DNA from: Sphingobium sp. EP60837
GTDB taxonomy: Bacteria; Pseudomonadota; Alphaproteobacteria; Sphingomonadales; Sphingomonadaceae
Assembly: GCF_001658005.1 (NCBI RefSeq)
Contig: NZ_CP015986.1
Location: 682,001-746,000, forward strand
Direction: 5' to 3'
DNA length: 64,000 nucleotides
This document shows, in pieces, positions 1-64,000 of the stretch. The position numbers were made by a program, and so were the translations under genes. The notes under the pieces were generated by a model, which was not told the DNA's origin, made no database searches, and worked only from the letters and a program-made list of their open reading frames with translations. How positions within the stretch are numbered: the first letter of the stretch is position 1; every line of letters begins with the position of its first letter.

Positions 1-374
1 CGGACGCGGCTGGCGGTGTCGTCGCCCTTTTCATGGCCGATCACCATGATGCGCCGTTCGCCCAGCGTCGCCAGACCACCGATGATCGCCTGGTCGTCGG
101 AAAAGGCGCGGTCACCGGCCAGCGGCATGAAATTGTCAAACATGCCCGCCACATAGTCCTTGAAATGCGGGCGGTCGGGATGGCGCGCAACCTGCGTCTT
201 CTGCCAAGGCGTCAGCTTGGCATAGGTGTCCACCAGCATCTTGGCGGCGCGCTGCTCGAGCTTGTCGATCTCGCCGCCGATGTCGATATCGCCAGCGCTG
301 GCCGTCGCGCGCAATTCGATGACGCGCGCCTCAAGCTCAGCGATAGGCTTTTCAAATTCCAGAAAGCTAACCAT
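1..374 (-). CDS. accA: Acetyl-CoA carboxylase carboxyltransferase subunit alpha (C-terminus beyond left edge)
   Basis: The first 124 residues of the cytoplasmic carboxyltransferase alpha subunit, which with AccD moves the carboxyl group from biotin to acetyl-CoA to give malonyl-CoA for fatty acid synthesis. The start is the ATG whose complement lies at 372-374 and gives MVSFLEFEKPIAELE, the usual AccA N-terminus. The segment DNFMPLAGDRAFSDDQAI, followed by IIGGLATLGERRIMVIGHEK, is the family's conserved CoA-site region. The frame is open to the window edge, so the C-terminal half is missing. xerD ends 11 bases upstream on the same strand, so the two are probably cotranscribed. Confidence 0.93.
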   Translation of the reverse strand, partial: MVSFLEFEKPIAELEARVIELRATASAGDIDIGGEIDKLEQRAAKMLVDTYAKLTPWQKTQVARHPDRPHFKDYVAGMFDNFMPLAGDRAFSDDQAIIGGLATLGERRIMVIGHEKGDDTASRV

Positions 375-385
375 GGGCGACGGCG

Positions 386-1303
386 TTAGGGCGCAGATGC
401 CTCGTCGTCAACGAAACGATGGCGCATCGTTGCCAGTGGATGGCGGCTGTTGACCAGTTCGACCAGCCTGCGGCTATCGACATGGGTGTAGATTTGCGTT
501 GTCCCGATATCGGCATGCCCCAGCATGGACTGGAGCGCGCGCAGATCCGCCCCGCCTTCCAGCAAATGGGAGGCGAAGGCGTGCCGTAACACATGGGGGC
601 TCACCCGTTCCGGCGCGATGCCTGCCGCCGCGGCGAGTTGCTTCACCATCTGATACAGGCGGATGCGACTGACATGGCTCTTGCCCGACGGGAAAAGCCA
701 GGGACTGTCGGCGGGCACATGGGCAAGCCAGGCGGCGACGGCCGCCCGTGCGCGATCGGAAATGGGCACCAGCCTTTCCCGCGCACCCTTGCCTTTCAGG
801 ATGAGGAACGGCCGGTCGGCGGCCAGCGCACGACGCGGCAAGGACATCAGTTCGGTGGCTCGTAGGCCCGACCCATAAAGCAGTTCGATGAGCGCAGAGA
901 GTCGCAGGTCGAGAGGCGCGGGATGCTCCACGGCCAACTTTTGTTCGATCAGGGCGAAGAGGGAATCGACTTCCTGCGCCGACAATATCTTGGGTAGCGG
1001 CCGCCGCGTCACAGGGCGCGGCAGTGCGGAAGATGGATTGTCCGCCCTTAGTCCTTCTTCCTCCAGAAAGCCGTAAAAGGCCCGAAGCGCCGAAGCCTTC
1101 CGCGCGACCGAGGAAGCGGCGAGTTCCGCCCATGCGGCCGCCAGCCCGGCGATCGCATCCTTCGTCGCCAGGGACAGACCGTTCAGCAGGCTTCCCGCAC
1201 CCTCCAGATCGGCGCGATAGGCGAGCAAGGTGTTGCGCGATGCCCCTCGCTCGGCTGCCATCATCTCCAGAAAGCGATCGATGAGAGCGGCATCTTCTCC
1301 CAT
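386..1303 (-). CDS. xerD: Site-specific tyrosine recombinase XerD
   Basis: A 305-residue tyrosine recombinase that would resolve chromosome dimers at dif together with XerC. The N-terminal SAM-like DNA-binding domain covers roughly residues 5-90 and the catalytic domain 105-290. The catalytic set is complete: R148 (in GSGLRATEL), K172 (in GKGARER), H237 and R240 (in HVLRH), H263 (in LGHADIG) and the nucleophile Y272 (in TQIYTHVD). I start at the ATG at 1303, giving MGEDAALIDRF. A longer frame to 1420 exists but overlaps the upstream gene and adds arginine-rich sequence. The upstream gene stops 5 bases before this start, so expression is probably coupled. XerD is preferred to XerC because of the position next to accA, which I recall from related genomes. 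Confidence 0.88.
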   Translation of the reverse strand: MGEDAALIDRFLEMMAAERGASRNTLLAYRADLEGAGSLLNGLSLATKDAIAGLAAAWAELAASSVARKASALRAFYGFLEEEGLRADNPSSALPRPVTRRPLPKILSAQEVDSLFALIEQKLAVEHPAPLDLRLSALIELLYGSGLRATELMSLPRRALAADRPFLILKGKGARERLVPISDRARAAVAAWLAHVPADSPWLFPSGKSHVSRIRLYQMVKQLAAAAGIAPERVSPHVLRHAFASHLLEGGADLRALQSMLGHADIGTTQIYTHVDSRRLVELVNSRHPLATMRHRFVDDEASAP

Positions 1304-1308
1304 GGGCG

Positions 1309-3117
1309 TCAGGTCCGGCTGATTGCCTCCGCCGCGATCATGCGCGCTTCGGGATCGAGCCCGACCTGGTGCAGCGCCGCGACGATATGATAAAGATGCG
1401 TCGGTGGTAGGCGCGCCCAATCGGCAGTCTGCATGCCGACCGCCGCCAGCAACGCCACGGTCGCCTTTTCCCCACGCGAAGCAGCTTGGCCAATTGCTCG
1501 CGCCCAGCGGCTGTTGGCAGCGAGATTGAGCCCATTATCTTGCGCCAGCGATGCGACCGCCTGCGCATTGAGGCGGGCTAGACCGGCTAGACCGGCGATC
1601 AGCATCTGCCCTCTCCGGCCGCCAGCTTCTTCCGTGAAGGACGATACGCGTCCCTCGCTGATATCGACGACAGCGCTCGGCGCGCCGACCGCGAGCAGCG
1701 CCCATAGATCCCCCGCACCGTCGCCTTCGGCCTGACGCGCCACTCCGCTCCAGCGGACAGCGCTACGATCATAGCCCGCCGTCAACATGGCGGCGATGAG
1801 ATTGGCGGCGTCGCGCGCCTCGACGGCGGTGATCGGCAAGGCTGCGGCAGCACGCGCGGTGGCGATCAATCCGACAAAATCAGGCCTGGCATTGTCGCGC
1901 CAAATGGTGCGCATCGCCTGCAACCGTTCTTCGGCCGACGGGCCCCGATAGGCGGTTCGCAGAGCTTCGATCCGGTCGGCGACCTCCGGAGCGGCATCGC
2001 CATCCGCACCAAGCTGGCTGTAGAAGCCGACCAGCGCCTTGTTCGAAAAGACACCCAGCCGCGCTGCAGCCTCAGCCCCCGGCAAGCGGCGAACCGCGCT
2101 CAACGCAGGCGCGCGCGCCTCCCACGCCCGTACATGCTGACCGGCGGTCGCGTAGAGCGGCTCGGGGATTTCGACGTTGAGGGCGGTCGCCAAGCCAAAG
2201 CGCCATGCCGTCAGCCGATCGACCGCGTCCCATTCGATCTTCACCGACCGCCGGGCATTGAAGCCGGTGCCGACGACCTTCTCCGCAAGTCGATAGTCGA
2301 TGCCGCGAACCACCCCTCGCCGCTGCGCCTGATTGAGCGCAGCGCTGGACGAGCCCTGATCCCCGGACAAAGCAGGGCAGATGGCCCGGGTCATATCCCA
2401 GCCCGGCTCTTTGCTGTAGCGCAGCGCGCCGGCCGAAAGAGGACAAAGGCCGGCCGGGTCCGCCGTCGCAAGGTAGGTTTGCATCGCCACCGCATAGAGA
2501 CGGGGCGTAAATTGATCGGAATCGACGCTTTGCACCAACAGGCGCGCGCTGTCGGCCTCGCCCATGCGAAGCAACAGCCATGCGCGCTCGGCTACCCAAT
2601 CCGCGCCATTGATGTCACGCGGCGTGTCTGTGGCGGACAACAGAGCGCGGCGCAGCAGGATGGAGGCCCAGCGCGACGTGATTGGCGCGCGCGTTTCCTT
2701 CATCAGAGTTGCAAGAAAAAGACCTGATCGGCCACCAAAGGCGTCAGATCCGAAGCCGAGTTGCTCCGGCTTCAGCGGGCCTACGCGGTCCAGCGACCTA
2801 TGCGCATCTTCGGGCAGGTCATATTTCTGCTTCTGCGCCGCCAGCTCTTCTTCGGACAGAGCCTCATCCGCCGCATTCATCACCGCATTGTCAGCCGGAG
2901 CCTCGACGCTCGGCGGCAATGGCTGGATCATCGGCGTAGGGCTGGCCGGACCCGTTGGCCGGGCAGGCTGCGGCCCGGAGGAAGGCGGCGCTTCGGGCGC
3001 TTCGCCGAAACCCGGCGGCAGGAGCGATTCCGGAGCTTCCTGCGCGATCACCGGCAGCGCGAGAGCGAGCGTGAGCGTACCCAGCGCCCATTTCGCATTC
3101 ACCCGGCTTTGACGCAT
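1309..3117 (-). CDS. Conserved secreted protein of unknown function
   Basis: A 602-residue protein that I do not recognise as a named family. A signal peptide is clear: a basic n-region (MRQSRVNAK), a hydrophobic stretch and a likely cleavage after LPVIAQ. A Pro/Ala-rich linker follows to about residue 75, then a long alanine- and leucine-rich, mostly helical region with pairs such as WLLLRMGEADSARLL that look like repeat-containing (TPR-like) helices. No catalytic motif is visible. It sits 4 bases after a small membrane protein and 5 bases before xerD, so it is in an operon with both. A periplasmic scaffold or envelope role is a guess from signal peptide and helical content only. Confidence 0.75.
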   Translation of the reverse strand: MRQSRVNAKWALGTLTLALALPVIAQEAPESLLPPGFGEAPEAPPSSGPQPARPTGPASPTPMIQPLPPSVEAPADNAVMNAADEALSEEELAAQKQKYDLPEDAHRSLDRVGPLKPEQLGFGSDAFGGRSGLFLATLMKETRAPITSRWASILLRRALLSATDTPRDINGADWVAERAWLLLRMGEADSARLLVQSVDSDQFTPRLYAVAMQTYLATADPAGLCPLSAGALRYSKEPGWDMTRAICPALSGDQGSSSAALNQAQRRGVVRGIDYRLAEKVVGTGFNARRSVKIEWDAVDRLTAWRFGLATALNVEIPEPLYATAGQHVRAWEARAPALSAVRRLPGAEAAARLGVFSNKALVGFYSQLGADGDAAPEVADRIEALRTAYRGPSAEERLQAMRTIWRDNARPDFVGLIATARAAAALPITAVEARDAANLIAAMLTAGYDRSAVRWSGVARQAEGDGAGDLWALLAVGAPSAVVDISEGRVSSFTEEAGGRRGQMLIAGLAGLARLNAQAVASLAQDNGLNLAANSRWARAIGQAASRGEKATVALLAAVGMQTADWARLPPTHLYHIVAALHQVGLDPEARMIAAEAISRT

Positions 3118-3121
3118 AATT

Positions 3122-3310
3122 TTATTTGCCCAGCTTTTCGGCGGGAATGGCTTTTTCCACGCGCTGCTGCGGGCGTTCCCCGCCGCGCGACCATAGCAGC
3201 GCGACCAGGCCGATAAGCAGGACGATCAGGATGATGGGAATGATGGGAAGGCGCGACCCCCGACGGCGTGAACTGCTATCGAAGGTGCTGAAGGAACGAT
3301 TGCTTCTCAT
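3122..3310 (-). CDS. Small single-pass membrane protein
   Basis: A 62-residue protein starting MRSNRSFSTF, with a basic serine/arginine-rich N-terminus, one hydrophobic span (about residues 18-39, PIIPIILIVLLIGLVALLW) and a short charged C-terminal tail. Positive charges before the span predict the N-terminus inside. A longer in-frame extension to 3409 would run through the aroK start region and is less likely. It is the first gene of the minus-strand group leading to xerD and is divergent from aroK. No family assignment can be made. Confidence 0.6.
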   Translation of the reverse strand: MRSNRSFSTFDSSSRRRGSRLPIIPIILIVLLIGLVALLWSRGGERPQQRVEKAIPAEKLGK

Positions 3311-3392
3311 GGATCCTTGTGCGGCCGAGCCGGAAAGTTGAGGAAAGATGCGATTTGCCTCTGCGACGGGGGGATGTATAGCCCCCTCCGCC

Positions 3393-3941
3393 ATGCAGCG
3401 AAACAGCAAATCCGTGTCCCCTCAGTCTAAGCGCGGCCCGATCGTCCTGATCGGCATGATGGGCGTGGGAAAATCGACCGTCGGACGGCGGCTCGCGGCG
3501 CGCCTCGGCCTTGCGTTCGTGGACGCTGACGAGGAGATCGAAAGGGCTGCGGGCATGACGATCACCGAAATGTTCGGACGCTATGGCGAATCCTATTTCC
3601 GCAATGGCGAGCGGCGCGTAATCGCCCGACTGCTGGATGATGAGCCCAAGGTGATCGCGACCGGCGGCGGCGCTTTCATGCAGGAAGAGACGCGCACGTT
3701 GATCCTGGAGCGGGCGACGGCCGTGTGGTTGGACGCCGACATCGACACATTGGTCGATCGCGTCTCCAGGCGAGAGGGTCGTCCCCTACTGAAAGGCAAG
3801 GACCCGCGCGTAGTGCTGACCGAACTCGCCGCCGCGCGCAATCCTTTCTACGCACTCGCCCCCATTCATGTGAAGAGCATCGCCGCGCCCCATGAAGTGG
3901 CGGTCGAGCGCATCCTGGAGAAACTGGTCGCATGGCATTAG
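3393..3941 (+). CDS. aroK: Shikimate kinase
   Basis: A cytoplasmic kinase converting shikimate to shikimate-3-phosphate with ATP, in the aromatic amino acid pathway. The P-loop GMMGVGKST is at residues 21-29, followed by the shikimate-binding DADEEIER and GGGAF motifs and the lid segment RREGRPLL. Length (182 residues) fits the family. I chose the ATG at 3393 (MQRNSKSV); an in-frame ATG at 3348 would add 15 residues, and a GAGGA lies only 3 bases from it, so the start is uncertain. The 3' end overlaps aroB by 10 bases, implying translational coupling of two steps of one pathway. Confidence 0.92.
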   Translation: MQRNSKSVSPQSKRGPIVLIGMMGVGKSTVGRRLAARLGLAFVDADEEIERAAGMTITEMFGRYGESYFRNGERRVIARLLDDEPKVIATGGGAFMQEETRTLILERATAVWLDADIDTLVDRVSRREGRPLLKGKDPRVVLTELAAARNPFYALAPIHVKSIAAPHEVAVERILEKLVAWH

Positions 3942-5038
3942 TCCGCGTCGCGCTGGATGCGCGCAGTTACGATATCGTCATCGAACAGGATGCGCTGGGC
4001 CGGGCCGGTGAGCACCTGGCGCGATATGCGCGCAACGGGCGGCTGGTGGTGGTGACCGACGCGAATGTGGCGAAGGCGCAGCTGCCGCGCCTGGAGGGCG
4101 CATTGCGCGCCGTCGGGATCGCTGTAGAGCCGATCATCCTGCCAGCGGGTGAACAGACGAAGAGCTGGCGGCATCTGGAGCAACTGCTCGACCAGTTGCT
4201 GACGCTGGAAGTCGAGCGCGGCGATCATGTCGTGGCGCTCGGCGGTGGCGTCATCGGCGATTTGGTGGGTTTTGCTGCTTCAATCCTGAAGCGTGGCTGT
4301 CACTTCATACAACTGCCCACCACCCTGCTTGCCCAGGTTGATAGTTCGGTGGGCGGCAAGACAGCGATCAACGCCCGCGCGGGCAAGAACCTGGTCGGCA
4401 GCTTTTACCAGCCCAGCCTCGTGCTGATCGATCCATCGACGCTCGACAGTCTGCCGCGGCGGGAGACGCGAGCGGGCTATGCCGAAGTCGTTAAATATGG
4501 ACTGATCGACGATCCGGACTTTTTCGCCTGGTGCGAGACTGAAGGCGCGCGCCTGCTGGCAGGTGACCGCGCCGCACGGGAATTTGCGATCGAACGCAGC
4601 GTGCAGGCAAAGGCGGCGATCGTCGCCGATGACGAGCGAGAGACGTCCGGACGCCGCGCCCTGCTCAACCTCGGCCACACCTTCGGTCACGCGCTGGAGG
4701 CCGACACCGGCTTTTCCGACAGGCTTCTGCACGGAGAAGGCGTTGCGGCCGGAATGGCTCTCGCCTTCCGCTATTCGGCACGCCTCGGGCTCTGTGCTCC
4801 CGACGATGCCGAGCGGGTGACGGAACATTTGAAAGCCGTGGGCCTGCCCTACGACCTCGCCAGCGCTCATGTCACAGGTGATGGCGCAGCACTGGTCGCG
4901 CATATGCTGCATGACAAGAAGATGGCGGCGGGCACGCTGCCCTTCCTGCTTGCACGAGGCATCGGACAGACGTTCCTGTCGAAGGATGTCGTGCTGGCGG
5001 ATGTGGCCGCGTTTCTGGATGAAGATCGGGCGGGCTGA
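3932..5038 (+). CDS. aroB: 3-dehydroquinate synthase
   Basis: A cytoplasmic NAD- and metal-dependent cyclase converting DAHP to 3-dehydroquinate, the second shikimate step. The NAD-binding GGGVIGD is at residues 104-110. The metal-binding residues are visible as E185 (AGYAEVVK), H249 (LNLGHTFGH) and H267 (LLHGEG), together with the conserved segment VDSSVGGKTAIN. Its 368 residues match the family. It overlaps aroK by 10 bases and is the last gene of the pair. Confidence 0.95.
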   Translation: MALVRVALDARSYDIVIEQDALGRAGEHLARYARNGRLVVVTDANVAKAQLPRLEGALRAVGIAVEPIILPAGEQTKSWRHLEQLLDQLLTLEVERGDHVVALGGGVIGDLVGFAASILKRGCHFIQLPTTLLAQVDSSVGGKTAINARAGKNLVGSFYQPSLVLIDPSTLDSLPRRETRAGYAEVVKYGLIDDPDFFAWCETEGARLLAGDRAAREFAIERSVQAKAAIVADDERETSGRRALLNLGHTFGHALEADTGFSDRLLHGEGVAAGMALAFRYSARLGLCAPDDAERVTEHLKAVGLPYDLASAHVTGDGAALVAHMLHDKKMAAGTLPFLLARGIGQTFLSKDVVLADVAAFLDEDRAG

Positions 5039-5081
5039 CAGCGGCGGTTCACTCCGGAGAACCTGAGGCTTTCCCGCTCAT

Positions 5082-5111
5082 CCGTTCGCTTCAAGCGAAG
5101 TCGAGAAGCGG
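5082..5111. repeat. Variant short palindromic repeat
   Basis: The sequence begins CCGTTCGCTT and continues through AAGCGAAGTCGAGAAGCGG. It shares the CCGTTCG edge and a TCGA core with the repeats at 5562, 21834, 23390, 31139 and 57387. It is intergenic, between aroB and the rpmE terminator. The similarity is partial, so this may be a half-element. Confidence 0.4.
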
Positions 5112-5165
5112 CACGCGCTAACCGACGTTCTCACCTGACCTCCAACATTGCGCTTCCTGCAAACA

Positions 5166-5195
5166 AAAAGGGCGCCCCGGAGGGCGCCCTTCTCA
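5166..5195 (-). terminator. Intrinsic terminator of rpmE
   Basis: A perfect 10-bp stem, AAGGGCGCCC (5168-5177) with GGGCGCCCTT (5182-5191), and a 4-base loop. Read on the minus strand it is followed by a run of five T then GTTT, so it should terminate rpmE transcription. On the plus strand the tail is not T-rich, so it may only weakly stop transcription coming from aroB. Confidence 0.8.
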
Positions 5196-5216
5196 TTCGT
5201 CCGTCGAACGGAGCGA

Positions 5217-5441
5217 TTACTTCTTCAGCGTCAGGCCGCCGAAACGCTTGTTGAAGCGCGCCACCTGGCCGCCCTGCTCCAGCTGACGCTGACCACCCGT
5301 CCAGGCCGGGTGCGACTTGGGATCGATGTCGAGAGCCAGCGTGTCGCCTTCCTTGCCCCAGGTCGAGCGGGTACGGAAGGTGGTGCCGTCGGTCATCTGG
5401 ACGGTGATGAAGTGGTAATCGGGATGCGTATCGGCCTTCAT
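5217..5441 (-). CDS. rpmE: 50S ribosomal protein L31 (bL31)
   Basis: A 74-residue ribosomal protein. The start [10 protein letters not shown] and the segment [15 protein letters not shown] are typical of alphaproteobacterial L31. The zinc-binding cysteines of the C+ form are absent, as is usual in this class. A frame extending to 5534 lacks family support and runs through the promoter region. The gene stands alone between a candidate promoter (5506-5534) and a strong terminator. Confidence 0.95.
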
Positions 5442-5505
5442 GAATCTGCTCCGTCGATGGGCCGGTTTCCGACCGGCCATGGATGCGAAAAATAGCGAAG
5501 GCGCG

Positions 5506-5534
5506 CGGTTACATGGGATTTCCCACGAACGCAA
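5506..5534 (-). promoter_or_regulatory. Candidate promoter of rpmE
   Basis: On the minus strand there is TTGCGT (5529-5534), a 17-base spacer and TAACCG (5506-5511). The spacer holds the inverted repeat TGGGA-AA-TCCCA. The spacing is right for a housekeeping sigma factor, but the -10 match is weak. Confidence 0.35.
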
Positions 5535-5561
5535 GCCTTCTCATCGGCGCAACCTTCGCCT

Positions 5562-5636
5562 CCGTTCGGGATGAGCTTGTCGAAGCTCATCCACCTTCGT
5601 TCAAGACGTGCCCTTCGACAAGCTCAGGGCGAACAG
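5562..5636. repeat. Inverted pair of sphingomonad-type palindromic repeats
   Basis: The first copy (5562-5599) contains a perfect 9-bp stem, GATGAGCTT and AAGCTCATC, around GTCG. The second copy (5611-5636, CCCTTCGACAAGCTCAGGGC) is the same core in inverse orientation. Both lie in the gap between rpmE and fabZ and could act as a boundary structure at the 3' end of the fabZ transcript. Confidence 0.65.
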
Positions 5637-5686
5637 AGGTGGGTTGATGCCCGTTCCATGTGAGGACCCCAAACTGACGGCTCGGG

Positions 5687-6169
5687 TCAATCCACCGGCG
5701 GGTCGGCGATCATCGCGACGAAATTCGCTTCGGCACAAAGCTTGCCATCCACCGAAGCCTTGCCGAGGAACTTGCAGACGCGCCCCCGAATCTGAAGCAG
5801 TTCGACATGAAGGTCGAGCAGGCAACCCGGCTCCACCGGATTGCGGAACTTCGCCCCGTCGATGCTCATGAAATAGACGAGCTTGCCCGAGCCACGAAGA
5901 TCGAGCGTCTCGACCGTCAGCACGCCCGCGGCCTGCGCCATCGCCTCGACGATCAGCACGCCCGGCATGATCGGCCGTCCAGGGAAATGTCCCTGGAAAA
6001 AGGACTCGTTGATCGACACGGCCTTGACCGCGTGGATCTTCTCATTGGGTATGAGAGCAACCACGCGATCGACGAGCAGCATCGGATAGCGGTGCGGCAG
6101 CGCCGCCATGATCCCACGAATATCGATGGAACCAGTGGCGGCGGGTGCCGCGTCAACTTCCCCCGTCAT
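5687..6169 (-). CDS. fabZ: 3-hydroxyacyl-ACP dehydratase FabZ
   Basis: A cytoplasmic hotdog-fold dehydratase of fatty acid elongation. The active-site pair is H61 ([11 protein letters not shown]) and E75 (VEAMAQ), and its length of 160 residues is normal. It lies 9 bases after ompH, in the bamA-ompH-fabZ order common in Proteobacteria, where fatty acid, lipid A and outer-membrane functions are grouped. lpxD and lpxA, often found nearby, are not in this window. Confidence 0.96.
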
Positions 6170-6178
6170 CGGCTGCTA

Positions 6179-6841
6179 TCAGCGCGAAGTCGGCTGCTGC
6201 GACGGGTTGGCGGGAGCCGCGGCGGCAGGCACCGGGGCCTGACCCCGGGCACCACCGGGCTGCCAGCCAGCGGGCGGCGTGATGCCTACGCTGGGCACCA
6301 GCGCGTTGAGTTCGGTCACGACCTGCTGAGTGATATCGACGGTCGGCTGATAGGATACGGTAGCATCCGGCGCGAGGATCAGATCCACCTTCGACTTTGT
6401 CATGGCGGACTTGAGCGCGTCGGACAGCTTGGCCGAAATCTGCTCTTCGACATAGGCGTTGGCGAGCGCGATCGGCTGACCCAGCCGCTGCAGTTCGGCC
6501 TGGCCGTTCTGGCCAGCCTTTTGATAGGCGTCATATTGCGTTTGGATAGCCGGGGTCGGCTTGCCGCCAGCCGCCTTCATCGCGGCTTCCAGGGCCGTGC
6601 CCTTCGCCTTCAGGTCGGCATCGATCGCGTTCTTGCGAGCGGTGAAGCTGTCGATCTGTGCCTTGTAAGTGGTCTGGATCTGCGTCCGCGCAGTCGTGTA
6701 GGCCGAACTGGTAGCGACGGCGCGCTGCAGATCGACGACAGCGATGCCGGTCTTGGACTGAGCGGCAGCAGGCGCGCTGGTCAGCACGATGGCAGTCATG
6801 GGCGCAAGAGCGAGCGCCGCAGCCTTGATAATCGTCTTCAT
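6179..6841 (-). CDS. OmpH/Skp-family periplasmic chaperone
   Basis: A 220-residue secreted protein. It has a signal peptide (MKTIIKAAALALAP, cleavage near AAAQ), an OmpH-type start to the mature part (GIAVVDLQRAVATSSAY) and a long helical region, then a Pro/Gln-rich tail (about 185-220). Skp trimers hold unfolded outer-membrane proteins in the periplasm. The ATG shares its A with the stop of bamA (TAATG), so translation is coupled to the assembly machine it would feed. Confidence 0.9.
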   Translation of the reverse strand: MKTIIKAAALALAPMTAIVLTSAPAAAQSKTGIAVVDLQRAVATSSAYTTARTQIQTTYKAQIDSFTARKNAIDADLKAKGTALEAAMKAAGGKPTPAIQTQYDAYQKAGQNGQAELQRLGQPIALANAYVEEQISAKLSDALKSAMTKSKVDLILAPDATVSYQPTVDITQQVVTELNALVPSVGITPPAGWQPGGARGQAPVPAAAAPANPSQQPTSR

Positions 6842-9483
6842 TAGAATTGAGTCCCTACGTTGAAGCTGATGAGCTGAGTGTCGTCCCCTGGTTCCTTGAG
6901 CAGGGCCTTGGCGATGTCGATGCGGAACGGCCCGAAAGGCGAGTTCCAGTTGATGCCAAACCCCACGGAAACACGCGGCTTGAGCGTGTCGCCGAGATAT
7001 ACTTCCTCAAATCCGGTGCCATCCAGATAGGCGGCGTCAAAACCCGTTGGTGGAGCATTACAATTACCCAGCGACGCTGCGCGAACGGTGCTCGCGCTGC
7101 CCGTGGTGCCTGTTTGAGGAGTTACGGAGCAGTAGCCGGGGAAGTTCGTGGGGATCGGATCGCGCAATCCCGCGACAGCACCAGCATCTACGAAAATAGA
7201 AGGACGCAATCCCATTTCACGGGCGCCCGAACCAAGCGGAATTTCGACTTCTGCGCGAGCAAGATAGTAGATTCTACCACCCAGCGCGTCATCCCTGACA
7301 TTGTTGTCGCCAGTACTGCGAATGAAGCTGCCCGCGTTGTCCGGATCTTCCACTAGGTAGAAACGCTTCACACGCGGCCCGATACCGCGGATATCAAAGC
7401 CGCGAATCTGCGGATTGCCCAGGAAGAAGCGATCGGTCAGGCGGACTTTGTCCACCAACTCGCCGGAGGCGTCGCGACGCTCACCTTCAAGGCTGTGGAT
7501 ATAGCCACCTTCCGCAGACAGCGAGAAGATGAAGCCCCCGCCCAAAGGCCAGTATTTCGATCCGTTTAGACGCGTGCGGATATATTTGACGCTGCCGCCT
7601 AGGCCAGCGAAGTCCTGGCTGACCACGACATTATGCCCACGCGTTGGACGGATGCGATTATCACGATTATCGTAGATCAGCGAGTAGCCGAGCGAGGATG
7701 TCGTCCGCTTTCCAATGGCGTCGCACAAATAGCGCCCAGCCAGGATCGGATCGCAAACCCCATTGGTGTAGTAGGTGTCCTTATCCAGGCTCACATCATC
7801 CAGGTTGAGGCTGTAGCGCAGCGCCAACGACATATATTCCGTGATCGGCACGCCAGCCCGGATCTGGAAGCCGGTCGTGGTCTGCTTGTAGGTTGTGTCA
7901 CGATCGTTATTGTTCAGATAACGGAAGCTGTTGAGGTCGCGGCGATAGATGTCGCCGCCCAGCGCGATATTCTTGTCCATGAAATAGGGCTCGGTGAAGC
8001 CCAGTTCAACGGACTTGGAATAGCTGGAATAGTTGACGCTCGCCCGCAGTTCCTGTCCCTTGCCCCGGAAGTTGCGCTGGGTAATCGACGCCGCGACGAT
8101 GAAGCGCTCAAGCGAAGAGAAGCCGGCCGACAGCGACAGTTCACCGGTCGATTTTTCCTGGACATTGGTTTCCAGCACGATGCGGTCGGGCGCGGACCCG
8201 GGCTTCTGTTCGATATCCAGCTTTTCCTGGAAGAAGCCTAGCGAGTTGATGCGGTCCTTCGAACGCTTGACGAGGAAGCTGTTGAACGCGTCGCCTTCCG
8301 CCAGACGGAATTCGCGGCGAACCACCTTATCCTGCGTCAGCGTATTGCCGTTGATATCGACGCGTTCGACATAGACGCGCGGCGCATTGGCGATGCGGAA
8401 ATTAATCCCCATCGTCAGGCTGTCCTTGTCGCGATTGAAGTCCGGCTGCACTTCCGCAAAGGCATAGCCGAACAGGCCCGCCGTCTCGCTCAACGTATCG
8501 ACCGTGTCCTCGACCTGCTTGGCGTTGTACCAATCGCCCTTCTTCATCGGCAGCGTCTTGGTGAGCGACGCGCTCGACAGGTCACGAATGTCGGACTCGA
8601 CCTTTACGTCGCCGAACTTGTAGCGCTTTCCTTCCTCGACCACATAGGTGATGATGAAGTCCTGCTTGTCGGGCGTGAGTTCCGCGACTGCCGAAATCAC
8701 ACGGAAGTCCGCATAGCCTTCGGTCAGGTAGAATTGGCGCAGCTTCTGCTGGTCATAGGCCAGGCGATCCGGGTCATAGCTGGTGCCCGAGGAGAAAACG
8801 CGGAACCACCGCGACTGCTTCGTCACCATCTGGCTGCGCAGTTCGCCGTCGCTGAACTTGTCATTGCCGATCACGTTGATCTGGCGGACCTTGGACTTGG
8901 GCCCTTCCGAAATTTCAAAGACGATATCGACGCGGTTCTGGTCGAGCTGAACCATCTTCGGCTCGACGGTCGCGGCGAATCGACCTTGGCGGCGATAAAG
9001 CTCGATGATGCGGGCGACGTCGGCACGGACCTTAGACCGCGTATATATCTGGCGCGGGGCGAGCCTGATTTCCGGCCGGATCTTGTCTTCCTTCAGCCGC
9101 TTGTTGCCTTCCAGCACGATGCGGTTGATGACCGGATTTTCCTTCACCTCGATGGTGAGCGCGCCATTGTCATTGCGGATCTGAACATCCGCGAACAGCT
9201 CCGTCTCGTAAAGGTCGCGCAGGGCCTGATCGAGAGATTCCTGGGTAAAGGGCTGACCAATGCGCAGCTTGGTGTAGGACAGGACCGTGTCGGGCTCCAA
9301 GCGCTGCTGGCCCACGACATTGATGCTACGGACTGTGCCCGCGGTCGGCAGCGCAGCAGCAGGAGCGGGCGCTGCCGGGACGGCGGCTTCCTGCGCCAGC
9401 ACGGGAACCGCAGACAGGCCGCCGAACATCGTCGTTGCCAGAAGGGCCGCGACAACCGGGCGCTGTCTCTTGCTGCTCATCAT
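6841..9483 (-). CDS. bamA: Outer membrane protein assembly factor BamA
   Basis: The central Omp85 barrel of the BAM complex, which folds and inserts outer-membrane proteins. A signal peptide ends near VPVLAQ. Five POTRA-type repeats follow (about residues 45-430; one begins IRSINVVG-like at the first, others contain RVYVERVDINGNT) and then the C-terminal barrel, ending in the typical aromatic residue (NVGTQF). The conserved barrel motif RGF is present in NPQIRGFDIRG. I start at the tandem ATGs at 9480-9483 (880 residues); a GTG at 9531 would add 16 residues without a visible ribosome-binding site. It overlaps ompH by one base. Confidence 0.95.
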   Translation of the reverse strand: MMSSKRQRPVVAALLATTMFGGLSAVPVLAQEAAVPAAPAPAAALPTAGTVRSINVVGQQRLEPDTVLSYTKLRIGQPFTQESLDQALRDLYETELFADVQIRNDNGALTIEVKENPVINRIVLEGNKRLKEDKIRPEIRLAPRQIYTRSKVRADVARIIELYRRQGRFAATVEPKMVQLDQNRVDIVFEISEGPKSKVRQINVIGNDKFSDGELRSQMVTKQSRWFRVFSSGTSYDPDRLAYDQQKLRQFYLTEGYADFRVISAVAELTPDKQDFIITYVVEEGKRYKFGDVKVESDIRDLSSASLTKTLPMKKGDWYNAKQVEDTVDTLSETAGLFGYAFAEVQPDFNRDKDSLTMGINFRIANAPRVYVERVDINGNTLTQDKVVRREFRLAEGDAFNSFLVKRSKDRINSLGFFQEKLDIEQKPGSAPDRIVLETNVQEKSTGELSLSAGFSSLERFIVAASITQRNFRGKGQELRASVNYSSYSKSVELGFTEPYFMDKNIALGGDIYRRDLNSFRYLNNNDRDTTYKQTTTGFQIRAGVPITEYMSLALRYSLNLDDVSLDKDTYYTNGVCDPILAGRYLCDAIGKRTTSSLGYSLIYDNRDNRIRPTRGHNVVVSQDFAGLGGSVKYIRTRLNGSKYWPLGGGFIFSLSAEGGYIHSLEGERRDASGELVDKVRLTDRFFLGNPQIRGFDIRGIGPRVKRFYLVEDPDNAGSFIRSTGDNNVRDDALGGRIYYLARAEVEIPLGSGAREMGLRPSIFVDAGAVAGLRDPIPTNFPGYCSVTPQTGTTGSASTVRAASLGNCNAPPTGFDAAYLDGTGFEEVYLGDTLKPRVSVGFGINWNSPFGPFRIDIAKALLKEPGDDTQLISFNVGTQF

Positions 9484-9576
9484 CGCTGTCACCCGCTCTA
9501 CCCTTTTACAAAAAAGCAAATCTTCGTTCACGCCGGGAAAGACGACGCTAAATCGCGTCTCCCTGCCCGATACGGC

Positions 9577-10710
9577 TTAGCCGATCAAGCCGGACAGGCG
9601 TTCCCAGAGACCGAAAGAAGATAAATCGTTGAAAGTAACCAGCATCATCATGGCCAGGAGCACCGCCAGGCCCGAACGATAAGCCCATTCCTGCACGCGC
9701 GGACTGACCGGCCTGCGCTGCACTGCCTCCACCCCGTAAAATAAAAGATGCCCGCCATCGAGCATGGGGATTGGCAACAGGTTGATGAACCCCAAGTTAA
9801 TCGAAATGAGCGCCATGAAGAAGACGAAGCTTTCGATGCCCAGCGTCGCCGCCTGACCCGAAACCTCGGCAATCTTGAGCGGCCCGCCAAGTTCCTTCAC
9901 CGAGCGGCCGCCGCCCAATATCTGGCCCAGCGTCTCCACCATAGTGCGGATGATCTGGCCCGTCTGCTTGATAGCGACGATGGGCGCGCGCCAGAGCGCG
10001 ACCGGCTCAACCACGGGCTCCCCCGGAGCGATACCCAGCCGACCGATCCGGTAGCTGTTCCCAAAGCCGTCTCGCTCCTGCACCGCGCCGACGTGGCCCT
10101 GCTTCTCGATACTTCTGCCTGCGCGTTCGATCAGGATCTTCACCGGCTCATCGGGACGGATCTGCGCATAGAGCCGGATATCGTCGAATGTCGCCACTTC
10201 CCGGCCGTTGAGCGAGACGATGCGGTCGCCTGGCTGAATCCCCGCCGCAGCGGCCGCGCTGCCCGGCTGAACCTGACCGGCTACCGCTGGCGTGCGGCTT
10301 TCCCCATGGGCGAAGGCGAAGGCGGCAAGGATCAAGATAGCGAAGAGGAAGTTGATGAACGGCCCCGCCGCCACGATTGCCGCCCGCTGCCACAGCGGCT
10401 TGGCGGGGAAGCTTTCCGCACGCTCGGCGGCAGGAAGCTGCAGCCAGGCCGGATCGGTCTGGCTGGAGGCGTTCATATCACCCTTGAAACGGACATAGCC
10501 TCCCAGCGGCAGCGCGCCGATCCGCCAGCGTGTGCCGCGGCGGTCCACCCATGCGGCGATTTCCGGACCGAAGCCGATCGAAAAAGCCTCCGCCTTCACC
10601 CCGCACCAGCGGCCAACCAGATAGTGGCCCAGCTCATGCACGAAAACGAGCGGTCCGATGACCGCTACAAAGGCTAGGACGGTCAACAGAAAACCGGGGT
10701 TCTGGATCAA
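9577..10710 (-). CDS. rseP: Site-2 intramembrane metalloprotease RseP
   Basis: An inner-membrane zinc protease of the M50 family that cleaves anti-sigma factors within the membrane. The zinc motif HELGH is at residues 25-29 in the first membrane span. A PDZ domain lies at about 145-190 (PGSAAAAAGIQPGDRI), and the second zinc-side motif, NLLPIPMLDGGH, has its LDG at 317-319. The length of 377 residues is slightly below the two-PDZ E. coli protein, and only one PDZ is evident. It shares 4 bases with dxr (ATGA). Confidence 0.94.
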   Translation of the reverse strand: MIQNPGFLLTVLAFVAVIGPLVFVHELGHYLVGRWCGVKAEAFSIGFGPEIAAWVDRRGTRWRIGALPLGGYVRFKGDMNASSQTDPAWLQLPAAERAESFPAKPLWQRAAIVAAGPFINFLFAILILAAFAFAHGESRTPAVAGQVQPGSAAAAAGIQPGDRIVSLNGREVATFDDIRLYAQIRPDEPVKILIERAGRSIEKQGHVGAVQERDGFGNSYRIGRLGIAPGEPVVEPVALWRAPIVAIKQTGQIIRTMVETLGQILGGGRSVKELGGPLKIAEVSGQAATLGIESFVFFMALISINLGFINLLPIPMLDGGHLLFYGVEAVQRRPVSPRVQEWAYRSGLAVLLAMMMLVTFNDLSSFGLWERLSGLIG

Positions 10711-11864
10711 GCAGTCAATCTTTCCATCACATGTCGCGCCATGCTTCGCGCCTGCGCATCCGCTTCCAGCACATCGTCGATCCCGCTTGGCACAGGCGCG
10801 CTATAGCGGTTCAGAACGTCCTCCACAATCATGGCGATATCAAGGAAGCCGATGGCACCTTTAAGGAAGGCCGCGACGGCCACTTCATTGGCGGCATTGA
10901 GAATCGCCGGAGCCGCGCCACCTGCTTCCGCGGTGTGCCGCGCCAGACGAAGTGCCGGGAAGCGATCTTCGTCCGGAGCCTCAAAGTCCAGCCGTCCCGC
11001 CTGCGCGAGGTTCAGCGGCTGACACGGCGTCTCCATCCGCTTGGGCCAGGCAAGCGCGCTCGCAATGGGGATGCGCATGTCAGGCGATCCAAGCTGAGCT
11101 AAGGTCGAACGGTCCCGATATTCGACCATGCTGTGAATAATCGATTGGGGGTGGACCAATATCTCGATCCGGTCGAGCCCGACGGGGAAGAGATGAGCTG
11201 CCTCGATCAGCTCCAGCCCCTTGTTCATCATAGTCGCGCTATCGACGCTGATCTTCGCGCCCATCGACCAATTGGGATGCGCCACCGCCTGAGCAGGCGT
11301 GATGTCGCGCATCTCTTCCCGGCTGCGGGTGCGGAAGGGACCGCCGCTCGCGGTCAAAATAATCCTTGCCACATCTTCCAAGCGGCTTCCGGCAAGGCAC
11401 TGGAAAATAGCATTATGTTCGCTATCGACCGGCAGCAGCGTCGCGCCCGAATGCTCCACCGCATCCATCATGAGCGCGCCTGCCGAAACCAGCGACTCCT
11501 TGTTGGCGAGCGCAACCGTGCCGCCTGCCTTCAACGCCGCCATTGTAGGGCGCAGGCCCGCACAGCCAACGATCGCCGCCATGCTCCAGTCCGCGCCAGC
11601 CTCAGCCGCTTCCACTAGAGCCCCTTCGCCCGCGGCAGCTATAACGCCCGATCCTTCAAGCGCGGCCTTGAGTGCGTCATAGCGCGCTTCATCCCCGATC
11701 ACCGCCATGCGCGCGCCGAACTGGCGCGCCAGCGCGGCCAGGCCATCGACGTCACTGTGGGCGGTGAGCGCGACGACTTCAAATGCGCCGGGGTCGCGCT
11801 GAATGAGGTCGAGCGTCGACATGCCGACAGAGCCGGTCGCGCCGAAGATTGAAACTTTACGCAT
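10707..11864 (-). CDS. dxr: 1-deoxy-D-xylulose 5-phosphate reductoisomerase
   Basis: An NADPH-dependent enzyme making MEP, the committed step of the non-mevalonate isoprenoid pathway. The nucleotide-binding loop GATGSVGMST is at residues 8-17, and the metal and substrate motifs LPVDSEHNAIFQ and SVDSATMMNKGLELIEA are intact. The length of 385 residues is typical. The gene shares one base with cdsA and four with rseP. Its product feeds the substrate pool of UppS, two genes away. Confidence 0.97.
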   Translation of the reverse strand: MRKVSIFGATGSVGMSTLDLIQRDPGAFEVVALTAHSDVDGLAALARQFGARMAVIGDEARYDALKAALEGSGVIAAAGEGALVEAAEAGADWSMAAIVGCAGLRPTMAALKAGGTVALANKESLVSAGALMMDAVEHSGATLLPVDSEHNAIFQCLAGSRLEDVARIILTASGGPFRTRSREEMRDITPAQAVAHPNWSMGAKISVDSATMMNKGLELIEAAHLFPVGLDRIEILVHPQSIIHSMVEYRDRSTLAQLGSPDMRIPIASALAWPKRMETPCQPLNLAQAGRLDFEAPDEDRFPALRLARHTAEAGGAAPAILNAANEVAVAAFLKGAIGFLDIAMIVEDVLNRYSAPVPSGIDDVLEADAQARSMARHVMERLTA

Positions 11865-12640
11865 CAGGAAAATACCAGAAAAAGATAGAGGAGCGCCGCC
11901 AATGGAGCGGCGGTGGCAACGCCATCCAGGCGGTCCATCACCCCGCCATGGCCGGGTAGCAGGCTCCCGCTGTCCTTGACCCCCGCGCGCCGCTTCATCG
12001 CGCTTTCAAGCAGGTCGCCAAGCTGGGCCGCCACCGCCAGCAGCCCGCTCGCGGCGGCAAGCTGGATCGGCAGGCCCGCGAACCGGTGCAGCACAAAGCC
12101 GAGGACCAGCGCGGCAAGCACGCCGCCGCCCAGTCCAGCCCAGGTCTTGGACGGGCTGACCCGGGGAGCCAGCTTGGGGCCGCCGATCGCGCGCCCCGAG
12201 AAATAAGCCCCAATGTCCGTCGCCCAGACGAGCGCCAGCGCCCAGAAGGCCAGCAGCAGGCCGAAATTGTCCGGCTCTTGCTGCCGCAGGAAGATGAGCG
12301 CCATCACCGGCACGCACACGTAAAAGACGCCCATCGCCAGCCGCAGCGAGCGCGTAATCAATGCAACGAAGAAAAAGGCCGCCACCATAAGCGTGAAGGC
12401 TGTCCAGGACACTCCAGCCGCCAACGGACAAAGCAGCGCCAGCGGGACGGATACGGCAAACATCGACAAGCGCCGGTGCTCAGGCGTCGCTCCCGCCAGG
12501 TCAGCCCACTCCCCCTGCATCAGCACGCCCGCGATAACGAGCAACAGCCAGAAGAAAAATCCGCCGAAATAGAGTCCCGCCGAAGCCAGAAATACAAGGA
12601 GAATGCCGACGATCGTGCGGGTACGAAGCTCGCTCGACAT
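11864..12640 (-). CDS. cdsA: Phosphatidate cytidylyltransferase
   Basis: An integral membrane enzyme making CDP-diacylglycerol from phosphatidate and CTP, the precursor used by PssA at 17 kb. The protein is strongly hydrophobic, with about seven spans. The C-terminal CdsA signature is present: SPSKTWAGLGGG, then a conserved segment ending PGHGGVMDRLDG. 258 residues. It follows uppS after 3 bases and shares one base with dxr. Confidence 0.94.
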   Translation of the reverse strand: MSSELRTRTIVGILLVFLASAGLYFGGFFFWLLLVIAGVLMQGEWADLAGATPEHRRLSMFAVSVPLALLCPLAAGVSWTAFTLMVAAFFFVALITRSLRLAMGVFYVCVPVMALIFLRQQEPDNFGLLLAFWALALVWATDIGAYFSGRAIGGPKLAPRVSPSKTWAGLGGGVLAALVLGFVLHRFAGLPIQLAAASGLLAVAAQLGDLLESAMKRRAGVKDSGSLLPGHGGVMDRLDGVATAAPLAALLYLFLVFS

Positions 12641-12643
12641 AGA

Positions 12644-13387
12644 TCACAGCCCGCCGAAACGGCGGTCCCTCAAGCGGAAGGCATCAAGGGCCTCGGCAAG
12701 CGCCCCCGCATCAAAATCGGGCCAGAGCGTATCGGTGAAATAGAGTTCGGCATAGGCCGCCTGCCACAGCATGAAGTTGCTGAGCCGCTGCTCTCCCGAG
12801 GTCCGGATCAAAAGGTCGAGCGGCGGCAGGCCGACAGTATCGAGGCCCGCTTCCACATCGCCGATGCCGATTGCATCCGGGTCGATTTCGCCCGCCTGAA
12901 CACGCTGAACGATGCTTTGCGCCGCCCGCACCAGTTCGTCCTGCGCGCCATAATTGAGTGCGATGGCGATGATCGGCCCAGTATTGGCCGCGGTCCGCGC
13001 CACCGCCCGTTCGATGAGATCGACGAGCGCGGGATCAAGCGCCTGATAATTGCCGATGACGCGCAGCCGGACACCGTTCGCGTGAAATTCGTCCAGGTCG
13101 GATTCGATAAAGCGCCGCAGCAACCCCATGAGGTCTGCCACCTCGCTCGCGGGCCGCTTCCAATTTTCAGAGGAAAAGGCGTAGAGCGTCAGGCACTCCA
13201 ATCCCAACTCGCGCGCCGCGCGCGAAACCCGGCGCACAGCCTCCACGCCAGCGCGATGTCCGGCGATGCGGGGCAGGAACCGCTTCTTCGCCCATCGGCC
13301 ATTGCCATCCATGATGATGGCGACATGACGCGCGCCATGACCGGACGCATCGCCATGGGCGAGGTCGGACTGGGCTTGGCTTGCCAT
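12644..13387 (-). CDS. uppS: Di-trans,poly-cis undecaprenyl diphosphate synthase
   Basis: A cytoplasmic cis-prenyltransferase that makes the C55 lipid carrier for peptidoglycan and surface glycans. The catalytic motif IIMDGNGRWAKKR places the essential Asp at residue 27, and the C-terminal RTSGEQRLSNFMLWQ is the pyrophosphate-binding signature. 247 residues. It lies 44 bases downstream of frr and 3 bases upstream of cdsA. Confidence 0.96.
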   Translation of the reverse strand: MASQAQSDLAHGDASGHGARHVAIIMDGNGRWAKKRFLPRIAGHRAGVEAVRRVSRAARELGLECLTLYAFSSENWKRPASEVADLMGLLRRFIESDLDEFHANGVRLRVIGNYQALDPALVDLIERAVARTAANTGPIIAIALNYGAQDELVRAAQSIVQRVQAGEIDPDAIGIGDVEAGLDTVGLPPLDLLIRTSGEQRLSNFMLWQAAYAELYFTDTLWPDFDAGALAEALDAFRLRDRRFGGL

Positions 13388-13431
13388 CAGAAGTGCGCGC
13401 GAGCGGTGGACACGGGGCGGAGCGTCCCGGC

Positions 13432-13989
13432 TCAGTGGCCGAGAATTTCCTTCTCCTTGGCGGCCGTCACCGCATCGATATCGGCGATGGTGCTGTCGGT
13501 CAGCTTCTGCACCTCGGTTTCGAGGCGCTTGCGCTCATCCTCGCTGATCTCACCCTTCTTTTCGTCGGTCTTGAGATGGTCCATGCCGTCGCGGCGGACA
13601 TTGCGGACCGCAACACGCGCGCCTTCCGCATATTTGCTGGCGAGCTTGGCCAGTTCCTTGCGCCGCTCCTCGGTCAGATCGGGGATGGGCAGGCGTAGCG
13701 TCTGACCGTCAACGATCGGGTTCAGGCCCAGGCCCGCCGAACGGATAGCCTTGTCGGCCGGGCCAACATTGGTCTTATCCCACACCTGAACTGACAACAT
13801 GCGCGGCTCGGGCGCGGAAACGGTAGCAATCTGGTTCAGCGGCATGTGCGCGCCATAAACCTCAACCGTCACCGGATCGAGCAGCTGGATATTGGCGCGG
13901 CCGGTGCGCAGACCCGCCAGGTCGCCCTTCAGCGATTCGACGGCCCCGTGCATCCGGCGTTCGAGGTCGGCCTTGTCATATTGAGCCAT
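13432..13989 (-). CDS. frr: Ribosome recycling factor
   Basis: A 185-residue all-helical plus beta-domain protein that splits post-termination ribosomes with EF-G. The start ([18 protein letters not shown]), the LRTGRAN segment and the C-terminal helix carrying [19 protein letters not shown] are standard. The pyrH stop lies 6 bases upstream, giving the usual pyrH-frr pair. Confidence 0.97.
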
Positions 13990-13995
13990 GGTCTT

Positions 13996-14721
13996 TCAGC
14001 GCTCCTGATTTTGCACGATCGTCGCAACACCGTCACCGGCCAGCACCTTGGCCAGATTGCCGGTTTCGCGGATGTTGAACACGACGATGGGAATATTGTT
14101 TTCGCGGCAGAGCGCAATGGCGCTCGCGTCCATGACCTTCAGATTGTCGTTCAGCACCCGGTCGAAGCTGATCTGGTCATAACGCGCTGCATCCGGCACC
14201 TGCTTGGGATCGGCATCATAGATGCCATCGACGCTGGTACCCTTGAACAGCGCGTTGCAATTCATTTCGGCCGCACGCAGCGCCGCAGTGGTATCAGTGG
14301 TGAAGAAGGGACTGCCGGTCCCCGCCGCGAAGATGACGATCCGGCCCTTTTCCATGTGCCGCACCGCCTTGCGCCGGATATAAGGCTCGCAGACCGAGGC
14401 CATCGGGATCGCCGACTGGACGCGCGTGTCGTAGCCGATCTTTTCCAGCGCATTCTGCACCGCCAGCGCGTTCATCACGGTGGCGAGCATGCCCATATAG
14501 TCGGCGCTGGTGCGGTCGAAGCCCTTCGCGGCGCCCGCCAGACCCCGGAAGATATTGCCGCCGCCGACCACGACGCAGATTTCGAAGCCCGCATCCTTCG
14601 CCGCAGCGATCTCGGACGCGACGCGGTTCACGGTCTCTGGCTCGATGCCGAACTGCCCCTGCCCCATCAGCACTTCGCCCGAGAGTTTCAGCAATATGCG
14701 CTTGAACGGCGGACGGGTCAT
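13996..14721 (-). CDS. pyrH: UMP kinase
   Basis: A bacterial hexameric UMP kinase (amino acid kinase fold), converting UMP to UDP. Visible are the N-terminal LLKLSGE, the glycine motif [11 protein letters not shown], the segment [14 protein letters not shown] and [12 protein letters not shown] start at the ATG at 14721 ([10 protein letters not shown]), giving 241 residues; an upstream in-frame ATG at 14766 lies inside the candidate promoter. Expression with frr is expected. Confidence 0.96.
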
Positions 14722-14764
14722 GCGGGGCAAAATTCCTCTAGAGGCAGACAAGGAAATGGCGCGC

Positions 14765-14793
14765 ACCTTAGGCAGCGCGCGCCACTCTGTGAA
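14765..14793 (-). promoter_or_regulatory. Candidate promoter of pyrH-frr
   Basis: On the minus strand: TTCACA (14788-14793), a 17-base spacer and TAAGGT (14765-14770), 44 bases before the pyrH ATG. A second possible element, TCGACA with TAAGGA, lies just upstream (14795-14822, 16-base spacer). The TAAGG -10 is shared with the rpsB promoter candidate at 16779. Confidence 0.45.
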
Positions 14794-14879
14794 GTCCTTA
14801 GCGTCCTTGGGCGGCTTGTCGAGAAGCCTTGCTTCCCGCGCGCCGCCCGAACCGAACGCTTTGTCAGATCACGGCCGGA

Positions 14880-15806
14880 TCAAACGCCCGCAGCCGCGGC
14901 GACTTCGGCAGCGAAGTCGCTCGTTTCCTTCTCGATGCCTTCACCGAGCTGGAAGCGGACATAATTTTTCAGCGTGATCGACTTGCCTGCATCCTTCGCC
15001 GCCTTGGCGACGACGTCGGCCACCGGGGTCTTGTTGTCCATGACGAACAGCTGCGACAGCAGGGCGTTCTCCTTCGCGTACTTAGCCACGGCGCCATCGA
15101 CCATCTTCGCGACGATCTCGGCGGGCTTGCCCGATTCGGCAGCCTTTTCAGCGGCGATGGCGCGCTCACGCTCCAGCAGGGCCGGATCGATGTCGGCCGC
15201 AGACAGCGCCAGCGGGAAAGCCGCGGCAATGTGCATCGCGATCTGCTTGCCCAGCGGCTCCAGGACGTCAGCAGGCGCATCACCTTCCAGCGCGACGAGA
15301 ACGCCGATCTTGCCAAGGCCCGGCGCAGCCGCGTTGTGGACGTAGGGGACGACCACGCCCTGGCTTACTTCCACCTGGCCGACGCGGCGCAGGGTCTGGT
15401 TCTCGCCGATGGTAGCGATGTTCGACACCAGCTTTTCCGAAATGGTGCCGCCAGCGGGGTGGGCCTGAGCCGACAGCGCTTCGGCGTCGGACGCGCCGCT
15501 GTTCAGAGCCACCTGCGCCACGGTGCGGACGAAATCCTGGAACTGGTCGTTCTTGGCGACGAAGTCCGTTTCGCTGTTCACCTCGACGGCAACGCCCTTG
15601 GTGCCAGCGACAGCGACGCCAACCAGACCTTCGGCGGCGGTGCGGCTGGACTTCTTCTGCGCGGCGGCAAGCCCCTTGGCGCGCAGCCAATCGACGGCGG
15701 CTTCCATGTCGCCATTGGCTTCGGCGAGCGCCTTCTTGCAGTCCATCATGCCCGCGCCCGAACGGTCGCGCAGTTCCTTGACGGCGGCAGCGGTAATCTC
15801 GGCCAT
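14880..15806 (-). CDS. tsf: Elongation factor Ts
   Basis: The guanine-nucleotide exchange factor for EF-Tu. The N-terminal UBA-like domain ([20 protein letters not shown], then KKAL) is followed by the core motif [12 protein letters not shown] and a second subdomain. 308 residues is normal for this group. It lies downstream of rpsB, separated by a hairpin at 15861-15889. Confidence 0.97.
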
Positions 15807-15860
15807 GTTTCGGCTCCTAAATGTTCGATGGGTTCAAATATGAATGGTTCAAACAAGCAG

Positions 15861-15889
15861 TAGGGCGCGTTCCGGTGGAGCGCGCCCTA
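15861..15889 (-). terminator. Hairpin between rpsB and tsf (attenuator-like)
   Basis: A 9-bp perfect stem, TAGGGCGCG (15861-15869) with CGCGCCCTA (15881-15889); inside it a further TCC/GGA pairing is possible. The following minus-strand sequence is only mildly T-rich (GCTTGTTTG), so it more likely reduces read-through into tsf or stabilises the rpsB message than stops transcription fully. Confidence 0.5.
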
Positions 15890-15922
15890 GCCTGTCAATC
15901 TTGCAGTTCGAAGACCGCGGGA

Positions 15923-16681
15923 TCAGGCCTGCGCAACGACCTCTTCAACCTCGGGCTCATCGAGAGCGCCCAGGTCAACGCCCGAAGCCTGCTGCGCCCC
16001 ACGGTTGCCCTTGGTGGCGGCGGCGGCGATAGCGTCGCAGTAGAGGCGGATCGCGCGGCTGGCGTCATCGTTCGCGGGAACCGGGAAAGCGATGCCGTCG
16101 GGCGAGACGTTCGAATCGAGGATCGCAACGACCGGGATGCCCAGCGTGTTGGCTTCCTTGATCGCCAGCTCTTCCTTGTTGGCGTCGATCACGAACATGA
16201 CATCGGGGATGCCGTTCATGTCGCGGATGCCGCCCAGCGACAGTTCGAGCTTCTCGCGCTCGCGGGTCATCTGAAGGACTTCCTTCTTGGTGAAGCCGTG
16301 GGTGTCGCCCGACAGCTTCTCTTCGAGGGTCTTCAGGCGCTTGATCGAGCCCGAGATGGTCTTCCAGTTGGTGAGCATGCCGCCCAACCAGCGGTGGTTG
16401 ACGAAATGCTGGCCCGACTTGCGCGCGGCTTCAGCGATCGGGTCCTGCGCCTGGCGCTTGGTGCCGACGAACAGCACCTTGCCACCGGCTGCGACGGTCC
16501 CCGATACGAAATCCAGTGCGCGGCCGAAGAGCGGCACGGTCTGCGACAGGTCGAGAATGTGGATGCCATTGCGCTCGCCGAAGATGTACGGCTTCATGCG
16601 CGGGTTCCAGCGGTGGGTCTGGTGGCCGAAGTGAGCGCCGGCCTCGATCAATTGGTGCATGGTGACGACAGGAGCCGCCAT
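15923..16681 (-). CDS. rpsB: 30S ribosomal protein S2 (uS2)
   Basis: A 252-residue ribosomal protein with all the usual S2 blocks: the N-terminal [65 protein letters not shown] and [12 protein letters not shown]. The C-terminus carries a short acidic extension. It is first in the rpsB-tsf unit, with a candidate promoter at 16779-16807. Confidence 0.98.
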
Positions 16682-16778
16682 AATATTTCTCCTTCCGGTT
16701 GATGCCTCTGGGAATCAGGAACTGAAACGCGAACGCCGCAGCACCGGATATGTGCGATTCCCATGTGGAATGGCGCGG

Positions 16779-16807
16779 CCCTTAGCCCCTACCACGCAGC
16801 GATGCAA
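16779..16807 (-). promoter_or_regulatory. Candidate promoter of rpsB-tsf
   Basis: On the minus strand: TTGCAT (16802-16807), a 17-base spacer and TAAGGG (16779-16784), about 98 bases before the rpsB ATG. Its -35 is only 4 bases from the -35 of the divergent LexA-box promoter, so the two may interfere. Confidence 0.45.
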
Positions 16808-16811
16808 GGGG

Positions 16812-16855
16812 TTGACTCGCTGAGAGATTGAGAACATAAAGTGAACATGTGGAAC
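16812..16855 (+). promoter_or_regulatory. Candidate SOS promoter with LexA-type operator
   Basis: TTGACT (16812-16817), a 17-base spacer and CATAAA (16835-16840) form a plus-strand promoter. Overlapping its -10 is GAAC-N7-GAAC (16832-16846), which is the alphaproteobacterial LexA box (GTTC-N7-GTTC read on the other strand); a third GAAC lies at 16852-16855. An operator on the -10 is the expected arrangement for repression. It drives the small membrane gene at 16930. Confidence 0.55.
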
Positions 16856-16929
16856 AAACAGGCGCTCCGGCCGGTTTGCTGCCTTCATTCGGGACTTTGG
16901 TTCCCTAGCACAGAAAAGTGAGCGGCCTC

Positions 16930-17157
16930 ATGTTCACCCTTGTTGCAGCTACCGTTTTCTTCGCGGCCTTCTTGCTGGCCGCTGGCACGATCCTGGGCAT
17001 GTTCGCACTCTATCGCGACAAGATGATCGCCGCTCTGCTGTTCGAACCTATCCCGCAGGAGGCGCCGGTTTACCGCCTGCGGATCAGCCGCCGCCGGGCA
17101 GAGCCGCGTTCCACCGTCTCCGTCCGCCCGATAGCTGCCGGCATCCTCACCGCCTGA
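16930..17157 (+). CDS. Small membrane protein, probably SOS-regulated
   Basis: A 75-residue protein with one N-terminal hydrophobic span (about residues 1-26, FTLVAATVFFAAFLLAAGTI) and a basic cytoplasmic-type tail containing RLRISRRRAEPR. A GTG at 16918 would add four residues. I cannot name a family. It lies alone between rpsB (divergent) and pssA (convergent), 84 bases after a GAAC-N7-GAAC operator. SOS-induced single-span proteins such as SidA of Caulobacter block cell division; a similar role here is inference from size, topology and operator, not from sequence similarity. Confidence 0.6.
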   Translation: MFTLVAATVFFAAFLLAAGTILGMFALYRDKMIAALLFEPIPQEAPVYRLRISRRRAEPRSTVSVRPIAAGILTA

Positions 17158-17162
17158 TCGGA

Positions 17163-17942
17163 TCAAGCGTTGGCGGCTGGCGCTTGCTGCCGGCGCACCC
17201 GCGCATAGGACATCATCCCGAACGGTATGGTGGTCAGATAGATGGCGCATATGAAGAGCAATGTGAGCCACGGATCGGTGATCAGCAGCGCAGCTAGCAG
17301 CCCTGCAACTGCAATTGCTTCCAGCCGGATCCGCTTGCGCAAGCGGAGCGCCGACCAGCTATAGGTGGCGATGTTGGATATCATCAGGAAGGCCGTGAAG
17401 GCGGTCCATGGCGCGACGACATACCAGGCCCGGAATATCTCCTGCCCCGTCACCAGCCACAGATAGAGCGGCACGAATGCCAGGCCAGCGCCCGCTGGAG
17501 CCGGCACGCCGGTCAGGAAACCTGCGGACTTATGGGGCTGCTCGTCCGCATCAATGTTCGCGTTGAACCGCGCCAGCCGCAGCGCGCAGGACAAAGCATG
17601 GGCCAGCGCGAAGATCCAGCCGAACTTGGGCATAGCGTGCAACGACCATAGATAAAGGGTCAGGGCCGGCGCGACGCCAAAGGCGATCGAATCAGACAGC
17701 GAATCCAGTTCTGCCCCGAATCGGCTTTCTCCACGAAGCAGCCGGGCGATCCGCCCATCCAGCCCGTCCAGAACTCCGGCGATCAGGATGGACAGTACCG
17801 CCCTCTCCCACTCGCCCGATATGCCGTAGCGAACGCCGGTCAGGCCAAAGCAGAGCGCCATCGCCGTAACAGCATTGGGCGCGACCATCCGCAACGTGAT
17901 GCCCCGGCGAAGCCCTCGCGGAATGGTGCGCCGCTGCCTCAT
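17163..17942 (-). CDS. pssA: CDP-diacylglycerol-serine O-phosphatidyltransferase
   Basis: A membrane CDP-alcohol phosphotransferase making phosphatidylserine. The family motif is complete: [18 protein letters not shown] with the downstream pair of Asp (D-G-x2-A-R-x8-G-x3-D-x3-D). About seven to eight hydrophobic spans in 259 residues fit the subclass II enzyme. It overlaps psd by 4 bases, and the two together make phosphatidylethanolamine. Substrate CDP-DAG comes from CdsA. Confidence 0.94.
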
Positions 17943-18673
17943 TGCTGGATGCCCGAAATGACGCGCATGTCGCCAATCTGGCCCAGGATGGTTTCGCCCG
18001 CCACCGTCCTCTGCCCCAGCACCACACGCGGTGCGGTTCCTGCGGGCAGATAGACATCGACGCGACTGCCGAAACGGATCAGGCCGATACGCTGCCCCGC
18101 CGCGATCATGTCGCCAGGTTTCACGAACGGCACGATCCGACGCGCCACCAGCCCCGCAATCTGGGTAAAGCCGACCCGCAACCCATCATGCCGCTCGACC
18201 AGGATATGCTGCCGTTCGTTATCCTCGCTCGCCTTGTCGAGGTCGGCGTTCAAGAACTTACCGGAGATATAAACGACCGACTTCACGGTCCCGCCGATCG
18301 GCGTGCGGTTGATGTGGACATCGAACACACTCATGAAGATCGAAACGCGGACCATCGGCTGATCGCCCAGTCCGTCCGCTCCCGCCATCTCGCGGGGCGG
18401 CGGCACGCGCTGGATCAGCGTCACAAGCCCATCGGCAGGCGCGACGATCGCGCGCTCATCCTGCGGCACCGCGCGCACCGGATCGCGGAAGAAGGCGAAC
18501 ACCCAAATCGTCACCATCACCATCAGCCAACCGGGAATCTCCCAGCCCACCAGGAACAGCACCAGTGTGATCGCCGCAGCGATCAGGCCAAATTTCATCC
18601 CTTCGGCATGCACCGAAGGGAAGCGCCACTTCACATTGCCGCCCAAAGCGACGGTGATTTCGTCATTTTCCAT
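17939..18673 (-). CDS. psd: Phosphatidylserine decarboxylase
   Basis: A membrane-associated decarboxylase that turns phosphatidylserine into phosphatidylethanolamine with a self-made pyruvoyl group. The cleavage site is the G202-S203 pair in [11 protein letters not shown]. Two N-terminal spans (about 28-62) precede the catalytic part, and the motifs [11 protein letters not shown] and APADG are present. I start at the ATG at 18673 ([10 protein letters not shown], 244 residues); a frame to 18823 would run into the icd promoter region. It is upstream of pssA, overlapping by 4 bases. Confidence 0.94.
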
Positions 18674-18840
18674 GGCATCCGTCTTTAGGCACAGTCCCAT
18701 GCGGTGACAACGGCCGATACCGCCTCTGGTGCCGGTGGACACGGATGCTCGGCAAAAGCCATTGCGCAGTTGAACATTGCCGCCGCTTTCCCTAGGGCGT
18801 GTCGCAAATTCCAACCGAACCAAGAAGGCGAAAGAGGCGC

Positions 18841-20061
18841 ATGGCGAAGATCAAGGTCAAAAACCCTGTCGTGGAGATCGACGGCGACGAAATGACGCGG
18901 ATCATCTGGCAATGGATCCGTGAGCGCCTTATCCTTCCCTATCTCGACATCGACCTGAAATATTACGACCTCAGCGTCGAAAAGCGCGACGAGACCAACG
19001 ATCAGATCACCGTCGATTGCGCCAATGCGATCAAGCAATATGGCGTCGGCGTGAAGTGCGCCACCATCACCCCCGACGAAGCACGCGTCGAGGAATTCAA
19101 CCTCAAGCAGATGTGGAAGTCGCCCAACGGCACGATCCGCAACATCCTGGGCGGCGTCGTCTTCCGCGAACCGATCGTCATCAAGAACGTCCCTCGCCTG
19201 GTTCCGGGCTGGACCGATCCGATCGTGATCGGCCGTCACGCGTTCGGCGACCAGTACCGCGCCACCGACTTCCTCGTCCCCGGCCCCGGCAAGCTGCGCA
19301 TGGTGTGGGACGGCGAAAATGGCGAGAAGATCGAGAAGGACGTCTTCACCTTCCCCAGCCCCGGCGTCGCCATGGGCATGTACAACCTTGACGATTCGAT
19401 CCGCGATTTCGCCCGCGCCAGCATGAACTATGCGCTCGATCGGGGATGGCCGCTGTATCTCTCGACCAAGAACACCATCCTCAAGGCCTATGACGGCCGC
19501 TTCAAGGATCTGTTCCAGGAAGTGTTCGACGCCGAATTCGCCGACCAGTTCAAGGCGAAGGACATCGTCTATGAGCACCGCCTGATCGACGACATGGTTG
19601 CGTCCGCGCTCAAGTGGAGCGGCAAGTTCGTCTGGGCCTGCAAGAATTACGACGGCGACGTCCAGTCGGACACCGTCGCGCAGGGCTTCGGCTCGCTCGG
19701 CCTCATGACTTCGGTCCTGCTCTCGCCCGACGGCAAGACGGTCGAAGCGGAGGCCGCGCACGGCACCGTCACCCGCCACTATCGCCAGCATCAGCAGGGC
19801 AAGTCGACCTCGACCAACCCGATCGCGTCGATCTTCGCCTGGACCCAGGGCCTGTCCTTCCGCGGCAAGTTCGACGACACGCCGGAAGTGACCAAGTTCG
19901 CCGAAACGCTGGAAAAGGTCTGCATCGAAACCGTTGAAAGCGGCGCGATGACCAAGGATCTGGCGCTGCTGATCGGCCCCGATCAGGCGTGGATGACGAC
20001 GGAACAGTTCTTCGAACAGATCCGCGTCAACCTCGAAGCTGAAATGGCCAAGTGGAACTGA
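18841..20061 (+). CDS. icd: NADP-dependent isocitrate dehydrogenase
   Basis: A TCA-cycle enzyme of the dimeric, eukaryote-like (type II) class: 406 residues starting [20 protein letters not shown], with KSPNGTIRN (isocitrate binding), [11 protein letters not shown] and a conserved [14 protein letters not shown] segment near the cofactor site. The start at 18841 follows AAGAAGGCGAAAGAGGCGC; an ATG-like start at 18799 would add 14 residues not seen in the family. It stands alone, divergent from psd, with its own terminator. Confidence 0.96.
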
Positions 20062-20111
20062 GAATGCGGAACTGATCCGCTTCTCGGGAATTTCAGTACG
20101 GTAACGGAATG

Positions 20112-20139
20112 AAGGCGGCGCCCCAAGCGCCGCCTTTTT
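20112..20139 (+). terminator. Intrinsic terminator of icd
   Basis: A perfect 10-bp stem, AAGGCGGCGC (20112-20121) with GCGCCGCCTT (20127-20136), a 5-base loop and a run of five T. It ends 18 bases before the next plus-strand gene, separating it from icd. Confidence 0.9.
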
Positions 20140-20157
20140 CCATGACGGGAGATCTGA

Positions 20158-21771
20158 ATGACGACCGCGACCAGAAAACGCCTGGAGGTCCGCACCGCGG
20201 TCCCATCCGACGTACGCGGCATTCAGCGGCTGATCGCCCGCGTCTATCCCGGCATGTCCAATTATTCGCTGGCCACGCTCCGGGGTCAGATCAACAATTT
20301 TCCGGATGGCTGCTTCGTCGCCCTCTACGATAACCGGATCGTCGGCTATTGCGCGACCATGCGCGTCAGCAGGACGATGGCCTTTTCGTTCCATGATTGG
20401 GAGGAGATCACGGCCAACGGTTTCGGCACCCGACACAGCGCGGCGGGTGAATGGCTGTACGGCTATGAAATGGCCGTCGATCCCAAATTACGTGGCCTGC
20501 GCATCGGCCAGCGCCTCTATGACGAACGCAAGGAACTGGCCGAACAGCTCGACCTGCACGGCATCATCATCGCTGGCCGCATGCCCGGCTACGCGCGCGC
20601 TAAACGCCGCGTCGATGGTCCCACCGACTATCTGGACAAGGTGGTCCACGGCAAGCTGCGTGACCAGGTCATCAGCTTCCAGCTCAAGAACCAGTTCGAA
20701 CCCTTGGGCGTCCTCGAAAATTACCTGCCCGAGGACAAGCAGTCGGACGGTCACGCCGCCCACCTCGTTTGGCGCAATCCTTATGTCGATCCGGATGAAG
20801 CCCCCGAAATGCGGGTCCCGCGCGGCGTCGAAAGCGTCCGCCTCGCCACCTGCCAGCTTCAGGCGCGCGCGGTCGAGGATTTCGACGCTTTCATCCGCAA
20901 CATCGAATATTTCGTCGATGTGGCGGCGGATTACAGGTCCGACTTCATCGTCTTTCCGGAGCTATTCACCCTTCCCCTGCTCTCTTTCGAAACGAAGAAG
21001 CTCTCGCCGCTTGAAGCGATCGACAAGCTCACCGGCTATACCCCGCGCCTGACCAAGGAGCTAACGCGGATGGCTCTGGAATATAATATCAACATCATCG
21101 GCGGGTCTCACCCGACGCGAGCCGATGATGGCGATATCCAGAATATCGCCTATGTCGCCCTGCGCGACGGTTCGGTTCACACGCAGGAAAAGATCCATCC
21201 CACGCCCAACGAAGCCTTCTGGTGGAACATCAAGGGCGGCGATTCGCTGGACGTTATCCAGACCGACTGCGGCCCGATCGGCGTCCTCATCTGCTACGAC
21301 AGTGAATTCCCCGAACTGGCCCGTCGCCTCGTCGATCAGGGCGCGCGCATTATTTTCGTGCCCTTCTGCACCGACTCTCGCCTGGGCTATATGCGCGTCC
21401 GCTACTGTGCGCAGGCCCGCGCGATCGAGAACCAATGCTATGTCGTGATGTCCGGCAATGTCGGCAATCTGCCCAATGTCGATAATATGGACATTCAATA
21501 TGCACAGAGCGCGATCCTGACGCCCTGCGACCTCCCTTTCGCGCGCGACGGCATCGCGGCGGAATCGACCGAGAATGTCGAAACGCTGACCATGGCCGAC
21601 GTGAACCTCGCGGACCTCAGCTGGGCCCGCGCGGAAGGCACGGTACGCAACCTGCGCGACCGGCGGTTCGACCTTTACCATATCGATTGGGACAGCAGCC
21701 CCGATCACGCTCACGCCCCCAGCGGTGGCCCCGTCCCGGCAGGCGGGCACAATGCGCCGGGCGGTGGGTGA
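20158..21771 (+). CDS. Fused GNAT acetyltransferase and carbon-nitrogen hydrolase
   Basis: A 537-residue two-domain protein. Residues 8-205 form a GNAT N-acetyltransferase domain, with the acetyl-CoA loop RGLRIGQRL at about 112-120. Residues 225-515 form a nitrilase-superfamily amidase with a full catalytic triad: E268 (VFPELF), K345 (QEKIHPTP) and C379 (LICYDSEFPE). The combination is known in annotated genomes (Bacillus YhcX has the same layout), but its substrate is unknown to me. Fusion suggests that one domain acts on the product of the other, for example release and acetylation of an amine. The C-terminal tail (about 520-537) is Gly/Pro-rich. It has no obvious operon partners. Confidence 0.88.
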   Translation: MTTATRKRLEVRTAVPSDVRGIQRLIARVYPGMSNYSLATLRGQINNFPDGCFVALYDNRIVGYCATMRVSRTMAFSFHDWEEITANGFGTRHSAAGEWLYGYEMAVDPKLRGLRIGQRLYDERKELAEQLDLHGIIIAGRMPGYARAKRRVDGPTDYLDKVVHGKLRDQVISFQLKNQFEPLGVLENYLPEDKQSDGHAAHLVWRNPYVDPDEAPEMRVPRGVESVRLATCQLQARAVEDFDAFIRNIEYFVDVAADYRSDFIVFPELFTLPLLSFETKKLSPLEAIDKLTGYTPRLTKELTRMALEYNINIIGGSHPTRADDGDIQNIAYVALRDGSVHTQEKIHPTPNEAFWWNIKGGDSLDVIQTDCGPIGVLICYDSEFPELARRLVDQGARIIFVPFCTDSRLGYMRVRYCAQARAIENQCYVVMSGNVGNLPNVDNMDIQYAQSAILTPCDLPFARDGIAAESTENVETLTMADVNLADLSWARAEGTVRNLRDRRFDLYHIDWDSSPDHAHAPSGGPVPAGGHNAPGGG

Positions 21772-21833
21772 TCAGTCGCAAGACGCCTCTCACCGTCACC
21801 AACTACCTCAGCAATGCAAGAAGCCGCCCACCA

Positions 21834-21860
21834 CCGTTCGGGCTGAGCCTGTCGAAGCCC
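21834..21860. repeat. Short palindromic repeat
   Basis: CCGTTCGGGCTGAGCCTGTC followed by GAAGCCC: one copy of the sphingomonad-type element, in the 120-base gap between two convergent genes (GNAT-nitrilase and FAD monooxygenase), where it might serve as a transcript end. Confidence 0.6.
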
Positions 21861-21891
21861 CATTCTTCACACCCCGACAAGCCCAAAGCTG

Positions 21892-23106
21892 CTAAATCCG
21901 TCCTCCGGCATCGGGCGACCGGATATGCTCGCGCCGGAATCCCAATCCCACCAGCCGCGCCGGGATCCGCCGCAAAAGCGCAAAGCGATCCAGCAACTTG
22001 ACCGGCCAGGGCGGCGCGGTCAGCCGCGCATCCGGGTCCAGCAGCGCCCCGATAATCCGGTCATGGGCCATCTTCTGCATCCGCTGGATAATCCGCGTCG
22101 GCAGCAGTCGCCGCCGCTGCACCAGAGGCGCGATAGCGTCCACATCCCGCCCCTCGGCCATTGCGCCCGCCATCAAATTCGCCGCCGCCACCGCATCCTG
22201 AATAGCTAGGTTGATCCCCACACCGCCAACCGGCGACATGGCGTGGGCCGCATCTCCGATCGCCAGCAGCCCCGGCCGATACCAGCGCGTCAGGCGGTCG
22301 AGTGCCACCGACAGCAATTTCACCTGATCCCAGTTCGTCAGGTCCCGCGCCGCTTCCGCCATATCCGGCGCCAGCGTTCCGATCTCGTTCCGAAACGCTT
22401 CCAACCCTCTGGCGCGCACGGCATCCGCCTGCCCCTTAGCAAAGACATAGGCGCACTGCCAATAATCGCCCCGGTCGATCTGAACGAACAGCCGCCCGGC
22501 TTCGAACACGCCCATGCTTTGATTTTCCGCCGTCTCCCGCTTCGGCAAACCGAACCAGAAAACGTCCATGGGTGCACCGATATCCTCCAGCGGCAGCGCT
22601 GCCCCCTCTCGCAACACCGACCGGCGCCCATCCGCCGCAATCACATATTGGGCGGCCACCCTCTCGCCGCCGGCGAGCAGCACGGCATTGACGCGCCCGC
22701 TGCCGTCATAGCCAAGCCCTATCGCCTCCGCATTCATGCGCAGGGCAAAACCTGAATAGTGCCGCGCCTCGTCCGCCACGAAATCCAGGAAATCCCACTG
22801 CGGCATTAGCGCAATGAAGCGGCTTTCCACCGGCAAACGGCGGAAATCGGCTATGCGCATCCGCCGCCCGGCAATGCGCCCCGACAGTTCGCTGACCTTG
22901 TTGTGCGGCCGTTCCAGCAAGCGGTCGCGCAGGCCGAGTTCGCGAAACAGTTCCAGCGTGGAGGGGTGAACCGTATCGCCACGAAAATCGCGCAGGAAAT
23001 CGCCATGCTTTTCCAGCACAGTGACCGGGACCCCCGCTCGCGCGAACAGCAGGCCAGCCATCATCCCCGCAGGGCCGCCGCCGACGATCACCAGATGAGC
23101 GGCCAT
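21892..23106 (-). CDS. FAD-dependent aromatic-type monooxygenase
   Basis: A 404-residue flavoprotein of the PHBH/UbiH group. The N-terminal Rossmann motif VGGGPAGMMAGLL is at about residues 7-19, the DG motif AADGRRSVLREG in the middle and the FAD GD motif GDAAHAMSPVGGVGINLA near residue 280. These enzymes hydroxylate aromatic rings with NAD(P)H and O2. The substrate cannot be read from the sequence; the gene is alone, without catabolic or ubiquinone genes nearby. It is divergent from the KTSC gene (53 bases apart). Confidence 0.85.
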   Translation of the reverse strand: MAAHLVIVGGGPAGMMAGLLFARAGVPVTVLEKHGDFLRDFRGDTVHPSTLELFRELGLRDRLLERPHNKVSELSGRIAGRRMRIADFRRLPVESRFIALMPQWDFLDFVADEARHYSGFALRMNAEAIGLGYDGSGRVNAVLLAGGERVAAQYVIAADGRRSVLREGAALPLEDIGAPMDVFWFGLPKRETAENQSMGVFEAGRLFVQIDRGDYWQCAYVFAKGQADAVRARGLEAFRNEIGTLAPDMAEAARDLTNWDQVKLLSVALDRLTRWYRPGLLAIGDAAHAMSPVGGVGINLAIQDAVAAANLMAGAMAEGRDVDAIAPLVQRRRLLPTRIIQRMQKMAHDRIIGALLDPDARLTAPPWPVKLLDRFALLRRIPARLVGLGFRREHIRSPDAGGRI

Positions 23107-23159
23107 TGCCCCTCCTGCTTTCAGGAAACATCCGTCCTGCCACAGGGGTTATAACCTGC

Positions 23160-23357
23160 ATGCCTTCGACCGTCATCCGCCGCTTCGATTATGATGCCGC
23201 GCAACACCGGCTGGATGTGCAGTTCGTCAGCGGTAGGCGCTATAGCTATCATGACGTGCCGGAAAAGCTGGTCGCCGACATGCGGAAGGCCACGTCGAAG
23301 GGCGGCTTCTTCAACCGCCGCATTCGCGACCATTTCCGCTTCACCCGTGAGGAATGA
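23160..23357 (+). CDS. KTSC domain protein
   Basis: A 65-residue single-domain protein, MPSTVIRRFDYDAAQHRLDV, then SGRRYSYHDVPEKLVADM and a C-terminal SKGGFFNRRIRDHF. This matches the KTSC domain, first noted at the C-terminus of some lysyl-tRNA synthetases; function unknown. A longer frame from 23106 would start inside the opposite gene's start codon, so the ATG at 23160 is preferred. Confidence 0.8.
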   Translation: MPSTVIRRFDYDAAQHRLDVQFVSGRRYSYHDVPEKLVADMRKATSKGGFFNRRIRDHFRFTREE

Positions 23358-23389
23358 ACGAACCGCGTTGGGTCGAGATCGCCTTGAAA

Positions 23390-23416
23390 CCGTTCGCCCT
23401 GAGCTTGTCAGAGGGC
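23390..23416. repeat. Short palindromic repeat
   Basis: CCGTTCGCCCTGAGCTTGTC followed by AGAGGGC, with a partial inverse copy (TTGGCGAACGG) about 15 bases on. It lies between the convergent KTSC gene and glmS. Confidence 0.6.
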
Positions 23417-23464
23417 TTTCTTGGCGAACGGAAAGGCCCTCCGACTGCTTCCGTAGGCTTTACC

Positions 23465-25288
23465 TCACTCCACCGTCACCGATTTCGCCAGGTTACGCGG
23501 CTGATCGACATCCGTGCCCTTCGCGACCGCCACATGATAGGCAAGCAACTGCACCGGCACCGCATAAATCATCGGCGCGATCAGCGGGTGGACCTTGGGC
23601 ATGGTGATGGTCGCGATGCAGCCCTCGCCCGCAGCCTGAACCCCGTCATAATCGGAAATCAAAATAACCTTGCCGCCGCGCGCCTGCACTTCCTGCATAT
23701 TGCTGACGGTCTTTTCAAACAGCGGCCCGCTCGGCGCCAGCACGATCACCGGCACCTTGTCGTCGATCAGGGCGATCGGCCCATGCTTCATCTCGCCAGC
23801 GGCATAGCCTTCGGCGTGGATATAGCTGATTTCCTTGAGCTTCAGCGCCCCTTCCAGCGCCAGCGGATAGTCCGGGCCACGCCCCAGATACAGCACATCG
23901 CGCGCACCCGCGACCAGATGCGCCATATCCTCGATCGACTCGTCATAGGCCAGCGCCCCATTCAGCGCAGCCGGCGCTTCGGACAGGTGCCGCACCAGTT
24001 CCTTCTCCGCCTTGGCGTCGAGCCGACCCTTGGCGCGCGCAAGGTTGGCGGCGAACGCGGCCAGCACCGCCAGCTGGCAGGTGAAGGCCTTGGTTGAAGC
24101 GACGCCGATTTCCGGCCCCGCATGGGTGGGCAGCAGCAGGTCAGCCTCCCGCGCCATGGTGCTGGTCGGCACGTTGACGACGGCGGCGATCTTCTGCCCC
24201 TCCGCGCGGGCATGACGCAGCGCGGCCAGCGTATCAGCCGTCTCCCCGGACTGACTGATGACGATCATCAACCCGCCATCCTCCATCACCGGCGCGCGAT
24301 AGCGGAACTCGCTCGCCACATCGATATCGACGGGGACGCGGGCGAACTGCTCGATCCAATATTTCGCGACCATCCCCGCATAATAGCTGGTGCCGCAGGC
24401 GACGATGGTGACGCGGCGGATCGTTCCCAGGTCGAAATCCGGTATCGGCAGCGAGACCCGGTCCTCCATCCGCTGAAGGTAAGACTTCAGCGTCTGCGCC
24501 ACCACGACCGGCTGCTCGTAAATCTCCTTGAGCATATAGTGACGATGATTGCCCTTGGAGATCAGCTCGCCAGTGACGCCGGAAATGGTGATGGGTCGCT
24601 CGGCGGGGTTGTTGTCCTTGTCGAAAATCTCCGCGCCATCGGCCGTGACGATGACCCAATCGCCCTCCTCCAGATAGGCGATGCGCTGCGTCAGCGGAGC
24701 CAGCGCCAGCGCGTCGGAGCCGAGATAGGTCTCGCCCTCGCCATAACCGACCACCAGGGGCGACCCGAGCCGCGCGCCGATCAGCATGTCCGGATGGCTG
24801 CGGAACAGGATCGCCAAGGCAAAAGCGCCATGCAGGCGCGGCAGCACTTGGCGGACGGCCTCCTGCGGCGAAGCGCCCTGCTCGACCAGTTCACTCACCA
24901 GATGGGCCACGACTTCGGTATCCGTTTCGCTATCGAAACGACGCCCGCGCGCCATCAGTTCCTCACGCAGCGGCTTGAAATTCTCGATGATCCCATTGTG
25001 CACCAGCGCCACTTCCTGCGTGGCATGCGGATGCGCATTGTTGGTCGTCGGCGCCCCATGCGTCGCCCAGCGGGTATGTGCGATGCCCGTCGTTCCCGGC
25101 AGCGGACAATTCGCTAATTCCTTCACCAGATTGGCAAGCTTGCCTTCCGCCCGCCGCCGCTCGATCGCGCCCTCATAGACCGTCGCAACGCCCGCGCTGT
25201 CATAGCCGCGATATTCCAACCTGCGCAGCCCTTCGACAAGTCGCTCCGCCACATCGTCCTTACCGATGATTCCGATGATACCGCACAT
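23465..25288 (-). CDS. glmS: Glutamine-fructose-6-phosphate aminotransferase (isomerizing)
   Basis: A cytoplasmic enzyme making glucosamine-6-phosphate, the entry to UDP-GlcNAc. The N-terminal class II glutaminase has its nucleophile Cys at position 2 (MCGIIGIIG), with HTRWATHG and NGIIENF motifs. Two SIS domains follow (about 290-600), including VACGTSYYAG and ISQSGETADTL, and the C-terminus carries the usual DQPRNLAKSVTVE. 607 residues. It is functionally tied to GlmU, 1 kb upstream, although a metallophosphoesterase lies between. No glmS ribozyme is seen in the 93-base upstream gap. Confidence 0.97.
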   Translation of the reverse strand: MCGIIGIIGKDDVAERLVEGLRRLEYRGYDSAGVATVYEGAIERRRAEGKLANLVKELANCPLPGTTGIAHTRWATHGAPTTNNAHPHATQEVALVHNGIIENFKPLREELMARGRRFDSETDTEVVAHLVSELVEQGASPQEAVRQVLPRLHGAFALAILFRSHPDMLIGARLGSPLVVGYGEGETYLGSDALALAPLTQRIAYLEEGDWVIVTADGAEIFDKDNNPAERPITISGVTGELISKGNHRHYMLKEIYEQPVVVAQTLKSYLQRMEDRVSLPIPDFDLGTIRRVTIVACGTSYYAGMVAKYWIEQFARVPVDIDVASEFRYRAPVMEDGGLMIVISQSGETADTLAALRHARAEGQKIAAVVNVPTSTMAREADLLLPTHAGPEIGVASTKAFTCQLAVLAAFAANLARAKGRLDAKAEKELVRHLSEAPAALNGALAYDESIEDMAHLVAGARDVLYLGRGPDYPLALEGALKLKEISYIHAEGYAAGEMKHGPIALIDDKVPVIVLAPSGPLFEKTVSNMQEVQARGGKVILISDYDGVQAAGEGCIATITMPKVHPLIAPMIYAVPVQLLAYHVAVAKGTDVDQPRNLAKSVTVE

Positions 25289-25381
25289 GAATCCTGAGCC
25301 TCAAAGCCATGCAAAGAAAAGAGAAGCGCTGCCTTCCGCCCACCTATGCCATGATCGGCATTCCAGCGACAGGGGCCAGTG

Positions 25382-26239
25382 TCATTCTGGACGAATTGTC
25401 ACCAGCCAGACATCCGGCGGTGAGAGCATCCGGATCGGCAGCCCGCTGGTGCCGACGCCAGCCGACACGATCATCGATTTCGCGCCCTCGCGATATAGGC
25501 CACAGGCATAGCGCGTACCGAAGCGGGACGGTACATAGACGATTCCGGCAAACGGCAGCGCCACCTGACCACAATGTGTATGCCCCACCAGCGTCAGCAG
25601 CGGCCTGTCCGGCAGGGCGGGAAACACATCCGGTCCGTGCGACAGGACGACCTGCGCGCCGCCCAGCTCCTCCATTGCTTGCAAGGTGTCAGGGATGTCA
25701 GGCCGGCTCGTATAGATGTCCCGCAGCCCGCCGATCACCAGCGGCCCTCGCCGGACGGCCTCGTTGAGTAGCAACGGGATACCAAGCCGCGCGAACAACT
25801 GACGCCATTGCTTGCCATTGATCTTGGCATGACGTTTCGCGTCATGGTTGCCCAGCACCGCCAGCACCCCCAACGGAGCGCGCAGCCCGGCAAAGGGCGC
25901 AATGCTCGCTGCTGCGTCGTACGTCGCGCCACCCTTAGGGTCTCCGATATAGTCCCCGCCCAGCAGGATGAGATCGGGCTTTAGTTGGTTTACCTGCCGC
26001 ACGATCCTTGTCATCCGTTCGGGGCTGTTGTCCGGCCCGGACAGGTGACTGTCCGTCAACAATGCTACTGTCACGGGCTGCCGCATCGCACCCGCGGGAT
26101 AGGGCAGCGCGATCTCCATGCGCCGCACCACCGGCATGACGCGGGCATTGTCGAAAAGCCACAAGGCAAAGCCGGTCAGCAGCAGGCAGGGCAGCAGCAA
26201 GGCCCAGACGCAGCCCCGGCGGCTAAAAAGACGCGTCAC
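25382..26239 (-). CDS. Membrane-anchored metallophosphoesterase (YaeI-like)
   Basis: A 285-residue calcineurin-like phosphoesterase. One N-terminal span (about 10-30) is followed by all metal-binding motifs: LTDSHLSG, GGDYIGDP, LGNHDAKRH, LSHGPD and GHTHCGQ. The GTG start overlaps the glmU stop by 4 bases (GTGA). Similar proteins in E. coli (YaeI) and LpxG/LpxH relatives hydrolyse phosphoesters, some on UDP-sugar lipids; overlap with glmU makes an envelope-precursor role attractive, but that is inference. Confidence 0.85.
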   Translation of the reverse strand: MTRLFSRRGCVWALLLPCLLLTGFALWLFDNARVMPVVRRMEIALPYPAGAMRQPVTVALLTDSHLSGPDNSPERMTRIVRQVNQLKPDLILLGGDYIGDPKGGATYDAAASIAPFAGLRAPLGVLAVLGNHDAKRHAKINGKQWRQLFARLGIPLLLNEAVRRGPLVIGGLRDIYTSRPDIPDTLQAMEELGGAQVVLSHGPDVFPALPDRPLLTLVGHTHCGQVALPFAGIVYVPSRFGTRYACGLYREGAKSMIVSAGVGTSGLPIRMLSPPDVWLVTIRPE

Positions 26240-27585
26240 TTGGCGGCTTTGCGCGCCTGCATTTTTGCCCGGAAGCGTGCTGCCCAGCCTGGCTTCCCCT
26301 CCTGCACAGGACGAACAAGACAGAGCGCGTCGGCCTCTACCTCCTGCGTCACGACGCTGCCTGCGCCCACGATTGCCCCCTCGCCGATCTTCACCGGCGC
26401 GACCAGCGCGCTGTTCGAGCCGATGAAGGCGCCTGCGCCAATCTCCGTTTTATATTTGAAGAAGCCATCATAATTGCAGGTGATCGTACCCGCCCCAATG
26501 TTCGCGCCGGTCCCAATGCTGGCATCGCCGATATAGGACAGGTGGTTGACCTTCGCGCCCTCGCCCAGTTCCGCCTTTTTGACTTCGACGAAATTGCCGA
26601 CCTTCGCCTTGGCGCCGATCTTCGCTCCTGGGCGCAGCCGTGCATAAGGGCCGATCTCCGCGCCCGTCCCGATTGTCGCCCCTTCAAGGTGCGAAAAGGC
26701 GCGGATCACCACATTATCGGCGACCGTTACACTGGGTCCAAACACGACATTGGGCTCGATCACCACATCGCGGCCCAGCGCCGTATCATAGGCGAAAAAC
26801 ACGGTCTCTGGTGCGATCAGCGTCGCGCCGTCGCGCATAGCCTCACTGCGCCGCCGGTCCTGCCACGCAGCCTCGATCACCGCCTGCTCCGCCCGGCTAT
26901 TGACGCCAGCCACCTCCCACGCCTCCGTTTCGATGACTGCGCTTTGCGTTCCGGGCAGCATGATGATGTCGGGCAGATAATATTCACCCGCCGCATTGTT
27001 GTTGCCGATCTTGTCCAGCAACACGAAGAGATCGGTCGATCGCACCGCCATCAGGCCGGAGTTGCACAGCGTCACCGCACGCTCAGCAGCGTCTGCATCC
27101 TTATATTCGACCATCTTGCCGATGATGCCCTGACCATTGGTGATGATCCGGCCATAGGCCCCGGCATCTTCCGGCCGGAAGCCCAGAACCACGGCGCGCA
27201 GTTCATCCCCCAGGTTCAGCCGGTCCAGCATCGCCCGCATCGTCTCAGGCCGGACCAGCGGCACATCGCCATAGAGGATCAGGATATCGCCCGCAAAACC
27301 AGCGAGCGCGTCATGCGCCTGCGCGACGGCATGGCCCGTGCCCAGTTGATGCTCCTGCACCGCGATCACCGCACCGGTGCCTGCCACAGCCGCTTCCACC
27401 TGATCACGGCCAGCCCCGACAACCACCACCTGCCGCTCGGGGTCAAGCTCTGCGATACTGCTGAGCAGGTGCAGCAGCATCGGCCGGCCCGCGACGGGGT
27501 GCAGCACCTTGTGCTTGGCCGATTTCATTCGCGTACCCTGCCCGGCGGCAAGGATGATGACGGCGAGTGGGCGGGTGGCGGTCAC
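26236..27585 (-). CDS. glmU: Bifunctional GlcN-1-P acetyltransferase / GlcNAc-1-P uridylyltransferase
   Basis: A cytoplasmic enzyme completing UDP-GlcNAc synthesis. The N-terminal pyrophosphorylase domain (1-230) has LAAGQGTRMKS, and the left-handed beta-helix (250-445) has many hexapeptide repeats, including IGPYARLRPGA and YIGDASIGTGANIG. I choose the GTG at 27585 (read as MTATRPLAVIIL, 449 residues) because it gives the standard GlmU start and is preceded by GAAGAGGAC at good spacing. In-frame ATGs at 27630 and 27663 would add 15-26 residues lacking family support. It overlaps the metallophosphoesterase by 4 bases and is divergent from gph. Confidence 0.94.
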   Translation of the reverse strand: MTATRPLAVIILAAGQGTRMKSAKHKVLHPVAGRPMLLHLLSSIAELDPERQVVVVGAGRDQVEAAVAGTGAVIAVQEHQLGTGHAVAQAHDALAGFAGDILILYGDVPLVRPETMRAMLDRLNLGDELRAVVLGFRPEDAGAYGRIITNGQGIIGKMVEYKDADAAERAVTLCNSGLMAVRSTDLFVLLDKIGNNNAAGEYYLPDIIMLPGTQSAVIETEAWEVAGVNSRAEQAVIEAAWQDRRRSEAMRDGATLIAPETVFFAYDTALGRDVVIEPNVVFGPSVTVADNVVIRAFSHLEGATIGTGAEIGPYARLRPGAKIGAKAKVGNFVEVKKAELGEGAKVNHLSYIGDASIGTGANIGAGTITCNYDGFFKYKTEIGAGAFIGSNSALVAPVKIGEGAIVGAGSVVTQEVEADALCLVRPVQEGKPGWAARFRAKMQARKAAK

Positions 27586-27686
27586 GGCGGACGCGTCCTC
27601 TTCTTGGGTGAAAAGATCGATAAATCTCATCGCTCTCTGCCACGTTTGACTTGCCTTTGCCACCGCGCAGACCGCATGAGCCGCCG

Positions 27687-28364
27687 ATGACCAGCATTCC
27701 TTTTGACATAGTAGGCTTCGACCTTGACGGCACCTTGCTCGACACCAGCGGCGACCTGGCGGCTGCCGTCAATTATGCGATCGCGACGGATGGCCGCCCG
27801 CCCTTTCCCGTCGATGCGATCCGCCCTTTCGTTGGCAAGGGCGCGAAGGTCATGCTGGAGCGCGCGCTGACGGCGTCCGGCGGCTATGATGATGATCTGC
27901 TGGCGAGGATGCTGCCGATCCTGCTCGATTATTATGAGCAAAACCTCGCCATCCATTCCATACCCTATCCGGGTTTGTTGGAAGCGATGACGGCGCTAGA
28001 GCAGGCAGGCTTGAAGCTCGCCATTTGCACGAACAAGGCGGAACGCTTCACCATTCCACTGCTTCACCAGATCGGCCTGTCAGACCGTTTCGCCAGCGTC
28101 GTGGGCGGCGACACGCTAGGTGTAGCAAAGCCTGATCCTGCCCCCATTCACGAAATGATCGCACGCGCGGGCGGCGGCCGCACCATCTTCCTGGGCGACA
28201 CGATCAACGACATCGCGGGCGCGCGCAATGCGGGCATTCCCAGTATCGCGGTCAGCTTCGGTTTCCTCGATGGCCCTGTCGAACAACTGAAGGCGGACGC
28301 CGTCATCCATCATTTCGATGAGTTGCTGCCGCTCCTGAAAAACTGGCTGGGTGGACCTGCGTGA
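27687..28364 (+). CDS. gph: Phosphoglycolate phosphatase
   Basis: A 225-residue HAD-superfamily phosphatase. Motif I FDLDGTLLDT has the nucleophile D12 and acid D14, motif II is ICTNK, motif III the Lys in GVAKPDPAP and motif IV GDTINDI. It would salvage 2-phosphoglycolate from DNA repair or oxygenase side reactions. Start at the ATG at 27687; the frame is open from 27651 but the extra residues are proline- and arginine-rich. Related HAD hydrolases cannot be ruled out. Confidence 0.85.
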   Translation: MTSIPFDIVGFDLDGTLLDTSGDLAAAVNYAIATDGRPPFPVDAIRPFVGKGAKVMLERALTASGGYDDDLLARMLPILLDYYEQNLAIHSIPYPGLLEAMTALEQAGLKLAICTNKAERFTIPLLHQIGLSDRFASVVGGDTLGVAKPDPAPIHEMIARAGGGRTIFLGDTINDIAGARNAGIPSIAVSFGFLDGPVEQLKADAVIHHFDELLPLLKNWLGGPA

Positions 28365-28494
28365 CGGCCGTTAGTCCAACGGACCAACATCTCATCGATT
28401 TTGGAAGTATTTGTTAAGTCAGGCCTTATACCGCGTCCCGCACGGCAGCCTTGTGCCCGGCATCTTACCGTCAACCAGATAGAGGGCAGACAGC

Positions 28495-29667
28495 ATGGGC
28501 GAGAACTACGCTTTCTTCCTGCCGGTGATGATGGCGAGCTTCGGGGTCGTTTTCCTGATCGTCTGGGGTTGGCATGTGCGTGCGGCAGGCTGGTGGAGCG
28601 CGGCTTTTTTCTGCATCGCCGCGGGCTTTTCCGCGCCTGCCGGCTTCGCGGCGATCCCTACACCGCTGGGGAGCATTATCGCCGATCTGCTGTTCGCGAC
28701 CGGCTTTTTGCTTTTCAGCCAGGCGCTATTGCAACGCTGGCGGCCATCCTGGCTCTTGCCGGTTCGGCTAAGTATCTGGGGCGGTTCGCTACTGCTCTGT
28801 GTCATCGCGAATATTGTCGATAATTTGCCCCTTGAGCTGGTTGCATCGGACTTCGGATGCTTCCTCCTTATCGCACTCCCGCTCATCGCCGCGAAAGGCC
28901 ATTTGCGTGGGGGTGCGGATCGAGCGCTGTTCGCTGCGGCATGTCTTGTCGCCTTGGACAATCTTGTGCGCGGCAGCACCGTCCCCCTTACTCTTTCTGC
29001 CGGCAGTGACTTCCTCACCAGCAATTATGCCTATCTGATGCAAGCGCTGGCCTGCATTTTCGGACTGTTTCTAGCGCTTTCCGCGCTGGCGACGCAGGTG
29101 ATTGATTTGCTGGGCCGCTATCAACGCGAGGCGATGATCGATCCTCTTTCGGGTTTGTTCGACCGCCGCGGCTTTGATGACGCAGTCGCCAGGATCGAAG
29201 CGGAAGGTGGGCATGGTGGTAGCCTCATCGTCTGCGACATCGATCATTTTAAAGCCGTCAACGACGAATATGGACACGCACTCGGCGACTCGGTGATCAG
29301 CGCGCTGTCTCAACTGATCATCGCGGCCGCACCGCCCGGCGCCATTGCCGCGCGCTTTGGCGGGGAGGAATTTGTCCTGTTCCTCCCGGGCACGAACGCG
29401 GCCCGGGCTGCGGAGGTCGCCAACGACCTGCGGGAAAGCTTTACTCGAACGGTGGCGGTTACGCTGCAACTTGCGCATGTGCTGACCGCCAGCTTCGGGC
29501 TTTCCACCGTGCAGCGGAGCGACCGATCGATCCACGACGCTATCGCGCGCGCTGACGAGGCACTCTACGAAGCGAAATCACGCGGTCGCAACCGGGTCTG
29601 CGTTCGGCGCGCCCTCTCTTCGCCGGCTGCGGAACCCGTCTTCCCTCAGCGGATCGTCAGCGCTTGA
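28495..29667 (+). CDS. Membrane-bound diguanylate cyclase (GGDEF)
   Basis: A 390-residue protein with six or seven hydrophobic spans (about residues 5-205), resembling a MASE-type sensor, and a C-terminal GGDEF domain (about 212-375). The active-site motif is GGEEF (289-293), with the substrate-binding CDIDHFKAVNDEYGH upstream, so it should make c-di-GMP. The RxxD inhibitory site that normally lies five residues before GGEEF is absent (the segment reads PPGAIAARF), so product feedback is not expected. No EAL domain is attached. A 130-base gap separates it from gph. Confidence 0.9.
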   Translation: MGENYAFFLPVMMASFGVVFLIVWGWHVRAAGWWSAAFFCIAAGFSAPAGFAAIPTPLGSIIADLLFATGFLLFSQALLQRWRPSWLLPVRLSIWGGSLLLCVIANIVDNLPLELVASDFGCFLLIALPLIAAKGHLRGGADRALFAAACLVALDNLVRGSTVPLTLSAGSDFLTSNYAYLMQALACIFGLFLALSALATQVIDLLGRYQREAMIDPLSGLFDRRGFDDAVARIEAEGGHGGSLIVCDIDHFKAVNDEYGHALGDSVISALSQLIIAAAPPGAIAARFGGEEFVLFLPGTNAARAAEVANDLRESFTRTVAVTLQLAHVLTASFGLSTVQRSDRSIHDAIARADEALYEAKSRGRNRVCVRRALSSPAAEPVFPQRIVSA

Positions 29668-29673
29668 AAAAGA

Positions 29674-29700
29674 AAAGGGCCACCCGAAAGGCGGCCCTTT
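29674..29700 (-). terminator. Bidirectional terminator between GGDEF gene and lpdA
   Basis: An 8-bp stem, AAAGGGCC (29674-29681) with GGCCCTTT (29693-29700). On the minus strand it is followed by TCTTTTTC, making it a good end for the TCA operon; on the plus strand the tail is three T, weaker. The genes on both sides converge here. Confidence 0.75.
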
Positions 29701-29728
29701 AACCTCGACTGAGAGGTCGAGACAGCGA

Positions 29729-31129
29729 TCACATGTGGATCGGCTTGCCCGTCACCGCCATCGCGGCTTCCTTGATCGCTTCGCTATGCGTTGGGTGCGC
29801 GTGGCAGGTATAGGCGATGTCCTCGCTCGAAGCGCCGAACTCCATAGCCTGCGCCGCCTGCGCGATCATCGTGCCGGCTACCGTCGCGATCACCCACACG
29901 CCCAGAACCTTGTCGGTTTCAGCGTCGGCAATGACCTTCACGAAGCCATCAGGCTCATGATTGGTCTTGGCCCGGCTGTTCGCCAGCATCGGGAACTTAC
30001 CGACCTTGATCGCGCCACGCTCCTTGGCGGCTTCCTCGGTCAGGCCCACGCCCGCTATTTCAGGCTTGGTATAGACGACCGAGGGGATCACATCATGATT
30101 CACGATGCCGGTCAGGCCCGCGATATTCTCCGCGACGGCAATGCCTTCGTCCTCGGCTTTGTGCGCCAGCATTGGCCCGGGGATCACGTCGCCGATCGCC
30201 CAGACGCCGGGCGCCTTGGTCGCGAAATCATGATCGGTCTCAATTTGGCCGCGAGCGTTCAGTTCTAGGCCGATCTTGTCGAGGCCCAGGCCATCCGTAT
30301 TCGGGCGACGACCGATCGACACCAGCACGACATCCGCTTCGATCGTTTCCGAAGCACCACCGGCGGCGGGCTCGACCGTTAAGGTGACGCCCTTCTTGTG
30401 CGCCTCCGCGCCGGTCACCTTGGTGCCAAGCTTATATTCAAAGCCCTGCTTCTTGAATATCTTGTTCGCCTCTTTGCGAACTTCACCATCCATGCCGGGC
30501 AGGATCTGGTCGAGAAACTCGACCACTGTGACCTTCGAACCCAGCCGACGCCACACGGAACCCAGTTCCAGCCCGATGACGCCGCCGCCGATGACGACAA
30601 GATGATCAGGGACTTTGTCGAGTTCCAGTGCGCCAGTGGAATCGACGATCAGGCCCTTCTGGTTATCGACTTCAACGCCCGGCAGCGGTGTGACGGATGA
30701 GCCGGTCGCGATGATAATGTTCTTGGCGGTCACGGACTTGCCCGCGACGTCAACAGTGTTCGGTCCAATGAAGCTGGCGAGCCCCTTCAACCAATCGACC
30801 TTGTTCTTCTTGAACAGGAATTCGACGCCGCCGGTCAGACCCTTCACCGCATCCTTGCGCTGGCCCTGCATGGTGTCGAGGTCCAGGCTCATCTTGTCGA
30901 TCTTGACGCCCAGCTTGGCGAGCGCGCCGCCGGCCGCTTCCTCATATAGTTCCGAAGCGTGCAGCAGCGCCTTGGACGGGATGCAGCCGACATTGAGGCA
31001 GGTGCCGCCAAGCGTGTTGCGGCTCTCGGCGCAAGCGGTCTTGAGGCCCAACTGTGCCGCGCGGATCGCAGCGACATAGCCGCCCGGGCCAGCGCCGATC
31101 ACCAGAACGTCGTAATCGAAGTCTGCCAT
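29729..31129 (-). CDS. lpdA: Dihydrolipoyl dehydrogenase (E3)
   Basis: The flavoprotein that reoxidises dihydrolipoamide, here probably for 2-oxoglutarate dehydrogenase. The FAD motif GAGPGGYVAAIRAAQLG is N-terminal; the redox pair is C44 and C49 in GGTCLNVGCIPSKALL; the NAD motif GGGVIGLELGSVW and the C-terminal catalytic HAHPTHSEA (His-Glu dyad partner) are present. 466 residues. It is the last gene of the mdh-sucD-sucA-odhB-lpdA series, 113 bases after odhB with a palindromic repeat between. Confidence 0.96.
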   Translation of the reverse strand: MADFDYDVLVIGAGPGGYVAAIRAAQLGLKTACAESRNTLGGTCLNVGCIPSKALLHASELYEEAAGGALAKLGVKIDKMSLDLDTMQGQRKDAVKGLTGGVEFLFKKNKVDWLKGLASFIGPNTVDVAGKSVTAKNIIIATGSSVTPLPGVEVDNQKGLIVDSTGALELDKVPDHLVVIGGGVIGLELGSVWRRLGSKVTVVEFLDQILPGMDGEVRKEANKIFKKQGFEYKLGTKVTGAEAHKKGVTLTVEPAAGGASETIEADVVLVSIGRRPNTDGLGLDKIGLELNARGQIETDHDFATKAPGVWAIGDVIPGPMLAHKAEDEGIAVAENIAGLTGIVNHDVIPSVVYTKPEIAGVGLTEEAAKERGAIKVGKFPMLANSRAKTNHEPDGFVKVIADAETDKVLGVWVIATVAGTMIAQAAQAMEFGASSEDIAYTCHAHPTHSEAIKEAAMAVTGKPIHM

Positions 31130-31138
31130 AACAATCTC

Positions 31139-31225
31139 CGTTCGCCCCGAGCCTGTCGAAGGGCCTCACTTCTTCTTTTGTCCTTCGCAAAAAGGACGGG
31201 GCTTCGACAGGCTCAGCCCGAACGG
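31139..31225. repeat. Long inverted pair of palindromic repeats between odhB and lpdA
   Basis: The left copy CCGTTCGCCCCGAGCCTGTC (with GAAGGGCC, to 31166) is inverted relative to the right copy GGGCTTCGACAGGCTCAGCC (with CGAACGG, to 31225). The two arms, about 27 bases each, can form a long stem with a 31-base loop in the mRNA between odhB and lpdA. Confidence 0.75.
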
Positions 31226-31242
31226 AACGATAGGGCTGCCCC

Positions 31243-32484
31243 TTACAGGTCGATCAGCAGGCGGGTCGGATCCTCGATCGCATTCTTGACCGCAACCAGG
31301 AAGGTCACGGCTTCACGACCATCGATCAGGCGATGATCATAGCTGAGCGCCAGATACATCATCGGACGGATGACGATCTCACCGTTGCGGACGACCGGAC
31401 GGTCCTCGATCCGGTGAAGGCCCAGCACCGCCGATTGCGGGGGATTGATGATCGGGCTCGACAAGAGCGACCCGAACACGCCGCCATTGGAGATGGTGAA
31501 GGTGCCCCCCTTCATATCTTCCATGGTCAGCGCGCCTTCCTTGGCCTTCTTGCCGAAGTTGCCAATCGTCTTTTCAATATCTGCGACGCTCAGGCTTTCC
31601 GCATTACGGATGACCGGCACGACCAGACCGTTCGGCGCCGACACAGCCACCGAAATGTCGGCAAAGTTGTTATAGACGATCTCGTCGCCCTCGATCTGTG
31701 CGTTGACGCCGGGAATGTCGCGCAGCGCCATGCAGACGGCCTTGGTGAAGAAGCCCATGAAGCCGAGGCGAACGCCGTGCTTCTTTTCGAACAGATCCTT
31801 ATATTTCGCGCGCGCCTCGATGACGTTGGTCATATCGACGTCATTATAGGTGGTGAGGAGCGCCGCGTTGTTCTGGGCTTCCTTGAGACGCTTGGCGACG
31901 GTCTGGCGCAAGCGGGTCATCTTGACGCGCTCCTGCTTGCGGCTGGGGCCAGCAGCCGGTGCTTCAGCAGCGGGCGCGGGGGCAGAAACCGAAGCGGTCG
32001 CCTTGGCCGTGCCCGCGGCAACGGCGGCCATGACATCGTCCTTGGTCAGGCGACCGTCCTTGCCGGTGCCCTTGATCTTGCTGGGATCGAGACCATGCTC
32101 CAGCACCAGCCGGCGCACGGCAGGTGAAAGCGTCAGGTTGCCACCCTCATCGTCGTCTGCGGAGGCCGAAGCGGTAGGCGCTGGCATTGCAGCTTCCGCC
32201 TTCGCGGCGGGAGCCGGAGCAGCCGCCGAGGGGGGAGCTGCTGAAGCGCCCTCATTGATCATCGCCAGCAATGCGCCGACATTCACCGTATCGCCTTCTT
32301 TGGCGATGATGTCGCCTAGCGTACCAGCGACCGGCGCAGGCACGTCAACCGCAACCTTGTCGGTTTCCAGGCTGACGATCGGCTCGTCGGCTTTGACGGC
32401 CTCACCGGGTTTCTTAAGCCACTGGCCAACGGTTGCTTCGGTGACGGATTCGCCCAGGGTGGGAACTTTGACTTCGGTTGCCAT
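31243..32484 (-). CDS. odhB: 2-oxoglutarate dehydrogenase E2 (dihydrolipoyllysine succinyltransferase)
   Basis: The core acyltransferase of the 2-oxoglutarate dehydrogenase complex. The lipoyl domain (1-78) carries the lipoyl-lysine K43 in ETDKVAVD, followed by an Ala/Pro-rich linker, a peripheral subunit-binding domain (about 115-150, [14 protein letters not shown]) and the catalytic domain with H384 and D388 in SYDHRLIDG. 413 residues with a single lipoyl domain. It starts 8 bases after sucA. The name sucB is also used. Confidence 0.96.
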
Positions 32485-32492
32485 GAGCTGTG

Positions 32493-35288
32493 TCAGCCTT
32501 TCTTCTGGCGGCGGATTTCTTCACGAACGCTGTGGCCCAGCGCATCGGCGACGAGGGCGCCCTGCTCGGCGACATGGCGCTTGGCGAGGCCCGTGGCGGG
32601 CGAAGCGGCAGCCTTGCGGCCCGCATAGCGCGCGCGCATCGGCGCCTTGCCAGCCTGCGCCAACGCTTCCTCGACATAGGGTTCCACGAAGAACCAGGCG
32701 CCATTGTTGCGCGGCTCTTCCTGGCACCAAACCACATCTTCCAGGCTGGTCATGCGTTTGATGCGCGTGGCCAGCGCTTCGGTGGCGAACGGATAGATTT
32801 GTTCGATACGAACAATCTGAACATCCGTGTCACCGGCCGCGTCGCGCGCTTCGAGCAGGTCATAGAAGACCTTCCCCGAGCAGAGCACCAGGCGGCGGGT
32901 ATCCGCATCAGCCGCCCCGTTAGGGTCCGACAGGATCCGCTTGAAGTGCGTCTCGCCCAGGAAGTCCTCGGCCTTGCTCACCGCCAGCTTGTGACGCAGC
33001 AGCGACTTGGGCGCCATGATGATCAACGGCTTGCGGAAAGGCCGCAGCATCTGACGACGCAGGACATGGAAATAGTTCGCAGGGGTCGTGATGTTCGCGA
33101 CCTGGATATTTCCCTCGGCGCAAAGCTGCAGGAAGCGTTCCAGACGCGCCGAGCTATGTTCCGGACCCTGCCCTTCATAGCCATGCGGCAACAGGCAAAC
33201 GAGACCATTGGAACGCAGCCACTTGGTTTCCGACGAAGCGATATACTGATCGAACACGATCTGCGCACCGTTGGCGAAATCGCCGAACTGAGCTTCCCAG
33301 AGCACGAGACTCTTGGGATCGGCCAGCGCAAAGCCATATTCAAAGCCTAGCACGCCATATTCGGAAAGCGGCGAATCCAGCACTTCGAAGCGGCCGTGCG
33401 GCACGGTCGAGAGCGGGATATATTTATTCTCGCTGTCCTGATCGATCCAGACGGCGTGACGCTGGCTGAACGTGCCGCGACCGGAGTCCTGGCCCGACAG
33501 GCGAACGCCATAGCCTTCCGACAGCAGCGAGCCAAACGCCAACGCTTCGCCGGTCGCCCAGTCGAAGTTCACACCGTTCTTGAACATCTCGGCTTTGGCT
33601 TCGATCACGCGCTTCAGCGTCTTGTGGACGTTGAGCCCTTCGGGAACCGTGGTCAGCGTCTTGCCCAGGCTATCGAACAGTTTCTGGCTGATCGCGCTTT
33701 CGACATTCTGCCGCGCGGTTTCGGCGTCGGCGGGCTTGTGCAGGCCCGACCAGCGACCCGCGAACCAGTCAGCCTTATTGGCCTTGTAGCTCTTTGCCGC
33801 TTCGAACTCTTCCTCAAGCTGGTTGACGAAATCGCCCGTTACCTTGTTGACGAAATCATCATCAACCACGCCTTCCGCCTTCAGCCGAGCCGAATAGACA
33901 TCGCTGACGGGAGGATGCTGGCGGATCTTCGCGTACATCTGCGGTTGGGTGAAGCTCGGCTCGTCGCCTTCATTGTGACCGAAGCGGCGATAGCACCACA
34001 TGTCGATCACGATGTCGCGATGGAAGGTCTGGCGATATTCGATTGCCAGCTTGCATGCGAAGGTCACAGCTTCCGGATCGTCGCCATTGACGTGCAGGAT
34101 CGGCGCCTGGACGCCCTTCGCCACGTCGCTCGGATAGGGAGATCCGCGCGAAAATTGGGGCGAGGTCGTAAAGCCGATCTGGTTGTTGACGATGAAGTGG
34201 ATGCAGCCGCCGGTATTGTAGCCGGAAACCCCCGAAAAGCCCAGGCATTCCCAAACGATGCCCTGCCCGGCGAAAGCAGCGTCGCCGTGGATCAGCACGG
34301 GCAGAACCTGCTCATGCTTGCCCAAGTCGTCACGGAAGGTCTGCTGCGCACGGACCTTGCCCAGAACCACCGGATCGACCGTTTCCAAGTGCGACGGGTT
34401 GGGCACCAGCGACATATGCACCTTGATGCCGTCGAACTCACGGTCGGTCGATGTGCCGAGGTGATATTTGACGTCGCCCGAACCACCAACATCCTCGGGA
34501 TTGGCCGTACCACCGGAAAATTCATGGAAGATGACGCGGAAGCCCTTGGCCATCACATTGGCGAGCACGTTCAGGCGGCCCCGATGGGCCATGCCGTAAA
34601 CAATCTCGCGCACGCCCAGCGCGCCGCCATGTTTGATGATCGCTTCGAGCGCGGGAATCATGGACTCGCCGCCATCCAGGCCGAAACGCTTGGTGCCGAC
34701 ATATTTGCGGCCCAGGAATTTTTCGTACTGCTCGCCCTGAATCACCTTCGACAGGATCGCCTTCTTGCCCTCAGGCGTGAAGTGGATCTCCTTGTCCTTG
34801 CCTTCCAGCCGGTCCTGGAGGAACACGCGTTCCTCGACATCGGCGATGTGCATATATTCCAGGCCAACATTGCCGCAATAATTGGCGCGCAGGATGGCAA
34901 CGATTTCGCGCACGGTCGCATATTGCAGGCCCAGCGTACCGCCGAGATAGATCTTCTTCTCTAAGTCGGTAAGGCCGTGATATTCGGGCGTCAGGTCGGC
35001 CGGAAGTTCACGATGGGTCAGCCCCAGGGGATCGAGATTAGCCGCCAGGTGGCCACGCACGCGATAAGTGCGGATCAGCAGCTGCGCCCGGATAGCATCG
35101 TCAGCCGCGCTGACCGCGTCCGCATCTGACACCGCCTTGCCCGATGCCTTGGCGGCGGCCTTCACCGCCACCTGCATCTGCGTCGGGTCAAGCGCGCCGG
35201 TCAGATCATCCGTGTCCGTCAGCGGCCAGTTCGGGCGCGCCCAGCTAGGCCCGCGCTCCGTCTCAAAATCCTGGTTTTCGTAACCCAT
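32493..35288 (-). CDS. sucA: 2-oxoglutarate dehydrogenase E1 component
   Basis: The thiamine-diphosphate-dependent decarboxylase of the complex, 931 residues. An N-terminal segment for E2 binding is followed by [14 protein letters not shown], the TPP motif with [25 protein letters not shown] and the C-terminal transketolase part (EFGFALA-like [29 protein letters not shown]). It lies 87 bases after sucD (with a hairpin between) and 8 bases before odhB. Confidence 0.97.
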
Positions 35289-35336
35289 CTCATGCGTCCC
35301 ATGCCGACCGCGTGCAGTCGCGGAGCGGGGTAACGA

Positions 35337-35360
35337 GCGGCCGGGGTGCAGCCCGGCCGC
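35337..35360 (-). other. Intercistronic hairpin between sucD and sucA
   Basis: A perfect 9-bp GC-rich stem, GCGGCCGGG (35337-35345) with CCCGGCCGC (35352-35360), loop of 6. No T-run follows on the minus strand, so it is not a classical terminator; it could set relative mRNA levels by stability or processing. Confidence 0.5.
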
Positions 35361-35375
35361 CCTGTCTGCTTTGAC

Positions 35376-36260
35376 TTAGCCCTTGAGCACTTCGACGAGC
35401 GTCGAGCCCAGTTCGGACGGGCTGGCCGCAACCTTGATGCCAGCCGCTTCCATTGCCGCGATCTTGCTCTCAGCGTCGCCCTTGCCGCCCGATACGATCG
35501 CGCCAGCATGGCCCATGCGGCGGCCCGGAGGCGCCGTACGGCCAGCGATGAAGCCAGCCATCGGCTTCTTGCGGCCGCGCTTAGCTTCGTCGATCAAGAA
35601 CTGAGCAGCCTGCTCTTCAGCATCGCCGCCGATTTCGCCGATCATGATGATCGATTCGGTCGCGTCGTCGGCCAGGAACAGCTCAAGGACGTCGATGAAG
35701 TTGGTGCCGTTGACAGGGTCACCGCCGATGCCGACCGCCGTGGTCTGGCCCAGGCCAGCGTTCGAGGTCTGGAACACCGCTTCATAGGTCAGGGTGCCGG
35801 ATCGCGACACGACGCCAACCGAGCCCTTCTTGAAGATGCTGCCGGGCATGATGCCGATCTTGCATTCATCGGGGGTGAGAACGCCAGGGCAGTTCGGACC
35901 GATGAGGCGCGACTTGCTGCCGGACAGGGCGCGCTTCACGCGGACCATGTCGAGCACCGGAATACCTTCGGTGATGCAGACGATCAGCGGGATTTCGGCA
36001 TCGATCGCTTCCAGGATCGAGTCAGCCGCGAACGGCGGCGGAACATAGATGACCGACGCATCGGCGCCCGTCTTCGACTTGGCTTCCGCGACGGTGTCGT
36101 ACATTGGCAGGCCGATATGGCTCGTGCCGCCCTTACCCGGCGTGACGCCCGCAACCATCTGCGTACCATAGGCCAACGCCTGTTCGGTGTGGAAGGTGCC
36201 GGTGGCGCCGGTCATACCCTGAGTGATGACCTTGGTGTTCTTGTTCACCAGAATGGACAT
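35376..36260 (-). CDS. sucD: Succinate-CoA ligase (ADP-forming) subunit alpha
   Basis: The CoA-binding, phosphorylated subunit of succinyl-CoA synthetase, 294 residues. The Rossmann-type CoA motif [16 protein letters not shown] is N-terminal and the phosphohistidine is H251 in [10 protein letters not shown]. The beta subunit gene sucC, usually immediately upstream, is not here; upstream is mdh. The ligase must therefore get its partner from another locus. Confidence 0.96.
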
Positions 36261-36311
36261 GTCAGTCCCTTTACATTCTGTGGACGTGGCACTTCAGATG
36301 GAAGGCAGCAT

Positions 36312-36338
36312 GCCCCAGGCTGCTCACTCACCTGGGGC
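36312..36338 (-). other. Intercistronic hairpin between mdh and sucD
   Basis: A perfect 8-bp stem, GCCCCAGG (36312-36319) with CCTGGGGC (36331-36338) and an 11-base loop. There is no T-run on the minus strand. It is one of three hairpins in the gaps of this operon. Confidence 0.5.
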
Positions 36339-36358
36339 GCACTGGTGCAGCTCTTGGC

Positions 36359-37327
<969 letters not shown>

Positions 37328-37422
37328 TCATCCTCCAAGCACGGAAAATTGGAATTGCTGGCTCGCTTAAGCCGATCTCATGAAGGATTCAACCAACTAA
37401 AAGCCTCCTAGCGGATTTATCT

Positions 37423-37439
37423 TTGCAACTTATTCGCAA
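37423..37439 (-). promoter_or_regulatory. Possible Fur-type operator upstream of mdh
   Basis: On the minus strand TTGCGAATAAGTTGCAA, an imperfect 17-base palindrome with six of eight symmetric pairs. It is close to Fur sites I recall from alphaproteobacteria (TTGCGAATcATTcGCAA type). It lies about 100 bases before the mdh start. The assignment is tentative. Confidence 0.3.
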
Positions 37440-37516
37440 TTGCATTAATGCTTTCAAAGCCCTTGTCGGCCGCGCGCTCCTACCCTGGCGCCGGCCTTTC
37501 CCGCAGCGGCCACCTG

Positions 37517-37557
37517 CCGGACGCTTCCCTTTCCGGGGGAAGCGTCCGGGCCATTTT
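37517..37557 (+). terminator. Orphan plus-strand intrinsic terminator
   Basis: A perfect 13-bp stem, CCGGACGCTTCCC (37517-37529) with GGGAAGCGTCCGG (37537-37549), a 7-base loop, then GCCA and five T. It points along the plus strand, yet no plus-strand gene lies upstream (the nearest is 9 kb away). It may end a small RNA started in the mdh upstream region. Confidence 0.6.
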
Positions 37558-37598
37558 TGACCGGAATGCGCGAATTTTGGGGACGCCCAAACAAGGCG

Positions 37599-38711
37599 CT
37601 ATTTGGGTCCGTGACCCATCGCCAGATAATCGTCCGACTGCATTTCCATGAGGCGCGAGACCGTTCGTTCGAACTCGAACGCCCCGTCCCCTTCGGGATA
37701 AAGCCGGACCGGCTCCGCGTCAGCGGACGCAAGTAGCTTCACCTTATATTCGTACAGCGCGTCGATGAGCGTCACGAAACGGGCGGCTTCGTTGCGTTTC
37801 TCCGGACCTAGCACCGGAATGCCGACAAGGATCACCGTGTGGAAACGCCGGGCGATCGCCAGATAATCGGGTGCGCCCCGCGCTTCGGCGCAAAGGCGCT
37901 TGAACGAGAAGACCGCCACGCCCTTCAGGCTCTTGGGCACATGCAGCGTCCTGCCACCTTGCACCTGTATGTCCTCGGCCGGAACCTTAGCCCTATCCTC
38001 CACCGGATAATCGGTCAGGCGGAAAAAGGCCTCCGAAAGGTCCCTGGTCGCCTCTGGCCCGTTAGGCGCATGCCACAGCTTTGCGTCGCCCAATCGGTCA
38101 AGCCGGTAATCAGTCGGACCGTTGAGGGTCATCACATCCAGCTTGCTCTTGATCAATTCGATGAAGGGCAGGAAAAGCTGGCGGTTGAGGCCGTTTTTGT
38201 AGAGTTCGTCCGGCTCCCGGTTCGAGGTGGTGACGATCGTCACCCGCTTGTCGAGAAGCCCGGTGAACAGGCGCGACATGATCGCGGCGTCGGCCATATT
38301 GTTGACGACCATTTCGTCGAAACAGAGCAGCCGTGCTTCTTCCGCCAGAGACTCCACGACGGGTGGAATCGGGTCGCCCTTCTCCGCTTTGCGCGCTTCG
38401 GCCAGCCGCGCATGGACGTCGATCATGAATTCATGGAAATGCGCGCGCTTTTTGCGCTGGACCTTCACCGTGTCGAAGAACAGGTCCATCAGCATCGATT
38501 TGCCGCGCCCGACGCCGCCCCACATGTAAAGCCCGCGCGGCGGTTCGGGGGGCTTGCGCAGCAATTTCCAGAGCGTCGAGCCGCGCGGGGGGGCTGCTTC
38601 CAGTTCCTGCTGCAGACTATCCAGTCGCTGCGCCGCTGCTTCCTGGTCGAGGTCGGCGCGCAATTCCCCTGCCGCGACGAGCGCGCGATAACGCTCGATC
38701 ACGCTGCTCAT
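37599..38711 (-). CDS. zapE: AFG1-family ATPase ZapE
   Basis: A 370-residue P-loop ATPase linked in E. coli to Z-ring stability during division. The Walker A motif GGVGRGKS is at residues 65-72, Walker B LLCFDEM follows, and sensor-like TTSNREPDELY is typical of the AFG1 group. It overlaps the thioesterase gene by 4 bases. Proteolysis-related and mitochondrial roles of the AFG1 homologue are alternatives. Confidence 0.9.
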   Translation of the reverse strand: MSSVIERYRALVAAGELRADLDQEAAAQRLDSLQQELEAAPPRGSTLWKLLRKPPEPPRGLYMWGGVGRGKSMLMDLFFDTVKVQRKKRAHFHEFMIDVHARLAEARKAEKGDPIPPVVESLAEEARLLCFDEMVVNNMADAAIMSRLFTGLLDKRVTIVTTSNREPDELYKNGLNRQLFLPFIELIKSKLDVMTLNGPTDYRLDRLGDAKLWHAPNGPEATRDLSEAFFRLTDYPVEDRAKVPAEDIQVQGGRTLHVPKSLKGVAVFSFKRLCAEARGAPDYLAIARRFHTVILVGIPVLGPEKRNEAARFVTLIDALYEYKVKLLASADAEPVRLYPEGDGAFEFERTVSRLMEMQSDDYLAMGHGPK

Positions 38712-39169
38712 TTGGGAGTGAGAACCTTGCGCACCGTCGCCGTCGATGAAGCGACCAGCTTGTCATCCTGATGGATCGTCAGGCGCATGAACATGAGCCG
38801 CCCCGTTTCATGCAGCAACTCGACCTCAGCCTGAAGCGGGGAACCCACCTCGCCCGATCCGCAATATTGCATGGAAAGGTCCACCGTCACCGCAGCAGCC
38901 TGTTCCGGCCGTCCCATCGCGGTAAGCCCTGCGAAATAGGCATGATCCGCAAAGCCCGCGAGAAAGCCGCCGTGCAACGCGCCCAGCCGGTTGGCATGCG
39001 ACGGCTGCGTTTCCAGCATCACCGTCGCCCTGCCCTGACCGTTACCGCGCGAATAGCTCCGACCGATCGATGCGTCGAGGAAGGTCCCCGCCACCGGATC
39101 GGTCCAGACCAGCCAGCCAGCCCACGGCCCATCGGGCGCGCGGCTCACATGACCCGCATCGTCGCTCAC
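38708..39169 (-). CDS. PaaI-type hotdog thioesterase
   Basis: A 153-residue hotdog-fold protein with the HGGFLAGFADHAYF segment (active-site region with catalytic Asp) and a second strand QYCGSGEVGSPLQAEVELLH. Such enzymes hydrolyse acyl-CoA thioesters; the substrate is unknown. It sits 4 bases after sdhB and overlaps zapE by 4 bases, so all three are one transcription unit. Confidence 0.85.
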   Translation of the reverse strand: MSDDAGHVSRAPDGPWAGWLVWTDPVAGTFLDASIGRSYSRGNGQGRATVMLETQPSHANRLGALHGGFLAGFADHAYFAGLTAMGRPEQAAAVTVDLSMQYCGSGEVGSPLQAEVELLHETGRLMFMRLTIHQDDKLVASSTATVRKVLTPK

Positions 39170-39173
39170 GCGA

Positions 39174-39962
39174 TCAGAGCTGCCGTTCGACCATCATCTT
39201 CTTGGTCTCCGCGATCGCCTTCGCCGGGCTCAGGCCCTTGGGACAGACATTCGCGCAGTTCATGATGGTGTGGCAGCGATAGAGGCGGAACGGATCTTCC
39301 AGCTCATCCAAGCGCTCGCCGGTATATTCGTCGCGGCTGTCGGCCAGCCAGCGATAAGCCTGGAGCAGGATGGCCGGACCCAAGAACTTGTCGGAGTTCC
39401 ACCAGTAGCTGGGGCAGCTGGTCGAACAGCAGGCGCACAGGATGCACTCATAGAGGCCGTCCAGCTTCTCGCGATCGGCGGGCGACTGCAGCCGCTCCTT
39501 GCCGCTCGGCGGCGGGCTGACGGTTTGCAGCCACGGCTTGATGCTATTGTACTGCGCGTAGAAGTGCGTGAAGTCGGGAACCAGATCCTTGATCACGTCC
39601 ATGTGCGGCAGCGGCGTGATGCGCACTTCCTTGCCGGCGCATTCCTCGATCGAGGTGGTGCAGGCGAGGCCATTCTTGCCGTTCATGTTCATCGAACAGG
39701 AACCGCAAATGCCTTCACGGCAGGACCGGCGGAAGGTCAGCGTCGGATCATATTCATTCTTGATCTTCAGCAGCGCGTCCAGGACCATCGGTCCGCAATT
39801 GTCGAGATCGATCTCGAACGTGTCATAGCGCGGATTCTGACCCGAGTCGGGATCATAGCGATAGACCTTGAAGCTCTTGACGTTGCTCGCCCCGTCCGGC
39901 GCCTTATGGGCAACGCCCTTACCGGAAATCTTGCTGTTCTTGGGCAGAGAGAATTCGGCCAT
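39174..39962 (-). CDS. sdhB: Succinate dehydrogenase iron-sulfur subunit
   Basis: The electron-transfer subunit of complex II, at the inner membrane's cytoplasmic side. The [2Fe-2S] ligands are C81, C86, C89 and C101 ([10 protein letters not shown]); the C-terminal ferredoxin domain has [16 protein letters not shown] and [15 protein letters not shown] for the [4Fe-4S] and [3Fe-4S] clusters. 262 residues. sdhC, sdhD and sdhA, normally upstream, are absent: 134 bases upstream, a glycosyltransferase starts on the opposite strand. Confidence 0.96.
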
Positions 39963-40096
39963 GGGATAAGATGTCCTCCGTCCGCGCCGATAATCGATCG
40001 GGGCGCGCGAGCGAAGCCCTTAGCGCCTCGTCCAGCCATTTGCTACCCTTCAAAGAAGCAAAAGCAAAAGGCTGGCACGCCGCCCTTTCCGCGCCT

Positions 40097-41329
40097 ATGA
40101 ACAGGCGTCCCAGAGTTGAGCCGCAGTTGCAGAATAACAATCCCATCATCGCCATCGGCAATTACGACTTCCGGCCCAGCGGCACAGTCGTGAAATCCAT
40201 CGAGATCGCAGCAGCCTGTGCAAAAGCGGGCCTGCCGGTCGAACTATGGGTAGTTCGGGACGAAGGCGCTTTGCGCGCACGCGTACCGGCCGGCGTGCCG
40301 GTTTTCGAGACGGGATCAGCGATGCGCCTGCACAACCGCGGTCTTGATCTGGCGCTTAATATTCCCGCCCTCGCCGCGGCCTTGCGCCGCCGCCGTCCTA
40401 CGCTGTTCCTGAGCGGTGGCAATCACCTCCACCTCGCCGCGCGAATTGCCCTTGGCCTGAGTGGCCGAAGGCGATCCATCCAGTTGGGCGCTCGCGCCAG
40501 CAATTCGGCGCATCATGGCAAGGCGACACGATGGCAGGCGCTGATCGGCACTTGGAGCAATCGCCTTAAATTCGGCGGTGCAGACTTTATCGTAGCTGTG
40601 TCTCACGCCCTGGCAGCGGAAATTCAAACCGCATTGCCCAAAAAGAGCGTGGGCATTATCGCCAATGGGGTTGATCTGGCGAAAGTCGATCGGCTTGTTT
40701 CTGCACCCTTCGCTCATCATTTCCTGGACGAACAGTGCGACCGTCCTCCACTGCTCGTCACCATCGGAAGAATCGTGCGGCAGAAGGGCTTCGATCTGCT
40801 CGTATCCGCTCTTGGCCGTCTGGACGATATTGGTGCTCGGTTAATGATCATTGGGGATGGTGACTCAACCAAGATAGCCGCACTCAAGAGCTTGGCCGAG
40901 GCAGAAGGCGTTGCCCATAGGGTTGCGTTGCTGGGCTATCAGGACAATCCGTTCGCTATCCTATCCAGAGCCGATCTCTTCGTCAGCGCGTCACGCTGGG
41001 AGGGCGCAAGCAACGCATTGATCGAAGCACTCGCTTGCGGGCTTCCGATCGTCGCCACCGATTGTCCCACCGGCAATCGCGAAGTGGTTGAAGCCGGTCC
41101 TTACGGGACGCTCGCACCTGTGGAGAACGTGGAAGGACTGGCCAATGCCATTCGAGCCGAACTGAAAACGAAACGCTCAAAAAACGAGCAGCGTGCTGGG
41201 GCTCACAGCCGATCGCTTGATCGCTGTTTGGAGAGCTGGGTGAAATTGCTAGAAGCCTGGCCGGAAAAGTTCGTAGATCAGTTCCCTTCCCATTTAGCTG
41301 ACACTTGTGAGCAACCTTGGGGCAGATGA
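40097..41329 (+). CDS. GT4-family glycosyltransferase
   Basis: A 410-residue GT-B glycosyltransferase. The N-terminal half starts IIAIGNYDFRPSGTVV (acceptor side) and the C-terminal half has TIGRIVRQKGFDLLVSAL and the E-x7-E motif EGASNALIE followed by ALACGLPIVATDCPTG, all GT4 signatures. The donor sugar cannot be read. The ATG at 40097 is preferred; a start at 39971 would add 42 low-complexity residues and nearly reach sdhB. It is the first gene of the surface-glycan set. Confidence 0.88.
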   Translation: MNRRPRVEPQLQNNNPIIAIGNYDFRPSGTVVKSIEIAAACAKAGLPVELWVVRDEGALRARVPAGVPVFETGSAMRLHNRGLDLALNIPALAAALRRRRPTLFLSGGNHLHLAARIALGLSGRRRSIQLGARASNSAHHGKATRWQALIGTWSNRLKFGGADFIVAVSHALAAEIQTALPKKSVGIIANGVDLAKVDRLVSAPFAHHFLDEQCDRPPLLVTIGRIVRQKGFDLLVSALGRLDDIGARLMIIGDGDSTKIAALKSLAEAEGVAHRVALLGYQDNPFAILSRADLFVSASRWEGASNALIEALACGLPIVATDCPTGNREVVEAGPYGTLAPVENVEGLANAIRAELKTKRSKNEQRAGAHSRSLDRCLESWVKLLEAWPEKFVDQFPSHLADTCEQPWGR

Positions 41330-41414
41330 ACTTGCTTGCTAAAACCCCTAACCTTAAGGCGTATGAGTTGTTCCCGGCTCCGGCACGCCGCGCCCCTTCG
41401 AGTAAGATTACGGC

Positions 41415-42557
41415 ATGAAGATTGCGTTTGTAACCTATGGCTTCGGACTGGGCGGCACGGATCGCGTATGCTGCCATCTTGCCCAGGGATTTCACGATAT
41501 GGGAGATGAGGTAACGATTTTAGCCTGCGCCCGTGGGGGTAAGGGCGAACCGGCGTTGAGAGACATCATAAAGGGCGGCCCGCCTGTCGCATTCCTTACA
41601 AATCGGAAATGGGGACATCGTCAGGCGCAAAAAATCATGTCGATGCTGGCCTATATACGCTGGCTCAGACGGGAACGTCCCGACTTTGTCGTCGCTACCG
41701 GAAATAACATCTGCCGTTTCACGGCACTGGGCTTCAGGCTCGCAGGCATGAAACGCACGAGCCGTCTCATCATTAAAACAACTAATCCGGTTCTACGCCC
41801 AAGAAAAAGTCTAGCTGAAAAAATTAGGCGCCGAGCGTTCGGCCGGGCATTTCTCGATGCATCCGCGGTGCTAACATTAAGTGAGGAGGAATCGCTGCTG
41901 CTTGCGCGAACTTTCCCGAAGTCGGCCACGCAATTTCGCGCGGTATATAATCCCTATCTCACGGCGGCCTTCGCGCAGGATCCCGCTGAAGGCCACGTCA
42001 ACGAAGCACCAAGTAGCTGGGACGATAAAAAGACGGTGATGCTGGCCGTTGGCCGGCTTCATCATCAAAAAAATTATCCCCGTATGCTCCGGGCTTTCGC
42101 GGCTCTTATCCAGGCGGGAAGAAGCAATTTGATGCTTCGAATCAGTGGCGATGGACCTGACCGCGAAGCCATAATCAGGTTAATTCAGAAGCTGAATATC
42201 GCCGACAATGTAGAATTGCTTGGCTACACAAATGATATCCGCGGATTGATGGCAGCAGCAGATGTCCTGCTATTGTCATCAGATTATGAAGGTCTGCCGG
42301 CCGTCGTAATCGAAGCGCTCGCCTGCAACTGCCCGGTAATTTCCACCAACTGCTTCCCAATGGCAAAGACGCTGCTGGGGTCTCTGCCACGTTGCGTTGT
42401 CGTTGAAGAGGGGAGCGCCGATGCTTTTACGGCCGCTTTAACTCAATGGCTGGACGGAGCACGGGAACGCCCCTCATTACGGCCCTATGCTTTACGCTAT
42501 TCCACTGCCAGTGCGATACAAAGCCATCGCGCTGCCATATTAGAGAGCTCTCTGTGA
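41415..42557 (+). CDS. GT4-family glycosyltransferase
   Basis: A 380-residue GT-B glycosyltransferase. It starts MKIAFVTYGFGLGGTDRV, the usual glycine-rich acceptor-side loop, and has AVGRLHHQKNYPRMLRAF and the E-x7-E motif EGLPAVVIE followed by ALACNCPVISTNC. Its G+C is visibly lower than the core genes around it, with AAA and ATA codons frequent. It overlaps the next gene by 4 bases, linking it to the CDP-alcohol phosphotransferase. The acceptor and donor are unknown. Confidence 0.9.
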   Translation: MKIAFVTYGFGLGGTDRVCCHLAQGFHDMGDEVTILACARGGKGEPALRDIIKGGPPVAFLTNRKWGHRQAQKIMSMLAYIRWLRRERPDFVVATGNNICRFTALGFRLAGMKRTSRLIIKTTNPVLRPRKSLAEKIRRRAFGRAFLDASAVLTLSEEESLLLARTFPKSATQFRAVYNPYLTAAFAQDPAEGHVNEAPSSWDDKKTVMLAVGRLHHQKNYPRMLRAFAALIQAGRSNLMLRISGDGPDREAIIRLIQKLNIADNVELLGYTNDIRGLMAAADVLLLSSDYEGLPAVVIEALACNCPVISTNCFPMAKTLLGSLPRCVVVEEGSADAFTAALTQWLDGARERPSLRPYALRYSTASAIQSHRAAILESSL

Positions 42558-43663
42558 AAGTCGCACGAACCAATATTGACCGCCTCGTTTTGCTCGGTAC
42601 GAATGATACCCTGATCTGGGGCATGACTAACGCTGAACGTATAGAGCGCATGGTGGTAGAGTCCGCTCAAAAAGGTTTGCGCGTTGCGGCTGACAACAGC
42701 TTAGCGGTAAATCTTGGGTTCGTATTTGATCCAATATTATTACGTGAGGTCTTACGGAACCCCCATCTAACCTTCGTTCAGAATGGTGAATTGCTAGTCG
42801 GGCAGATGCCGCCTAATGAAGTTGATATTCATCCCCTTCAGCAGGGCGGTCTTCAAATAATCGAACTTCGCGACGGGCATAAGGTGTACAATGAACAGCT
42901 ACGGAAGCTTGAGACGCCCTATGCTGAACGGCTGACCCCGCAGACCCGCCGATCTATTGAGCGACGCAGTTATTATGGCGCGTATAAAGGCGTAACGGAT
43001 ATTTTGACCAAGTATCTTTGGCCTGAACTGGCGCTGTGGTTAACCCGTGGAGCAGCTCAGATCGGAATGACCCCAAATATGATCACCGCCATTGGAGCTA
43101 TACTGTGCATAGCTGCAACATTCTTGTTTTCGCAGGGGCTCTACTGGACCGGAATGCTAGCTGGCTTTGGCTTCATGGTACTTGATACCGTTGATGGAAA
43201 GCTGGCCCGCTGCACTATCACTTCTTCGAAATGGGGAAATATATTCGATCATGGCATTGATCTCATCCACCCGCCATTCTGGTGGTATGCTTGGGCCGTC
43301 GGACTCTCAGCATGGGGACAACAATTGTCCGTTTCCATTTTCTGGGCCGTCATGGGCATTATCGTGGGAGGATATGTAGTCCAGCGCTTGATCGAAGGTG
43401 TATTCATGCGATCGTTCGAGGGCATGCATATCCATGTGTGGCAGCGGTTCGATACTTGGTTCCGGCTGATCACCGCGCGGCGCAATCCCAATATGGTGAT
43501 CCTGTTCGTCTCGCTCCTGGCTGGGCGGCCAGATCTGGGGCTGATCGCGCTTGCCTGGTGGACAGTGATTTCGCTGATCGTACATGCGGTGCGGTTGCTG
43601 CAAGCTTATGGTGAAAAGCGCGCGGGGCGGCCTATCGTCAGCTGGATGGAGGCGAGAGCATGA
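42554..43663 (+). CDS. CDP-alcohol phosphotransferase with degenerate nucleotidyltransferase-like N-domain
   Basis: A 369-residue protein beginning at a GTG that overlaps the previous stop. Residues 140-345 form a CDP-alcohol phosphotransferase domain with a complete motif at 211-236 (D-x2-D-G-x2-A-R-x8-G-x3-D-x3-D, starting DTVDGKLARC) and several membrane spans, so it should transfer a phospho-alcohol from CMP or accept one. Residues 1-115 look like a remnant sugar-nucleotidyltransferase fold (GMTNAERIERMVVESAQKG resembles the T-x2-E-R segment) but lack the G-x-G-x-R loop. Archaeal di-myo-inositol-phosphate-phosphate synthases have a similar layout. G+C rises sharply near 43440, inside the gene. 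Overlaps the HIT gene by 4 bases. Confidence 0.85.
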   Translation: MKVARTNIDRLVLLGTNDTLIWGMTNAERIERMVVESAQKGLRVAADNSLAVNLGFVFDPILLREVLRNPHLTFVQNGELLVGQMPPNEVDIHPLQQGGLQIIELRDGHKVYNEQLRKLETPYAERLTPQTRRSIERRSYYGAYKGVTDILTKYLWPELALWLTRGAAQIGMTPNMITAIGAILCIAATFLFSQGLYWTGMLAGFGFMVLDTVDGKLARCTITSSKWGNIFDHGIDLIHPPFWWYAWAVGLSAWGQQLSVSIFWAVMGIIVGGYVVQRLIEGVFMRSFEGMHIHVWQRFDTWFRLITARRNPNMVILFVSLLAGRPDLGLIALAWWTVISLIVHAVRLLQAYGEKRAGRPIVSWMEARA

Positions 43664-44088
43664 ATGAAACCATCAGAAGATTCGGATTCCCGCAAACGCT
43701 GGTGGCCGAGTTCGATCATTGGGTAGTGCTGCTGCGTCCGGCCCAGCCAACCTTGGGAGCGCTGGTGCTGGCGGCCAAGTCTGACGCCAGGGCTTTCGGG
43801 GCTCTTGAGGCGGCGGCCCATGCCGAACTGGCCGAGGTGACCAAGGCGATCGAGACAGCGCTTTCAGAAGCGATCGGTTATGAGAAGATCAATTATCTGA
43901 TGCTGATGATGGTCGATCCGCATGTCCATTTCCATGTCCTGCCCCGATATGAGGGCAGCAGGGAGCATGCCGGCATCGGCATAGCCGACGCAGGCTGGCC
44001 CGGGCAGCCCGACCTTGGCCAGGCGGTCAAGCTGGACAGCGACCAGGTCGCGGCACTGACCGGCTGGCTCAAACCCTATTTCGCGTAG
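43660..44088 (+). CDS. HIT-family hydrolase
   Basis: A 142-residue histidine-triad protein. The triad H88-V-H90-F-H92 (HVHFHVLPRY) is intact, and a mid-length alpha region precedes it. HIT enzymes hydrolyse or transfer nucleoside monophosphates from dinucleotides and phosphoramidates. It overlaps the phosphotransferase by 4 bases and its 3' end overlaps the convergent cytidylyltransferase by 13 bases. In this neighbourhood it could clear nucleotide side products such as CMP esters, but this is inference. Confidence 0.85.
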   Translation: MNETIRRFGFPQTLVAEFDHWVVLLRPAQPTLGALVLAAKSDARAFGALEAAAHAELAEVTKAIETALSEAIGYEKINYLMLMMVDPHVHFHVLPRYEGSREHAGIGIADAGWPGQPDLGQAVKLDSDQVAALTGWLKPYFA

Positions 44089-44840
44089 CGGCCTTCCGCC
44101 AGCCAGCGGGCGGTGAGCGCGTTGGCGGCATCGACATCCTGCGGGAAATCGACTTCCTGCCACTCCATGCCCTGAATCGATACCGTGCCGACGCGGTTGC
44201 CCTTCGCAATCAGATCGATCGCGCGGAGATACCAGCGCTCAACGCCCTCTGGCGTGCGCATCATCTGGTCGATCTGACTGCGGAAGATGGCGGGCCCCTC
44301 GCCCCGGAATGCGAGCATGCCGATCGATTCGGCATTGGTGTCGGGAGGCAGCAGACGCTTGCCGATGGCGTGCAGACGGCCGCTCGCGTCGCGGTTCACC
44401 TTCATGTCATCGTCATCATAGTCGCTTTTCACATCGACGGTGACGGTGATCGCATCCTGCGCGCCGCCGATCAGCTTCGCGACGATCTCGTCCGAAACGA
44501 TCGTGTCGCCGTTGAGGATGATGAAGTCCCGGTCCATTTCCTCCCGAGCGATCCAGCATGTGCCAAGATTGTCGGCGACCTGGAAGAAGGGGTTGAACAG
44601 CGTCCGGATGCGCGCGCCCGTTTCGCGATAGAGCTGCAGCGCATGATCCTCCACGCGCTCCGTGCGAAAGCCGGTGACCACGACGATGTCGCTCACCCCA
44701 TTGGCGACCAGCGCCGCCACCTGCCAGCTGATGAGAGTGCGACCATTGAAGTCGATCATGCATTTGGGCACGTCGCGCGTCAGTGGAAGGAGGCGCGAAC
44801 CCTGGCCGGCGGAGAGGATGATGGCTTTGCTGATGCTCAT
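44076..44840 (-). CDS. Phosphocholine-cytidylyltransferase-like nucleotidyltransferase
   Basis: A 254-residue nucleotidyltransferase. The N-terminal loop AGQGSRLLPLTRDVPK (residues 11-26) is complete, with the signature TCWIAREEM, DFIILNGDTIVSDE and the acidic SDYDDDDMKV. This is the LicC/phosphocholine or inositol-1-phosphate cytidylyltransferase type, which makes a CDP-alcohol from CTP and a phospho-alcohol. The neighbouring phosphotransferase would use its product. The start at 44840 (MSISKAIILS) is preferred to one at 44906. It is divergent from the flippase and on the opposite strand to its presumed partner. Confidence 0.85.
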   Translation of the reverse strand: MSISKAIILSAGQGSRLLPLTRDVPKCMIDFNGRTLISWQVAALVANGVSDIVVVTGFRTERVEDHALQLYRETGARIRTLFNPFFQVADNLGTCWIAREEMDRDFIILNGDTIVSDEIVAKLIGGAQDAITVTVDVKSDYDDDDMKVNRDASGRLHAIGKRLLPPDTNAESIGMLAFRGEGPAIFRSQIDQMMRTPEGVERWYLRAIDLIAKGNRVGTVSIQGMEWQEVDFPQDVDAANALTARWLAEGRYAK

Positions 44841-44957
44841 GGCATGGCGCCTTAATGCGTTTGCCTTGACTAGGGAAGCCGAGGAGATAATTGCCCTTCG
44901 CCCCACAAATCCCTAGATAGCGCCCGGCAGGCGGCGAGCGAAAGGCGCAGGACACAA

Positions 44958-46286
44958 GTGGACAGCAAGGACGGGTCGAGCGGGGCCAAGGAAGGCTTTG
45001 CCCGCATCCTGGCAAATACCGGCTGGCTGCTGGGCGGCAAGGGCGTGGGCGCGGTGCTTAGCCTTGCTTATCTGGCGATCGTCACACGGACGCTGGGCGT
45101 GGCCGATTTTGGTCGCTTCGCCCTGATCCTGAGCGCCGCGACGATCGTCAAGACGCTGGTTAGCTTCGAAAGCTGGCAGATTGTCGTGCGATACGGCCAA
45201 CCGCATCTGATGAGCGCCAATCATGATGCGCTGAACCGCGTGCTGCGCTTTTGCATCCTGATCGATCTTGCGTCCGCGGCAGCGGGAGGCGTGATCGCGG
45301 CGATTATCCTGGTGGCCTTTGGGCCGATGATGGAGCTGTCTTCCGCGATGGCGTGGCAGACATGGTTCTTCTGCATGGTAATGCTGATCACCATCCGCTC
45401 CTCCCCCACGGGCGTGCTACGCCTGTTCGACCGCTTCGATTCAGCGGCGGCGGCCGAAACCATGATACCGATCGGACGCATGATAGGCGCGGCGATCGCC
45501 TGGGCACTGATGCCCAATATCACTGGTTATCTTATTGCCTGGGGCGTAGCCGAACTGCTGTGCGCGGCTGTCTATTGGTCGCTGGCGCTGAAGGTGGGCG
45601 GGAACAAGCTGGGTGATTGGCGCACAGGGCGGGCGATGGAAGCGCGGCTGGAGAATCCCGGCATCGTCACCTTTCTGACGGCGACCAACATTCAGACCAC
45701 GCTGGTTTCGACCGGTCAGCAGCTGGCCGTGGTGGTTGTGGGCCTCTTCGCGGGGCCCGCGGGCGCGGGGCTCTATCGCCTGGCGAATCAGCTTGCCCAA
45801 GCGCTGACGAAGATTTCCGGCCTTCTCTCGCGCAGCATCTTCGTGGAACTGAGCCGGACCCACTCCAGCCATGGGACGGATGAGCTACGGACGCTCTTCC
45901 GGCGCACCAATCGGCTGGCCTATGTCGCAGGGGCGGTGATTATCGCGTTGATCCTGACAGTTGGCCATCCGCTGCTTGGGCTGATCGCTGGCAAGCCGTT
46001 CCTGCCCGCCTATCCGTTGCTGCTGTTATTGGGGATCGCGGCGTGCATCGACCTGCTAGGGGTAAGCTATAGGCCGTTATTGATGGCTACAGACCGTTCA
46101 GCGCTATCACTGCGGATCACGCTGATCACAACGCTGCTGCTACTCACGCTTCAAGCGGTTCTGCTGTCGATCCATGGCACGATCGGTGCAGCGAGCGCAA
46201 ATGTGATCGCATCAGCGGCGGGGTTCATCATGATGGGGTTGGCGAGCCGGAAGGCGATGAGGCGGGACGAGGCTCATCAAGGGTGA
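44958..46286 (+). CDS. Wzx-type polysaccharide flippase
   Basis: A 442-residue integral membrane protein of the MATE/MurJ-like polysaccharide transporter family, with about 12 to 14 spans and a typical start (NTGWLLGGKGVGAVLSLAYL). It would move undecaprenyl-linked or lipid-linked oligosaccharide across the inner membrane. It starts 117 bases from the divergent cytidylyltransferase. No Wzy polymerase or Wzz is present in the window. Confidence 0.85.
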   Translation: MDSKDGSSGAKEGFARILANTGWLLGGKGVGAVLSLAYLAIVTRTLGVADFGRFALILSAATIVKTLVSFESWQIVVRYGQPHLMSANHDALNRVLRFCILIDLASAAAGGVIAAIILVAFGPMMELSSAMAWQTWFFCMVMLITIRSSPTGVLRLFDRFDSAAAAETMIPIGRMIGAAIAWALMPNITGYLIAWGVAELLCAAVYWSLALKVGGNKLGDWRTGRAMEARLENPGIVTFLTATNIQTTLVSTGQQLAVVVVGLFAGPAGAGLYRLANQLAQALTKISGLLSRSIFVELSRTHSSHGTDELRTLFRRTNRLAYVAGAVIIALILTVGHPLLGLIAGKPFLPAYPLLLLLGIAACIDLLGVSYRPLLMATDRSALSLRITLITTLLLLTLQAVLLSIHGTIGAASANVIASAAGFIMMGLASRKAMRRDEAHQG

Positions 46287-46378
46287 CGGGGCTGTGTTTT
46301 AGGTCGATGAGAGGCGTGCCCTTGGTGAATAGCGGATGCCGTCGGGCTGCTCACGATCAAGGCCGGTCGCTAGTTTTC

Positions 46379-46460
46379 CGTCACCCCCGACTTGATCCAG
46401 GGTCCCGCTTAACATTGCAATCAGAACAAGCGGGATGCCGGCTCAAGGCCGGCATGACGG
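46379..46460. repeat. Large imperfect palindromic intergenic repeat
   Basis: Left arm starts CGTCACCCCCGACTTGATCC, the right arm ends CCGGCTCAAGGCCGGCATGA. They flank the central AACATTGCAATCAGAAC and pair as an imperfect inverted repeat. The type (CGTCATcCCCGACTTGATC) is familiar from alphaproteobacterial genomes. It lies in the 290-base gap after the flippase, which otherwise contains no gene I can support. Confidence 0.6.
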
Positions 46461-46576
46461 TAGAGTTGTCGGCTAACGACCAGAAATCGCCGTTCAATGT
46501 GCTGCCGTTATTTCTTAAAAGCCGACAACGGGATTAGACGTTGCCGCCGCCAGCACATCGCTGCAAATTCACGATC

Positions 46577-46789
46577 ATGAGTGACGCAGAATACGAATGG
46601 AAACCCCGCCCTCCAAATTTGCGCGAGCGAATCATTGCGGGCGTTTTCGTGGCGGTTCTTCTTTTTACCCTGGCCAGTGAGTACGCGGGATGGGACCTGT
46701 TCGCAGGCTACGAGAAGCAGGCCATAGCCCTGTTGATATTGATTGGATTGATCCTGCTTAGGTTCGCGCCATCGGTTCACCGCCGTTAG
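46577..46789 (+). CDS. Small two-span membrane protein
   Basis: A 70-residue protein starting MSDAEYEWKPRPP with two hydrophobic spans (about 22-40 and 51-63) and a short basic tail (VHRR). A longer frame from 46541 is less likely. I do not recognise a family. It is isolated among repeats. Confidence 0.5.
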   Translation: MSDAEYEWKPRPPNLRERIIAGVFVAVLLFTLASEYAGWDLFAGYEKQAIALLILIGLILLRFAPSVHRR

Positions 46790-46840
46790 CGACCAGTTTT
46801 TGCCGCTTAGGTCAGTAATCCGGGTTCCCGATTGCCGCAA

Positions 46841-47389
46841 TTAAACGACTTGGCCATTCGGTAATCGATACGGCACATGCAAAGCAGGATCGGGACTTTC
46901 GTGCCACTTTACGAGAAAATCCCAAGCTGCCTTTTCATGTGGGTGCGCCAGCCATCCCAGTTCCTCCCGATTTTTTCGATAGGTTTCGAGTAGCCCAGTT
47001 AAGGATTGCGGTACGCGATCAAGCCGGTCCTTGATGAGTCCGACCCACAGGTCAGCCGGAACCGGCAGGCCGTGTTCGACTTGAAAACCGCCCAGTACAT
47101 CGTCATTCGCTGTGTAATAGCCGACGAAGCCTCCTTGAAAAATACCGCTCTCCGTTCCCGGCTTATGTTGGTTCAACCACTGCCGAAGAGCGGGAATGTC
47201 GATGCCCACAACGCCGAAAAGTCGAAACCCCCAAGGCCTGCGTCGCGCATCGGGGGCGAAATAGGACGCGATCTCGGAAGACGATTGTTGCATCCAAACT
47301 TTATTCGCACCTTTGAACAGGCGCTTTTCGATAAAGCCTTCTGATTGAAACGCTTGAGACAACTCCGCCCGAAAACTGCGAATGTCCAT
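46841..47389 (-). CDS. Protein of unknown function
   Basis: A 182-residue soluble protein starting MDIRSFRAELSQAF (a GTG three codons earlier is possible). It is rich in W and G with segments such as YFAPDARRRPWGFRLFGVVG and LKWHESPD-like VKWHESPDP. The size, isolation and lack of partners recall polymorphic-toxin immunity proteins, but no signature supports that. No function is assigned. Confidence 0.5.
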   Translation of the reverse strand: MDIRSFRAELSQAFQSEGFIEKRLFKGANKVWMQQSSSEIASYFAPDARRRPWGFRLFGVVGIDIPALRQWLNQHKPGTESGIFQGGFVGYYTANDDVLGGFQVEHGLPVPADLWVGLIKDRLDRVPQSLTGLLETYRKNREELGWLAHPHEKAAWDFLVKWHESPDPALHVPYRLPNGQVV

Positions 47390-47544
47390 CGCCTCCACCT
47401 ATTCTACCGAAGCTGAGCTACGGATAGCTTCCTATGCCGACTGTCCAGAATTTCAAATGGATCGTCCGCAATCGGGGGAAATTCCGCCAAAGCAGACCGT
47501 CCCCAATCCACCCCTCAGCGTCGTTCCCAGCCCGCGAAATACCC

Positions 47545-47613
47545 CGCGCCGCTGATAACCCGCTGGTCGGGTTCGGGATGGGAAAGCGGCCCAGCGGCAG
47601 GCGACCATATGCG
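47545..47613. repeat. Degenerate island repeat, copy A
   Basis: The core contains TAACCCGCTGGTCGGG and CAGCGGCAGGCGACCA. It matches copies at 48034-48102 and 49553-49620 at many positions. The surrounding gap 47399-47718 (320 bases) holds no gene I can support; short open frames there coincide with the repeat and vary in all frames. Confidence 0.5.
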
Positions 47614-47718
47614 GTCCATTGGTTTGCGTTCGCTCGATCCCCATTGCAGACGCAAACACCGTGAGGCAGGATACACCAATTGGCGACCGGATCGGTCTTG
47701 CTACTTGGAAAATGGCAT

Positions 47719-47928
47719 ATGAACGTCAACAAAAAGCTACGATTGATAGAGTGGACGCTATTTGCTGCTTTATTGGTGTCTATAACCGGCGCAGGATTTT
47801 TCTATGAGTTATATAAAGAACAGATAGATGAAATATTTTTGGTCGTTTTGATCTTAGTTTACGTTCTGATATGTTACGCTTTTTATAGTTTTTCTCTCCA
47901 TGCCCTTATAAAACGGGTTAAACACTAG
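47719..47928 (+). CDS. Small two-span membrane protein
   Basis: A 69-residue protein starting MNVNKKLRLIEW with two hydrophobic spans (about 9-28 and 36-57). The DNA is markedly AT-rich (AAA, ATA, TTT codons), unlike the core genome, which suggests transfer. No family recognised. Confidence 0.5.
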   Translation: MNVNKKLRLIEWTLFAALLVSITGAGFFYELYKEQIDEIFLVVLILVYVLICYAFYSFSLHALIKRVKH

Positions 47929-48033
47929 GCGAGCGAAGTGCTGCTCCAACGTCCGAGATCAATTTTACGCTGCACAAAGCAGACAGATCGCTACCCAACC
48001 GCCACCGTCGCAGGTGACCCCGCGAAGCATTCC

Positions 48034-48102
48034 ATGCTGCCCTTAACCTGCTGTTCCGTTGAAGGGGAGCTAGCTGCCCAGCGGCAAGCCACCATTTGCG
48101 GG
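48034..48102. repeat. Degenerate island repeat, copy B
   Basis: Contains TTAACCTGCTGTTCCG and CAGCGGCAAGCCACCA, matching copies A and D. It lies in the 236-base gap before the NTF2-fold gene. A further partial relic is at 48892-48930 (AAGCCACCATTC and TTGAAGGGAGCTAT). Confidence 0.45.
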
Positions 48103-48164
48103 CATTCCGTTCCGCTGTATCGTCCCTCTAAAGCTGACATTCACATGATGAAACGCGGGGCAAT

Positions 48165-48554
48165 ATGCAGCAGACGAAGCCGAACTTACGAAAAGCCTTA
48201 AGGGCATTCATAGCGTTTGTAATCTTTGTCGTGACATGTCCGGCCCCTGCCGCTTCCGCCGCGTCAGACCATTGTATGCGTGCGGGTGAACCCACAAAGC
48301 CATTGGTCAACAAGGCTGAGACCGCCGCAGCTATCTTTTTGGCTGTAGAGGGGGACTTTTTCCCAACAGCAGATCGAATTTTTTATCCCGACATCGATGT
48401 AGAAGATGATGGCGCGCGCTGGTCCGTCAGTCGGGGGAAATCGCCGGAGGTTAATGCGGAGGGAGATGTCGCGGTCACGCATGGCGGCGGCCAGCTGGCC
48501 CTCAGCATCGCTAAGTGCGATGGCCGTATCTCCGATGTTTGGTTCGATAAATAG
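48165..48554 (+). CDS. Secreted NTF2-fold immunity-like protein
   Basis: A 129-residue protein with a clear signal peptide (hydrophobic FIAFVIFVVTC, cleavage near PAASA) and a small domain: ETAAAIFLAVEGDFF, then ARWSVSRG and GGGQLALSIAKCDGRISDVW. The pattern (helix with A-x3-A, W-x-V strand, GG...I-x-K-x-DG-x-I at the end) resembles the NTF2-fold immunity family (YbbC/YhhH type). If right, it would protect the periplasm from a contact-dependent toxin; no toxin gene is nearby. Confidence 0.55.
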   Translation: MQQTKPNLRKALRAFIAFVIFVVTCPAPAASAASDHCMRAGEPTKPLVNKAETAAAIFLAVEGDFFPTADRIFYPDIDVEDDGARWSVSRGKSPEVNAEGDVAVTHGGGQLALSIAKCDGRISDVWFDK

Positions 48555-48631
48555 CGACCACAAGCGGGCATTTACGACGCTGTAGCATCCTGCCAAAATC
48601 AGACTCCCCGGAGGGAGGCACGGGCCGCGTT

Positions 48632-48826
48632 ATGTTCCGACTTTTGCTTGGCGAGATGGTCCGGAGAGTGATGTTACCCCTCCTTCCGTTTCAATTCCTG
48701 ATCGTTGCGCTCAATCTCGCGGGGTACGTGGAGAACGAAACGTTTATATCGTCGATGAGGATGATAGCGTTTGCGTACATCATCTCCGTCTTATTGGAAG
48801 CGGTGTACGGCGTACGGAAATGGTGA
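48632..48826 (+). CDS. Small two-span membrane protein
   Basis: A 64-residue protein starting MFRLLLGEMVRRV with two hydrophobic segments (about 14-30 and 43-58) and a short basic C-terminus. Upstream is CCGGAGGGAGG, a good ribosome-binding site but far from the ATG (about 12 bases). No family recognised. Confidence 0.45.
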   Translation: MFRLLLGEMVRRVMLPLLPFQFLIVALNLAGYVENETFISSMRMIAFAYIISVLLEAVYGVRKW

Positions 48827-48922
48827 GACTACTCATCGGTGCTCGCCATGGGCCCTTTACGCTTTCGTAAGGCAACGGTGAGCACCCGACCAGAAGCCAC
48901 CATTCTGTCGGCTTGAAGGGAG

Positions 48923-49321
48923 CTATCGCCATTTTATTTTGTTCGAAAACTTACCTGCTGTTAGTTGTCCATTCGCGTCCAGAGCGGGCAAAAAGCGGGC
49001 CCGTGTAGACAGAAGATTGCATGCTATTGCGTTCCATTCTTGCGGGGCATCGCTTGATGTCACTTCACACCGCACAACTTTCCCCTCTGCGTCGATATGG
49101 AGCGTGTACTTGGTCGTCCCATTAACGCTATTAAAGCGTGGAAACAGATCGCTGTCTTCGGGGGTGATCCAGGAGAATGGGCTCGATCGCGGTATGGGTT
49201 TGCTCCGGTCTAATTTTGACGGAGGAATTATCTTTGCGCCTTTCGGCATGTCCGAAGCGAAGGTCGGCAGAGCGGCGAGCCAGATGACGAAGACTGTCGT
49301 CGTGAATATACTTTTGTTCAT
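48923..49321 (-). CDS. Secreted protein with TonB C-terminal-type domain
   Basis: A 132-residue protein with a signal peptide (ending near LPTFAS) and a C-terminal domain (about 65-132) that begins VNGTTKYTLHIDAEGKVVRC and continues through a paired Cys in SNDA-like SDAPQEWNAIACNLL. This is the TonB C-terminal (energy transducer) fold, here without a membrane anchor. Proteins of this type are common as orphans in sphingomonads; role unknown. Confidence 0.6.
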   Translation of the reverse strand: MNKSIFTTTVFVIWLAALPTFASDMPKGAKIIPPSKLDRSKPIPRSSPFSWITPEDSDLFPRFNSVNGTTKYTLHIDAEGKVVRCEVTSSDAPQEWNAIACNLLSTRARFLPALDANGQLTAGKFSNKIKWR

Positions 49322-49552
49322 GGCCCAATTTTCCGCTCGGAGAAGGACTTGATATTTAGGTGCTGTGGGCTTGTTGGGCGGGGAGTGTCAACTCCGGAAG
49401 GTTGCCCTAACTCTTTGTGCCAATCTAGTCGGAGAGAGGATGCCCTTGAAGCGCGTTGACAGCGGCAGTCATGGCAGCTTCGAAGAAAATTTGTCCGTGA
49501 GCCGACAGTCTGTTCACCACCCGGCATCGTCGTTCGGAGCCTGCAAATCGGA

Positions 49553-49620
49553 GCACGCCGCCTGTAACCTGCTGGTCCGGTGCGGTGCGAAAGCCGCCGA
49601 GCGGCAGGCGACCAAGCGCC
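49553..49620. repeat. Degenerate island repeat, copy D
   Basis: Contains TAACCTGCTGGTCCGG and GAGCGGCAGGCGACCA, close to copy A. It lies in the gap 49322-49669 (348 bases), which holds no gene I can support; a plus-strand open frame of 94 codons there overlaps the repeat and shows no signature. Confidence 0.5.
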
Positions 49621-49669
49621 GTCATAATGATTGGCCGGACGACCTTTAAAAAGCAGGTGCTGGCGCATC

Positions 49670-49933
49670 TTACCTTTCAGCGCTTAAAACCTGATAGATC
49701 GTCCTTAGAATATCATCTCCGGAGTCCGAATCAGATATGAAGCAAGGCTCATCCCATTCGCCTTGAAAAGTAAAGCTGCTGCCTCCGAAACGGTATTCTG
49801 CTGAGAAGCCATATTGCTGTATTTCTGGTCGGCCAAACTGATCAAGAATTGTTGCTTTCACCGACGGCATATCGGAAGGTTCAAATTCCAGTGAGTAGTG
49901 GCCTGTCGAAAGAGCGAGCAATGATGCGGTCAT
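49670..49933 (-). CDS. Small soluble protein of unknown function
   Basis: An 87-residue acidic protein with no signal peptide or span. Segments such as SAEYRFGGSSFTFQGEWDEP suggest a beta-rich domain. Start could be the internal ATG at 49870. No family recognised; it may be another immunity-like orphan. Confidence 0.4.
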   Translation of the reverse strand: MTASLLALSTGHYSLEFEPSDMPSVKATILDQFGRPEIQQYGFSAEYRFGGSSFTFQGEWDEPCFISDSDSGDDILRTIYQVLSAER

Positions 49934-50043
49934 GCCCTATCGATGCAGCGGTGGCGTTCATTGTGCAAGGTAGTTCGAACGTCTGCTATCGGTCGCCGTC
50001 GCATCTATACCCGACAGTCCGCAATCCACCCATTTCCGTCCAT

Positions 50044-50856
50044 TCAGATGGAGTCTCTCACCGAGCTGACAGCGCTTGTTTTCCCGCGCAATATGTCTTC
50101 GATCAGCGTTACATCTTCACCTTTGTCGGCGTCGATGCAGGCTTCGGCCTTTTGCATAGCGACCAGTTTGGCGCTTAGGCCAAAACGGCGGCCTATCCGG
50201 GCTATGCCGCTGCGCAGTGCCAAGAGCCGCAGCAGGGCGCCGAGCAGCACCAAGGGGCCGAAGGCGGCAAGGATCTTCCATCCCTTTTTGCGGTCCTGTT
50301 CGACTTCCTGCCAGAGCGAGATGACGGCATGTGCCTTAGCGCTGCCGAACCAGAAGAGGTTGGCGCCCGACCACCAGCCGTCACGGAATTTGAGCCAAGT
50401 GCGGCGGGAGGCGGGGTAGCGCGCGAGCAGCGTCGCGCGCTCCACCATGGCGACGGCGATGTCAGCCCCCTGCCCTTCCGTCAGGAACTGGTCGAGCATA
50501 TCCGTGTCGAGGAGGACATGGTCCGCCGTGGTCACGAGCAGTGGGAAAGGCAAATCCGGGCGATCGAGCAGGCCAAGCAGCGTGGAGGCAATGCCGCTGT
50601 TGCTCGCTTCGAAGCGGACCTGCGGATGATCGCCGAGCCATGCTGTGGCGGGCTCTGCCTTATATAGCTCTGGCGTCTGAGTCAGGATGACAAGCTGCCC
50701 AATCGACGGGTGGGCCAGCAAGGCCCGCGCGGGATAGTTGATCATCGGTTCGCCTGCGACCGGAGCCAGCGGCTTCACGGGAACGCCTGCGGCAAGCGCA
50801 AGCGGATCGGAACCGGGGCGCGATCCGGCGAGCAACAGGGCGGTGATCTTCGTCAT
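50044..50856 (-). CDS. NTP-transferase family protein (MobA-like)
   Basis: A 270-residue protein with a nucleotidyltransferase fold: LLLAGSRPGSDPLA, then KPLAPVAGEPMINYPARALL and a metal-site TTADHVLLDTDML. The first loop differs from the usual G-x-G-x-R, so the activity is uncertain. A hydrophobic stretch follows residue 183 (AAFGPLVLLGALLRLLAL), suggesting membrane association. It may work with the cytidylyltransferase at 44 kb, as I recall such genes near each other in sphingomonads. Confidence 0.7.
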   Translation of the reverse strand: MTKITALLLAGSRPGSDPLALAAGVPVKPLAPVAGEPMINYPARALLAHPSIGQLVILTQTPELYKAEPATAWLGDHPQVRFEASNSGIASTLLGLLDRPDLPFPLLVTTADHVLLDTDMLDQFLTEGQGADIAVAMVERATLLARYPASRRTWLKFRDGWWSGANLFWFGSAKAHAVISLWQEVEQDRKKGWKILAAFGPLVLLGALLRLLALRSGIARIGRRFGLSAKLVAMQKAEACIDADKGEDVTLIEDILRGKTSAVSSVRDSI

Positions 50857-50895
50857 GAGCGGGGGTTAGCGAAGCAACCCCGCGACGGAAAGCGG

Positions 50896-52509
50896 CTAAT
50901 TGACAGCCTGAGCCAAGGCCGATGAGGGCGCGCTCGCCTGAGCAATCTTGACGGGGAGCCCGGCACGCAGGCTCTTGAGCTGGCGCAGGCGGTCGCGGAA
51001 TGCGGCGAGTTCGCGGCCGGCTAGCTGCGCGGTCGTGGTGAACTTGACCGACAGGGGATTGATGGTGCGGCCGCTGCGGTAGAGTTCATAATGAAGATGC
51101 GGGCCGGTCGACAGGCCGCTGGAGCCGACATAGCCGATCACCTGCCCCTGCCGGACGCGCTGGCCGTAGCGGGCGGCGATGCGGCTCATATGCGCATAGC
51201 CGGTGGCGAGGCCGCTGCCATGTTCCAGGCGGACATAATTGCCATGGCCGCCATGCCGCCCGGCATAGGACACGACGCCATCGGTCGCCGCATAGATGGG
51301 CGAGCCATAAGCGGCGGCAAAGTCTATGCCCGCGTGCATGCGCGTATAGCCCAGGATCGGGTGGCGGCGCATGCCGAAGCCCGAGGACATCCGGCCTTGA
51401 ACCGGGGCGGACAGGACGCCGCGCCGTTCGCCGACGCCCGAAGCCTCGAACCATTGGCTGCGGCCGTCGCTCGTCCATTTCAGCATGTCGATGCCGCGGC
51501 CGCTGGGCCGGTGGAGGCCCGCGAAGAGCAGGTCGCCCACTTCCACATCGCCCGTTTCGGCGCGCCGATATTCGGTGATGATGTCGTAGCGGTCCCCGGC
51601 GTGGATTGAGCCAAGATCGACCTGTTGGGCGACGACGCGGAGGAATGTCTGGATCGCCTTGGGCGGCGCTCCGGCCGCACGAGCCGATTGGTAGATGCTG
51701 TCGCCGATCACGCCCTGGATGCGCAGCGGCGTGTCATCGACGCGGATCGGCGTGCGCTTGACCTGCAGTACACCGCCTACGCGGTTGATCTCCAGCGCGA
51801 GATCGAGCCGGGCGCGGAAGGCGAGATGGTCGAGCGGCCGGGGCATGTCGCGGCTGGCGCGACGGCCAAGAATGATGTCGAGCGGCGTGCCGGACTTCAT
51901 GCCCTTGCCAATGTCGCCGCTGGCCAGGGTCATGACCTGGGCGACGTCGCTGTTGCTTACCCCGGCGCGAGACAAAGCGCGGCCGAGCGAATCGCTGCCC
52001 CCAATCTGCGCGCGCAGTTCGATCTGCGGACGTTCAGGGGTTTCGCGCAAAGGCTGCACCGCATCGGTCGGCCCCATGCGCCTGCCGCTGTCCGCGCCCA
52101 TGGCGAGCGGGGTGATCATCTGGCTGCGCACTTCGTCGAACTGGGGCTGCGCGAGCAAGGGCTGCGGTTCGCCAGGGAGCGGGTGAAAGCCCGGAGAGAG
52201 ATAGAGGGCGGCAGCGCAAAGCACGAAACAGGTGGCAAGGCCGCGAAACCAGGTGCGGCTGCCGACGCGCTGGCCAAGGTCGGGGACCAGCTCGACATCT
52301 TCGGCCCAGTCGCGCAGGCGGGTGCGCCAGTCGCGCGCATCGGCCGGCGCAGCGGCGCCCTTGCCGATGGCGTCCGTCAACCAGAGGGATGCGGACGCGC
52401 CCCCCTGTTGAGGACTGAGCTGGCTACCATGAAACACGTTTGAAGGCCCCCCGCGGGCAAAATACGCTCGGCCCCCGCCGCGCGTTCGTGGGCATTGTTG
52501 TGAACGCAT
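50896..52509 (-). CDS. M23-family peptidoglycan peptidase
   Basis: A 537-residue envelope protein. A long N-terminal cytoplasmic part (1-85), one membrane span (about 88-106) and a periplasmic region lead to a LytM domain with zinc ligands H392, D396 (HAGID) and H473 (HLHYEL). It should cut cross-bridges in peptidoglycan, or activate amidases if inactive. The first ATG at 52509 lacks a clear ribosome-binding site; a GTG 25 codons later is an alternative. The gene is divergent from a helicase with a TTTAACCCT inverted repeat between. Confidence 0.88.
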   Translation of the reverse strand: MRSQQCPRTRGGGRAYFARGGPSNVFHGSQLSPQQGGASASLWLTDAIGKGAAAPADARDWRTRLRDWAEDVELVPDLGQRVGSRTWFRGLATCFVLCAAALYLSPGFHPLPGEPQPLLAQPQFDEVRSQMITPLAMGADSGRRMGPTDAVQPLRETPERPQIELRAQIGGSDSLGRALSRAGVSNSDVAQVMTLASGDIGKGMKSGTPLDIILGRRASRDMPRPLDHLAFRARLDLALEINRVGGVLQVKRTPIRVDDTPLRIQGVIGDSIYQSARAAGAPPKAIQTFLRVVAQQVDLGSIHAGDRYDIITEYRRAETGDVEVGDLLFAGLHRPSGRGIDMLKWTSDGRSQWFEASGVGERRGVLSAPVQGRMSSGFGMRRHPILGYTRMHAGIDFAAAYGSPIYAATDGVVSYAGRHGGHGNYVRLEHGSGLATGYAHMSRIAARYGQRVRQGQVIGYVGSSGLSTGPHLHYELYRSGRTINPLSVKFTTTAQLAGRELAAFRDRLRQLKSLRAGLPVKIAQASAPSSALAQAVN

Positions 52510-52546
52510 AGGGTTAAAGTCAAATAAAGACGGATTTTTTAACCCT
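52510..52546. promoter_or_regulatory. Inverted repeat in the divergent M23/helicase promoter region
   Basis: AGGGTTAAA (52510-52518) and TTTAACCCT (52538-52546) form a 9-bp inverted repeat with a 19-base spacer, immediately upstream of the M23 ATG. Each arm contains TTAACC, the half-site of CtrA, the alphaproteobacterial cell-cycle regulator. The spacing is not the usual N7, so the assignment is tentative. Confidence 0.35.
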
Positions 52547-52663
52547 TAATGCGCGACGAAACGTGCCCTTCAGCCGTTAAGCAACTTGAACTTATCCGAT
52601 GAAGGAGAATCCGGACCACTTCCCCTTGCTCTTGCCGCGTCCATCCCCGACATAGAGAGGATC

Positions 52664-55270
52664 ATGGCCCAGTTCGCCCGTTCGCCCGTCACAGCCGTGC
52701 TGGGTCCTACCAACACCGGCAAGACGCACCTGGCCGTCGAGCGCATGTGCGGCCATTCCAGCGGCATGATGGGCTTTCCCCTGCGATTGCTTGCGCGTGA
52801 GGTCTATGACCGGGTCGTCGCGATCAAGGGGGCGAACCAGGTCGCGCTGATTACCGGCGAAGAGAAAATCGTGCCGCCGGGCGCGCTCTATTATCTGTGC
52901 ACCGCCGAATCGATGCCGGTCGATGGCGATTATGCCTTTGTCGGGCTGGACGAGGCGCAGTTGGGCTCGGACCCCGAGCGGGGGCATGTCTTTACCGACC
53001 GCCTGCTGCGCGCGCGGGGCCGGGAAGAAACGATGATCCTGGGGTCTGCCAGCATCGGCCGGGTCGTCAAGGCGCTGGTGCCCGAGGCGGAAATCATCAG
53101 CCGTCCCCGCTTTTCCACCCTTTCCTATGCGGGCGCCAAGAAGCTGTCGCGCCTGCCCAAGCGGTCGGCCGTCGTCGCCTTCTCGGCCGAGGAAGTCTAT
53201 GCCGTGGCGGAAATGCTGCGGCGGTTCCGGGGTGGTGCTGCGGTGGTGATGGGCGCGCTATCGCCCCGCACCCGCAATGCGCAGGTGCAGATGTTCCTGA
53301 ACGGCGAGGTCGATTATCTGGTCGCGACCGATGCGATCGGCATGGGGCTGAACCTGGACGTAGCCCATGTCGCCTTCGCCTCGCTGCGCAAGTTCGACGG
53401 CCGAAGGACGCGGCGGCTAACCGTATCGGAAATGGCGCAGATCGCGGGGCGCGCGGGACGGCATCATAAGGACGGCACCTTCGGGAGTCTGGGCCATGAG
53501 GATGGCGACGCGGCCTTCACTCCCGAAGAGATAGAGGCGATCGAGGCGCACCGCTTCCCCCCCGTCGATCAGCTTTTCTGGCGCGAAGGGCAGCCGCGGA
53601 TGGACAGCGTTAACCGGCTGATCCTGGAACTGGAAACGCGGCCCGATCTCGACCAGCTCCGCGCGGCCCCAGAGGCGATCGACCTCGCGGTGCTGAAGCG
53701 GCTGGCCGACGATCCGCTGGTCGTCGATCGGGTCAAGGGCAAGAAGCAAGTCGAACGGCTGTGGGCGGCGTGCGGCCTGCCCGATTTCCAAAAAGTGGGG
53801 GCTGAGCATCATGCCCGCACGGTCAGCCGCATCTGGCGGTTCCTGTCTGAAGGAATGGGCCATATCCCGCGCGACTGGTTCGCCCAGCAACTGGCGCGAC
53901 TCGATTCGGTGCAGGGGGACATCGACACGCTATCGGCCCGGATCGCGGCGGCGCGCACCTGGTCCTACATCGCCCATCGCGCCGACTGGCTGGCGCATCC
54001 GGCGGAAATGGCGGAGCGGACGCGGGCGCTGGAGGAAAGGCTGTCCGACGCGCTGCACACGGCGCTGACGCAGCGGTTTGTGGACCGCCGCACCGCCGTT
54101 CTGCTGCGCGATATGGGGCAGGATGCGAGCAATTTGCCCGTCGAAGTGGAGCAGGACGGGACGGTCTGCGTCGATGGTGAGACGATCGGGCGACTTGACG
54201 GATTTCGTTTCTCGGTCGATCCGGCTACGCGGCATCAGGATAGGAAGATGCTGCTGGCGGCGGCGGAACGCCGCCTTGGAAGGATATTGCGAGTGAAGGC
54301 TGACGAATTGCTGGGCGCGCCCGACACAGATTTCGCGCTCATGGACGAGGCGGGACAGGCGCCGGGGATCAGCTGGCAGGGCAATGCCGTGGCGGCGCTG
54401 CTGCCCGGCCCCTCATTGCTGACGCCCGAAATCCGGCTGGATCGCGGCCTGTTGGCGCTGGGGCAGGATGTGCAGAAGCAGGTGATCGGCCGCCTCGCCA
54501 CCTGGGTGGAAGCGCAGAAGGAAAAGCATCTGCTGCCGCTGACCAAGATGGTGGCCAGCTCTGCCGACCCGGAAGTTCCCGCCGTTGTCCGCGCCGTCTT
54601 TGCGCAGTTGGCCGACGCTGGCGGGGTTATCGCACGGACAGAGCTTGATTCGGCGCTTGGTCATCTCGACAAGGATCAGCGTCACCTGCTGAGGCGGGCG
54701 GGCATCGATATCGGCGTGCTCGACATTTATCATCCGGGCCTGCTGAAGCCAGGCGCGGCGCGCTGGCGGGCGGCATTGCTGGCGGCGCGGATCGCAAAGC
54801 CTTGCCTGCCCCTGCCCCAAGCGGGCCTGACGTTGATTCCCGCTGGCGAAAAGCCGGAGCAGATGGGGGCGCGGATCGCCGGTTTCCGGGGCTTTGGCGA
54901 CCAGATGCTGCGCATTGATATGGCAGAGCGCATGGCGCGCACCGCTCATGAGGCTATCGCCAAGGGCGAATCCTTCACGGCGCAGAGCCCGCAGATCGTG
55001 TCGCTGGGATTGAATGAAGCCGCCTTCCTGCAGCTGATGCGCCTAGCTGGCTTCCGGCCGGTCGAAACGCCCGCGGAGGGCGGCGTCAACTGGGCCTTCC
55101 GGGGGCGGCAAAAACCACGGCCCGACCAGCAGCAGTCCCGCGGCCCTGCGCGGCGTGGGGCGCCCTCGCGCGGCGCGCCGTCGCGGTCTGGCGCAGCCGC
55201 ACCGGCCGTAGCGCCTGCGGGCAATCACGCCTTTGCCGGTCTTGCCGAGCTGCTCGGCCGCAATGGCTGA
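52664..55270 (+). CDS. SUV3-like ATP-dependent RNA helicase
   Basis: An 868-residue superfamily 2 helicase of the SUV3 type, known from mitochondria and alphaproteobacteria. Visible motifs: I GPTNTGKTH, II LDEAQLGSD, III-like GSASIG, IV-VI with VATDAIGMGLNLD and QIAGRAGRH. A long C-terminal region (about 400-800) and an RGG-type basic tail (RRGAPSRGAPSRSG) suggest RNA binding. I start at the ATG at 52664 (MAQFARSP); a TTG at 52586 would add 26 residues. It overlaps the S4 gene by 8 bases. Confidence 0.85.
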   Translation: MAQFARSPVTAVLGPTNTGKTHLAVERMCGHSSGMMGFPLRLLAREVYDRVVAIKGANQVALITGEEKIVPPGALYYLCTAESMPVDGDYAFVGLDEAQLGSDPERGHVFTDRLLRARGREETMILGSASIGRVVKALVPEAEIISRPRFSTLSYAGAKKLSRLPKRSAVVAFSAEEVYAVAEMLRRFRGGAAVVMGALSPRTRNAQVQMFLNGEVDYLVATDAIGMGLNLDVAHVAFASLRKFDGRRTRRLTVSEMAQIAGRAGRHHKDGTFGSLGHEDGDAAFTPEEIEAIEAHRFPPVDQLFWREGQPRMDSVNRLILELETRPDLDQLRAAPEAIDLAVLKRLADDPLVVDRVKGKKQVERLWAACGLPDFQKVGAEHHARTVSRIWRFLSEGMGHIPRDWFAQQLARLDSVQGDIDTLSARIAAARTWSYIAHRADWLAHPAEMAERTRALEERLSDALHTALTQRFVDRRTAVLLRDMGQDASNLPVEVEQDGTVCVDGETIGRLDGFRFSVDPATRHQDRKMLLAAAERRLGRILRVKADELLGAPDTDFALMDEAGQAPGISWQGNAVAALLPGPSLLTPEIRLDRGLLALGQDVQKQVIGRLATWVEAQKEKHLLPLTKMVASSADPEVPAVVRAVFAQLADAGGVIARTELDSALGHLDKDQRHLLRRAGIDIGVLDIYHPGLLKPGAARWRAALLAARIAKPCLPLPQAGLTLIPAGEKPEQMGARIAGFRGFGDQMLRIDMAERMARTAHEAIAKGESFTAQSPQIVSLGLNEAAFLQLMRLAGFRPVETPAEGGVNWAFRGRQKPRPDQQQSRGPARRGAPSRGAPSRSGAAAPAVAPAGNHAFAGLAELLGRNG

Positions 55271-55559
55271 CAGCGCGCCTGCCGGCAATCATGGGCCGAG
55301 CCTGCGCATCGACAAATTCCTGTGGTTCGCCCGGCTCGCCAAAAGCCGGTCAATGGCGCAGAAAATGGCGGAAGACGGGCACATCCGCCTGAACGGCCGC
55401 CGCATCGAACGGGCTCATTCGCCGGTGCGCGCGGGCGATCTGATCACCTTTCCTCATCCAAGCGGCGTGCGCGTCGTGCGCGTCGTGCAGCTCCCCGGGC
55501 GGCGCGGACCGGCTCCCGAAGCGCAGACCTGTTACGAGGAACTGAAGCTAGGCAATTAG
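55263..55559 (+). CDS. S4-domain RNA-binding protein (Hsp15-like)
   Basis: A 98-residue protein with a single S4 domain: LRIDKFLWFARLAKSRSMAQ, DGHIRLNGRRIERA and VRAGDLITF. Hsp15 (HslR) in E. coli recycles stalled 50S subunits carrying a nascent chain. The ATG at 55263 overlaps the helicase stop by 8 bases, so the RNA helicase and this RNA-binding protein are made together. Confidence 0.88.
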   Translation: MADSAPAGNHGPSLRIDKFLWFARLAKSRSMAQKMAEDGHIRLNGRRIERAHSPVRAGDLITFPHPSGVRVVRVVQLPGRRGPAPEAQTCYEELKLGN

Positions 55560-55642
55560 CCGCGCAAAAATATCCTCATTGACCTTCTCGCCCGCCGGGC
55601 ATAGCAGGGCCGCCGCTGTCGAAACCCTATGAGTGCTGACCC

Positions 55643-55981
55643 ATGACCTATGTCGTGACCGACAACTGCATCCGCTGCAAATATATGGATTGCGTCGAGG
55701 TCTGTCCCGTGGACTGTTTCTACGAGGGCGAGAACATGCTGGTCATCAATCCCAATGAATGTATCGACTGCGGCGTGTGCGAGCCTGAATGCCCGGCCGA
55801 AGCCATTCTGCCCGATACGGAGAATGGCCTGGAAAAGTGGCTGGAACTCAACACGAAATTCTCCGCCGAATGGCCCAACATCACCGTCAAGGGCGAAGCG
55901 CCTGCCGACGCGGACGATATGAAGGGCGTGGAGAATAAGCTGGAGAAATTCTTCTCCCCCGAACCGGGCTCGGGAAGCTAA
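55643..55981 (+). CDS. fdxA: 7Fe-type ferredoxin FdxA
   Basis: A 112-residue low-potential ferredoxin with two clusters. Ligands include C9, C12, C17, C21 ([13 protein letters not shown]) and C40, C43, C46, C50 ([11 protein letters not shown]), plus C25. The C-terminal extension rich in Asp and Glu is typical for this family. It lies 83 bases after the S4 gene and 300 bases before carD, an arrangement seen in other sphingomonads. Confidence 0.95.
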
Positions 55982-56284
55982 TCAGCCGCAAGGGGGCTTG
56001 CCCCTTTTTTGGAGCGTGGGACCCGCCGCTAAGTTGGCCTCAACATGCGCCCGCGACTATCCCTAGCGTGTCATTCGCACGCTCACTCCCGGATTTTGCG
56101 TCTGGGGGTGGCAATTTTGTTACGAATCTGCTAAATAGGCGGCAAGAGGCGGAAACGGTCGCATCCGTCCTGGAGTATTTGCTCATGTCCTGACGGTGGC
56201 GCCGCGGAATCCCCGGCTTGTGCCCTATTTGCGCATCTGTGACGCGGCGCGTATTCGTCCCCGGTAGAATTAGAAAGGTTTCAA
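55982..56284. other. 303-base gap between fdxA and carD
   Basis: Contains the fdxA terminator (55990-56010) and then about 270 bases with no gene I can support. An AT-richer patch at 56110-56140 (GGCAATTTTGTTACG, then CTAAATAGG) may be the carD promoter, but I see no confident -35/-10 pair. The carD start is preceded by AGAAAGG. Confidence 0.4.
55990..56010 (+). terminator. Intrinsic terminator of fdxA
   Basis: A 6-bp stem, AAGGGG (55990-55995) with CCCCTT (56001-56006), loop of 5, then a run of T to 56010. The stem is short but the T-run is strong. Confidence 0.6.
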
Positions 56285-56812
56285 ATGGCTGCCAAGGCGC
56301 TGTCCTTTGACGTTGGTGATTATGTTGTTTACCCCAAGCACGGCGTGGGCCGCGTCGTCGAGCTGCAGAAGGAGCAGATCGCGGGCATGGAATTGGAGCT
56401 GTATGTGCTCCGGTTCGAAAAGGAGCGCATGACGCTTCGCGTGCCGACTAACAAGGCCGAAGGGGTGGGCATGCGCAAGCTGTCCTCCAACAAGACCCTG
56501 GAAGAGGCGATCGAAACGCTGAAGGGCAAGCCCAAGGTGAAGCGGACCATGTGGTCGCGCCGCGCGCAGGAATATGAAGCGAAGATCAACTCGGGCGACC
56601 TGGTGTCGATCGCCGAAGTGACGCGCGACCTGTTCCGTGCCGACGACCAGCCGGAGCAGAGCTATTCCGAGCGTCAGATCTTCGAAGCAGCGTCGAGCCG
56701 CCTCGCCCGCGAACTCGCGGCAATGGAAGAGACGGATGAGCCGAGCGCTCTCAAGAAGATCCTGCGCATTCTGAACGAAGCCGCGCCCAAGCATGCGAAG
56801 GTGGAAGTCTGA
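56285..56812 (+). CDS. carD: CarD-family transcription regulator
   Basis: A 175-residue RNA-polymerase-binding protein. The N-terminal Tudor-like RNAP-interaction domain (about 5-65) contains FDVGDYVVYPKHGVGRVVEL, and a helical DNA-binding part follows, ending in a conserved region (TLEEAIETLKGKPKVK, WSRRAQEYEAKINSGD). CdnL/CarD proteins stabilise open complexes at rRNA and other promoters. It has its own upstream region and a strong terminator. Confidence 0.93.
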   Translation: MAAKALSFDVGDYVVYPKHGVGRVVELQKEQIAGMELELYVLRFEKERMTLRVPTNKAEGVGMRKLSSNKTLEEAIETLKGKPKVKRTMWSRRAQEYEAKINSGDLVSIAEVTRDLFRADDQPEQSYSERQIFEAASSRLARELAAMEETDEPSALKKILRILNEAAPKHAKVEV

Positions 56813-56852
56813 AACCCGCTACAGCCGAGCCGACAACGGCAGGTTGATAGAC

Positions 56853-56888
56853 AGAAAGGGCGTCCCGGCCGGGGCGCCCTTTCTTTGT
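56853..56888 (+). terminator. Intrinsic terminator of carD
   Basis: A perfect 10-bp stem, AGAAAGGGCG (56853-56862) with CGCCCTTTCT (56875-56884), with inner CCC/GGG pairing, followed by TTTG. The mirrored A-run makes it usable from the minus strand too, although the gene at 56929 reads toward it from the other side. Confidence 0.8.
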
Positions 56889-56928
56889 CCTGGCAAGCAT
56901 CGAAGACCAATTCGCCGGACTACAATCC

Positions 56929-57162
56929 CTATTCGCCCTTGGCCGCATCCTTCGCAGCGTCGCTGACATCGCTCGCGGCCTGACCGACCTGGGTGGCGGC
57001 GCCTTCGACCGCGTTGTCCTTGCGCGTCTGGCTGCTGATCAGGAAGAAGGCGGCAATCGCCACCACTATCACCAACAGCAGCACCGCGATCGCCGTCCCG
57101 CCACCGCCGCGCTTTTCAATCACCGTGGTCGTCGTTGCCGGACGCTCCTGATAATCGGCCAT
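56929..57162 (-). CDS. Small single-span membrane protein
   Basis: A 77-residue protein starting MADYQERPATTTTVIEKRGG, with one span (about 27-45, IAVLLLVIVVAIAAFFLI) and a tail with a weak helical repeat (TQVGQAASDVSDAAKDAA). The ATG is preceded by GAGGAGGACATTC, a strong ribosome-binding site, which fixes the start. No family name is known to me. The gene's tail resembles late-embryogenesis-type repeats in composition only. Confidence 0.75.
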   Translation of the reverse strand: MADYQERPATTTTVIEKRGGGGTAIAVLLLVIVVAIAAFFLISSQTRKDNAVEGAATQVGQAASDVSDAAKDAAKGE

Positions 57163-57386
57163 GAATGTCCTCCTCATCGTTACGCCACCCGCACGAATAA
57201 TGCTCATCGGGCGGCTGGGTTCCTGATGAGACTGCGGGCTGGATTTGAAGCGGTTGGCGTCAAGGTGCAGAATTGGGGAGGAAGGGATTGAAGCGAGCGC
57301 GATTTTCATCTCTCCGCTCGGGCTGTCGAATGGGTCATTCGCCTCATCTGAATGGTGAAACCCGCTACTTTCTGGAGAGGAAGAAA

Positions 57387-57413
57387 TCCTTCGACAAGCT
57401 CGGAGCGAACGGG
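57387..57413. repeat. Short palindromic repeat
   Basis: TCCTTCGACAAGCTCGGAGC followed by GAACGGG: one element of the sphingomonad-type family. It lies in the 287-base gap between the small membrane gene and the asparaginase-like gene; the rest of the gap shows nothing I can support. Confidence 0.6.
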
Positions 57414-57449
57414 TCTCAATAAGCGCCGTTGCTGCCATAACTCCGCTCA

Positions 57450-57953
57450 CTATCGACTCCGCAGCACGAAGGCGCCCTTGGCCCGGTCCTTGATGACCTG
57501 ATCAGCAGGGAACACCGATCCGCTCATGGTGATGTAAACGCCGGGACCCGCCACTTGCGCCGTGGCGAAGGCCATGCCGAGGTTAAAGCTCGCGTCGCTT
57601 TCCCCGAAGCGCGCCGGGGCCAGTGCACCGACCAGCACTATCGTCTTGCCGGCGATGCCATCCAACATCTTGGCCGTGTCCGTCATCGTATCGGTGCCAT
57701 GGGTGATGATGATGTGGCTTTCCGGGGCCGCCATGACGCGATCCCGGATCAGCGCGCGGTCCGCGTCGTCCAGTTCCAGACTGTCCTTGCGCGTGACTTC
57801 TTCGATGCGGAAAGGCCGTTTGACTCGCGCGATGTGCAGTAGCTTCGCCATCACCGTTTCGCCGACCTGATAGTCGGACAGGGCATCGAAATAGATTTTA
57901 TCGATGGTCCCGCCGGTGGTTAGAAGAAGGATCGGCGTGTCGGCGGATAGCAT
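57450..57953 (-). CDS. Asparaginase N-domain protein (half-length)
   Basis: A 167-residue protein equal to the N-terminal domain of type I/II L-asparaginase. The first catalytic motif TTGGTIDK (T12-K19) and the second THGTDTM (T87-D88) are both present, but the C-terminal domain that completes the tetramer interface and active site is missing. Such short proteins are found in many proteobacteria as intact genes, so it is more likely a specialised family than a pseudogene. Activity is unknown. Confidence 0.8.
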   Translation of the reverse strand: MLSADTPILLLTTGGTIDKIYFDALSDYQVGETVMAKLLHIARVKRPFRIEEVTRKDSLELDDADRALIRDRVMAAPESHIIITHGTDTMTDTAKMLDGIAGKTIVLVGALAPARFGESDASFNLGMAFATAQVAGPGVYITMSGSVFPADQVIKDRAKGAFVLRSR

Positions 57954-58022
57954 GGCAAGCTCCGGAAGGCTGGAGGATCAGCCCTGCATTTAGGAGCTAT
58001 CCAGTCCGATAGGAACCGCTGG

Positions 58023-58835
58023 CTAGCCGCCCCGCGCCATTTCTTCGCCCCGGTCTCTGGCTGCGCTTAACGTGTCGGTGAGGAGCTTTAGGAGCCGATC
58101 GTCGGCATCGAGTATGTTCAGTCCCTCGCGCGTCATGCCGCCAGGACTCGCAACGCGGTCCGCCAGCACGGCCGGGCTATCGCTCGCCTGCGCTGCCATA
58201 TTTGCGGAGCCGTGGACGGTCGCGAGCGCCATGCGGGCGGCCTGGTCCGCTGGCAGGCCGATCGCCTCCCCCGCGCGCGCAAGGGCATCGACGAAGCGGA
58301 ACAGGAAAGCGGGGCCGCATCCCGACAGTGCCGTGACTTCGTTGAACTGCCCTTCATCGGCGATCCATTCCGCAAGGCCAAGCGGCGCGATGAGCGCGTC
58401 GATCGCCGTCCGCGCGGCCTCGGAACTCGCCGCCTCGGCATGCAGGGCAGTGACGCCCTGCCCCAGGCCAACGGGGAGGTTGGGCATGGCGCGGACGATC
58501 GGGCCTGCTTTGGGGAATTGTCGCCTGAGGTCCGCCAACGGCGTGCCCGCCAATATGGAAAGGAGCGTCGTCCCTTCTCCGCATTGGGGGGCCAAGGCGG
58601 TTGCCACATCGCCAAGCTGATAGGGCTTCATGCCAAGCAACACGGTTGTGCCGGGGGCGAGCGAAGCGGGATAGGTTGTTACGACCTGCACCCCATCCAC
58701 CACCGCGCGGCCGCTGGGGCGCAGCACGGTGACACGCGCCGGGTCCAGCCCGCAGGCCAGCCAGCGGGTCAGCATTTGCCCTGCCATATTGCCGCAGCCG
58801 ACGAGGAACAGCTTCTTCGGCCAGATATCATTCAT
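58023..58835 (-). CDS. proC: Pyrroline-5-carboxylate reductase
   Basis: The last step of proline synthesis, NAD(P)H-dependent. The N-terminal Rossmann GCGNMAGQML is at residues 13-22 and the C-terminal signature region (ALSGCGPAFLFRFVDALA, then VASPGGMTREGL) is intact. 270 residues from the ATG at 58833-58835; a longer frame to 58949 starts in the preceding gene. It lies 11 bases after ybjN. Confidence 0.94.
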   Translation of the reverse strand: MNDIWPKKLFLVGCGNMAGQMLTRWLACGLDPARVTVLRPSGRAVVDGVQVVTTYPASLAPGTTVLLGMKPYQLGDVATALAPQCGEGTTLLSILAGTPLADLRRQFPKAGPIVRAMPNLPVGLGQGVTALHAEAASSEAARTAIDALIAPLGLAEWIADEGQFNEVTALSGCGPAFLFRFVDALARAGEAIGLPADQAARMALATVHGSANMAAQASDSPAVLADRVASPGGMTREGLNILDADDRLLKLLTDTLSAARDRGEEMARGG

Positions 58836-58846
58836 GGGGATGCCCC

Positions 58847-59371
58847 TCAGGCTTCGCCGCGCGTCTCGATCAGGCTGGCGGAAATGGCCTCGGTCGGGCT
58901 CTTTCCGCCCCATAGGACGAACTGGAAAACGGGGTAGAAGCGTTCGCACTCATCGATCGCCGTTTCGACGAGGATCTGCGCCTGGTCCAGCGTCAGGACG
59001 CCGCCTGCGCCCAGCAGCGCGCCGTGGCGGAACAAGACGATGCCGCTCGACGACCAGAGTTCGAAATGGCCGAGCCACAGCTGTTCATTGATGAGACCCA
59101 ATGTCTCGTAAACCGCGGCGCGCTTATCCTCCGTCACGCGAATGTCGGGGAGCGCCAGCAATTGCAGCACCTGATCTTCATCGCGCCAGATGCCGCGCAG
59201 TTCATATTGCGCCCAGGAACCTTGGGTGCTTGCGACGATCTCATCCTCGCCGACCTGATCGAAACTCCAGCCATTCGCCTCGAAATAGGCGGCCAGCATG
59301 TCGATCGGCGCGGCTTCCTGACCGCCATTTTCAAATTCGTCGCTGTCCATCATCTGCTGGCCATAGAGCAT
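58847..59371 (-). CDS. YbjN-domain protein
   Basis: A 174-residue cytoplasmic protein with the YbjN fold: DMLAAYFEANGWSFDQ, then YELRGIWRDEDQVLQLLALP and a C-terminal TAIDECERFYPVFQF. YbjN proteins are linked to sensory and motility traits in enterobacteria and are common next to proC in alphaproteobacteria; the biochemical role is not known. An internal start at 59350 is possible. Confidence 0.85.
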   Translation of the reverse strand: MLYGQQMMDSDEFENGGQEAAPIDMLAAYFEANGWSFDQVGEDEIVASTQGSWAQYELRGIWRDEDQVLQLLALPDIRVTEDKRAAVYETLGLINEQLWLGHFELWSSSGIVLFRHGALLGAGGVLTLDQAQILVETAIDECERFYPVFQFVLWGGKSPTEAISASLIETRGEA

Positions 59372-59462
59372 TTCCCGATGGCAGGGAAACCATCCGAATC
59401 GGGAAAAGGCGTCAAATTAGGGCATCGTTGCAGAAATAAAACGGACAGGCGGCAAGGCCCAC

Positions 59463-59762
59463 TTATTCTGCGCCCGGCGTCCCGCCCTTGGGTGAGCGAA
59501 CGGTCTTTGTCACCGGTTCAGCCGACCTCCCCTCCAGCGCGTCGATGCGGGCCTTCAGCAGTTCGACCTCTTCACGGGCCGCCGCGGCCAGCGCCTTCAC
59601 CGCGTCAAACTCGTCGCGACTGACGAAATCCATGCCGCCGATCCACTGCTTGGCCTTTTCGCGGGCATTGGTTTCAAATTCCCGGCTCATGCCAGCCACC
59701 GTTCCAGCGGCGCCATTCACCAGCTTGGCGAGGTCGTCGAAAAAGCGGTTTTCGCTCTGCAT
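59463..59762 (-). CDS. ubiK: Ubiquinone biosynthesis accessory factor UbiK-like
   Basis: A 99-residue BMFP-type protein: the N-terminal helix (NRFFDDLAKLVNGAAGTVAG) and a long coiled coil (about 50-85, SRDEFDAVKALAAAAREEVELLKARIDAL-like; leucine and alanine heptads) are the family hallmarks. UbiK helps aerobic ubiquinone synthesis in E. coli. In related genomes it may be annotated only as BMFP. Confidence 0.8.
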   Translation of the reverse strand: MQSENRFFDDLAKLVNGAAGTVAGMSREFETNAREKAKQWIGGMDFVSRDEFDAVKALAAAAREEVELLKARIDALEGRSAEPVTKTVRSPKGGTPGAE

Positions 59763-59809
59763 GTCCTAATTCCTTGATTGGCGGCGCATGTGAGACGCGC
59801 CCTTCATAT

Positions 59810-60358
59810 CTATATTTGGGTCTTGAGTGCGGGCGCCACAAGGGTTTCCGCGTCGGGATTAAGGCGGCCGATCTCATAATTGAGCGCGGATGCAAAGCCC
59901 AGCCAGGCGAGATAGGGCAGCAGCAGCAGCCCCGCCACGCGGCGGATGCGCCAAAAGAGGAATGTGGTGAGCGCCACCAGGACGAACAGCAGAAGGATCA
60001 AGGCAAGCGCATTATCCACCTGATGCGCGCGAAAGAAGAGCGGCGACCAGAGGAGGTTGAGTAGCAATTGAGCGAAGAATATGGCGATGGCTAGGCCCCG
60101 CCCCCGCGCACCGCGAGCATGGATGATGATCGCCAGGGCCAGTCCCATGAAGATGTAGAGGATCGTCCACGCCACGCCGAACGCCCAGCCCGGCGGCATG
60201 AAGTCGGGTTTGATGAGGGCGTCGAACCAGCGATTGCCATAGCCGCTATTGGCGAGCTTGCCGGACAGGAAACCCAGGAAGACGATCGCCGGGACCGTGA
60301 CCAATGCCCAGCGGAGATAATCCAGGCGCAACTGACCTGGGGACGCGATCTCGTTCAT
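59810..60358 (-). CDS. tspO: TspO/MBR-family membrane protein
   Basis: A 182-residue protein with five spans and the TspO signature regions, including LIKPDFMPPGWAFGVAWTIL and SALNYEIGRLNP. TspO binds tetrapyrroles and has been linked to stress and porphyrin handling in Rhodobacter and others. I start at the ATG at 60358; a GTG overlapping the RND gene's stop (60385) is an alternative. It is downstream of the RND pump. Confidence 0.85.
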   Translation of the reverse strand: MNEIASPGQLRLDYLRWALVTVPAIVFLGFLSGKLANSGYGNRWFDALIKPDFMPPGWAFGVAWTILYIFMGLALAIIIHARGARGRGLAIAIFFAQLLLNLLWSPLFFRAHQVDNALALILLLFVLVALTTFLFWRIRRVAGLLLLPYLAWLGFASALNYEIGRLNPDAETLVAPALKTQI

Positions 60359-60381
60359 CGTCGGCGCAGCTCCACTATTCC

Positions 60382-63300
60382 TCACTCGGCGGCTTCGGGC
60401 GAATCCTTCAAAGCCGTGTCAAGCCGCCGTCCTACGGTTTGCGGTGAAACGGTTCGTCCCGCAACCCGCGAATAGAGGATAGGGATCAGGAACAGTGTGA
60501 TCAGCGTGGCCAGGGACACACCGAACACCACCACGACGCCGATCGACTGGCGCGCGGCAGCCCCAGCCCCGCCTCGAATGACCAGCGGCACCGCACCGAT
60601 TACGGTGGCGATCGATGTCATGAGGATTGCGCGCAGGCGGCGGGCGGCGGCCTGGCGAATGGCCTCGGCGACCTCCAACCCTTCGTCGCGCAGCTGGTTG
60701 GCGAACTCCACGATCAGGATGCCGTTTTTGGCGGCGAGACCCACCAGCATGACGATGCCGATCTGGCTGTAAAGATTGACCGATCCGCCGGTCAGCGCCA
60801 GCCCAAGCACGCCGCCCGCGACAGCCAGCGGGACGGTCGCGATGATCACGCCGGGATGGATGAAGCTTTCGAACTGCGCAGCGAGCAGCAGATAGACGAT
60901 GAGGATGGTGAGGCCGAAAACCAGCCAGATGGATCCCCCGGTTTCCCGCAGCGATTGGCTTTCCCCGCGATAGCCGATCGCAAGCACCTCTGGCGACTGG
61001 CGGGCCTGCGCCTCCAGATAGGACAAGGCTTCGCCCAGCGAATAGCCGGGTGCAAGCGCCGCCGTCAGGGTGATCGCGCGCAGTTTGTTGAAGCGGTTGA
61101 GTTGGCGCGGCCCGGCGACTTCGCGCATGGTCACCACCGACGAGAGGGGGACAAGCAGGCCGGTGCGGCTGCGGACCTGGATGCGTTCAAGGTCTGCTTG
61201 CGTCTGCCGTCCTTCCCGCTCGGCCTGGATCAGCACGCGATATTCCTCGCCGCGATCGACATAGGTGGTGACGCGGCGCGACCCGAGCAGCGTTTGCAGC
61301 GCCTGGCTGATGTCGTTAGCAGACACGCCAAGATCGCCCGCGCGCTGCTGATCCACCTCGATCCGCATCTGCGGCTTGGTTTCCTTATAGTCGCTGTCGA
61401 GGTTGACGAGGCCCGGATTGCTCGCCGCCGCCGCCATGATCCGGTCCCGCGCGGCGACCAGCCCTTCATAGGTTGAACCAGCCAGCACCAGGTTGACTGG
61501 AAGTCCCCTGCCCCGGCCCAAGCCGGATCGCGGCGCGACATTGCCGCGCACGCCGGTCTGATTGGCGAGGACCTTGTTGATCGCATCGGCCACTTGGGCG
61601 GTGGTGACGCTGCGTTCTTCCCAGGGACGGAGGAAGGCGATGATATTGCCGCCGTTGAAATCATCGCTGGCGCCAAAGCCGCCGGGCGTCCGGATGTTCA
61701 GCACCTTCAGTCTGCCGTCTTTGAGCAGCGGCTGAAGATCATCCTCGATGCCGCGCATATAGGCTTTCATCCGGTCGAAACCGGTGCCTTCAGGCGCGCT
61801 GACCTGGCCGTCCACCACGCCAGTGTCTTCGGCCGGGGCAAGTTCGGTCGGCAGCGTCATGAAAAGCGCGCCAGCCGCGCCCAGGAAAAGGACCAGCGCG
61901 ACCAGCGCCAAGGCGGGCCGCCGCAGCACGCGGTCGAGCAAGCGTGCATAGCCGCCTTCGAGCCGCTGAAACCGTTTATCGACCCAACGCGCCAGCCGTC
62001 CGCGCTCGCTGTGGCGCAGCAGCTTCGAACAGAGCATCGGCGCGAGGCTCAAGGAGATGAAGCCGGAAAAGGCGATGGCAGCGATCATCGCGATGGCGAG
62101 TTCGCGGAACAGGAGCCCCGTCTGGCCGGCGAGGAACATGACCGGCACGAACACGGCACAGACGACCAGCGTGGTCGAGATGATCGCAAAGCCGACCTGC
62201 CGGGTGCCGCGATAGGCGGCAAGCAGCGGATCTTCGCCCTGTTCGATCCGGTGATAGACATTTTCCAGCACCACGATCGCGTCATCGACGACCAGCCCGA
62301 TCGCCAGCACGAAGGCGAGAAGCGTCAGCAGGTTGATCGACAGGCCGAGCAGCCACATGACGGCGCAGGTCGCGAGCAGGCAGATCGGCACGGTGATCGA
62401 CGGGATGATGGTCGCGCGCAGTGATCCGAGGAACAGGAAGATAACAAGGATGACCAGGATCGCGGCTTCGAGCAGAGTGTCATAAACATTGTCGATCGCG
62501 CGGCTGATGAAGAGGGATTCGTCTGAGCCGATATTGACGCTCATCCCCTGCGGCAGGTCCGGCCGTAATTCTTCGATCAGCGCCTTGGCCCGCTCAGCGA
62601 CTTCCAGCGTATTTGCGCCGGACTGGCGAACGATGCCGACGCCGATGCCGGTGCCGCCATTGGAGCGAAAGGAGGTATAGGGATTTTCGGCGGCCTGTTC
62701 GATCCGGGCGACATCCCCAAGCTTTACCTGATAGCCGTCCTGCCCGCGCCCAACGACAAGCTGCGCGAACTGCTCGGGCGTTGAAAAAGCACGCTCTACG
62801 CGAAGGGTCTGGTTCTGATCCTTCGATTCAAAACGGCCCGCAGGCAGTTCGACATTCTGCGCGCGCAGGGCGTTTTCAATGTCGGCGGGCGTCAGGGCGA
62901 AGGCCGCAAGCTTCTCGGCATTAAGCCATATCCGAGTGGCAGGCCGCTCATCCCGGCCGCCATTGACGCGGGCGACGCCGTCAATGGCGGAAAATCGGTC
63001 GATGACGTTGCGGTCAAGATAGTCGGCGATCTGGGTGGGGGTCCAGCCGGGGCGGGTAAAGACGATGAACAGGATCGCGCGCGCGTCGGCATCCACTTTG
63101 CGGATTTCGGGGGCGAGCGCGTCTTCGGGCAGGTCTTCGGTGACCGATCCGACGCGGTCGCGCACATCATTGGCCGCGGAATCAATGTCGCGCGAAGGAT
63201 CAAATTCGATGCTGATCGCCGACGTGCCGTCACGCGAGGTCGAGCTGATAGTCTGGATGCCCTGAACGCCTGCTACCGCATCCTCTATGATCTGCGTGAT

Positions 63301-63486
63301 GCGCGTTTCCACGACAGAGGCCGCAGCGCCGGTGTAGTTGGTTTCCACCGAGACGATCGGGGGATCCGTGTCGGGATATTCGCGAACCGACAGGCTGAGA
63401 TAACCGACCACGCCGACGATGCAGAGCAGCACCGCAATGACCGCTGCGAAGACCGGGCGGCGGACGGAAAGGTCGGAAAGCTGCAT
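60382..63486 (-). CDS. RND-family efflux pump inner-membrane transporter
   Basis: A 1034-residue HAE1-type transporter with two large periplasmic loops and about 12 spans. It starts MQLSDLSVRRPVFAAV; the proton-relay segment GLVVDDAIVVLENVYHRIEQ is in span 4 and the second half has GLAAKNGILIVEFANQLRDEG. The adaptor gene lies directly upstream and an outer-membrane TolC-like partner is not in the window. Substrate cannot be read; broad drug or solvent export is likely. Confidence 0.93.
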   Translation of the reverse strand: MQLSDLSVRRPVFAAVIAVLLCIVGVVGYLSLSVREYPDTDPPIVSVETNYTGAAASVVETRITQIIEDAVAGVQGIQTISSTSRDGTSAISIEFDPSRDIDSAANDVRDRVGSVTEDLPEDALAPEIRKVDADARAILFIVFTRPGWTPTQIADYLDRNVIDRFSAIDGVARVNGGRDERPATRIWLNAEKLAAFALTPADIENALRAQNVELPAGRFESKDQNQTLRVERAFSTPEQFAQLVVGRGQDGYQVKLGDVARIEQAAENPYTSFRSNGGTGIGVGIVRQSGANTLEVAERAKALIEELRPDLPQGMSVNIGSDESLFISRAIDNVYDTLLEAAILVILVIFLFLGSLRATIIPSITVPICLLATCAVMWLLGLSINLLTLLAFVLAIGLVVDDAIVVLENVYHRIEQGEDPLLAAYRGTRQVGFAIISTTLVVCAVFVPVMFLAGQTGLLFRELAIAMIAAIAFSGFISLSLAPMLCSKLLRHSERGRLARWVDKRFQRLEGGYARLLDRVLRRPALALVALVLFLGAAGALFMTLPTELAPAEDTGVVDGQVSAPEGTGFDRMKAYMRGIEDDLQPLLKDGRLKVLNIRTPGGFGASDDFNGGNIIAFLRPWEERSVTTAQVADAINKVLANQTGVRGNVAPRSGLGRGRGLPVNLVLAGSTYEGLVAARDRIMAAAASNPGLVNLDSDYKETKPQMRIEVDQQRAGDLGVSANDISQALQTLLGSRRVTTYVDRGEEYRVLIQAEREGRQTQADLERIQVRSRTGLLVPLSSVVTMREVAGPRQLNRFNKLRAITLTAALAPGYSLGEALSYLEAQARQSPEVLAIGYRGESQSLRETGGSIWLVFGLTILIVYLLLAAQFESFIHPGVIIATVPLAVAGGVLGLALTGGSVNLYSQIGIVMLVGLAAKNGILIVEFANQLRDEGLEVAEAIRQAAARRLRAILMTSIATVIGAVPLVIRGGAGAAARQSIGVVVVFGVSLATLITLFLIPILYSRVAGRTVSPQTVGRRLDTALKDSPEAAE

Positions 63487-63498
63487 CGCCCGCGCCGA

Positions 63499-64000
63499 TC
63501 AGGCGCCAGTGGCGGCGCGGTCCGCCATTTTGGCGGTGGGACCCGACTTGTCGCCAGGCAGGCGCACCGGGACGCCGTCAGTCAGCTTCACGACGCCGTC
63601 GGTCACGACCTTTGACCCAGGTTGCACGCCACCCAGGATTTCGACCAAACCATTTTGCCGGATGCCGGTTTCCACCTTCACCCGCTTGGCCTTGCGGTCC
63701 TGGACCAGGAACAGAAAGCGCTCCTCCCCGTCCCCGATCAGCGCCAGTTCCGGCGCGGCGAGAGATTGGCGCTGGCGGGCGATGACGCTGACGGTCAGCA
63801 GCATGCCCGGTTTCAAGGCGCGATCGGGATTGGGCAAAATCGCCCGCACCTTGACCGCGCGTGTGGCCGGGTCGATCACCGGGTCAATGGTGGCGATGGT
63901 GCCGGTGAATGGCCGGTCGGGATAAGCGGACGACACGGCCTTGATCGACTGCCCTTGGCGGATCATCGACAGCCGGGTTTCGGGCACCGTAAAATCCAGC
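63499..64000 (-). CDS. RND efflux membrane-fusion (adaptor) protein, N-terminus beyond right edge
   Basis: The C-terminal 166 or so residues of a periplasmic adaptor. The frame is open to the window edge. The beta-barrel and membrane-proximal segments are visible: TGTIATIDPVIDPATRAVKV, then RALKPGMLLTVSVI and the C-terminal GVQPGSKVVTDGVVKLTDG. It ends 12 bases before the RND pump gene, so the two are one operon. The lipoyl and helical hairpin parts are outside. Confidence 0.9.
   Translation of the reverse strand, partial: LDFTVPETRLSMIRQGQSIKAVSSAYPDRPFTGTIATIDPVIDPATRAVKVRAILPNPDRALKPGMLLTVSVIARQRQSLAAPELALIGDGEERFLFLVQDRKAKRVKVETGIRQNGLVEILGGVQPGSKVVTDGVVKLTDGVPVRLPGDKSGPTAKMADRAATGA

Follow-up and report, generated by a model that had tools for sequence, protein, structure and literature searches.

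Probable assembly and export of a phosphoglycerate headgroup of a bacterial sphingolipid by a Sphingobium gene group

Results

Within the window, a 64,000-nucleotide stretch of the Sphingobium sp. EP60837 genome, seven genes were confirmed between positions 40097 and 50856, each passing its cut-off in a Pfam profile search (Table 1). This bears out a preliminary description of the DNA, which had placed all seven, a flippase-type protein among them, within about 11 kb. That description had also seen HIT and PT combined in one overlapping operon. Overlaps do exist: GTGA is common to the GT4b stop and the PT start, ATGA is common to PT and HIT, and the convergent HIT and LicC-like genes share 13 bases. 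The seven genes together are not a single operon, because LicC and NT2 lie on the opposite strand and an insert of 3.76 kb separates Wzx from NT2. The insert is probably outside the system; Wzx and NT2 adjoin in a locus from the same genus. A profile search of ten ORFs in the region gave no polymerase match, in keeping with the short lipid-linked product proposed earlier. An ARAGORN scan of the window gave no tRNA.

Table 1. Genes and features of the locus, in window positions
Feature	Positions	Strand	Profile match or composition
GT4a	40097-41329	+	PF13692/PF00534, above cut-off
GT4b	41415-42557	+	PF00534, above cut-off
CDP-alcohol phosphotransferase (PT)	42554-43663	+	PF01066, 38.4 bits (cut-off 22)
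HIT	43660-44088	+	PF01230, 25.4 (cut-off 21.5)
LicC-like	44076-44840	-	PF00483, 50.3 (cut-off 21.2)
Wzx-like	44958-46286	+	PF01943, 41.8 (cut-off 28.2)
Low-GC insert with small ORFs	46287-50043		G+C 0.534
MobA-like (NT2)	50044-50856	-	PF12804, 38.9 (cut-off 27)

For five of the seven (PT, HIT, LicC-like, Wzx-like and NT2), matching genes occur in the ceramide diphosphoglycerate (CPG2) locus of Caulobacter. The LicC-like protein is 48% identical to CpgD of Caulobacter segnis and keeps the CDP-2-D-glycerate contact residues of CpgD at 12 of 12 checked sites, so its donor is probably CDP-glycerate rather than CDP-choline or CDP-inositol. Across aligned LicC-like proteins, 27 of 35 have T or S at 93, and divergent ones carry Phe or Tyr at the Trp201 site. 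We predict that it is a CDP-glycerate maker of the CpgD (CC_1152) type. The earlier suggestion of a CDP-alcohol enzyme, as opposed to one making dNDP-sugars, thus appears sound, with glycerate as the most likely alcohol in place of choline or inositol.

PT, 44% identical to the C. segnis protein at the CpgA position, also clades with it in a tree (support 0.945), and the motif DTVDGKLAR...G..xD...D is kept in 19 of 19 aligned PT sequences. Together with its PF01066 match, this points to a CDP-alcohol phosphotransferase of the CpgA (CC_1159) type, which would use a CDP-alcohol as had been supposed. NT2 is 36% identical to the C. segnis protein adjoining CerS; its model matches 2dpw and then IspD/TarI, suggesting a MobA/IspD-fold nucleotidyltransferase of the CC_1153 type. 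The Wzx-like protein, of the MOP family, is likely a lipid flippase. It is the better of two matches in its own genome to the C. segnis MOP protein of the ceramide locus (30% identity) and may be its ortholog; the second match (L240) groups among the non-sphingomonad sequences in a MOP tree.

Proteins of the HIT superfamily carry a His-x-His-x-His motif whose middle His is catalytic. In the HIT protein and its aligned relatives His90 and His92 are invariant (15/15), and the first position is His in 6, Asp in 7 and Gln in 2. The protein is 51% identical to the C. segnis protein between the metallophosphoesterase and LptF2, which makes it the probable counterpart of CC_1157 by position; CC numbers are given here from the order of genes in C. 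segnis and not from the proteins of C. crescentus.

The genes co-occur in related genomes, a point that the preliminary description had asked about. Of 246 Sphingomonadales genomes, 38 have a strong LicC match; HIT is present in 36 of these 38 and in 0 of 208 others. The strong set omits six (G056, G148, G172, G225, G239 and G157; 28-36%) of the 44 found at E<=1e-25. With all 44 kept, LicC occurs in 41/41 PT genomes, PT being counted at E<=1e-60 (41 of 95 genomes matching at 1e-5). The association of HIT holds also without linkage (G103). At class level, CerS accompanies LicC in 17/17 and NT2 in 26/26 genomes, vs 32/240 overall, where LicC was called at E<=1e-60 (17 of 78 genomes matching at 1e-8) and one CerS genome of 33 was dropped (G427, E 1.5e-18). 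HIT relatives occur without CerS in 7 of the 240, and 4 of the 17 LicC genomes have no HIT. By locus, 21 of 24 headgroup clusters hold HIT, against 0 of 25 other loci; these are the 49 of 80 loci that reach 20 kb, and all were picked by their metallophosphoesterase. HIT is in none of ten loci having CerS without the headgroup set. The genome counts place the gene set beyond chance, and Fisher values for them overstate the association because the genomes share descent.

Further sphingolipid genes are found at other places in this genome: Spt (54%, E 6.2e-135), CerS (E 1.3e-129), a CpgC-like gene (42%, E 4.1e-36) and LptF/LptG-like and ACP genes, along with a weakly matching CpgB-like DAGK kinase (27-29%; E 6.8e-18 at 29%), DAGK being a broad family. 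Three stretches of this genome yielded no AasR, CerR or hydroxylase and no strong relative of the metallophosphoesterase CC_1158 (best 26%, E 8.6e-6). In C. segnis, the PT, HIT, LicC, NT2 and MOP counterparts sit together with Spt, ACP, kinase, CpgC, LptF/LptG and CerS in one locus (L184), and two Sphingomonadaceae loci (L049, L050) have NT2, CpgC-like, kinase, PT, HIT, LicC and Wzx genes contiguous.

The two GT4 genes, which encode family 4 glycosyltransferases, occupy a variable slot between sdhB and PT. Their GC3 values are 0.616 (GT4a) and 0.543 (GT4b), and at the thresholds used they occur in 0 and 1 of 40 relative loci, respectively, where PT, NT2, LicC and HIT recur; GT4a has relatives of up to 95% identity in the protein collection. 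Together with PT, the two GT4 genes resemble a low-GC cassette open to exchange, with relatives apparently carrying other finishing enzymes in the slot.

Discussion

The locus is very probably a Sphingobium-type form of the Caulobacter phosphosphingolipid headgroup module, and its genes most likely serve to assemble a bacterial sphingolipid with a phosphoglycerate headgroup and to export it. Spt, ACP and CerS, encoded elsewhere, would yield ceramide, which the CpgB-like kinase would phosphorylate and CpgC would help convert to ceramide phosphoglycerate (CPG). The LicC-like protein would make CDP-glycerate from CTP and 2-phosphoglycerate, and PT, in the membrane, would transfer phosphoglycerate from it to the lipid, releasing CMP. 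NT2, like PT, would be required for the step from CPG to CPG2. HIT probably takes part in this step as well, most likely by cleaving or transferring a nucleotide carried by an activated intermediate. The Wzx-type protein would flip the lipid for LptF2/LptG2-like proteins, encoded elsewhere, to take outward, and the two GT4 enzymes probably put a sugar on the headgroup in Sphingobium sp. EP60837.

The preliminary description proposed a glycan or glycolipid bearing a phospho-alcohol such as phosphocholine or phosphoinositol. The two GT4 genes and the Wzx-type protein of the locus would fit, as would the top PDB sequence hit of the LicC-like protein, Streptococcus pneumoniae LicC. We regard this reading as improbable: the GT4 genes are the unstable members among relatives (0 and 1 of 40 loci) while PT, NT2, LicC and HIT recur, LicC and NT2 track CerS, and S. 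pneumoniae LicC reads D-A-D at the site that is N-G-D in both CpgD and the LicC-like protein. Instead of a glycan, a sphingolipid (ceramide phosphoglycerate) is the most likely acceptor. An inositol phospholipid or di-inositol-phosphate pathway, with PT as a PIP or DIPP synthase and the nucleotidyltransferase as an inositol-phosphate cytidylyltransferase, is highly improbable. PT does match NF045883 and NF041135 weakly, and its model has AF2299 (4O6M) as best structural match, with PIP synthases also matching, but its scores fall far under the curated cut-offs (49.4 vs 170 bits and 27.6 vs 580), the LicC-like residues are of the glycerate type and the neighbours in relatives are sphingolipid genes. 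Family cut-offs, PDB matches and residues led us to set the inositol and choline readings aside.

It is also conceivable, if rather unlikely, that the sphingolipid reading is right and HIT is merely a housekeeping protein located nearby, the assumption made for CC_1157, dismissed as 'probably unrelated' (PMC11324152). The class genomes with HIT and no CerS, or with LicC and no HIT, would fit, and the open-licence literature we searched gave no HIT lipid phenotype. Against this stand the 36/38 vs 0/208 split in the order sample, unlinked G103 included, and the distribution over headgroup clusters and CerS loci without the set. The link between HIT and the phosphotransferase, noted early on as unusual, is supported, and this overlooked HIT-family enzyme may fill part of the gap in a lipid pathway that is half known. 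As a tentative joint proposal, HIT would be a missing nucleotide-handling enzyme of CPG2 synthesis, acting on CDP-glycerate or a CDP-activated lipid by way of a nucleotidyl-histidine and covering for CC_1158 where this is lacking, and through the sdhB-PT slot Sphingobium strains would swap the outer part of a sphingolipid headgroup, giving a sugar-bearing phosphoglycerate sphingolipid here.

There are sphingomonads that have no LPS and rely on sphingolipids. In C. crescentus, CPG2 supports cells that are without LPS, and it has been linked to polymyxin sensitivity (PMC12275187, PMC11324152). Our comparison singles out a concrete extra enzyme, HIT, and allows a prediction of the sphingomonads in which CPG2-type lipids are made, and a strain-variable slot could diversify an outer-membrane lipid. 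The preliminary description took the set as possibly undescribed; its core has a characterised Caulobacter counterpart, with orthologs in Sphingomonas wittichii already noted (PMC11324152, PMC12275187, PMC13228409). For Caulobacter, the activities of CpgB and CpgD and the lipids of mutants are in print; the chemical steps past ceramide 1-phosphate are described as open in PMC11324152. What is new here is that genome comparison ties HIT to sphingolipid headgroup genes, along with what looks like a GT4/PT cassette at an exchange slot. In the open-licence literature searched, we found no paper on the HIT family and sphingolipids in Caulobacter or on a Sphingobium phosphosphingolipid, and no description of a sugar-bearing phosphoglycerate sphingolipid.

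Three known systems frame these findings. AF2299, a CDP-alcohol phosphotransferase whose N-terminal domain is cytidylyltransferase-like, aligns with the PT model over 371 columns for PT's 369 residues, but at 18% identity, and other substrates are expected. S. pneumoniae LicC (1JYK), a phosphocholine cytidylyltransferase, belongs to the same fold family as the LicC-like protein, but the alignment spans only residues 5-108 of the latter and the two differ at the D-A-D site. Closest is the Caulobacter CPG2 locus (CC_1152-CC_1168, cpgABCD), whose CpgA, CpgD, CC_1153, HIT and MOP proteins have counterparts here by sequence and order, and whose kinase, CpgC, CerS, Spt, ACP and LptF/LptG-like genes have theirs elsewhere in the genome. 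In contrast to Caulobacter, the Sphingobium set is split over at least three places, and two GT4 genes adjoin PT.

The seven genes in the window

All seven genes of the preliminary description (40097..50856) are present and were typed correctly at the domain level: two family 4 glycosyltransferases (GT4a, GT4b), a CDP-alcohol phosphotransferase (PT), a HIT-domain protein, a LicC-like cytidylyltransferase, a MOP-family Wzx-type protein and a MobA-like nucleotidyltransferase (NT2). Their interpretation as a CDP-alcohol glycan-decoration set is supported in part; the set is most likely a variant of the phosphosphingolipid headgroup module of the ceramide diphosphoglycerate (CPG2) type, of which the new parts are the HIT link and the slot between sdhB and PT. 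The PT start codon, a GTG at 42554, overlaps the stop of GT4b, the PT stop overlaps the HIT ATG, and the convergent HIT and LicC overlap by 13 bases. The window (G000:C1:682001-746000) lies within a 4.26 Mb genome; leaving aside the window's own entry, the best named PT relative belongs to Sphingobium herbicidovorans (83% over 94%).

Between Wzx and NT2 lies 3.76 kb of low-GC DNA (46287-50043; 0.534) with small ORFs, one of which (48923-49321, minus strand) has a sub-threshold TonB_C match; the same-genus locus L036 has no such stretch at the corresponding place. The window also encodes another CDP-alcohol phosphotransferase domain (17427-17888, minus strand; 77 bits), which falls outside this locus.

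Neighbourhoods and co-occurrence

A PT search of 246 Sphingomonadales genomes gave strong matches around which we read 40 loci (L035-L074; 38 genomes, 12.9-20 kb each). PT is in all 40 by selection, NT2 relatives in 34, LicC in 25 (four of them divergent), HIT in 20 and a Wzx-type gene in 12, with PT, HIT, LicC and NT2 found jointly in 18. At the thresholds used for the other genes, GT4a occurs in none of the 40 and GT4b in one. ORF clustering of these loci revealed a recurrent HAD protein (17 loci), F4 (14 loci; sub-threshold match to CDP-glycerol glycerophosphotransferase, PF04464 E 0.0036), the DAGK-type lipid kinase F23 (seven loci) and F30 (six loci), which matched no Pfam family; NT2, F30, F23, PT, HIT, LicC and Wzx are contiguous in L049 and L050. 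F4, a candidate headgroup transferase, is a recurrent neighbour of the flippase or PT in loci for sphingolipids (L184 12-557; L153 1916-3019; L035 10580-11653).

Across the 246 genomes, strong LicC matches occur in 38, HIT in 36 and PT (E<=1e-60) in 41; LicC and HIT are common to 36 (LicC only, two; HIT only, none) and PT and HIT to 35. Here and in the class sample below, cut-offs were picked after score gaps were seen and Fisher values on co-occurrence ignore shared descent. PT, LicC and HIT are all present in four, and all absent from three, of the seven genomes listed for the window's genus. The three genes are present yet widely separated in G103 (C1:967485, C1:103141 and C3:153287). In a class sample of 240 genomes, 32 have CerS, including all 17 with LicC (E<=1e-60) and all 26 with NT2; HIT occurs in 20, 13 with CerS and seven without, and four of the 17 LicC genomes lack it. 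Close HIT relatives without a strong CerS match are found in class genomes G269, G300, G400, G421, G427, G454 and G474.

The predicted alcohol and the enzymes that would handle it

CpgD (CC_1152), whose type the window LicC shares, makes CDP-glycerate and prefers 2-phospho-D-glycerate, as described in sections of PMC12275187 and PMC13228409. The window LicC matches all of the 12 sites checked (G12, R16, K26, N90, T93, N110, G111, D112, M147, K161, S170, W201) in an alignment of 35 sequences, in which sites from 110 onward were set by motif and stand one or two columns off the C. segnis count because of numbering drift. The full set, accepting T or S at 93, is found in 27 of the 35. Four divergent proteins (L051-L054, 32-36%) carry Ser at site 90, together with Phe or Tyr at site 201; their genes adjoin F4 and PT, their genomes lack a HIT match, and they possibly handle a different CDP-alcohol. 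Site 170 is Ala in L072, L073 and L146, and site 201 is Tyr in L142.

In a tree of 86 PT sequences, nine (PTb), mostly positioned between LptG2 and CerS or the hydroxylase, split from the 77 others (support 0.98), and the window and C. segnis proteins share one 61-leaf clade (support 0.945). PTb is a second, separate CDP-alcohol phosphotransferase family in sphingolipid clusters (L136, L149, L168, L175, L186, L189, L195, L230). The PT model (pLDDT 84.7) best matches AF2299; for the NT2 model (pLDDT 90.0) the top match is 2dpw, followed by structures of IspD and TarI.

The rest of the pathway and the sdhB-PT slot

In Caulobacter, converting ceramide phosphoglycerate to CPG2 requires CC_1159, CC_1153 and CC_1152; scattering of pathway genes in Sphingomonadales is already reported (PMC11324152). 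The window holds the counterparts of these three genes, plus HIT and the MOP protein. Spt, CerS, a CpgC-like gene and the kinase lie elsewhere in the genome. The kinase and CerS have LptF- and LptG-like genes between them, and an ACP is located near Spt. No AasR, CerR or hydroxylase gene turned up in the stretches around CerS, kinase, CpgC-like gene and Spt.

Pathway genes elsewhere in the window's own genome
Gene	Position	Identity
CerS	C1:779435-780577	
DAGK-type kinase	C1:774208-775146	29%
CpgC-like gene	C1:2250866-2251714	42%
Spt	C1:2253804-2254997	54%

GC3 is 0.62 in GT4a, 0.54 in GT4b and 0.57 in PT, against 0.73-0.82 in HIT, LicC, Wzx and NT2. Identity to L036 is 64% for PT, 93% for LicC, 92% for SdhB, 79% for HIT, 77% for Wzx and 76% for NT2. 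Among relatives, L036 and L039 carry F4 between sdhB and PT, L037 and L038 a MOP protein together with HAD and F4, and L047 an FkbM-type methyltransferase. In at least four cases a GT4a relative and a PT relative lie on contigs of equal length (5702, 41865, 573882, 2860), an indication that their pairing recurs in other Sphingobium. We read these observations as probable cassette exchange; the GT4 enzymes may act on the sphingolipid.

The HIT protein

Enzymes of the HIT family cleave or transfer nucleotides via a nucleotidyl-histidine, and the one here may do likewise. In HIT (43660-44088) and its A3 relatives, motif position 1 is His in six, Asp in seven and Gln in two of 15, and the two later His are invariant.

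A metallophosphoesterase query against named genomes yielded 80 loci, including one from Caulobacter segnis FS (L184). Of the 49 that span at least 20 kb, 24 are headgroup clusters (at least three of CerS, CpgC, the ceramide kinase CpgB, NT2 and CpgA); HIT is present in 21 of these versus none of the other 25, ten of which have CerS. It adjoins LptF2 in 18; the headgroup clusters lacking it are L156 (CpgA also missing), L167 and L189. As a whole, the headgroup clusters are alpha-, beta- and gammaproteobacterial, apart from a single Nitrospirales record. That record (L211, Nitrospirales bacterium NPIRA01), outside Proteobacteria, has matches to CpgA (two), CpgB, CpgC, CpgD, NT2, CerS and HIT.

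PMC11324152 lists CC_1157, the likely HIT counterpart, as probably unrelated to phosphosphingolipids. Our arithmetic on the counts in that paper (13 of the 17 genes retained, with four other genes named as missing) implies that CC_1157 is kept in beta- and gammaproteobacterial clusters without CC_1158, whose loss is described there as incomplete in effect, with a substitute gene suggested.

Comparison with Caulobacter

Searches of the whole class with LicC and with NT2 (240 genomes each; 20 loci read) placed NT2 beside a GNAT-like gene (CerS candidate), a fatty acid hydroxylase and LptF/LptG genes; L147 additionally has HIT, metallophosphoesterase, PT, F23 and F30. This is the gene content that PMC11324152 describes for C. 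crescentus CC_1152-CC_1168. In C. segnis L184 the order is fatty acid hydroxylase, MOP protein, AMP-binding enzyme, epimerase-type reductase, ACP, Spt-type aminotransferase, F30 and DAGK kinase, which we read as putative CC_1167 or a neighbour, 1166, 1165-1162, CpgC and CpgB. It continues with PT, metallophosphoesterase, HIT, two LptF/LptG proteins, GNAT-like CerS, NT2 and LicC, which would be CpgA, 1158, 1157, 1156, 1155, 1154, 1153 and CpgD, with CC numbers, including CC_1157 for HIT, assigned through C. segnis gene order rather than C. crescentus proteins. One mismatch lies left of the hydroxylase: the L184 gene at this place resembles F4, but CC_1168 is described as an LptC2 in PMC11324152. 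Window proteins share 44% (PT), 51% (HIT), 48% (LicC), 30% (Wzx) and 36% (NT2) identity with those of C. segnis.
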